In this document: positions 1 to 34,528 of the stretch, one piece after another
Layout of the letters: every line of letters starts with the position of its first letter
Position numbering within the stretch: position 1 is the first letter of the stretch
Source of the DNA: Pseudomonadota bacterium
GTDB lineage: Bacteria > Desulfobacterota > Anaeroferrophillalia > Anaeroferrophillales > Tharpellaceae
DNA: 34,528 bases
Direction: 5' to 3'
Assembly: GCA_011049115.1 (NCBI GenBank)
Contig: DSCM01000001.1
Span: 1 to 34,528 of the forward strand
Position numbers and translations under genes: made by a program
Notes under the pieces: model-generated
What the model was told of the DNA's origin: nothing
Database searches by the model: none
The model's input: the letters and a program-made list of their open reading frames with translations, nothing else

Positions 1-683
1 CCGGCAGCCGGCACCGCCACCCCGACCGGAGCCTGAAAATCAACCCCGCCATGGGGATTCCGCGGGGCCCCGTTTAAAAAACGGCGGCGCCCGAAAGGCG
101 AGGTAATCGCGGTCGTCAACGGCGTTTCCAGCCCCCGAGCGAAAGCCAGCTCCGGAAAAGAACCGGCGTAGACACAACTCAGCTTCTCCCGGTCACGTTG
201 AATGCGCTCCAGGGTTTCCGGTAGCGTCGGGGTCGCCATTTCGCCGGCCACCGTCAAGTGCTGTTCACCGTAGTCATGCGCGGCCACGATGATCGACAAG
301 GCCGGAATTTCAGTCATCAGGCCCTTGAAACCCAGCCGATAAGAACCGGGCCGCACCTCCAGACCGATCGCGACCACGCCCCGCCAGCCCCCGGATACCG
401 GTTCCAACATAAAATCACGATCGCAAAAAATCATTTTCAGAGCCGGCAACTCAGGATCGATTCCGGGCGCAGCTTGCAAGGCGACAATCAGGGCCTGACC
501 GGGGCGGGGCTGCGCGGGGAGATAAAAAGCCTTGAAACAGCCGAGTTCAACCTCGGTAAAACCGGCCCGCGCCAAACTTGGCGCCGCGCTGAAAAGACAA
601 GTCAGGCCCGCTACAACCAGAAGAAAACGGGCCCCGGTTTTTCTGAAAAACCGCCCGCGCCGCAAAAAAATCCGTTTATTCAT
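1..683 (-). CDS. M23-family peptidase (LytM/lysostaphin type), C-terminus cut by window edge
   Basis: The frame opens at ATG 683 and stays open to the left edge, giving 227 residues without a stop. The N-terminus is basic and then hydrophobic (about residues 19-40), fitting a signal peptide or anchor. Near the edge is the segment SPFGRRRFLNG, followed by PHGGVDF, the HxxxD zinc-ligand motif of M23 metallopeptidases (His211, Asp215). The second HxH motif would lie beyond the edge. Family members cut peptidoglycan cross-links in the periplasm, or act as non-catalytic activators when ligands are lost; the first ligand pair is intact here. The start codon overlaps the end of xseA by 8 bp, so the two genes are probably cotranscribed and translationally coupled. 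The middle of the protein (about 45-150) was not recognised. Confidence 0.85.
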   Translation of the reverse strand, partial: MNKRIFLRRGRFFRKTGARFLLVVAGLTCLFSAAPSLARAGFTEVELGCFKAFYLPAQPRPGQALIVALQAAPGIDPELPALKMIFCDRDFMLEPVSGGWRGVVAIGLEVRPGSYRLGFKGLMTEIPALSIIVAAHDYGEQHLTVAGEMATPTLPETLERIQRDREKLSCVYAGSFPELAFARGLETPLTTAITSPFGRRRFLNGAPRNPHGGVDFQAPVGVAVPAA

Positions 684-2109
684 CGGCATTGGTCTTTTCC
701 ATTCTTTCCGGCGCAAACGGAATCACTCGCTCGACCCGGCATCGCGCCCCACCTTGATGAAAACGCAAGTCCAGAAGTTCACCCGGATGTAGTTCGGCGC
801 AGTTTCTGACGACAACGCCGGTCCCGGTTTTCTCAACCACCGCGTAGCCCCGGGCGAGCACCGCCAGGGGATTTCCGGCCCGCAACCGGTCACCGGCGGC
901 GGCCAGCCGAATTTTCCGGCCATGCAACTGCCGGCTCCAGGCCCGCTGAAGACGCCCGGCAAAAGTTTCGATTTTCAGGTTCAAGGAATCCAGCCGCAAG
1001 CCGGGAGAAACCTGCCGCAAACAATGCTCCCGGGTCGCAAGCTGCTGGTGGACCAGACGCAGACGATGCCGCAAGCCGGCAAAAAAACGAGCCTTGAGCT
1101 CCAGCAGGCGCCGGCGCGACAAAAGCAAAGACCCAGCCCCGCGATCCAGCCCCAAAGCCAGCATCTGCAGACGTCGACGCTCCCGGGTCGTCTGCAAACG
1201 GCCGCTCTGCAAGAGACGCCGGCGCAGATGATGAAGACGATCGACCATCTCCCGCCGACTACCGATAACCATCTCGGCCGCCGCGGAAGGAGTCGGGGCC
1301 CGCAAATCGGCGACAAAATCGGCAATCGTGAAATCGATTTCGTGCCCTACGGCGCTGATCAGGGGAATCGAACCGGCGGCAATCGCCCGGGCGACCCGTT
1401 CATCGTTAAAAGGCTGCAGATCTTCGTAAGAGCCGCCGCCCCGGGCCAGAATAATCGTATCGACTCGTTCCCGCCAATATCGTTCAAGGCGTTCCAGAGC
1501 GGCGCAGATCTCGCCTGCGGCCCGCTCACCTTGCACCACCACCGGCACGACAATAATCTCAACTCCGGCGAAACGGCGGCCGATAACCTGCAGGATATCG
1601 TGAACCGCGGCCCCGGTCGGCGAGGTTACCAGAGCCAGGGTCCGGGGCAACAAAGGAATCGCTTTTTTTCGCTCCGGACGGAAAAGACCTTCGCTTTCCA
1701 GTTTAGCCTTCAACGCGGCAAAGGCCCGCCAGAGCTCCCCGAGTCCCTGGGGCTCCAAGCGGCTGACAATCATCTGGTACTCACCCCGAGGCTCATAAAG
1801 AGAGATGCGCCCCCGGCAGAGCACCAGGTCGCCCTCCTGCAAACGATAAGCTGAGGCGAAACGCTGCTGCCGGAAAAAGACGGCCTTGAGCTGAGACCTC
1901 TCATCTTTTAACGTGAAATAACAGTGCCCGGAAACCGGAGTGCGCAAGGTCGAAATTTCACCCGCGACCCAGACCGGAGTGAAATTGTCTTCCAGCACCA
2001 GGCGAATATCGCCGGTCAGCTGCGAAACGCTGTAAACATGCCGCTCCTCTTGTCCCTCGACCGCCTCGCCAAGTTGATCAAGCCAGAATTCATCCGGAAA
2101 CTGCGCCAT
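676..2109 (-). CDS. xseA: Exodeoxyribonuclease VII large subunit
   Basis: XseA is the catalytic large subunit of exonuclease VII, which degrades single-stranded DNA to oligonucleotides together with XseB. An N-terminal OB-fold (about residues 25-120, with the segment VAGEIS and SGHCYFTLKD) is followed by the conserved catalytic region. That region contains TSPTGAAVHDIL, ARGGGSYEDL (about 222-231) and GHEIDFTIADFVADLRAPTP (His256, Asp259). A basic, coiled C-terminal region follows. The length of about 477 residues is normal for the family. I chose ATG 2109 because GAGAAG sits 8 nt upstream; ATG 2115 and GTG 2166 are in-frame alternatives. No xseB is visible in the window. The downstream M23 gene starts inside the last codons. 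Confidence 0.95.
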   Translation of the reverse strand: MAQFPDEFWLDQLGEAVEGQEERHVYSVSQLTGDIRLVLEDNFTPVWVAGEISTLRTPVSGHCYFTLKDERSQLKAVFFRQQRFASAYRLQEGDLVLCRGRISLYEPRGEYQMIVSRLEPQGLGELWRAFAALKAKLESEGLFRPERKKAIPLLPRTLALVTSPTGAAVHDILQVIGRRFAGVEIIVVPVVVQGERAAGEICAALERLERYWRERVDTIILARGGGSYEDLQPFNDERVARAIAAGSIPLISAVGHEIDFTIADFVADLRAPTPSAAAEMVIGSRREMVDRLHHLRRRLLQSGRLQTTRERRRLQMLALGLDRGAGSLLLSRRRLLELKARFFAGLRHRLRLVHQQLATREHCLRQVSPGLRLDSLNLKIETFAGRLQRAWSRQLHGRKIRLAAAGDRLRAGNPLAVLARGYAVVEKTGTGVVVRNCAELHPGELLDLRFHQGGARCRVERVIPFAPERMEKTNADE

Positions 2110-3618
<1,509 letters not shown>

Positions 3619-3748
3619 TATGGCGCTAACGTTTACCGAGTCGGTGACGCGGCAATTTTGGAACCTTCAACTAACAACTTGCAAGCTGTTGCCAGCCAAA
3701 CCAAGCCATTATTCTGACACAGGAATTAACCTTTCCATTATTCAGTAG

Positions 3749-4582
3749 ATGAACTCCTTAAGTCGTCGTCTGCCGCTGATTTTCAGCTCCGCTCTGATTT
3801 TTATCTTTTTCACGCTCTGTGTGAGTTTCGGCCTGCAGAAAGGCGGCAATCTCTTAAGCATCGCGGAAAGAGCCGCCCTGACCATGGTTTATCCTCTTCA
3901 GAAAGGCATTGACCTCGGTTTTTCGGGCTGCGGCAAGCTGTTCGACGGCTATATAAACCTGGTCGGAATCAAGGCCAGAAACCAGCAATTGGAAAAAGAG
4001 CTGGCTAGGGCTCGCTATCGTCTGGCCGAACTGGCGGAAATCAAGCACGAAAATTTACGCCTGCACAAATTACTCCAGTTAAAACAGCGTGATAGCCTGC
4101 TAGAACAAGGTCTGGCCGCCCATGTCATCGGTCGCCAGACCGACAATCTCTCGCATATTCTCATTATCGATCGCGGCTCCCGACAGGGACTGAAGCTCAA
4201 CAATCCGGTCTTTACCCCGGAAGGTCTGGTCGGACGGATTGTCACCTGCGCTCCCCTGTCCGCCAAGGTTCTCCTCCTGCTTGACCAGAACAGCGCCTGC
4301 GATGTCATCGTGCAGCGCAACCGGGTCCGCGGCATCCTTCAGGGGGCCGGCAAACTCTGTCGCCTGGCCCATCTGCAGAACTCCGCCGACGTCAAAATCG
4401 GCGACCTTCTGATCACCTCAGGACTTGACAATATCTTCCCCAAAGGGATGACGGTCGGCACCGTCATCTCCGCCAACCGTAACGAGAACGATCTGAGTCA
4501 GGAAATCATCGTTAAACCGGAATTTGATCTGGATACCATTGAAGAAGTGTATATCGTCCCCTCATCATCCCCGGCCGAGTAA
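3749..4582 (+). CDS. mreC: Rod shape-determining protein MreC
   Basis: MreC is the bitopic inner-membrane protein that links cytoplasmic MreB to the periplasmic domain of PBP2. One membrane helix lies at about residues 10-30. It is followed by a coiled-coil stretch (about 70-105, rich in Leu/Glu/Arg) and a beta-rich periplasmic domain. Family-typical segments are HVIGRQTDNLSHILIIDRGS, the GLVGRIV repeat and ITSGLDNIFPKGMTVG. The length of 277 residues is normal. The Shine-Dalgarno match before this ATG is poor, which may mean modest translation. mreD follows after 21 bp. Confidence 0.95.
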   Translation: MNSLSRRLPLIFSSALIFIFFTLCVSFGLQKGGNLLSIAERAALTMVYPLQKGIDLGFSGCGKLFDGYINLVGIKARNQQLEKELARARYRLAELAEIKHENLRLHKLLQLKQRDSLLEQGLAAHVIGRQTDNLSHILIIDRGSRQGLKLNNPVFTPEGLVGRIVTCAPLSAKVLLLLDQNSACDVIVQRNRVRGILQGAGKLCRLAHLQNSADVKIGDLLITSGLDNIFPKGMTVGTVISANRNENDLSQEIIVKPEFDLDTIEEVYIVPSSSPAE

Positions 4583-4603
4583 CCCGAGGCGCGGTTCCAA
4601 ACC

Positions 4604-5119
4604 ATGAAATTATCGTTTTTGTCTCCACTGCCGTTTACCTTGGGAGCCCTATTTTTGAGCGCGATCGAATCATCCCTGTTTCCCCATCTCGGAGTTCCGG
4701 TTTATCTTATTCCGGATTTAAATCTGGCTTTGATAATCTTCCTGAGTTCACGCCCTCTCAAAGGAAGGGTTCTGCTTTCCGCCGCGGGCATTGCTCTGTG
4801 CGCCTCCCTTTTCGGCAGTTTCCCCGGTATCGGGCAACCACTAAGCTACCTTTTTATATTTTTTGCGGGCTACGGGCTCAACCAGACGATCTTCCTGAAC
4901 AACCTTTTGCCGCAGGCGCTGGTCACGGGCCTGGCAAAAGCTATCATGACGGTCATTTACAGCCTGCCCAGCGTCGCCTCCCCGACCCTGGGCCTGTTCT
5001 TACTGCAAACCACGGGGGCCGCCCTGAGCACTGCGTTTTTCGCCCTGCCCCTGCTGTTCTTCCTGTTTACCATAACCGAGCGTTGCCAGCCTGACGGCGG
5101 CAATCAGCTCTCAGTCTGA
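4604..5119 (+). CDS. mreD: Rod shape-determining protein MreD
   Basis: MreD is a small polytopic membrane protein of the elongasome that interacts with MreC and PBP2. The product has 171 residues with about five hydrophobic segments and almost no soluble domain, as expected for the family. Typical features are the early SLFPHLGVPVYLIPDL segment and SSRPLKGRVL. Primary sequence is weakly conserved in MreD, so the call leans on position between mreC and mrdA, together with size and topology. mrdA starts about 38 bp downstream. Confidence 0.88.
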   Translation: MKLSFLSPLPFTLGALFLSAIESSLFPHLGVPVYLIPDLNLALIIFLSSRPLKGRVLLSAAGIALCASLFGSFPGIGQPLSYLFIFFAGYGLNQTIFLNNLLPQALVTGLAKAIMTVIYSLPSVASPTLGLFLLQTTGAALSTAFFALPLLFFLFTITERCQPDGGNQLSV

Positions 5120-5157
5120 AATGGGCGTCCCTTTCCCTCAGGCTTCCCGCGGTGCTC

Positions 5158-6987
5158 ATGAGCAAGGTTGACAATCTCAGAAAAAGCAAGCGCGAACAGA
5201 TTCTGGCCAATGGTCGACTGATCATGCTCGCCATGGCGGTGGTGGTTATCGCCTTGGTCATGCGACTCTGGTATCTGCAAATCGTCATGGGAGACCATTT
5301 TAAACAACGGTCACAGGATAACCGAATACGAGTCCGCCGCATCCGGGCCCTGCGCGGAATGATTTATGATCGCAACGGCAAGCTTCTCGCCGACAACTCC
5401 CTGGCCTTCAACCTGCAAATGGTTCCGGAAAATATCGATCAGATAGAAGAGGTCGCCACCATTCTGGCGGCTCAGATCGACAACCTCGAACCCGATGTGA
5501 TTATCACCGCGTATCGGGAAACCTCCCCGGCTACCCGCCATCGCCCCCTGACCCTGAAAAAGAATCTCAGCCCGGATGAGCTGGCCCGAATCGAAGCCCG
5601 CAAATATGAACTGCCGGGGATTCTGATCGAAACCGAGCCCATGCGTGTCTATCCCTACGATGAAATTTGCTCTCACATTATCGGTTATCTGGGATTCATC
5701 AACGACCATGAACTCCGCCAACCGGCCTATCAGAGCTACGCCCGGGATGACCTGGTCGGAAGAAGCGGCATCGAAGCCCGCTACCAGGATCACCTGCGCG
5801 GCCTTGACGGTATACGCCAGGTCGAGGTCAATGCCCGGGGGCGTGAACTGGCCAGCCACACCGACCAACCTGCGCGCTCAGGAGGTCATCTGACCCTGAC
5901 CATTGATATCGAACTTCAGGCATACGTTTTCAAGCTCATGGGCGAAGAGGTCGGAAGTCTGGTGGCACTGGACCCCAATAATGGCGAGGTTCTGGCCCTG
6001 GTCAGCACCCCGGCCTTTTCCAACAACCTTTTTTCAACCAGGATTTCCAGTGAAAACTGGCGGGAAATCAATGAAAACCCCTTTAAACCCCTTCAGAACC
6101 GGGCCGTGCAAGGCCGTTACCCGCCCGGCTCGACGTTTAAACCCCTGCTCGCCCTGCTGGCTTTGAACGACCAGATCGTAACCCCGGCGACCAAGTTCCA
6201 CTGCAGCGGCTCCCTGACCCTGGGCGCCAGCAATTTTCGTTGTTGGAACCGTTACGGCCACGGCAATGTTGATCTGGCGGGATCCTTGCGTGAATCTTGC
6301 GATGTTTATTACTATAATCTGGCCACCCGCCTGGCAATTGACCGGATTGCCGCCTACAGCTCCGCCTTCGGCCTCGGACGATGCAGCGGCATTGAACTGC
6401 CGGAAGAAAAAAGCGGGCTTCTGCCCACCTCCTCATGGAAGTTGAAATACATCCACGATCAGTGGTATACGGGAGACACCTTGTCGGTAGCTCTCGGCCA
6501 GGGTTATCTGACCGCCACGCCCTTGCAAATCGCGTCCCTGTATGCGGTTTTCGCCAACGGCGGCACTTATTATCAACCCCATCTGCTGAAAACCGAGATA
6601 AAATGTGAGGTTTCCGGACCACCTGACGGCAACCGGCAAGGCCGGCCAATTGAAACCGGCAAGGCGCAGATGGAAACCGTGCGCCAAGCCCTCTGGCAGG
6701 TAGTTAACGACAAACGGGGTACCGCCTACCAGGCCCGCATCAAGAATCAGCCTTGGGAAATGGCGGGCAAAACCGGCACCGCGCAGGTGGTCAAACAGCA
6801 CCTTGACGATCTGAAAAATCAGAAAAACACTCCTCGGCACCTTCGCGACCATGCCTGGTTTGCGGCCTTCGCCCCCTATGACAAGCCCACCATCGCGGTT
6901 GCGGTAATCATCGAACATGGCGGCCATGGCAGTTCAGTCGCGGCTCCGATTGCTCGTGAGGCAATCAAGTTCTACCTGGAAAACTAA
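5158..6987 (+). CDS. mrdA: Penicillin-binding protein 2 (elongation transpeptidase)
   Basis: This is a class B PBP and the D,D-transpeptidase of the elongasome, partner of RodA. A single membrane anchor lies near residues 20-42. The pedestal domain includes the RGMIYDRNG motif. The transpeptidase domain has STFK (active-site Ser325, Lys328), SCD (380-382, in the SxN position) and KTGTAQ (538-543). I chose ATG 5158 (609 residues). A GTG two codons upstream keeps the same frame. All catalytic motifs are intact; an Asp as third residue of the SxN motif is common in PBP2. A 289-bp gap with a strong hairpin separates it from rodA. Confidence 0.96.
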   Translation: MSKVDNLRKSKREQILANGRLIMLAMAVVVIALVMRLWYLQIVMGDHFKQRSQDNRIRVRRIRALRGMIYDRNGKLLADNSLAFNLQMVPENIDQIEEVATILAAQIDNLEPDVIITAYRETSPATRHRPLTLKKNLSPDELARIEARKYELPGILIETEPMRVYPYDEICSHIIGYLGFINDHELRQPAYQSYARDDLVGRSGIEARYQDHLRGLDGIRQVEVNARGRELASHTDQPARSGGHLTLTIDIELQAYVFKLMGEEVGSLVALDPNNGEVLALVSTPAFSNNLFSTRISSENWREINENPFKPLQNRAVQGRYPPGSTFKPLLALLALNDQIVTPATKFHCSGSLTLGASNFRCWNRYGHGNVDLAGSLRESCDVYYYNLATRLAIDRIAAYSSAFGLGRCSGIELPEEKSGLLPTSSWKLKYIHDQWYTGDTLSVALGQGYLTATPLQIASLYAVFANGGTYYQPHLLKTEIKCEVSGPPDGNRQGRPIETGKAQMETVRQALWQVVNDKRGTAYQARIKNQPWEMAGKTGTAQVVKQHLDDLKNQKNTPRHLRDHAWFAAFAPYDKPTIAVAVIIEHGGHGSSVAAPIAREAIKFYLEN

Positions 6988-7050
6988 TGCAACCGCGAGC
7001 TCCGCAGCCCCAAGGCGGCCTTACGGCTCGCAAACAGGTACTTTCATCAG

Positions 7051-7085
7051 AACATTTTCTGCTATTTGTTGTCGCAGAAAATGTT
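7051..7085. repeat. 12-bp perfect inverted repeat between mrdA and rodA
   Basis: AACATTTTCTGC (7051-7062) and its exact complement GCAGAAAATGTT (7074-7085) flank an 11-nt loop. The stem is followed by an A-rich run rather than a T run, so it is not a standard plus-strand intrinsic terminator. It could be a protein-binding operator, an mRNA stability element or a processing site. The surrounding 6988-7276 gap shows no gene. Confidence 0.6.
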
Positions 7086-7276
7086 GAAAAAAAACAAGAA
7101 AACAACCTGTAAGGCACTAAAAACCTTAAAGCTTGACCCGCAAGGATGAATCTTTAGATGTCGACTGAAATTATCCCGCAGAAACCCAAAGCCTGGGTCA
7201 AGAATAAGGTTTTGGCGCGCTCCCGGGCGCAACCGGCTTGTGGCCCAGCCGACATTAAAGGACATAGCGCCCCCAA

Positions 7277-8473
7277 ATGACGATTTCCCCCGGAAATTCA
7301 TATCGGCCGCATCGCATCGACAAGGCCAGTGATGACTTCATATCCCTGCCCGGAAGAAGGCTGATTCAACAACCCCTGGAGCGTAATCGTCTGTATGATT
7401 TTGATTACGCCACCTTGATCCTGACCTGCCTGCTGGTGGGTCTCGGCATCATGACCATTTACAGCGCTACCTACACCCCGGAAAACGCCGGCTGGCTCAC
7501 GGCTTTCAGCCGGCGTCAGTGCAGTTGGTTCGGAATCGGCCTGGGCGTAGGCACCTTGGTTTTTGTTTTTCACTATAATTATCTCTATCATGCAGCCTAC
7601 CCATTATACGGTCTGAGTCTGCTTTTACTGGTGGCGGTCGAGGTCGCCGGTTCTCAACACATGGGAGCGACGCGCTGGCTTTCGCTCGGGGGACTCAACC
7701 TGCAGCCCTCGGAACTTGTTAAAATAACCGTCATTCTCGCCCTGGCCCGTTATTTCAGTAATCGCCGGCTGCCCCCCCCCTATAATCTGAGAGAGTTACT
7801 GCCCCCCCTGGCAATCGTCTTACTGCCCTGTCTGTTTATCCTGAAACAGCCTGACCTGGGCACCGCCTTGCTGATCTTCCTGATTTCCGGGGTCGTGATC
7901 CTGATTGTCGGCATAACCAGGCGGACTCTGGCGACAATCATGACCGCTGCCCTGATCTGCGGTTCAATCGGCTGGCAGTTTCTTCACGACTATCAACGCC
8001 GACGGGTGCTGACCTTTCTCGATCCTGAAAATGATCCCCTGGGCTCCGGCTACCATATCGCTCAGTCCAAGATCGCGATCGGGGCCGGCAAATTCTTCGG
8101 CAATGGTTTTCTCAAGGGCACCCAGAATACCCTGCATTTCCTTCCCGAACAACATACAGATTTCATCTTTGCCGCTTATGCCGAGCAATGGGGATTCCTG
8201 GGCTGTATCATCCTGCTGACCCTCTATCTGGCCTTTCTCTTTCGCAGTCTGAACATCGCCATGGAAGCCCGGGATACCTTCGGAAGTTACCTGGGCAGCG
8301 GTATCGCGGCGATTTTTTTCTGGCAGATCACCATCAATATCGGCATGGTTTCCGGCCTCATGCCGGTGGTCGGCATTCCCCTGCCCCTCTTCAGCTATGG
8401 TGGCACTTCCATGCTGACTTCCATGATTCTGATCGGCATGCTTCTGAACCTTCATTTTCGCCGCAAAGGATAA
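7277..8473 (+). CDS. rodA: RodA peptidoglycan glycosyltransferase (SEDS family)
   Basis: RodA polymerises lipid II into glycan strands and works with PBP2. The 398-residue product is polytopic with about ten membrane helices. SEDS signatures include GLGIMTIYSATY, GATRWLSLGGLNLQPSELVKI, KQPDLGTALL, QSKIAIGAGKFFGNGF, LPEQHTDFIFAAYAEQWGF and the C-terminal PVVGIPLPLFSYGGTSM. The conserved acidic residue in the LPEQHTDF loop, required for polymerase activity in the family, is present. The N-terminus carries about 35 polar residues before the first helix, slightly longer than usual. Its stop codon is only 5 bp before the radA TTG start. RodA rather than FtsW is supported by the adjacent mre/mrdA genes. 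Confidence 0.96.
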   Translation: MTISPGNSYRPHRIDKASDDFISLPGRRLIQQPLERNRLYDFDYATLILTCLLVGLGIMTIYSATYTPENAGWLTAFSRRQCSWFGIGLGVGTLVFVFHYNYLYHAAYPLYGLSLLLLVAVEVAGSQHMGATRWLSLGGLNLQPSELVKITVILALARYFSNRRLPPPYNLRELLPPLAIVLLPCLFILKQPDLGTALLIFLISGVVILIVGITRRTLATIMTAALICGSIGWQFLHDYQRRRVLTFLDPENDPLGSGYHIAQSKIAIGAGKFFGNGFLKGTQNTLHFLPEQHTDFIFAAYAEQWGFLGCIILLTLYLAFLFRSLNIAMEARDTFGSYLGSGIAAIFFWQITINIGMVSGLMPVVGIPLPLFSYGGTSMLTSMILIGMLLNLHFRRKG

Positions 8474-8478
8474 CGATT

Positions 8479-9873
8479 TTGTCGAGTAAAAAAAACAAAA
8501 CCTCTTTCTTCTGCACGGTCTGCGGTTATCAAAGTGCTAAATGGCTGGGCAAATGCCCTGGTTGCGAGGAATGGGAATCAATGCGGGAGGCCCCAGCGGA
8601 AACCCCGGTCGAGCGTCAGGAAAACCCGCAACTTCTGGCCGTCATTGAAGAACTCGGAGAGAGCCACGGGCCGCAACCGCTTTCCACCCTGGATGACCGT
8701 GACCAGCCCCGCCGCCAAACCGGAATTGAAGAATTTGACCGGGTTCTGGGCGGCGGCGTGGTCGGGGGTTCGGTAATCTTGGTCGGAGGTGATCCGGGCA
8801 TCGGCAAATCGACCCTGCTGCTGCAGATTCTCAACCAGCTGAGTCGACCCGAGTCACCCACCCTCTATGTCTCCGGCGAGGAGTCCCCGTACCAAAGTAA
8901 AATCCGCAGTCTGAGAATGGGGATTGAGAATCATCACCTCTACTTTCTGGCCGCCGCTGAAATTGACAATATCATCGGCCATTTTCGCAAGCTAAAACCG
9001 AGCGCGCTGGTGATTGACTCAATTCAGACCTGTCACTGCCCCGAGATAAAATCTCCCCCCGGCTCCACCAACCAGATCAGACAGGCGGCTTCCCATCTGG
9101 TCAAAATCGCCAAGCTGACCCGGACTCCGATCTTCATTATCGGCCATGTCACCAAGGACGGCAGCATTGCCGGGCCCAAACTGTTGGAGCACATGGTCGA
9201 CACGGTCCTTTATTTTGAATCAGACACTCAGTATCCTTATCGCATTTTACGAGCCGTCAAGAATCGTTTCGGTTCAACCAATGAAATCGGGGTCTTCGAG
9301 ATGACGGGCAGCGGCCTGATCGGAGTCGACAGCCCCTCGCGGATTTTTCTTAACGAGCGCCAGGTCAATTTGGCCGGATCCCTAGTCAGCGCCACCATCG
9401 AAGGTTCGCGGCCGATTCTGACGGAGCTTCAGGCTCTGGTCAGCACCGCGATTTCCGGCGGCATCCCTCGACGAACCACCCTGGGCATCGATCGCAATCG
9501 GGCCGCCCTGATGATTGCCATCATGGAAAAACGACTGCGCCTTAACTTCAACAACAAAGATATCTTTCTCAACCTTGTCGGCGGCCTGAAGGTCGTTGAA
9601 CCGGCTCTTGACCTGGCCCTGATCGCCGCGGTTCTTTCGAGCCATCTGGATCAACCCGTCCCGCCGACCACGCTGGTAATCGGAGAAGTCGGCCTTACCG
9701 GTGAAACTCGCAGAATCAATATGATTGACCAGCGCGTCGCCGAAGCCATGAAATTCGGTTTTAAAAAAATCATTCTGCCCGACGGCAATCCGACCTCGTC
9801 GCCGGCCCGCAACCGGACCGTCATTCACGAAATAGCAACGATCTCGGAACTGGCGGCCGCCCTTTTCTCCTGA
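8479..9873 (+). CDS. radA: DNA repair protein RadA
   Basis: RadA is a RecA-like, ring-forming helicase that promotes branch migration in homologous recombination. An N-terminal C4 zinc finger (Cys12, 15, 26, 29) is followed by Walker A GGDPGIGKST (103-112), the RadA-specific KNRFG motif (261-265) and a C-terminal Lon-like domain. The start is TTG 8479, with an AAGGA-like ribosome-binding site inside the rodA stop region. The 464-residue product fits the family length. The open frame continues upstream inside rodA, but that extension is out of frame with rodA and lies before the zinc finger, so it is not coding. Cotranscription with rodA is likely. Confidence 0.97.
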   Translation: MSSKKNKTSFFCTVCGYQSAKWLGKCPGCEEWESMREAPAETPVERQENPQLLAVIEELGESHGPQPLSTLDDRDQPRRQTGIEEFDRVLGGGVVGGSVILVGGDPGIGKSTLLLQILNQLSRPESPTLYVSGEESPYQSKIRSLRMGIENHHLYFLAAAEIDNIIGHFRKLKPSALVIDSIQTCHCPEIKSPPGSTNQIRQAASHLVKIAKLTRTPIFIIGHVTKDGSIAGPKLLEHMVDTVLYFESDTQYPYRILRAVKNRFGSTNEIGVFEMTGSGLIGVDSPSRIFLNERQVNLAGSLVSATIEGSRPILTELQALVSTAISGGIPRRTTLGIDRNRAALMIAIMEKRLRLNFNNKDIFLNLVGGLKVVEPALDLALIAAVLSSHLDQPVPPTTLVIGEVGLTGETRRINMIDQRVAEAMKFGFKKIILPDGNPTSSPARNRTVIHEIATISELAAALFS

Positions 9874-9883
9874 CCAAGACCCT

Positions 9884-11056
9884 ATGAAAAAAACCAGGAA
9901 AGCCGTATTTCCGGCAATTATGGGCTGCTGCCTCTGGCTGCTGGCGGTCGTCCCCAGCGGCGCCGCCCCCCGCAAAGAGAAACTGATTGCCGCCCAGATT
10001 TCCGTCATCAGCGAAACTTCCTGGCCGGCCTTTCAGGGCTATCTGGAAGAGCTAAAGGCTTGTGGCTATAACACCATCATTCTGCGAGTTTTTCATAATC
10101 GTGGCGACCGCTATCATGGTCCGATCGGTCATGAGGCTCGAAATAGGTTTATGGAAGGGGTCTACTTTCAGAACGGCGCCGTACCGGTCATCGCTGATCT
10201 GCTGACTCCGGCCGGCGCGGCCGCGCATCGTGTCGGTCTGCGCGTCATCGCCTGGATGACCACCCTGCAGGCCGCCTACGGCCGGAAAGTCGCCTTCCCG
10301 CTAACCAGCTATGATCTGGAAAAAGATTGTCTGTATGAGGAAAAACAGCTGCTTGATCCGAGCGAATGTTCCAGTCAAGGCTTGCTGCTGCAGATTTTTC
10401 GCGACCTGGCCGCCGGGCCGATTGACGGTATTTTACTGCAGGATGATTTGATGCTCCGCCATCATCAGGGTTTTTTCAAAAAGATCCCCGAACTTTCACC
10501 AAACCCTGATGATCTTTACCGGTTCAGCCCCGACCGACGTAAAATCACGGCCTACCGAAAGCGCTTTTTTCGCTGGCGGGATGACCAGGCCCTCATCCTG
10601 CAGGAGCTGGCCAATGCCATTTTCAGCGCTTGTCGGCAAATCCGCCCCGGACTGATCTGCGCTCAGAATGTTCATTATGAACCGTTCCTGAATCAGGACT
10701 GGGGCCGCAACTGGTTTGCCTGTACCCCGAAATCACTGGCCGCGTCTCAGGCCGACTACTTGATGGTGATGGCTTACCAGGACAGAATCAAAAGGGAACT
10801 TGAACTTGCGGACGATCACTTAAGTCCGATCATGGAACAGATTTTCATGCAGGGGAAAAATCTTTTCCCGGACAAGGCCATCTTCAAGTTTGAAGTTCCC
10901 CGTCCGGACGGCCAAAACCGAACCGTCTTACTGTCAGAGCTGCAGGAAACCCTGTGCCAGGCTCAACACTGCGGCGCCGAAGAACTGGTTCTGACCCCCT
11001 GCAATTACCCGGAAGAAGCCGCCTGTCTGCTCCTCCTCGAAAACAAATTAAAGTAA
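9884..11056 (+). CDS. Exported GHL13-type glycoside-hydrolase-like protein (PgaB C-terminal-domain family)
   Basis: The product has 390 residues with a signal peptide (about 1-28, cleavage near SGAA/PR) and a (beta/alpha)8-type body. It recalls the GHL13 (PF14883) domain found at the C-terminus of PgaB, which processes poly-N-acetylglucosamine exopolysaccharide. Supporting segments are the N-terminal barrel strand GYNTIILRVF, then VPVIADLL followed by GLRVIAWMT (about 100-125), and DGILLQDDLML with the acidic pair Asp187-Asp188. No polysaccharide deacetylase domain is fused and no pga genes are nearby, so the substrate is unknown. It begins 10 bp after radA and may be read from the same transcript. 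The family call is by motif recognition, and the fold assignment is moderately secure. Confidence 0.7.
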   Translation: MKKTRKAVFPAIMGCCLWLLAVVPSGAAPRKEKLIAAQISVISETSWPAFQGYLEELKACGYNTIILRVFHNRGDRYHGPIGHEARNRFMEGVYFQNGAVPVIADLLTPAGAAAHRVGLRVIAWMTTLQAAYGRKVAFPLTSYDLEKDCLYEEKQLLDPSECSSQGLLLQIFRDLAAGPIDGILLQDDLMLRHHQGFFKKIPELSPNPDDLYRFSPDRRKITAYRKRFFRWRDDQALILQELANAIFSACRQIRPGLICAQNVHYEPFLNQDWGRNWFACTPKSLAASQADYLMVMAYQDRIKRELELADDHLSPIMEQIFMQGKNLFPDKAIFKFEVPRPDGQNRTVLLSELQETLCQAQHCGAEELVLTPCNYPEEAACLLLLENKLK

Positions 11057-11177
11057 CCTCCAACAAGCCAGCGCAAAGAGGGACTGAAAACGTTGCTCGA
11101 TGCACCCCAGACGGAACCGCATCCTGAGCGCAAAGGGTTTCGGCCCTTGAGACACAAACTTGACCCTCGCGCCGCCG

Positions 11178-11660
11178 CTAACAATAGCGCCGAAGAATTT
11201 CCTGAATAATCGCCGTGGTTGAATAGGTCTCCATGAAAGGCAGGGAGAGCACCCGGCCGCCATTTTCTCTGACCAGATCCGCGCCGACAATCGCAGAAGG
11301 CTCCCAGTCACCACCCTTAACCAGAATTTCCGGCCGCAGAATTTTAATCAACGCATAAGGATCGTCCTCGGAGAAGATAGTGACAAAATCAACCGCGGCC
11401 AGGGCGGCCAGCAGTTGAGCACGGGAGGCTTCCGGCATGATCGGCCGCCGCTCGCCTTTCAGACGACGAATCGAGGCATCGGAATTCAGGCCAACCACCA
11501 AAAGATCGCCCAGCTCTCGCGCCGCGGCCAGATAACCTACATGACCGGGATGAAGGATATCAAAACAACCATTGGTGAACACAACCTGCCTTGAATTTTG
11601 ACGCTCCGTCGCCAAGATTCGGGAAAGCTTATCAAGCGACATGATTTTAGCCGAGTACAT
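11178..11660 (-). CDS. rfaE2: D-glycero-beta-D-manno-heptose 1-phosphate adenylyltransferase
   Basis: This is a stand-alone homologue of the C-terminal half of HldE. It transfers AMP to heptose 1-phosphate to make ADP-heptose for the LPS inner core. The nucleotidyltransferase signature TNGCFDILHPGHVGYL is present near residues 29-44. It is followed by VGLNSDASIRRLKG, LVKGGDW and the C-terminal YSTTAII segment, all diagnostic of this family. I chose ATG 11660 because AAGGA lies 8 nt upstream; the internal ATG 11642 has no ribosome-binding site. It is convergent with the preceding plus-strand gene (gap about 120 bp). No heptose kinase gene is visible in the window. Confidence 0.95.
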   Translation of the reverse strand: MYSAKIMSLDKLSRILATERQNSRQVVFTNGCFDILHPGHVGYLAAARELGDLLVVGLNSDASIRRLKGERRPIMPEASRAQLLAALAAVDFVTIFSEDDPYALIKILRPEILVKGGDWEPSAIVGADLVRENGGRVLSLPFMETYSTTAIIQEILRRYC

Positions 11661-12063
11661 ACGTAAATTCCTTCGGGCGCGGGGCCGTACATTAAGGGTC
11701 CAGTCCCGGATTTTGATCCAAAAGGAAGTTTTCCGGGATAATCATGACCGGCGAGCCCGACTCTTAATCAGACCAGGGAGCCCGACGGACGTTGAGGATG
11801 AGCGCTTGACAAACGTTACAACAAACAATACATTGTCCGGAAGTCTTTATACAAGATACGGCTTCTGAGTTCAGACCGAAGTGCGCCATTTTAAAGGCAA
11901 ACATTATTATGCTGACGACGTTGCAAGATCGTTTACCGGTAACGAAACCATCCCTTGTCAAATCATTGCAACTTCTTTGAAAAGGCCTGCCGGCACAACC
12001 GAGCAACAACTTAAAGGACCGTCAGGTCATTTCCAAGCCGCTTTTTTATGAGAAGACTTTTCG
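11661..12063. other. Divergent intergenic region rfaE2 / HD-GYP regulator
   Basis: This 403-bp region has no recognisable gene. It contains a good sigma-70 promoter match at 11806-11834 pointing to the regulator gene. A 10-bp palindrome TTACCGGTAA (11933-11942) in the leader may be an operator. A GAGAAG ribosome-binding site precedes ATG 12064. Confidence 0.5.
11806..11834 (+). promoter_or_regulatory. Sigma-70 promoter candidate for the HD-GYP regulator
   Basis: A perfect -35 box TTGACA (11806-11811) is followed by a 17-bp spacer and TACATT (11829-11834). This predicts a leader of about 220 nt before ATG 12064, long enough to contain the downstream palindrome. Confidence 0.55.
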
Positions 12064-13107
12064 ATGCGAAACAATAAAAAGCTGATCCTGATCGTCGATG
12101 ACGAAGAAGATATCCGCAAGATTCTGGCTGAAACGCTGGAAAATCTCGGTTTTGCCTACCTCAAGGCCTGCGACGGTGACGAAGCCATCGCCCTGCTTGA
12201 CATCTATCACGCGGAAATCGATGCCGCCATTTGCGATCTCAAAATGCCCAAGATTTCAGGAGACCAGGTAATTTCGCACGTCGCCCGAAATTATCCATTG
12301 ATTCCGGTTATCATCCTGACCGGATTCGCCCAGCTCGACATGGCTCTCGACCATATGCGGCTTGGAGCTTTTGACTATATGACCAAACCTTTCCGGGTCA
12401 AGGAACTGCTCCTGCTCCTCAACCGCGCCCTGGAATTTAGGGCCCTGCAGGAAGAAAAAATCAACTATCATACCACCCTGGAAAAACGGATCGAAGAAAC
12501 CACGCAGGCCCTTCATAACCGGGTGGTGCAAACCGTGAGCTCATTCATTCTGGCCATCGAAGAAAAAGACCGCTACACACAGGGACATTCAAAAAGGGTC
12601 GCTGAATACTCGACCATGATGGCCGAGGTCCTGAATCTGCCCGAAAATGAACGACTCGATCTGCTTTATGCCGCTCAACTGCACGACATCGGCAAGATCG
12701 GCATTTCAGAACAGTTACTCAATAAGCCGGGCAAACTTAATAAAGTCGAATACGAAACCATCAAGACCCACCCGGGCAAAGGCGTGAAAATTCTCGAGCC
12801 CCTCGTTTTTCTGACCCATCTGCTGCCGATTATCGAAGCTCATCATGAATGGTTTGACGGCTCGGGCTACCCCAAGGGTCTGGCCGGCGACAGGATTCCC
12901 TATATGGCCCGAATTATCGCGGTCTGCGATAGCTTTGACGCCATGACCTCGGCGCGTTCATACCGCAAACCCTTGCCCCTCAAGGTTGCTATTCAGGAAA
13001 TCAAGGACGGCTCAGGCAGTCAGTTTGATCCGAATGCCGTAAACGCCTTTCTGGAAGTTTTTCATGACGTCCTGGCCCTCCGCATGACCGCCCAGGGATT
13101 CTCCTGA
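12064..13107 (+). CDS. Response regulator with HD-GYP domain (predicted cyclic-di-GMP phosphodiesterase)
   Basis: The N-terminal receiver domain (about 6-120) has the acidic pocket DDEED (12-16), phospho-acceptor Asp58 in CDLKMP, and TKP (107-109). A helical linker follows (about 125-155). The HD-GYP domain (about 155-345) has its HD pair at His207-Asp208 (LHDIGKIG), metal ligands His260/His261 in EAHHEWFDGSGYP, and the GYP motif (268-270). Proteins of this type hydrolyse c-di-GMP when phosphorylated by a partner kinase. No histidine kinase gene is adjacent, so it behaves as an orphan regulator. It has its own promoter candidate and ends 10 bp before the convergent reductase stop. Confidence 0.93.
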   Translation: MRNNKKLILIVDDEEDIRKILAETLENLGFAYLKACDGDEAIALLDIYHAEIDAAICDLKMPKISGDQVISHVARNYPLIPVIILTGFAQLDMALDHMRLGAFDYMTKPFRVKELLLLLNRALEFRALQEEKINYHTTLEKRIEETTQALHNRVVQTVSSFILAIEEKDRYTQGHSKRVAEYSTMMAEVLNLPENERLDLLYAAQLHDIGKIGISEQLLNKPGKLNKVEYETIKTHPGKGVKILEPLVFLTHLLPIIEAHHEWFDGSGYPKGLAGDRIPYMARIIAVCDSFDAMTSARSYRKPLPLKVAIQEIKDGSGSQFDPNAVNAFLEVFHDVLALRMTAQGFS

Positions 13108-13117
13108 GAAAACAGGT

Positions 13118-13948
13118 TCACACCCAGGTACCCTGATCCTTATATTCCAGGGTCAGGGAAGCCAGTCGCCTTTTTAATTGCATGAACCTGGCTTTCATTT
13201 CCTGAAGCCAGAGGCCATGACGGCCGGCTTGCTCAGCCGTGAAAAAGATATTCTCAGGGTTAACCTCGACCTGCAGACCGACGTTTTCCCCATGCAACTG
13301 CAACCGCCCGTAGTTACGGCAAACCATACACTGCATCCGGTTTTCCCCCAACAATTGAATCACATCGCTGCCGCACAAGGGGCAGGTCCAAGGCGCAACC
13401 TCACGTTTTTCTTCGCCAAGCAGCACTCGGCCCAAGGCTGCGGCCCGCCGCAGCTGTTCTTCATTCTCAAGAAAAATCTCGCCCGGCAGCGCCCCATAAA
13501 AAACCTGGGACGCTTTGATCTCCAACCCCAGAATAAGGCTGAAACTATTCAGCATCATTTCACTGTAACCGGCCTCTCCCCGAATTCCCGCGGTCACCAG
13601 GTTAAGAACCGGCTTGCCGCGCAATGAGATCCCATACATTTGCAGGCAACGGTCCAGAAAAACCTTAAGCATGCCGTTGGCTCCCATGAAATAAGTCGGG
13701 GACGCGATGATCAGGGCATCCGCCCCCGCCAGGGTTTGAGCAACGGCCGCAAAATCATCCTCCAAAGGGCATTTACCACTGACCAGACATGCGTAACAGG
13801 CTTTGCAGGGCCTGATTTTCTTCTCGGTAAGCCGAATCAACTGCAGGTCGTGCGCCGACGGCAAATGCCGACAGATTTCCTTCACCAGAATTTCGCAATT
13901 CCCCAGTTCTCGGGGAGAAAGCACCAGAGCAACTATTTTTTTTGTCAT
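13118..13948 (-). CDS. NADPH-dependent FMN reductase-like flavoprotein with cysteine clusters
   Basis: The flavodoxin-like N-terminal domain (about 1-175) shows the LVLSPRELGNCEILV phosphate-loop region and SPTYFMGANGMLKVFLDR, typical of the NADPH-dependent FMN reductase/iron-sulfur flavoprotein family. It has a cysteine cluster CKACYAC...GKC (Cys48, 51, 54, 60). A less usual C-terminal extension carries two CxxC pairs (Cys189/192 and Cys207/210), spaced like a zinc ribbon or rubredoxin-like knuckle. The tail is basic and helical. The start ATG 13948 is chosen over upstream codons because GAGGA precedes it by 10 nt; the product is 276 residues. The substrate is unknown. A redox or electron-transfer role is an inference from the family. 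Confidence 0.8.
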   Translation of the reverse strand: MTKKIVALVLSPRELGNCEILVKEICRHLPSAHDLQLIRLTEKKIRPCKACYACLVSGKCPLEDDFAAVAQTLAGADALIIASPTYFMGANGMLKVFLDRCLQMYGISLRGKPVLNLVTAGIRGEAGYSEMMLNSFSLILGLEIKASQVFYGALPGEIFLENEEQLRRAAALGRVLLGEEKREVAPWTCPLCGSDVIQLLGENRMQCMVCRNYGRLQLHGENVGLQVEVNPENIFFTAEQAGRHGLWLQEMKARFMQLKRRLASLTLEYKDQGTWV

Positions 13949-14485
13949 CGCTTGAAGATCCTCACAAATTGATTTTATATTTTTTCCACCTGAACACAGG
14001 CCCTGAAGCACCAGGCCTCAATGCCAACCTCATTATTATGAAAAAAGCTGCAATAACAGATAAATAACCTGCAAAAAAAGATTACATAAAAAATCATGCC
14101 AAATTTATAAAACATGTTTTTAAATCAATCAAAAAAGCCTGAAACGCATTATTATATAGGGATTGCCACGCTGCTAAAAACTTGTTGACAACCTACTTGG
14201 CGAGGCTAAGCCCGCTAAAGTACAGGCTTTTTCAGAAAACCCAGTCATTTTCCAGCCAAACTACATTTCCCTTTATTTTCAATACTTTATCAGTGTCAAG
14301 AAGAAATTGCGCTAAAGTTCCGGCAAACCTGGGCCAAAAAAACCGGACAAGCCGCGACTGTTAACAAATCACCACCGAAAAACCGGCACTGACAACACCG
14401 CTCGCCGACTCCGGCGCCTTTAGGTTACCCATCATTAATAATTATTCTTTGACTATCAAATGATGTTAACCAAAGAGAGGGCGGC
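13949..14485. other. AT-rich divergent intergenic region
   Basis: This region of about 540 bp between the flavoprotein and uppP is clearly more AT-rich than its neighbours, most strongly at 14035-14165. I found no supportable gene. A short 60-codon frame near 14182-14364 looks like chance. No clear tandem repeat, terminator or known RNA fold was recognised. Promoters for both flanking genes probably lie here. Confidence 0.5.
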
Positions 14486-14514
14486 TTGACAAGTACCCAA
14501 GGCTCTGCTATGAG
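14486..14514 (+). promoter_or_regulatory. Sigma-70 promoter candidate for uppP-dedA
   Basis: TTGACA (14486-14491), a 17-bp spacer and TATGAG (14509-14514) are close to consensus. The predicted transcript start lies about 35 nt before the uppP TTG codon. This would serve uppP and the closely following dedA gene. Confidence 0.6.
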
Positions 14515-14555
14515 TCCCGACCCGACAGCCCCTAACCAGCGAAAAGAGAGCGCCT

Positions 14556-15344
14556 TTGTCAACCATAAACACCATCATTCTCGGCATTATTCAGGGAGTC
14601 ACCGAGTTCCTGCCGGTCAGCAGTTCGGGACATCTGGTCATCGCCGAACACCTGCTGCCCAACTGGCACCAGCCGGGAATCGTCTTTGAAATTCTTCTCC
14701 ACCTGGCAACCTTGCTGGCGGTAGTCATCTTTTTTCGCAGAGACATAACCATGCTGGCAGGCGCCGTTTTACGTCCCGAACCTCACACCAAGGATCGCCG
14801 CCATCTCTTTTTCATGCTCATGCTGGCTTCCATCCCCACCGGAATCGTCGGTTTTTTTGGGAAAAAATTTTTCACCTCAGTTTTCAACCGCCTTGATCTG
14901 GTCGGATTGATGCTGTTGATCACCGCCTTGCTTTTATGGCTGGCGGAAAAAAGAATCACCCCTGAAAAAACCGTGGTCGACGGCAAAAGCGCCCTCCTCA
15001 TCGGCACGGTGCAAGGCCTGGCCATTCTGCCCGGCATTTCCCGTTCCGGTTCCACCATCGCCGCCGCGATGTTAGCTGGAATCGCGGGAGAAAGCGCGGC
15101 CCGTTTTTCCTTTCTGCTCTCAATTCCGGCGATCACCGGGGCCGTTCTCTTGAATCTGAAGGAAATCAGCACCCTGCCGCCGGAGCAGCTTCCGGCCTGC
15201 CTCGACGGTTTTGCCGCAGCCCTGATCACCGGTCTCATGTCATTGAAACTACTGCTTTTAATCATTAAAAAAAGACGCCTGAGCTTCTTTGCCGGCTACT
15301 GCCTGATCGCCGGCATCGCCACCCTACTGCTGGCCCTGAGCTGA
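14556..15344 (+). CDS. uppP: Undecaprenyl-diphosphatase UppP (BacA)
   Basis: UppP dephosphorylates undecaprenyl pyrophosphate to recycle the lipid carrier for peptidoglycan and other glycans, and confers bacitracin tolerance. The two family signatures are intact: GVTEFLPVSSSGH (14-26) and PGISRSGST (159-167). The 262-residue protein has about seven hydrophobic segments. The start is TTG 14556, with AGAGAG about 5 nt upstream; no in-frame ATG precedes the first motif. dedA begins 12 bp after its stop. Confidence 0.97.
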   Translation: MSTINTIILGIIQGVTEFLPVSSSGHLVIAEHLLPNWHQPGIVFEILLHLATLLAVVIFFRRDITMLAGAVLRPEPHTKDRRHLFFMLMLASIPTGIVGFFGKKFFTSVFNRLDLVGLMLLITALLLWLAEKRITPEKTVVDGKSALLIGTVQGLAILPGISRSGSTIAAAMLAGIAGESAARFSFLLSIPAITGAVLLNLKEISTLPPEQLPACLDGFAAALITGLMSLKLLLLIIKKRRLSFFAGYCLIAGIATLLLALS

Positions 15345-15355
15345 GGCCCCCAAAC

Positions 15356-16003
15356 ATGGCATTACTTCACAAACTCATCGCCACCATCGTCGCCATCGTC
15401 GGCAAGCTCGGTTACAGCGGCATCGTGTTCATGATGTTTCTGGAAAGTTCATTTTTTCCCTTTCCCAGCGAGGTCGTGATTCCTCCGGCCGGCTATCTTT
15501 CCCAGCAGGGTGAAATGAATATCTTTCTGGTAATCGCCGCCGGCATTCTCGGCAGCGTGCTCGGGGCCTTATTTAATTACTGGCTGGCGCTCAGGCTGGG
15601 GCGCCCGGTGCTGCTGCGTTACGGCCGCTATTTCGGCCTGACTCCGGCGGCTTTTGCCCGGGTCGAGAGTTATTTTAACGAGCACGGCATTTTCGGCACC
15701 TTTATCGGGCGCCTGATCCCCGGCATCCGCCAGTATATATCCTTCCCCGCCGGCATCGCCCGCCTGCCGTTGTTGCCCTTTATTCTGGCCACGGCGCTGG
15801 GCGCCGGAATCTGGGTCGTAATTCTTGCCGTTATCGGCTATCTGGTCGGCAATAACCAGGAGCTGATCCGCCACTACTCACATCAGGCTTTTTCCATCCT
15901 GGCCCCGCTGCTGCTCCTGAGCTGCGTTATCTATTTTCTGCTCATGCGGAGCAGAAAAAAACAGGCGTCAGCCGTCTCCGGGGAGAAGACCACTGACGCC
16001 TGA
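15356..16003 (+). CDS. DedA-family membrane protein
   Basis: The 215-residue polytopic protein shows DedA (SNARE-associated/VTT) hallmarks: the FLESSFFPFPSEVV re-entrant segment (about 23-36) and GRLIPGIRQYISFPAGI (about 117-133) with its conserved arginines. DedA proteins are envelope transporters. Recent work assigns some to flipping undecaprenyl phosphate, which would fit its place 12 bp after uppP; that specific role is an inference here. The last codons, from about Arg200, are unusually polar and are encoded by DNA that also forms the pckA terminator hairpin. Confidence 0.93.
   Translation: MALLHKLIATIVAIVGKLGYSGIVFMMFLESSFFPFPSEVVIPPAGYLSQQGEMNIFLVIAAGILGSVLGALFNYWLALRLGRPVLLRYGRYFGLTPAAFARVESYFNEHGIFGTFIGRLIPGIRQYISFPAGIARLPLLPFILATALGAGIWVVILAVIGYLVGNNQELIRHYSHQAFSILAPLLLLSCVIYFLLMRSRKKQASAVSGEKTTDA
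15955..16002 (-). terminator. Intrinsic terminator of pckA, embedded in the dedA 3' end
   Basis: CAGGCGTCAG (15962-15971) and CTGACGCCTG (15993-16002) form a perfect 10-bp stem, with further pairing inside (GTCTCC against GGAG/AGAC). On the minus strand the stem is followed at once by seven T residues (15955-15961). It lies 19 bp past the pckA stop and within the final dedA codons. Confidence 0.85.
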
Positions 16004-16020
16004 CCGGCCCGCTGCCGGTT

Positions 16021-17664
16021 TCAGCTGCCGGGACACTGTGCGGCGATTTCCGCCGCGATGTTCTTGTTGCCGTAAGCTTTACGGAAATGGGCCGCGAATT
16101 CTCCGGCCAGTTTCCGCGCCCGCCGGTCATAAGCATCCTTATCCTGCCAGGTATCACGCGGATTAAGAATCTCCGCCGGCACCCCTGGGCAACTTCGTGG
16201 AATCCTGACATGAAAAATTTCATCGTCAAGATATTCCACCTTTTTCAGCTCACCATTCATGGCCGCCTTGACCAGGGCCCGGGTCAGATTGATATCCATC
16301 CGTCTCCCCTGACCGAAGGCGCCGCCGCTCCAGCCCGTATTAACCAGAAAAACCTCGGCCTCGTAGGTCTTCAGACGCGACCCCAGCAGTCCGGCATAAA
16401 CATCCGGATTGCAGGGCATGAACGGTTCTCCGAAAAAGCGGGAAAAAGCCGTCACCGGCTCGTCGATTCCGGTCTCGGTACCGGCCAGCTTGCTGGTGTA
16501 ACCCATCATGAACCACAACATCGCCTGGTCCGGATCAAGTTTACTGATCGGCGGCAGCACCCCATTGGCATCCGCGGTCAGGAAAAGAATGGTCTGCGGA
16601 TGGCCGGCCACGGAAGCAGCCTTGACATTACTGAGTTCGGCAAGCAAATATGATCCCCTTGAATTGGGGGTCAGACGCTCATCATTGAAATCAAAAGAGC
16701 CGTCCGGATAAAACATCGCGTTTTCAACAATCGAACCGTGCTCAAGATAGTCCTTCTCCTGCATGACGGCCCGGTAAATCTCTGGTTCTTTTTCCGGGTC
16801 GATATTGATCATCTTGGCATAACAGCCGTTTTCAAAGTTGGCGATACCGTTCACGCTCCAGGCATGTTCATCGTCCCCCAACAAAGCTCTCTCGGGGTCG
16901 GCCGACAAGGTCGTTTTCCCGGTTCCGGAAAGCCCCAGCAGCAAGGCCACATGACCATTCGCGCCTTCGTTGGCGGAACAGTGCAGCGGCAGAATGCCGA
17001 CCTCAGGCAGCATGTAGTTCATCACGGAAAACATCAATTTTTTCACGCTGCCGCAATAAGCTGATCCGTAAACGATGCCCACCCGCAGATCAAGATCAAT
17101 AACCACCGCCAGATCCGAGGCCCGACCATCGGCCAGGTTCCGCAAGCGCCCCTGGTAACGTTCCCGATCGAGTTTGTCATAGGGCAGGGCCAGTAGGGTA
17201 AAGCCCTGGTCGGCAAAGATACTGCGCTTAATATCGGCCGGTAAGGGGCGAAACATATTGTCGGTAAACAATGCGGTCAAGGCTTTGTCACTGACGGTCC
17301 TGACCGGCAGGGCGTAAGCCGAATCCGCGCCCAGAACCCGGTCGGTCACATAAAGGCTCTTCTTTTGACTCAACGTCGCCAGGGCATCGGCAAAGATCAT
17401 GGCAAAGGTTTCTTCCGAGACCGGATTATTGCTCGGAGAGTCCCAATCAATCTTGGCCTCGCTCGCGACTCTTTTGACAATCAGCGTATCCTTGGGACTG
17501 CGCCCGGTGGATTCCGGCGGAGTCCAGGTGGCCAGAGTACCACTGGCGGCCACCAGAGCTTCACGATTAGCTACCGCGGCCCGAATCATTTCCTTACGTT
17601 CAGGATTCACGACCACTTGGCTGTGTTCCGCCAGCATCGCGTCTACGACAACTCTTTTACTCAT
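16021..17664 (-). CDS. pckA: Phosphoenolpyruvate carboxykinase (ATP)
   Basis: PckA interconverts oxaloacetate plus ATP with phosphoenolpyruvate, ADP and CO2, a gluconeogenic or anaplerotic step. The 547-residue protein has the GRSPKD substrate-binding segment (54-59), P-loop GLSGTGKTT (244-252) and metal-binding LLGDDEHAW (261-269). Near residues 329-336 it has DERLTPNSRG, and near the C-terminus the lid-like NTGWSGGAFGQGRRM. These mark the ATP-dependent rather than the GTP-dependent family. AGGAAGGATGGAAG lies just before the ATG. The gene is monocistronic: a clear terminator follows and dnaE lies upstream behind a 236-bp gap. Confidence 0.97.
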   Translation of the reverse strand: MSKRVVVDAMLAEHSQVVVNPERKEMIRAAVANREALVAASGTLATWTPPESTGRSPKDTLIVKRVASEAKIDWDSPSNNPVSEETFAMIFADALATLSQKKSLYVTDRVLGADSAYALPVRTVSDKALTALFTDNMFRPLPADIKRSIFADQGFTLLALPYDKLDRERYQGRLRNLADGRASDLAVVIDLDLRVGIVYGSAYCGSVKKLMFSVMNYMLPEVGILPLHCSANEGANGHVALLLGLSGTGKTTLSADPERALLGDDEHAWSVNGIANFENGCYAKMINIDPEKEPEIYRAVMQEKDYLEHGSIVENAMFYPDGSFDFNDERLTPNSRGSYLLAELSNVKAASVAGHPQTILFLTADANGVLPPISKLDPDQAMLWFMMGYTSKLAGTETGIDEPVTAFSRFFGEPFMPCNPDVYAGLLGSRLKTYEAEVFLVNTGWSGGAFGQGRRMDINLTRALVKAAMNGELKKVEYLDDEIFHVRIPRSCPGVPAEILNPRDTWQDKDAYDRRARKLAGEFAAHFRKAYGNKNIAAEIAAQCPGS

Positions 17665-17849
17665 CTTCCATCCTTCCTCGATTGGTTAGCCTGCATAAAA
17701 ATACTCTACCCATAAAAAATATCCTTATCTTCGTCACTCTTCAGACGGGCGCTTGCAGCATCTTCTAAGCCCCGGATTTTCCTGCTTTTCACGTCTCAAG
17801 ACAAGCTGCTATCGGCGGCCCGTTCCGCCAGGCTCGCCGGAGTTTTTTT

Positions 17850-17892
17850 CGTGCCGAACAGGGGAATAAAGCGCGTGAGGTTTTTCGGCACG
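17850..17892. repeat. Hairpin-forming inverted repeat downstream of dnaE
   Basis: CGTGCCGAA (17850-17858) and TTCGGCACG (17884-17892) are perfect 9-bp complements, 25 nt apart, just after the dnaE stop. On the minus strand the stem is followed by A residues, not T, so it is not a canonical intrinsic terminator for dnaE. It may protect the mRNA 3' end. Confidence 0.45.
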
Positions 17893-17900
17893 GAAAACCC

Positions 17901-20900
17901 TCAGGAAACCAACTCAACCACCGGCCCACCCCCAAACAGGGCTTTGACCTCATGAACCAAATCGGCCGAAGGCTGCAAGGGAAAGTTTTCCATGGCCATG
18001 ACCACCTCGCAATCAGGCAACAACACGTGCATATAGGCCGGGCAAGCACCCTGATGGTGCTGCAGAAGATCCTGCAGCCTAGCCAGGCGGGGCGGCGCCG
18101 CCTGCTCGCCCGACAATTTAAAGACAATCTTTTCCACGGTCTGAGTCAAGGCTTCCTCCAAACCGAAAACCTTTTCCACCACCATCTTGGCCTTGCTGCG
18201 ATCATCATTGACCTCGACCCGCCCTTCCAATACCAGCGGGCTTTCGTCGGCGATAAAATCCCGGGCCCGGGTGAAACTTTCCTCAAAAAGGGTTACCTCG
18301 ACCGAACCGCTGAGATCCTCAAGCACCGCGAAGGCCATAAGCTTGCCGGCTTTGGTGCGTTTACTGCGCACGGCGCTGAGAAGACCGCCGACCCTGACCT
18401 GAGCCGCATTCTCACATTGAACCAGCCCGGCCGCGCTGGAAGTGGTGCAGCGCCGCAACTCGTCGACATAACGCTGTAAAGGATGGCCGCTCAGGTAAAA
18501 ACCCAGAACCTCGCGTTCATAAAGCAATTTTTCCTTATCGCTCCAGGCCACTACATCCTCAGGATAGCAGGCTTCATCCCGGGAAAGTTCTTCGCCGGCG
18601 AAAGCAAACAGGGACTGCTGTCCGCAAACCCGGTCCCTGGAGGCCGACTGGCCGTTTTCCATGGCCATGTCAATTCCGGCGAAAAGCCGGGAACGGGAGA
18701 CCCCCTCGCCATCGAAGGCTCCGGCCTTGATCAGGCTCTCCAGAACCCGGCGATTGACCTTGGAAAGGTTGATTCGGCAGCAAAGATCAAAGAGGGATTT
18801 AAACTGTCCCTCAATCTCCCGAACCCGAAGAATTTCGGCGGCCGCCTTGCCGCCGACATTCTTGACCGCCGCCAGCCCGAAACGAATATCCCGGCCGACA
18901 ACCGTAAAGGACAACTCACTGACATTGATATCGGGAGGCAATACCTTGATGCCCATGTTCCGGCATTCGGCGATATTTTTGATAACCTTGTCGGTATCAT
19001 TCATATCCTCCATCAGCAGACCGGCCATAAATTCCACCGGATAATGAGCCTTCAGATAGGCCGTCTGATAAGCGACATAACCGTAGGCCACGGAGTGTGA
19101 CTTATTAAAGCCATACTCGGCAAAACGGGCCATCAGATCAAAGATCTCCTCGGCCTTGCGGGCGTCGACCCGGTTTTCCCGGGCTCCGACAAGAAAACTT
19201 TCGCGCTGAGCGGCCATGACCTCGGCTTTTTTCTTACCCATGGCCTTGCGCAGCAGGTCGGCCTGGCCCAGGGAGTATCCGGCCAGTTTCTGTGCGATCT
19301 GCATAACCTGTTCCTGATAAACGATTACCCCGTAGGTTTCCTTGAGAATCGCTTCCAGTTCAGGCAGGGGGTATTCGACTTTCTGCCGGCCGTGCTTGCG
19401 GGCGATAAAATCATCAATCATACCGCTTTCCAGCGGACCGGGACGATACAGGGCGACAAGAGCGATGATATCCTCGAAACATTCCGGTTTCAGGCGCACT
19501 AGAAGATCCTGCATGCCGCTGCTTTCCAGCTGAAAAACCCCGACCGCCGCTCCGGAAGCCAGCAACTCAAAGGTGGCGCGATCGTCCAGGGGAATCAGGT
19601 TCAGATCAAAAAACTCACTGTCATCCTTCTTGTCCCGATTGATCAGACGCAGCGCGTTATCAATGACCGTCAGGGTTTTCAGACCGAGAAAATCAAACTT
19701 GATCAGCCCCAACTCCTCGACGAAGCCCATGTCGTACTGAGTGACGACCACGTCGTCATCATCCTTGGCGCCTCGGTAAAGCGGTAGATATTCGACCAGC
19801 GGCTGATCGGTAACCACCACTCCGGCGGCATGGACCGAAGCGTGCCGGCTGAGCCCTTCAAGAGCGCAGGAAACCTCGATCAATTCCCTTTCCAGGGCGC
19901 TGCCCTGACGCAGCTTGGCAAAGGCCGGCTCCAGGGTTTCCGCCTTGGCCAGGGTCATTTTCAATTCATTGGGAACCAGCTTGGCGATCTTATCGACTTC
20001 GGCAAAGGGCATGTGCAGGGCCCGGCCGACATCCCGAATCACCCCCTTGGCCTGCATTCGGCCAAAGGTAATAATCTGGGCGACCCGATCGCGACCGTAC
20101 TTCTCGGTTACATATTTAATTACCTGATCGCGTCCGTGAATACAGAAATCCATGTCGATATCGGGCATGGAAACCCGCTCGGGATTAAGAAAGCGCTCAA
20201 AAAGCAAGCCGTAGGGCAACGGATCGATATCGGTAATCCGCAGGGCATAGGCGACCAGGGAACCGGCGGCCGAGCCCCGGCCGGGTCCGACCGGAATTTT
20301 TCGCCGCCGGGCATAATTGACAAAATCAGCCACAATCAGAAAATATCCGGCGAACCCCATGTCGCGGATAATCGCGATTTCAGTTTCAAGGCGCCGCCGG
20401 TATTCGCTCTCAAGCTCAGCCGTAAAACGCTCCTGATGAAACTTTCTGATACGCGGCCAGAGGCTTTCCAGACCGCTTTGACAGTTCTCGACGAGAAAGT
20501 CATCCAGCGATTTTCCCGCCGGGGGGACAAAGGTGGGAGGACGGTAATTACGAAATTCAAAATCAAAGTTACAACGCTCGGCGATCTCCAGGGTATGAGC
20601 GAGCGCCTCCGGATGCTCGCTGAAAGCCGCGCTCATCTCCTCGCCGGATTTAAAATAAAGATCCTCCGGATAACGCATCCGTTTGGGATCATCCATGTTC
20701 CGTCCGGTCTGCACACAAAGCAGGACCTCATGGGCGTGAGCATCCTCGCGATTGAGAAAGTGGCAGTCGTTGGTGGCCACCAGGGGAACGCCAAGCTCCT
20801 CGGCAAACCCGACCAGCTTGCGATTGACCTGATCCTGCTCCGGCAGACCATTTTCCTGAATCTCCAGAAAAAACCGGCGTTCATCAAACAGATCGCGATA

Positions 20901-21398
20901 GAATTCGACCTCAGCCCGAGCCTGATCATCCTCCCCGCGCCGCAATGGCGCAGCAATCACCCCACCGAGACAGGCACTTAAGGCAATCAACCCCTGATGA
21001 TATTCGAGCAGCAGTTCCTTGTCGATCCGCGGCTTATAATAAAACCCCTCCAGAAACCCCTTGCTGACCAGCTGACAAAGATTTTTGTAACCCCGGCCAT
21101 CCATGACCAGCAGCACCAGGTGATGGGCGTTATCCTGCTCCTTGTCGCTTTGTTTATTCTTGACGAAGCGGCCCTGCGGGGCGACATAAACCTCGCAGCC
21201 GATAATCGGTTTAACCCCCTGTTTTCTGGCTTCACGATAAAAGTCCACCGCTCCGAACATGTTGCCATGATCGGTTATGGCGACCGCCGGCATCGCGAAA
21301 TCACAGGCACGGCGCAAAAGATCGGGAATGCGAATGGCGCCGTCCAGCAGGCTGTACATGGTATGCAGATGGAGATGAACAAAAGCGGACGAAGGCAT
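17901..21398 (-). CDS. dnaE: DNA polymerase III alpha subunit
   Basis: This is the replicative DNA polymerase catalytic subunit. The N-terminal PHP domain begins with HLHLHTMYSLLDG (residues 8-20) and includes ITDHGNMFG (41-49). The polymerase core has GPGRGSAAGSL (371-381) and the acidic motif PDIDMDF (412-418). It continues with FGRMQAKGVIRDVGRA, the helix-hairpin-helix region with MGKKKAEVM, and FNKSHSVAYGYVAYQTAYLKAHYP. The C-terminal OB-fold contains VEVTLFEESF and is followed by a tau-binding region. The length of 1165 residues is standard for the DnaE1 type. The PHP histidines are largely kept, so a residual metal-dependent proofreading activity is possible but not shown. The upstream 206-bp gap separates it from the response regulator. 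Confidence 0.98.
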   Translation of the reverse strand: MPSSAFVHLHLHTMYSLLDGAIRIPDLLRRACDFAMPAVAITDHGNMFGAVDFYREARKQGVKPIIGCEVYVAPQGRFVKNKQSDKEQDNAHHLVLLVMDGRGYKNLCQLVSKGFLEGFYYKPRIDKELLLEYHQGLIALSACLGGVIAAPLRRGEDDQARAEVEFYRDLFDERRFFLEIQENGLPEQDQVNRKLVGFAEELGVPLVATNDCHFLNREDAHAHEVLLCVQTGRNMDDPKRMRYPEDLYFKSGEEMSAAFSEHPEALAHTLEIAERCNFDFEFRNYRPPTFVPPAGKSLDDFLVENCQSGLESLWPRIRKFHQERFTAELESEYRRRLETEIAIIRDMGFAGYFLIVADFVNYARRRKIPVGPGRGSAAGSLVAYALRITDIDPLPYGLLFERFLNPERVSMPDIDMDFCIHGRDQVIKYVTEKYGRDRVAQIITFGRMQAKGVIRDVGRALHMPFAEVDKIAKLVPNELKMTLAKAETLEPAFAKLRQGSALERELIEVSCALEGLSRHASVHAAGVVVTDQPLVEYLPLYRGAKDDDDVVVTQYDMGFVEELGLIKFDFLGLKTLTVIDNALRLINRDKKDDSEFFDLNLIPLDDRATFELLASGAAVGVFQLESSGMQDLLVRLKPECFEDIIALVALYRPGPLESGMIDDFIARKHGRQKVEYPLPELEAILKETYGVIVYQEQVMQIAQKLAGYSLGQADLLRKAMGKKKAEVMAAQRESFLVGARENRVDARKAEEIFDLMARFAEYGFNKSHSVAYGYVAYQTAYLKAHYPVEFMAGLLMEDMNDTDKVIKNIAECRNMGIKVLPPDINVSELSFTVVGRDIRFGLAAVKNVGGKAAAEILRVREIEGQFKSLFDLCCRINLSKVNRRVLESLIKAGAFDGEGVSRSRLFAGIDMAMENGQSASRDRVCGQQSLFAFAGEELSRDEACYPEDVVAWSDKEKLLYEREVLGFYLSGHPLQRYVDELRRCTTSSAAGLVQCENAAQVRVGGLLSAVRSKRTKAGKLMAFAVLEDLSGSVEVTLFEESFTRARDFIADESPLVLEGRVEVNDDRSKAKMVVEKVFGLEEALTQTVEKIVFKLSGEQAAPPRLARLQDLLQHHQGACPAYMHVLLPDCEVVMAMENFPLQPSADLVHEVKALFGGGPVVELVS

Positions 21399-21604
21399 TT
21401 AAAAAACCACTCTGAAGGAAACCTGGACGGCGGCAAACAGGCAGCAAACCGGCAAGCGTTACAAAACAACCTGCGGTTGCAAACCAACCCTGAGGGTGCA
21501 AATCAGGTTTCACGAATCAAAACCGGCTTCGCCTCTAGCACACCAGGGTCGTTTTTCCAAGAAAAAATTCCGCTGCGAACCCGCCCTTCCATACACCAAC
21601 GCGG

Positions 21605-22252
21605 TCAGACCTCACGCGGGTCGGGTTTCTTGCTGCCCGGGTAAAGCCGTTCCCGACACTGCGGGCAGATACTGTGAGTGAACTGTAACTCAGTGTGTTC
21701 TCCCATATAGGTTTCAACCTCCTGCCAGTAGCCGTCGTCATCCCTGATCTTTTTACAGGAGGCGCAGATCGGCAGCAAACCGGTCAGGGCGCGCACCTTT
21801 TCCAGGGTCTCACTGAGTTCCTTAACCAGCCGTTTCTGCTCTCTTTCGGCGTAGAGCTGAATGATCAGATATTTGACCCGATTGCGCAGCACCGTCCAGT
21901 GAAAGGGTTTGGTCAGGTAATCGGTGGCGCCGACGGCGAAGGCCTGGTTAATGCTGTCGTCATCGTCGAGGCCGGTGATCATCAGAATCGGAATATCGGC
22001 GTATTCCTTAAGCAAGCGCAGACGCCTGCAGGTTTCGACACCATCCATGACCGGCATGTCCATGTCCAGAAGAATCAAATCGGCCTTGCAGTTGCGCAGC
22101 AGACTCAGGGCCCGGGCGCCGTCTTCGGCCTCACAGACCCGATAGCCGTTATTTTGCAGAAAGACGGACAGGCTGCGGCGACTGAAAAGATCATCGTCAA
22201 CCACCATAACGCAGTGTTTTGCTTCAATTTTATCGGCGCTATCGTTTATCAT
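21605..22252 (-). CDS. Response regulator: receiver plus C-terminal four-cysteine domain
   Basis: The N-terminal receiver domain (about 13-130) has the acidic pocket DDD (19-21), phospho-acceptor Asp63 in DMDMP, Thr93 and Lys115. A coiled linker (about 135-157) leads to a compact C-terminal module. The module starts at [15 protein letters not shown] and includes GYW, ending with [11 protein letters not shown]. Its four cysteines (163, 166, 196, 199) are spaced for metal binding. Similar modules follow PAS or receiver domains in many deltaproteobacterial proteins, but their function is not established to my knowledge. There is no DNA-binding domain. ATG 22252 overlaps the kinase stop region by 14 bp, so translational coupling is likely. 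This is probably the output partner of the adjacent hybrid kinase. Confidence 0.9.
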
Positions 22253-24596
22253 TATGGAATTCCCTGAGCCTGGCCGTAACCCGGGCGGCTTCTGCAAACA
22301 ACAATGAAATCTTATCGGCAACCTGTTCAGCCTTCCCCTGGCGCCCTTGTTTCTCAAGTTCCCGCGCCAGCAGAGAAAGTTTTTCCGCCCCCAGCATCCC
22401 GGCGGCGCTTTTGATTTTATGGGCTTCGCCGGCGATCACGGCCAAATCATTTTCCCGCAGGGCCGTTTCAATGGCCTCGCGCTGAAGCGCCAGGGCCTGG
22501 CAAAACCGTTCCACCAGCATTCCGGTCCCCCCTCCCATCTCGGCCACGAAATTAGCCAGAGTCCGCCGATTGAGCTCCTGCGCGGAGGCTTTTCCGAGCC
22601 CTGAGCGGCCGCTGCCGCCGGTTTTCCGACACTCAGCGCCGCCGGACCCGGATTCAGCTTCCCGAGCCCCCAGAACCCTGGCGATCACCTTTTCCAGCTC
22701 CGCGGCCGTAAACGGTTTGCCCAGATAATCATCCATGCCTGCGGCCAGACATCTTTCCCGATCACCTTTCATGGCGTCGGCGGTCACGGCGACGACCTTT
22801 AAGGGTAAACCATCGGCGCCCGTAATCCCTTGTCGCCGAATCTCGGCCAGGGCCGCGAAACCATCCATTTTCGGCATCTGCAGATCCATCAGCACCAGAT
22901 CGTAAGCTTTTTCCCGCACCGCATTCAGGGTTTCCCGGCCATCGGCCGTCCAGTCCGCCCGACAACCCAGATTTTCCAACATGTTCAAAATCACTTCACG
23001 ATTTATTTCGTAATCCTCGGCCACCAGAAGCCTGCGTTTTTCAAGCTCGATTCGCGGTGCGCGGCGCAAGCGCCCGCCCCGGTCCCAGAAAGGGGTGGCT
23101 TTCCCGGCATCGCCGTGAGGCAGAGTCAATTCAACCCAGAAGACACTGCCCTCACCCGGACGACTTTTAAGCCCCAGTTCTCCTCCCATCATGGTCACCA
23201 GCCGCCGGACAATACTCAGCCCCAGACCGCTGCCTCCGTAATCGCGGGTGATCGATCTATCAACCCGCTGAAAGGGTTGAAAAATAATCTTCTGCTCCGC
23301 TTCATTGAGACCGATTCCGGTATCCGCGACGGCCAGGCGAAAAATCGAAGCCTTTCGCCCTCGATAACGCAGGAAAAGAACCATGGTCACCCGGCCCTGG
23401 TTGGTAAACTTGACGGCGTTGCCGACCAGGTTGAGCAACACCTGACGGATTCTGACCGGATCGCCCCGGACCACGCTGTTCATACGTTCCGGATTCTCAT
23501 AAACCTCGAAAGCGACGCCCTTGGCTTGCGCCACCGGCATGAACAACCGACTAACCTCGGTAAAAACCTCGCGCAGATCAAAATCAACCTCCTCCAGCAC
23601 CATCTTGCCGGCCTCGACCCGGGACAGGTCAAGGATATCGTTGAGCACCGTCAGCAGATTTTCCCCGGACCGTCTGATATTCATGACAAAACGCCGCTGT
23701 TTGTCATCCAGACGGGTTCCGGCCAGTAGCTCGGCCATGCCGATCAGACCATTCATCGGGGTTCGGATCTCATGGCTCATGGTGGCCAGAAACTCCGATT
23801 TAACCCGACTCGCGCTTTCGGCCTCGTCCCGGGCCTGAGCCAGGCGAGCTTCGAACTCTTTGAGATCGACCATCATCCGGTTAAAGGCCTCGACCAGGGC
23901 CTCGATTTCACGACTGGCCCGAACCTTGACCGGCCGGCTGAAATCACCTTGACTGACCCGATCGGCGGCGGCAATCAAGGCATTGACCGGAGAGGCCAGA
24001 TGACGCGCCAGCAATCCTGACAATAGCAGCGCGGCCAAGGAGATCAACCCGATTTCCATGGCGAACAACCACTTCATACGATTGACATAGTCCGCGAAAA
24101 TCAACGGCGTGATATCAAGCCGAAGTAAACCCAGCGGACTGACGGCCCCTTCTTCCTCATTCAACGACCTGAGCCGCAAGGGTAAAATAAAACTGATCAC
24201 TCCGGCCGTGGTCACAGTTTTAACCTCGGGTTCGTCCGGATCTGCCTCCTGCAGCCAGGGAAGCAGTTCGGCTGGCTCCGGCCGCCAGGCAGGCGACGCA
24301 CTCTCCGGGTTCTGCCATGAGCGCCAGGAAAGCGCGCCGGCATCATAGAGAATGATTCGTTCAATCTCAGGCGTGAGCAGCATATTTCTGGCCGTGGCCT
24401 CGATGTGCAGGGCACTCTGAGTAAAAAGCGCGGTCCGGGCCTGGGCTTGCAGAACCTTGACCCGATGATAACCCTGATCATGAAGCAAGCGGCGACCGAC
24501 GGTTTTGGTGATATAGACCTGGCTGAACAGGGACGAGCCCAGGACCAGGATCGTCACCAGCAGAAAGGCCCCCAGCAGCCGGACGGCAAAACTCAC
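22239..24596 (-). CDS. Hybrid sensor histidine kinase (periplasmic sensor, HAMP, HisKA, HATPase, REC, Hpt)
   Basis: Domain order in the 785-residue protein: membrane helix 1 (about 7-27), periplasmic sensor (28-175), membrane helix 2 (176-198), HAMP (about 198-250), HisKA with SHEIRTP (phospho-His275), and HATPase with N box at Asn393, DTGIG (425-429) and [10 protein letters not shown] receiver (about 522-640; Asp571, Lys627) and an Hpt domain ([10 protein letters not shown], His726) follow. It therefore holds a full internal phosphorelay and can pass phosphate to the next gene's receiver. The start is GTG 24596, with GGAGG 6-7 nt upstream. Its first four bases overlap the stop of the binding-protein gene (GTGA), linking ligand-binding protein and sensor synthesis. 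The periplasmic domain was not assigned to a named family. Confidence 0.95.
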
Positions 24597-25564
24597 AAAG
24601 TTCCTCCGCCATCGACAAAAACAATATTTTTCTCCAGCGCCGCGGGCGGCAGGACGGAAAAATAAGTCGCCCGGTCACGGTTAAGAAAAATCGTGAAAAG
24701 ATTTTCTTCGCCCCCGGCAAAATCTTCAGCCACGTCGATCAGTTCCCCCCGAAGACCGTAAGCCGTCAGACCCTGACAAAGAAAGTCAGCCATCACCGAC
24801 AAGGTATAATTAATGGAAAGCAAGGCTCCCTGCCTGACAAAACCAGGAGAGAGACCGATCAGAGGGCGCCGGGTCCGGGCCTGCAACTCCAGCATTTTAT
24901 CAAGGGTGACCCGGTTGATCAGACCTGGAACCGGAATCATGAAAAAAAGGTCGCAACGCTGGTAAAGACGCTCAATCACCGCCAGTGAATTTTGCTGCGA
25001 AACCACACCGCAGTCAGCCTCGAATCCCAATTTTTCCGCGACCCGGCGAAACCGCTCGATTTCCCGCAGCTGCTCCCGGCTGCAAACCAGGGCGACGCGC
25101 TCGGCCTCAGGCAGCAATTTCCTGAGCACTTCCAGTTGGGTCGCAAAAGGGACGGAAAACGGCAGTCCCCGCCACCGACCACTGTCCGTGGCCAGATCGA
25201 GAGCCTCGGGTTCGGCAACCAGGGCGTAGAGCCCCGGTTGACCGTTGCCCTCCTGCAATGCCAAGCGCAGGGCGTGGCTGCCGATGGCCACCAGCATGGC
25301 CGCGCGCTGAAGCCTTTCCCGATGACCGGTCTCCGCCTTTCCGCTTAAGGGAAGAAAGTCGAGTTCAAACTCCTCCGCGACCCGGGTCGGGTCCTGCAAC
25401 GACCTGATGATCTCCTGGTGCTGAATGATTCTCGCCTGATAGATAATCGTCGCCTTCAATTTCTCGGCGAGCAGACAATCCGGATAAGCGAGAAACAGCC
25501 CCAGGACGATCAGGACGAAACTCTCGCGGCCCAAAGGCCGGAAAATCTTTTCAAGAATTTTCAC
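24593..25564 (-). CDS. Orphan ABC-type substrate-binding protein (PF04392-like)
   Basis: From GTG 25564 the product is 323 residues with an N-terminal signal peptide (hydrophobic core [13 protein letters not shown], cleavage near LLA/EK). The fold resembles the two-lobe ABC_sub_bind family (PF04392): a first lobe with [17 protein letters not shown] and [30 protein letters not shown], then a second lobe with [14 protein letters not shown] and [18 protein letters not shown]. An upstream in-frame GTG (25672) exists but would place 36 residues before the signal peptide, so I reject it. No permease or ATPase gene is adjacent. Together with the 4-bp overlap with the kinase gene, this suggests that it presents a ligand to the kinase instead of a transporter. 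The ligand is unknown. Confidence 0.82.
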
Positions 25565-25829
25565 GGGCAACGACAACCCCGAAAGCGACTTGATTGCGTT
25601 ACAAAAAAAACCGGCCCGATTACAAAAACGGCTTAGCAAGGCAATGCGAAACGGCGCTCCTTTTCGCTCCACCTCTCAAACATAACCATTTAATTTCAAC
25701 ATGTTACAGTCGGCAACCGGAATCGATACAGCGCAAAAAGCAAAGCCTTGCGCGCGCGGCCAACCCCCGGTCATGCAAGATTCATGAGAGCAAAAACTCC
25801 GCCCCAGGCCCGCGGGGGTCACGCGCCGG

Positions 25830-27934
25830 CTAAAACTTAACCCGACAGCCGACCTCAAAAGAAACGCCGGGACGCGGATAACCGTCGGGAAGCTCACCGC
25901 TGGTACAGGCATAGGCGTAATCTTCCGAAAAGAGATTATGGGCGGCGACAAAAACCTCGACCCCCGGCGGCAGCAGGGCGTGATTGACAGCCCGCAGGGT
26001 GACATCTGCAAGCAGATAGTCGGGAAAACCTGCGCATGCCACCCTGGCGACCCTCTCGGTACGGCCGACATACTGACAAGTCAGATTGAGATTGAGACCG
26101 GGCCACAACCTGAAATTAAGCGCCGCCAGCGAGAGCCAGCGGGAAATCCCGGCCAGGGGCTCGCCGTCCTGATCCCGGGCATGAGCATAGGCGAGGTTGA
26201 AACGCAGGTCGCCGCCTTCGAGAAAACCTGAGAAACGCCGCACCAGGCCGAATTCAACCCCATGGGTCACCACCTCGTCCTCATTGGCAAACATAATCTT
26301 GCCGGCAGTCACCCGATTCGTTTCCTCCCTGATCAGGTCTTCGAATTCATTGCGGTACAAAGCCAGGCTCAGATCGAGATCGCGCCCCAGTTCAAACTCA
26401 AAATCAAGCTCGTAACAGCGGCCGGTTTCCGCGTCAAGCTCGGGGTTACCCAAAAAAGGACCGCCCTGCGCCTGTTTGTAAAGACTGCGAAAGGAAGGCG
26501 CGGCAAAAGATTCACCGTAAGCGGCCTTGATGCGAAACCACGGCCGGGGCTGATAGACCAGGGCCAGACGGGGGGAGACTTCCGATCCAAAATCCTGATA
26601 ATGATCAAAGCGTAACCCGGCCACCAGAAAAAGTTGTGCGTTAAGACGCCACTGATCCTGGGCGTAGACCGAATAAAACCGGCGCCGGGCTTCCGCCATC
26701 CAGCTGAAATGATCCGTGACGTCGATCAGCTCCGGCAGGGGCAGGGGATCGAAATTGGCCCTGAAACTGACCTGATCCAGCACCGTATAGCGAAACTCCC
26801 CCCCGCAACTGAACAGATGATCGGCGCCGAGCTGCCAGTCAAACTGCAGATTCGCGGTTAAGGCCCGCACGACACCGCTCTGAATCTCCAGCTTGCCGTC
26901 CGGGAAAACCTCGCCCTGGGGCCCGGTAAATCCCGGCGGCCGCAGACCCAATTTAGAATCAAGAACATGGCGGTCGAAACTGATTCGGGGTCTGACCTGC
27001 AGGGTGCCGTCAAAAAAACTCTTTTTCCAGCTGAGTTCGCTCCAGAAATAACTGCGCTCCATTTCGGTCTCGTCGCTCAGGGCCTTGCCGGGGCCGAAGA
27101 AACCGCCGTCACGGTGATCGAGATACTGCAGCTGCAACTGCAGGTCATCAATGGCGAAGCCGCCATTGATATCGCCGCGCTCGACCCATTCCCGAGTGGA
27201 GCCCGGAGCTAGGGAAACGCCGGCGTTCAGCGGATCATCACTGAGCGCGTCCCGCTTGACCCGCACTCCGGCCCCATCGCTGTTGAGATAGTTAAGATTC
27301 CCCCAGGCCGCCAGGCCGCCGTCTCGAATCGCCCCTTCCAGATTGTAGCGCTGCAACCGGTGCGAACCGGTTTTCGCGTCCAGGCCCAGACGGTCGGGCT
27401 CCCCTTTGCGGGTGATCAGATTAATCACCCCCAGCATCGCGCTCGAACCATACAGCGCCGATCCGGCTCCGCGAAAAACATAGTCGCGCCGCCGGTCCAG
27501 TCACTGTTGACCGGGTGATCGTTGATCATGAATAAAATCTTTTCCGAAGCGTTGCTGCGATAGCCGCGCATAACGACCACCGGATAGGCGTTAAAATCAA
27601 AAACCACCTCGATGCCGGGCACCAGACGCAAAACATCGGTCAGATCGCGGGCTCCGCGCCGGCGCATCTCATTGTTTTCAATAACCGTCACCAGCCCCGA
27701 AACCTGATGCAGGGGCTGTTTGGTCCGGGTCACAAGCTCGGTTTCCCCATAAAACAAGCCCAGCATTTCCTGCTCATCCCCGGCGGCCGCCAGCAGAACG
27801 GGAGTGAAGTCTGCCGAAAAACCCGGGTTCTCCGCTTTCGACCAACCGGTCCGGGCAAACAAGGTCGCCGGAAGACACAGAAAAAGCACCAGGCCGGCAA
27901 CCAGGAACAACCTTAAATTTTTCATTTTATTCAT
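25830..27934 (-). pseudogene. TonB-dependent outer-membrane receptor, reading frame broken in the plug
   Basis: The N-terminal part (ATG 27934, ribosome-binding site GGGAG) has a signal peptide (about 1-27). Its plug domain includes VSGLVTVIENNEMRRRGARD, LVPGIEV and MRGYRSNASEKILFMINDHP. After TGGATMFF the frame shifts. The other frame resumes at FRGAGSALYGSSAMLGVINLITR and continues through a 22-stranded-type barrel ending in the usual terminal Phe (CRVKF). About 15-17 conserved plug residues normally found between these parts (the segment ending IERVEVxRG) are missing. A deletion of roughly 50 bp, not a multiple of three, is thus more likely than a single-base error. The junction lies near an A5 run at 27474-27478. 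It is 19 bp downstream of the acyl-CoA synthetase gene. If real, no functional receptor is made; assembly error is the alternative. Confidence 0.8.
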
Positions 27935-27953
27935 ATCACTCCCATGCCAGGCT

Positions 27954-30614
27954 TCAGGATAGCTGCAGACGAATCCGAAAAAGATCTTCCTCGCTCTCGA
28001 CGATTTCAAAACCGAAGCCCTTGACAAAACGCATCATGGCGACATTATTACGCAGCACCAGGCCGAAAATTTCTTTAATCCCGCGATCCCGGGCGATATA
28101 GATCAGTTTTTCCATCAGCAGCCGACCGACCCCGCTGCCCTGCCAGGCGTCGGTGACCACCACGGCGAATTCATATTCCTCGCTGTGGGGATAGTAAATC
28201 AGGCGGTTGACGCCGATACTGATTTTTTTACCCTCCCGTTCAATCTGCGCGATAATCGCGACATCGCGATCATAATCAATCTGGGTAAAACGGGCCATCT
28301 GCTCCGGCGTGATCTCCTCCCGAAAGGAGAAAAAACGAAAATAACGGGTCTGGCGGGAGAAACCCGAAATCATCTCGTGGTGAGCCGCGGCGTCCTCGGG
28401 TTTGATCGGGCGGATCAGAACCCGGGTTCCATCCTTCAAGGTCTCCGTAAATTCATACTGGTTGGGATAGGGAATCGTCGACAGATGATGCGGAGAACGC
28501 AGGTCCCGGTCGACCAGGGTGATTTTCGCATCGACAATACGGAAGTCGTTCGCGGCGATCGTCAAGGGATGCAGGATCAACTCGGCGAGTTCAGGCAGAT
28601 CGACCACCATCTGCGAGACCCGCATCAGGATTTCCTCCAGCCGGGCTTGGGTGAAGGGCCGAATCCGGGAGCATTCGGAAAGTTTGGTCCGGGAAATCAG
28701 CTTGCCGGCGAGCTGACGGTCCAGCGGCGGCAGAATCACCTCCTCGGCCGCCGCCACCCGAGCCTGCAGACCGCCGGAACCGATAAAAAGATAGGGCCCG
28801 AATTCAACATCCCAGCGACTACCGAGATTGATTTCATAATCGACATTTTCGACCATCGCTTCGAGGGTAAAGGCCGCGCTCTGACAGGCATCCTTTTCCA
28901 ACCGTTGCAGAAGTCTGACCGCAGCCTCGATCACCGCCTCCCGGCTGCGCAGATTAAGCAAAACCCCGCCGCGGTCGCTTTTGAAAAAGCTGTTCCCGGA
29001 ATCAAGCTTGAGAACCACAGGATAGGAAAAATCCTGGGCCCGTGCCAGGATTTCCGCCAGCGAGGAAAAACGCCGGACCGGATTGACCGGCAGGCCGTAA
29101 AGTTCGAGCAGCTGCCGGGAGGTGGCGGAATCCAGCCGGGAAACCCCGGCCGCCAGCCATTTTTCAACCTGCCGGCGCGCCTCGTCCAGGGCGGTGCGAT
29201 CATAGCCCAGTTCCCGGCTGTAACGTTGCGGAATCACCACAAGATTGGAAAGTTTTTCATGGTAGCGAAAAGCGTAGTGACAACTTAAAACCGCTTCCTC
29301 CACTGAAAAACAGATTTTGGTGCGGGCATCGGTCAAAGCCTGGGCTGAGACCTCATAACTTGAAGGATCCCCACCCAGCCAGACAAACAGCAGATTGACT
29401 TCGGCCGCCGCAGGCAAGACCTTGATGCGGGGCACCAGCCGCATCGGTTCCAGCCATTGGCTGTGCACCATGATCACCAGCAGCAGGTCAAACTCGGCCG
29501 CCTCCAGACAGAGGTCAATCACCTTAAGGTAACGCTGATCATCGGCATCAGCTGCGATACAAATCGGATCGAGATTCCCGGAATAGGGCGAGATATAGCG
29601 GCCGATCTTCTCTCCCAGCCCAGGGGAAAGGGCGCTGACGCTGATACCCTTACAGGCCAGACCGTCGACGGCAAGCACCCCCAGGCCACCGGAATTGCTG
29701 ATAATGCCCAAGCGCCGCCCCCTGGGCAGGCGGCCCCTGACCAGATGATCCCCGGCATCCAGCAGTTCCTCGACAGTCTCGACGCGAATGATTCCGGCCC
29801 GGCGAAAAGCGGTATCGTAGACCCGGTCCTCGCCAGCCGGACAACCGGTATGTTTTCTGATCACCTCGCGACCGAGCTCACTCTTGCCGACACGAATCGC
29901 GACGATCGGCTTGATGCGCGCCACCGAACGGCAGGCGCTCATGAACTTCTTCACGTCCTTCAGATTTTCAATATACAGTAGAATACAGCTGACTTTAGCC
30001 GACCAGCCCAGATAGTCGATCATGTCGCCGAAATCGATATCACTCAAGGCCCCGAGGCTGACGACATGACTAAAACCGATCCCTCGTTTCGCGGCCCGGC
30101 CCAGAATCGACGAAATCACCGCTCCGCTCTGCGAGAGCAGGGCGATACCGCCATCCTGAACCGGGATTTCAAACAGAGAGACATTGAAATTCCGGGCCGG
30201 CACCACCATCCCCAGAGAATTGAAACCGAGCAGGCGCAGCCGGTTTTTTTTTGCCCGCCGAATGGTCTCGGCCTCATGGCGATCATCGCCGCGCGAACCT
30301 TTCCCGGTCATGATGATCAAAGCGGCAACCCCAAGACGCCCGCAGAGATCGACCAGCTCCGGCGTTTGCGCCAGCGAGAGCAGGGAAACCACCAGGGGCG
30401 GCGGTTCCGGAATCTCCGTCAGGGCCCTGAAACCCGGCTCCGGCGGCTTCGAAGCTGAAGCCGCCGGAGCCGGGCCGATCAGGTACACCGGCCAGGCCCC
30501 GGGCTTCAGATTGGCGAACAGCTGTTCTGCCTTACCCTGGGAACCGCAACCGCAAGCTTCGACCACCGCCACCGCTCCCGGGGTAAAAAGTTTATCCAGA
30601 TTATAAATACCCAT
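27954..30614 (-). CDS. Acyl-CoA synthetase (NDP-forming)-like / GNAT acetyltransferase fusion (Pat/PatZ-like)
   Basis: The 886-residue protein joins a CoA-binding domain (about 1-130), succinyl-CoA-ligase-like domains (about 150-460), an ATP-grasp domain (about 490-700) and a C-terminal GNAT domain (about 725-886; acetyl-CoA loop QGSGVGRLLM). This matches the architecture and length of the protein lysine acetyltransferase Pat/PatZ. In Pat the synthetase catalytic His is described as replaced by Asn. Here a His occupies the expected place (His255 in KHTG, followed by VYDTAFRRAGIIRVE). ADP-forming acyl-CoA synthetase activity is therefore possible. It is the first gene of the minus-strand unit, with a promoter candidate about 50-80 bp upstream. 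Whether it serves the sensory genes or is only cotranscribed cannot be told. Confidence 0.9.
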   Translation of the reverse strand: MGIYNLDKLFTPGAVAVVEACGCGSQGKAEQLFANLKPGAWPVYLIGPAPAASASKPPEPGFRALTEIPEPPPLVVSLLSLAQTPELVDLCGRLGVAALIIMTGKGSRGDDRHEAETIRRAKKNRLRLLGFNSLGMVVPARNFNVSLFEIPVQDGGIALLSQSGAVISSILGRAAKRGIGFSHVVSLGALSDIDFGDMIDYLGWSAKVSCILLYIENLKDVKKFMSACRSVARIKPIVAIRVGKSELGREVIRKHTGCPAGEDRVYDTAFRRAGIIRVETVEELLDAGDHLVRGRLPRGRRLGIISNSGGLGVLAVDGLACKGISVSALSPGLGEKIGRYISPYSGNLDPICIAADADDQRYLKVIDLCLEAAEFDLLLVIMVHSQWLEPMRLVPRIKVLPAAAEVNLLFVWLGGDPSSYEVSAQALTDARTKICFSVEEAVLSCHYAFRYHEKLSNLVVIPQRYSRELGYDRTALDEARRQVEKWLAAGVSRLDSATSRQLLELYGLPVNPVRRFSSLAEILARAQDFSYPVVLKLDSGNSFFKSDRGGVLLNLRSREAVIEAAVRLLQRLEKDACQSAAFTLEAMVENVDYEINLGSRWDVEFGPYLFIGSGGLQARVAAAEEVILPPLDRQLAGKLISRTKLSECSRIRPFTQARLEEILMRVSQMVVDLPELAELILHPLTIAANDFRIVDAKITLVDRDLRSPHHLSTIPYPNQYEFTETLKDGTRVLIRPIKPEDAAAHHEMISGFSRQTRYFRFFSFREEITPEQMARFTQIDYDRDVAIIAQIEREGKKISIGVNRLIYYPHSEEYEFAVVVTDAWQGSGVGRLLMEKLIYIARDRGIKEIFGLVLRNNVAMMRFVKGFGFEIVESEEDLFRIRLQLS

Positions 30615-30664
30615 CCCCTGACTTTCCGGCCCCTTTCGCCAACCACGACCACTCCATTGCAGAC

Positions 30665-30693
30665 AAACTACAACTTCAGCCGGATTCCGTCAA
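30665..30693 (-). promoter_or_regulatory. Sigma-70 promoter candidate for the Pat-like/sensory unit
   Basis: On the minus strand TTGACG (30693-30688), a 17-bp spacer and TAGTTT (30670-30665) lie about 50 bp before ATG 30614. The -35 is strong and the -10 is weak (three of six bases). Confidence 0.4.
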
Positions 30694-31026
30694 GTATTTC
30701 TATGCGAATTTTCCATTAAAAACAATGAGTTACATCATTTTTACAATATACGGATAGACTTATATCGAAACACCGACCTCTTGGGAACCAAAAATCGCGC
30801 CGCCGAAAACCCGCTTTAAAAAAGTTGACGCTGATTTTAAATTCATACTTTTGCCTGATAGACATCATCCTTTGATTTTGTTAATTAACCCACCAGTGAA
30901 GATACAGAATCAGTGGCGGATCGGTTTGCAGCTCAGGGTTGGTGGAAAAAACCACCGAACAATCGTAAAATCATGCTTTTTAAGTTCAAAGACAACCTCT
31001 TCAACCAGGAAAAAAGGAAAAGAAAA
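30694..31026. other. Divergent AT-rich intergenic region before the VPxPx-CTERM gene
   Basis: This 333-bp stretch has no gene I can support. A possible plus-strand -35 TTGACG lies near 30829, without a well-spaced -10. A short GGTGG/CCACC stem with an A6 loop lies near 30945-30960. AAGGA at 31014-31018 is the ribosome-binding site of the next gene. Confidence 0.4.
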
Positions 31027-31770
31027 ATGAAAAAATCGGTATGGCTCGGTCTTGCCTTGGCGGGTTTACTCATTCTTGCCGGAATCCCGGCGCTGGCTTA
31101 CGATTACAGCGCCATCGGGGTAAACATCACGGTTTTTGACGGTGTCGGCAATGGTTCAACCAATTGGTTCGGCGACCAGGAAGATCAAGAAGTGGAATAC
31201 AGCTCCCAATATAACGCCGTCACCGGTCAGGACTGGGACATGGAAGCCTTCTTCTGGAAAAACGAGACCTCCACCCTGACCATGATCGGCGGCTACGATC
31301 TGATCGACGGCAAAGACGGTATTAAGCCCGGCGATGTTTTTCTGGATGTCGGCAGCAATGGCAGCTGGGATTACGCGATTTCCTTCAGTAATACGGGAAC
31401 CGCCACCTGGTATGCGCTCGACGCCTCCAGCACGTTGATCCCCACGACCCACTTCCCCACGTCCGACCCCTGGAAATATGCCAGCGGAGCCACTGACAGC
31501 GGGAGCTTGAATTCACTGTACACCGCTTTTTTCAGCACTGATTTAGCCGGGGTCGCCACCGGAGGAAATCACAACGCGATCGCCTTGGATCTTTCCGGTC
31601 TCACCCTGGGCACCAGCTTTACCGTCCATTTCACGATGGCCTGCGGCAACGACAATCTTGTGGGCAGAGTTACGCACGACACCCCGAACGTCCCCATTCC
31701 CGGAGCCGTCTGGCTGCTGGGTTCCGGCTTTGCCGGTCTGGTGGGACTGCGCCGTCGTCGGCAGAATTAA
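31027..31770 (+). CDS. Exported protein with VPxPx-type (PEP-CTERM-like) C-terminal sorting signal
   Basis: The 247-residue product has a signal peptide (MKKSVWLGL..., cleavage near ALA/YD). Its C-terminal tripartite signal is VPIPGAVWLLGSG, then a hydrophobic stretch and a terminal RRRR cluster. This resembles the VPLPA-CTERM variant of PEP-CTERM sorting signals, which exosortase/archaeosortase-type enzymes process at the inner membrane. The mature region is rich in Gly, Ser, Thr, Asp and aromatic residues and looks beta-rich. Its function was not recognised. ATG 31027 follows AAGGA with 8-nt spacing; an upstream in-frame GTG (30913) would bury the signal peptide. No exosortase gene lies in the window. 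Confidence 0.85.
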   Translation: MKKSVWLGLALAGLLILAGIPALAYDYSAIGVNITVFDGVGNGSTNWFGDQEDQEVEYSSQYNAVTGQDWDMEAFFWKNETSTLTMIGGYDLIDGKDGIKPGDVFLDVGSNGSWDYAISFSNTGTATWYALDASSTLIPTTHFPTSDPWKYASGATDSGSLNSLYTAFFSTDLAGVATGGNHNAIALDLSGLTLGTSFTVHFTMACGNDNLVGRVTHDTPNVPIPGAVWLLGSGFAGLVGLRRRRQN

Positions 31771-31784
31771 GCTCCGTTACCGGA

Positions 31785-31824
31785 AAACTGGGGACACGCT
31801 CCCGATTTCCTATGGCCCCAGTTT
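31785..31824 (+). repeat. Inverted repeat after the VPxPx-CTERM gene
   Basis: AAACTGGGG (31785-31793) and CCCCAGTTT (31816-31824) are perfect 9-bp complements around a 22-nt loop. No T run follows directly. It sits upstream of the main terminator and may stabilise the transcript end. Confidence 0.45.
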
Positions 31825-31842
31825 ATTCCCATCTTAGTCTTC

Positions 31843-31887
31843 GTCCATAAAAAAAGAGCTGCCTTGGGCAGCTCTTTTTTTATGGAC
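31843..31887. terminator. Bidirectional intrinsic terminator
   Basis: A perfect 21-bp inverted repeat (31843-31863 and 31867-31887) has a 3-nt TTG loop. Its GC core GAGCTGCC/GGCAGCTC is flanked by A7 on the left and T7 on the right, so it can terminate transcripts from both sides: the exported protein on plus and rpoH on minus. Confidence 0.95.
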
Positions 31888-31910
31888 TTGCTTTAGCGAA
31901 AAAATAATCT

Positions 31911-32768
31911 CTAGGTCAGGGCCAGGGCACCGATCTTCGGCCCCAGAATTTTCTCCAGTTTCTTCAGGGCGTTGCTTTCAAGCTGCCGCACGCGCTCCCG
32001 GGTAATCCCCAGTTCGTCCCCGACATCCTGCAAAGTCTTGTCATCGTCCCCTAGAAAACGGCCGGCGACCACCTGCCGTTCCCGCAAGGTCAGCTCACGC
32101 AGCGCCTGAGCGATCAGGCGACGGCGGTCGGTCTCGGTCTCCCGCAACAAAAGGCTTTCCTCCTGATCTTCACTGTCGTCCGCAAGCAGATCAAGATAGA
32201 TGGTCTCGCTGTCGGCCAGGGAACAATCCAGGGAAAAATCACGGGCGTTGAGCCGCTGACAGAAATCCCGCACCTTGGCGTCTTCTTCACGACTGTCGGC
32301 CAGGGCCGTGATTTCCGCCGTATCCAGCTCGTCCCCGTTGAGAAAACCCCGCACCTTGCCGAGTTTGAAAAAAAGTTTTTTCTGCAGCTGCGTGGTGCCG
32401 ACCTTGACCAGGCTCCAGGAACGAATGATATAATCCTGAATATAGGCGCGAATCCACCAGACCGCATAGGAAATCAGGCGATATCCCCGATCCGGATCAA
32501 ACTTTTTGACGGCCCGCATCAGGCCCATGTTGCCTTCCTGAATCAGGTCCATCATGCGCATGCGATACCCCCGGTATTCACTGGCGATCTTGACGACAAA
32601 ACGCAGATTGGCGGTAACCAGCCGATGCGCGGCGGCCAGCTCGTTATTTTTTTTATAACGCAGGGCGAGTTCGTTCTCCTCTTCCTGGGTCAACAGAGGA
32701 ATCCGACTGATCTCGGTCACATAACGTAAAAACGAATCGGTATTAGTCAAAGATAAGGATTTTTCCAT
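31911..32768 (-). CDS. rpoH: RNA polymerase sigma-32 factor (heat shock)
   Basis: RpoH directs RNA polymerase to heat-shock promoters. The 285-residue protein has region 2 (RFVVKIASEYRGY, DLIQEGNMGLMRAVKKFDPDRGYRLISYA, WWIRAYIQDYI) and the RpoH box QKKLFFKLG (129-137). The RpoH box distinguishes sigma-32 from other group 3/4 factors. Region 4 ends with GDELGITRERVRQLESNALKKLE. I chose ATG 32768 because GGAGG lies 8 nt upstream; a GTG three codons earlier sits too close to it. The predicted promoter overlaps a perfect CIRCE operator, so HrcA repression is expected. The bidirectional terminator follows the stop by 23 bp. Confidence 0.95.
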   Translation of the reverse strand: MEKSLSLTNTDSFLRYVTEISRIPLLTQEEENELALRYKKNNELAAAHRLVTANLRFVVKIASEYRGYRMRMMDLIQEGNMGLMRAVKKFDPDRGYRLISYAVWWIRAYIQDYIIRSWSLVKVGTTQLQKKLFFKLGKVRGFLNGDELDTAEITALADSREEDAKVRDFCQRLNARDFSLDCSLADSETIYLDLLADDSEDQEESLLLRETETDRRRLIAQALRELTLRERQVVAGRFLGDDDKTLQDVGDELGITRERVRQLESNALKKLEKILGPKIGALALT

Positions 32769-32787
32769 TGCAGCCACCTCCCGGACA

Positions 32788-32826
32788 GCTATATTAGCAC
32801 TCTCTGTTTTAGAGTGCTAATATAGC
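32788..32826. promoter_or_regulatory. CIRCE operator (HrcA binding site) upstream of rpoH
   Basis: The core is exactly the CIRCE consensus: TTAGCACTC (32794-32802), nine bases, GAGTGCTAA (32812-32820). The symmetry extends to 15-bp perfect arms, GCTATATTAGCACTC (32788-32802) and its complement (32812-32826). It lies about 20 bp before the rpoH start codon and overlaps the predicted -10, the usual layout for HrcA repression. Confidence 0.95.
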
Positions 32827-32846
32827 ATGAAGCCATCATAAATCAA
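32819..32846 (-). promoter_or_regulatory. Predicted rpoH promoter, overlapping CIRCE
   Basis: On the minus strand TTGATT (32846-32841), a 16-bp spacer and TATATT (32824-32819) preceded by TG form an extended -10 promoter. The region upstream (to about 32885) is very AT-rich and could act as an UP element. Transcription would start inside the operator. Confidence 0.6.
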
Positions 32847-32926
32847 GAAAAATCTCTATAATTATTTATAATTAAATAATCCTAACCAAAAAGGTTCAGA
32901 AAAATAAGGGCCGCGATTTTCAGCCC

Positions 32927-32956
32927 TTGACGCCACGGCAAAATTTTCACTATAAG
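32927..32956 (+). promoter_or_regulatory. Sigma-70 promoter candidate for the YgjP-like gene
   Basis: TTGACG (32927-32932), an 18-bp spacer and TATAAG (32951-32956) match consensus in five of six bases at each box. The leader would be about 110 nt. Confidence 0.5.
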
Positions 32957-33074
32957 TTCAGCGGAAGAACTTAAAAAAACGGGAGCCCGCCAAAAAGCCG
33001 CAACTTGCAAAAGGAAAACCAGGGGCGCGCCGGGCGCCACAGCCCCATACGAACGATTGCGAAGGAAATTCATC

Positions 33075-33740
33075 ATGACCGTCACGAGCAGAAATCTATC
33101 CAGGCCGGGAACCGTGGTTTTCGTCCGCAGCGCCCGGGCCCGGCGCATGAACCTCAGGGTTCAGGCCGATGCGACGATTCGCGTCGCCATTCCCCCCGGA
33201 GGCTCCCTGCAGGCGGCGGAAGCCTTTGTCCGCAGCCGCCAGGACTGGATCGAACAACAGCTGCGACAAAAACAGGAAAGCCTGAACCTAATCGCCGGTC
33301 TGACGGTCCCCTCCGACGGTTTCGACCCGGACCAGGCCCGAACAAAAATCACGACTCGGCTGCGCGAGCTTACGGCCGCACATAACTTTACCTATCGGAA
33401 ACTGAATTTTCGCAACCAGAAAAGCCGCTGGGGCAGCTGCTCGGCAAACAACGATCTGAGCCTCAATCTCAAACTCGCCCTGCTGCCCGACGACTTGCTT
33501 GACCTGGTACTTTTGCATGAGCTGGTCCATACCGAGATCAAAAATCACGGCCCCGGATTTCACCACCGACTGGCGGCCCTTTGCCCCGACGCCCGGGCTC
33601 TGGACCGCCGGCTGCGCCAATACACCGCTCTGCTGCGCCCACCCCTGACACCGTTCATCACCACCGAAGAAAGCTCTTTCCGCGAACCCGAAAAAGACGA
33701 ACCTTGCGACCCTCATCAAGTTCATCCGCGGGATGGTTGA
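33075..33740 (+). CDS. YgjP/SprT-like zinc metalloprotease (DUF45 family)
   Basis: The 221-residue product has the DUF45/YgjP signature. RNQKSRWGSCS (about 113-123) is followed by LPDDLLDLVLLHELVH with the HExxH zinc motif (His148, Glu149, His152), and then NHGPGFH with a third His (158). The N-terminal half (VRSARARRMNLRV...) is a typical beta-rich lead. The cellular substrate of this family is not well defined. ATG 33075 follows AAGGA with 8-nt spacing. The acidic C-terminal tail (after about residue 194) overlaps by 83 bp the 3' end of the convergent membrane-fusion gene, an unusual arrangement. Confidence 0.9.
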   Translation: MTVTSRNLSRPGTVVFVRSARARRMNLRVQADATIRVAIPPGGSLQAAEAFVRSRQDWIEQQLRQKQESLNLIAGLTVPSDGFDPDQARTKITTRLRELTAAHNFTYRKLNFRNQKSRWGSCSANNDLSLNLKLALLPDDLLDLVLLHELVHTEIKNHGPGFHHRLAALCPDARALDRRLRQYTALLRPPLTPFITTEESSFREPEKDEPCDPHQVHPRDG

Positions 33741-34528
33741 CCACCAAGGCGCCGGCGGCAAGACCGCTGACAAGCTCCACATTGAAGTCCCCGCGCCGAC
33801 CGATACCGACGATTTGACGCCGAACCCGATCCCGCTCAATCACAAACAGGGCCCAGTCCTCCCCAACGCGAAACAGGGCGCTGCCCGGAACCTGCAGCAC
33901 CCGCTCCCCGCGCCAGAGAATAAAATCCGCCTGAACCCGATAAGCATCTCCCAGACCGGCGAATTTTTCCGGGGCCTCGGTAAAATCGACAATCACCCAA
34001 ACCCGCTGTTCTTCCACCCCGAGAGCCGAAACCTTGGTAAAAGCGCGCAGCTCAATCCTCTTCACCAGCCCGCGAAGTTCACCTTCGCCACCCCAATGGG
34101 TGAAGACGACCCGCAGGCCGGGCCGCAACCTGACGGCGTCGGCCGAAAGCAGATCGATCTCGACTTCCAGCCGGTACGAATCGCCGATTTCCAGCAACGC
34201 CTCGCCCAAGGCTACCGGATCGGCGCTTTCCCGCATGATTTTCAGAACCTTGCCGGAAACCGGCGCCCGCAAAAGCAAGGTTTCGTTTCATCCGCTAAAG
34301 AAGACTCCACTTCGCTCAGCCGGACCAGCGCCGCGGCGGCCGACTCTTTTTCAGAGGTCGCCACCGCCAGCCCAAACCGAGCCGATTGCAACAGGGCCCG
34401 ACCCTGTTGTACCTGCGACGCGATCTCATCCATGCTTTCCTGGGCCACCCCCTGATCGGCCAGCAACTGACGAATCCGTTTTTCCCGCAGTTCCAGCCAG
34501 GCCAGCTGGGCCGCCGCCGCAAGGCCAG
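33658..34528 (-). pseudogene. RND-type membrane-fusion (HlyD-like) protein, frameshifted and cut by window edge
   Basis: Two frames together encode an adaptor protein of a tripartite efflux pump. The upstream frame (right edge to about 34285) gives a coiled-coil hairpin (LREKRIRQLLADQGV, MDEIASQVQQGRALLQ) ending SLADETK. The downstream frame starts at LLLRAPVSGKVLKI, the lipoyl/biotinyl-like half. It continues through barrel and membrane-proximal domains (VPGSALFRVGEDWALFVIERDRV) to a stop at 33658. Restoring one A in the AAA run at 34281-34283 would give ...DETKTLLLRAPVSG in a single frame. The defect is thus a one-base loss in a homopolymer, either true or a sequencing error. The N-terminus and any pump gene lie beyond the edge. 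Confidence 0.75.

Follow-up and report, generated by a model that had tools for sequence, protein, structure and literature searches.

In the window, the 34,528-nucleotide stretch of DNA analyzed here, the gene for an RpoH-type (sigma-32) RNA polymerase sigma factor is preceded by a perfect CIRCE operator that overlaps its predicted promoter, and HrcA very probably represses rpoH in this organism, judging from sequence comparison. The first-pass annotation had proposed a cascade in which release of HrcA raises the level of sigma-32. The half of this cascade that concerns repression of rpoH is supported by (i) the presence of hrcA in the genome, (ii) the conservation of the operator, and (iii) the co-occurrence of the operator with hrcA, whereas the half that concerns the targets of RpoH is presumed.

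The rpoH gene and its promoter

The product of rpoH exceeds the cut-off of the NCBIfam RpoH subfamily model NF005143 (298.7 bits; cut-off 241), and rpoH is the sole locus in the genome to do so. The top-scoring of all models is TIGR02392, the NCBI equivalog model for proteobacterial RpoH, at 303.1 bits, which is below its cut-off of 323.1. The protein contains the Pfam domains Sigma70_r1_2, r2, and r4 as well as the RpoH-box-like sequence QKKLFFKLGK, the consensus of the box being similar to Q(R/K)KLFFNLR. Convergent to rpoH, at 30913-31770 on the plus strand, lies the gene of a protein carrying a VPLPA-CTERM sorting signal of the PEP-CTERM type. Two other features of the window are a TonB-dependent receptor in two overlapping frames (25830-28027, minus strand; plug 27425-28027, barrel 25830-27437), which appears to be split by a frameshift, either of the gene itself or introduced by the assembly, and an 886-aa ADP-forming acyl-CoA synthetase fused with a GNAT acetyltransferase domain (27954-30614, minus strand).

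Table 1. Features of rpoH and its upstream region in the window
Feature	Position	Strand	Basis
rpoH, RpoH-type (sigma-32) RNA polymerase sigma factor, 285 aa	31911-32768 (ATG at 32768; stop ends at 31911)	-	NF005143, TIGR02392, Pfam domains, RpoH-box-like motif
Shine-Dalgarno-like GGAGGTGG of rpoH	32776-32783 (approximate)	-	Read from sequence
Full inverted repeat, 15-bp arms and 9-nt center	32788-32826	none	Read from sequence, compared with relatives
CIRCE operator TTAGCACTC-N9-GAGTGCTAA, perfect	32794-32820	none	Consensus scan; also upstream of rpoH in relatives
-10 hexamer TATATT with upstream TG (extended -10)	32819-32824	-	Promoter scan; shares first 2 bp of CIRCE
-35 hexamer TTGATT (TTGCAT in most relatives)	32841-32846	-	Promoter scan and relatives; spacer to -10 of 16 bp
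Near-invariant AT-rich block AATTATAAATAATTATAGAGATTTTTC	32847-32873	-	Kept beside rpoH in the window and 8 family relatives

The operator matches the CIRCE consensus with 0 mismatches and a 9-bp spacer, and its distance to the rpoH ATG is approximately 25 bp (Table 1). It is the only CIRCE match in the whole window when up to 3 mismatches are allowed, while dinucleotide shuffles of the window give an expectation of 0.01. The surrounding inverted repeat reads, on the plus strand, GCTATATTAGCACTC (32788-32802), TCTGTTTTA (32803-32811), and GAGTGCTAATATAGC (32812-32826), with both 15-bp arms perfect; the exact CIRCE core and 15-bp arms that the first-pass annotation had placed just before rpoH are thus borne out, with the right coordinates. 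In relatives, the 6 bp by which each arm extends past its 9-bp CIRCE half-site do not preserve the perfect repeat.

The predicted rpoH promoter consists, on the minus strand, of TTGATT, 16 bp ending in TGC, and TATATT. The -10 hexamer ends in two bases that are also the first two of the operator, which confirms the earlier claim that CIRCE overlaps a predicted extended -10. Since the two elements share these bases and the predicted transcription start falls at about the end of the left arm, bound HrcA should block RNA polymerase. Across 9 family members, TATATTAGCACTC and the TG of the extended -10 show no change, and in most CIRCE-bearing rpoH loci a -10-like TATAT or TATTTT overlaps the CIRCE left arm or lies just ahead of it.

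The AT-rich block AATTATAAATAATTATAGAGATTTTTC adjoins the upstream side of the -35 hexamer and contains a direct repeat of 10-bp period (AATTATAAAg AATTATAgAG ATTTTTC). When the 9 family members are aligned on the operator, 31 of the 46 positions from -66 to -20, counted from it, are invariant, with the AT-rich block almost letter-perfect, and beyond 66 bp upstream of the operator none of 64 positions is invariant. The block occurs once in the genome when up to 3 mismatches are allowed, and a related AT-rich block in L013 is positioned, as judged by eye, about two helical turns farther upstream. Its position may be that of an UP element. The block is possibly an activator site instead, as its sequence is more constant than expected for an UP element.

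HrcA and CIRCE sites in the genome and in relatives

The genome that contains the window (2.64 Mb in 143 contigs, 97% complete) was searched by pattern and by family. It encodes the repressor that the first-pass annotation had presupposed, as HrcA scores 270.5 bits with TIGR00331 (cut-off 197.2). The hrcA gene is broken over contigs: it runs off C129, and its final codons are found on C2, followed there by grpE, dnaK, and dnaJ. This arrangement suggests a single hrcA-grpE-dnaK-dnaJ operon split by the assembly. Upstream of hrcA and on the same strand, C129 (1-5881) carries lon, followed by two ORFs, hrcA, and then grpE-dnaK-dnaJ on C2; in G003, G009, and other relatives lon lies no more than a few kb from a CIRCE. 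It is possible that lon and hrcA-grpE-dnaK-dnaJ form a protease-chaperone cluster.

With up to 3 mismatches allowed, the 2.64 Mb contain exactly 3 CIRCE sites, all of them perfect: that of rpoH and two more, at groES-groEL (C104) and hrcA (C129). A reversed control pattern yields 0 matches in the same genome search. The groE and hrcA sites adjoin the sigma-70-like promoters TTGATT-17-TATATT and TTGACA-17-TATTTT, respectively. The detectable HrcA regulon therefore comprises groESL, hrcA-grpE-dnaK-dnaJ, and rpoH. Similar numbers are seen in 18 genomes of the same family or order, which mostly have 3 CIRCE sites each (range 1-3; up to 2 mismatches).

Conservation of the site was assessed in the best 80 rpoH loci from other genomes, in which CIRCE was sought up to 400 bp upstream with at most 3 mismatches and a spacer of 8-10. 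CIRCE is found upstream of rpoH in 43 of these 80 loci, nearly always 42-68 bp from the ATG, while the flanking sequence of the 80 loci, 390,599 bp in total, serves as a control and contains 1 match. The operator is present at the rpoH promoter in every family relative sampled, and the arms do not vary at any of their 18 bases among the 9 aligned family members, whereas 1 of the 9 spacer bases is invariant. In L043, the genome of which has hrcA, the CIRCE upstream of rpoH is perfect but has a spacer of 8 bp (TTAGCACTC-TTTAATGA-GAGTGCTAA). The gene upstream of rpoH is YgjP-like and divergent in the window but co-directional in relatives; because the neighbors vary while CIRCE and promoter stay, the conserved unit is the promoter block and not the neighborhood.

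The nearest named relatives of the window belong to Candidatus Tharpella, which was described from Auka vent sediments (PMC9213671). By this comparison, the candidate operator at rpoH spans Candidatus Tharpella-type bacteria, Anaeroferrophillacea, Desulfuromonadales/Geobacteraceae, and other "deltaproteobacteria". The suggestion of the first-pass annotation that the arrangement may be lineage-specific holds if the lineage is taken as broad and ancient, but not for a narrow one, as many related lineages share CIRCE at rpoH.

The presence of hrcA was determined in 49 genomes, 24 with and 25 without an rpoH CIRCE. Among the former, hrcA is found in 23, the exception being the draft genome L063, in which none was found; among the latter, it is missing in 23, while L033 and L076 have hrcA. 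The direction of this association is the one that HrcA control of rpoH would produce. Its significance (Fisher p = 1.2e-10, before any kinship correction) overstates the independent evidence, because the CIRCE state changes only 2 times over the 81 rows of the RpoH tree, where shuffles need 27, and few independent events are therefore involved. The small number of changes also indicates that the rpoH CIRCE is an old trait, held by or absent from whole clades. It is absent from the Syntrophaceae/Smithellaceae clade, the tested members of which are without hrcA.

Proposed control of rpoH and alternative explanations

It is highly likely that the rpoH CIRCE is a working HrcA operator, the release of which frees groESL, hrcA-grpE-dnaK-dnaJ, and rpoH, with sigma-32 then driving further promoters. 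At normal temperature, CIRCE would be occupied by HrcA, which would cover the -10 and start-site region of a promoter of the housekeeping (sigma-70) type and keep rpoH expression low. Heat or misfolded protein would titrate GroEL or inactivate HrcA, and the loss of HrcA would free the three units together. The added sigma-32 would steer RNA polymerase to further heat-shock promoters, its target genes being presumed. The operator, its overlap with the promoter, HrcA, the two further CIRCE sites, and the conservation are observed, whereas the binding of HrcA, its release by heat, feedback through GroEL, and the genes targeted by RpoH are inferred; GroEL feedback is known for the HrcA of other bacteria.

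The promoters that RpoH itself would recognize were sought in several ways. No convincing promoters of the E. coli sigma-32 type (TTGAA-N13-16-CCCCAT) were found in the genome; the strict pattern gives 9 matches, most of which do not precede genes, versus 1 match of the control. In 12 family genomes, several clpB loci share a conserved TTGACA-type promoter in their upstream regions, and footprinting of the lon upstream regions of 12 family genomes for RpoH promoters revealed nothing clear.

The inverted repeat could instead exert its effect in RNA, as a hairpin in the rpoH leader that sets mRNA stability or serves as an RNA thermometer, with no DNA operator involved. If transcribed, the whole repeat would fold strongly (-30.7 kcal/mol, z = -5.1). 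However, the -10 hexamer overlaps the left arm, so transcription would start at about the end of that arm, and a transcript from there would be without the CIRCE hairpin (-12 kcal/mol, z = 0.09). This speaks against control at the RNA level. Moreover, RNA pairing alone would require neither the invariance of the arm letters in the family nor an exact match to the HrcA operator, and the rpoH CIRCE accompanies hrcA across genomes. Control at the level of RNA is thus considered very unlikely. The operator could also be a relic that has been retained by chance or through its overlap with the core promoter, HrcA having no present action on rpoH. The CIRCE-bearing draft genome in which hrcA was not detected would agree with such a loss of function, and in these uncultured bacteria the action of HrcA on rpoH is a prediction. 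Yet the arms are invariant where the 9-bp spacer between them has diverged almost wholly, the -10 hexamer accounts for the first two bases only, and hrcA is present in the genome of the window, such that a relic carries very little probability.

A palindromic operator can serve either side, and as the upstream neighbor in the window is divergent, CIRCE might chiefly control that gene, which encodes a YgjP-like metallopeptidase (33057-33740, plus strand), with rpoH a bystander. The start of the metallopeptidase gene is, however, about 240 bp away, and no promoter-like site on the plus strand passed the promoter scan. In the eight relatives of the family for which an upstream ORF was in range, the neighbor is a different, co-directional gene, and CIRCE remains with rpoH; its proximity to the rpoH ATG extends to a far broader set of loci. 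A principal role in metallopeptidase expression is accordingly extremely improbable. On balance, the HrcA-to-RpoH hierarchy, with CIRCE overlapping or abutting a sigma-70 extended -10, is probably an old architecture of the "deltaproteobacterial" phyla that goes with hrcA and is missing from lineages without hrcA (Syntrophaceae, Smithellaceae), and the AT-rich element of the Tharpella family may bind an activator.

Relation to known heat-shock systems

The operator sequence, the HrcA family repressor, and the placement at promoter and start site are all shared with the HrcA/CIRCE system of Bacillus subtilis, which acts on the groESL and dnaK operons. Unlike in B. subtilis, which to our knowledge has no RpoH-type alternative heat-shock sigma factor, the predicted regulon described here takes in the gene for such a factor. 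As in Escherichia coli, a sigma-32-type factor gene would head the heat-shock response, but a transcriptional repressor is predicted for rpoH here, unlike for E. coli rpoH. E. coli RpoH is controlled mainly through mRNA structure, protein stability, and chaperone/FtsH feedback. E. coli has no HrcA and is not among the control genomes matched in the HrcA search. Geobacter RpoH was reportedly the subject of a study by Ueki and Lovley in 2007.

HrcA control of rpoH is not new, having been predicted in 2004 for Geobacter sulfurreducens, where a perfect CIRCE was located at -51 of rpoH with a score of 7.28 (Rodionov et al. 2004; PMC545781, Table 8). The same work reports candidate CIRCE sites on groESL in all delta-proteobacterial genomes with the system and on hrcA-grpE-dnaKJ in Geobacter and Desulfuromonas (PMC545781). 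The predicted G. sulfurreducens regulon thus consists of the same three units as that of the window, namely, rpoH, groESL, and hrcA-grpE-dnaK-dnaJ. The present case differs in that the lineage is Candidatus Tharpella-like, and in that the 2004 site was found at rpoH in one studied genome, whereas CIRCE is observed here at 43 of 80 related rpoH loci and tracks hrcA. No later paper on CIRCE at rpoH was noticed in the literature searched, which lies mostly outside subscription journals. The breadth of the rpoH CIRCE and its co-occurrence with hrcA appear to go beyond the statements in the papers examined.

As a tractable organism, G. sulfurreducens would allow a simple test of the link between HrcA and rpoH. 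The usual description of bacteria that possess HrcA as well as RpoH gives them two heat-shock circuits, which are separate or overlap in part. With a conserved HrcA operator at rpoH, one of these circuits would feed into the other across a large set of anaerobic lineages, in which HrcA would govern the sigma factor as well as both chaperone machines.
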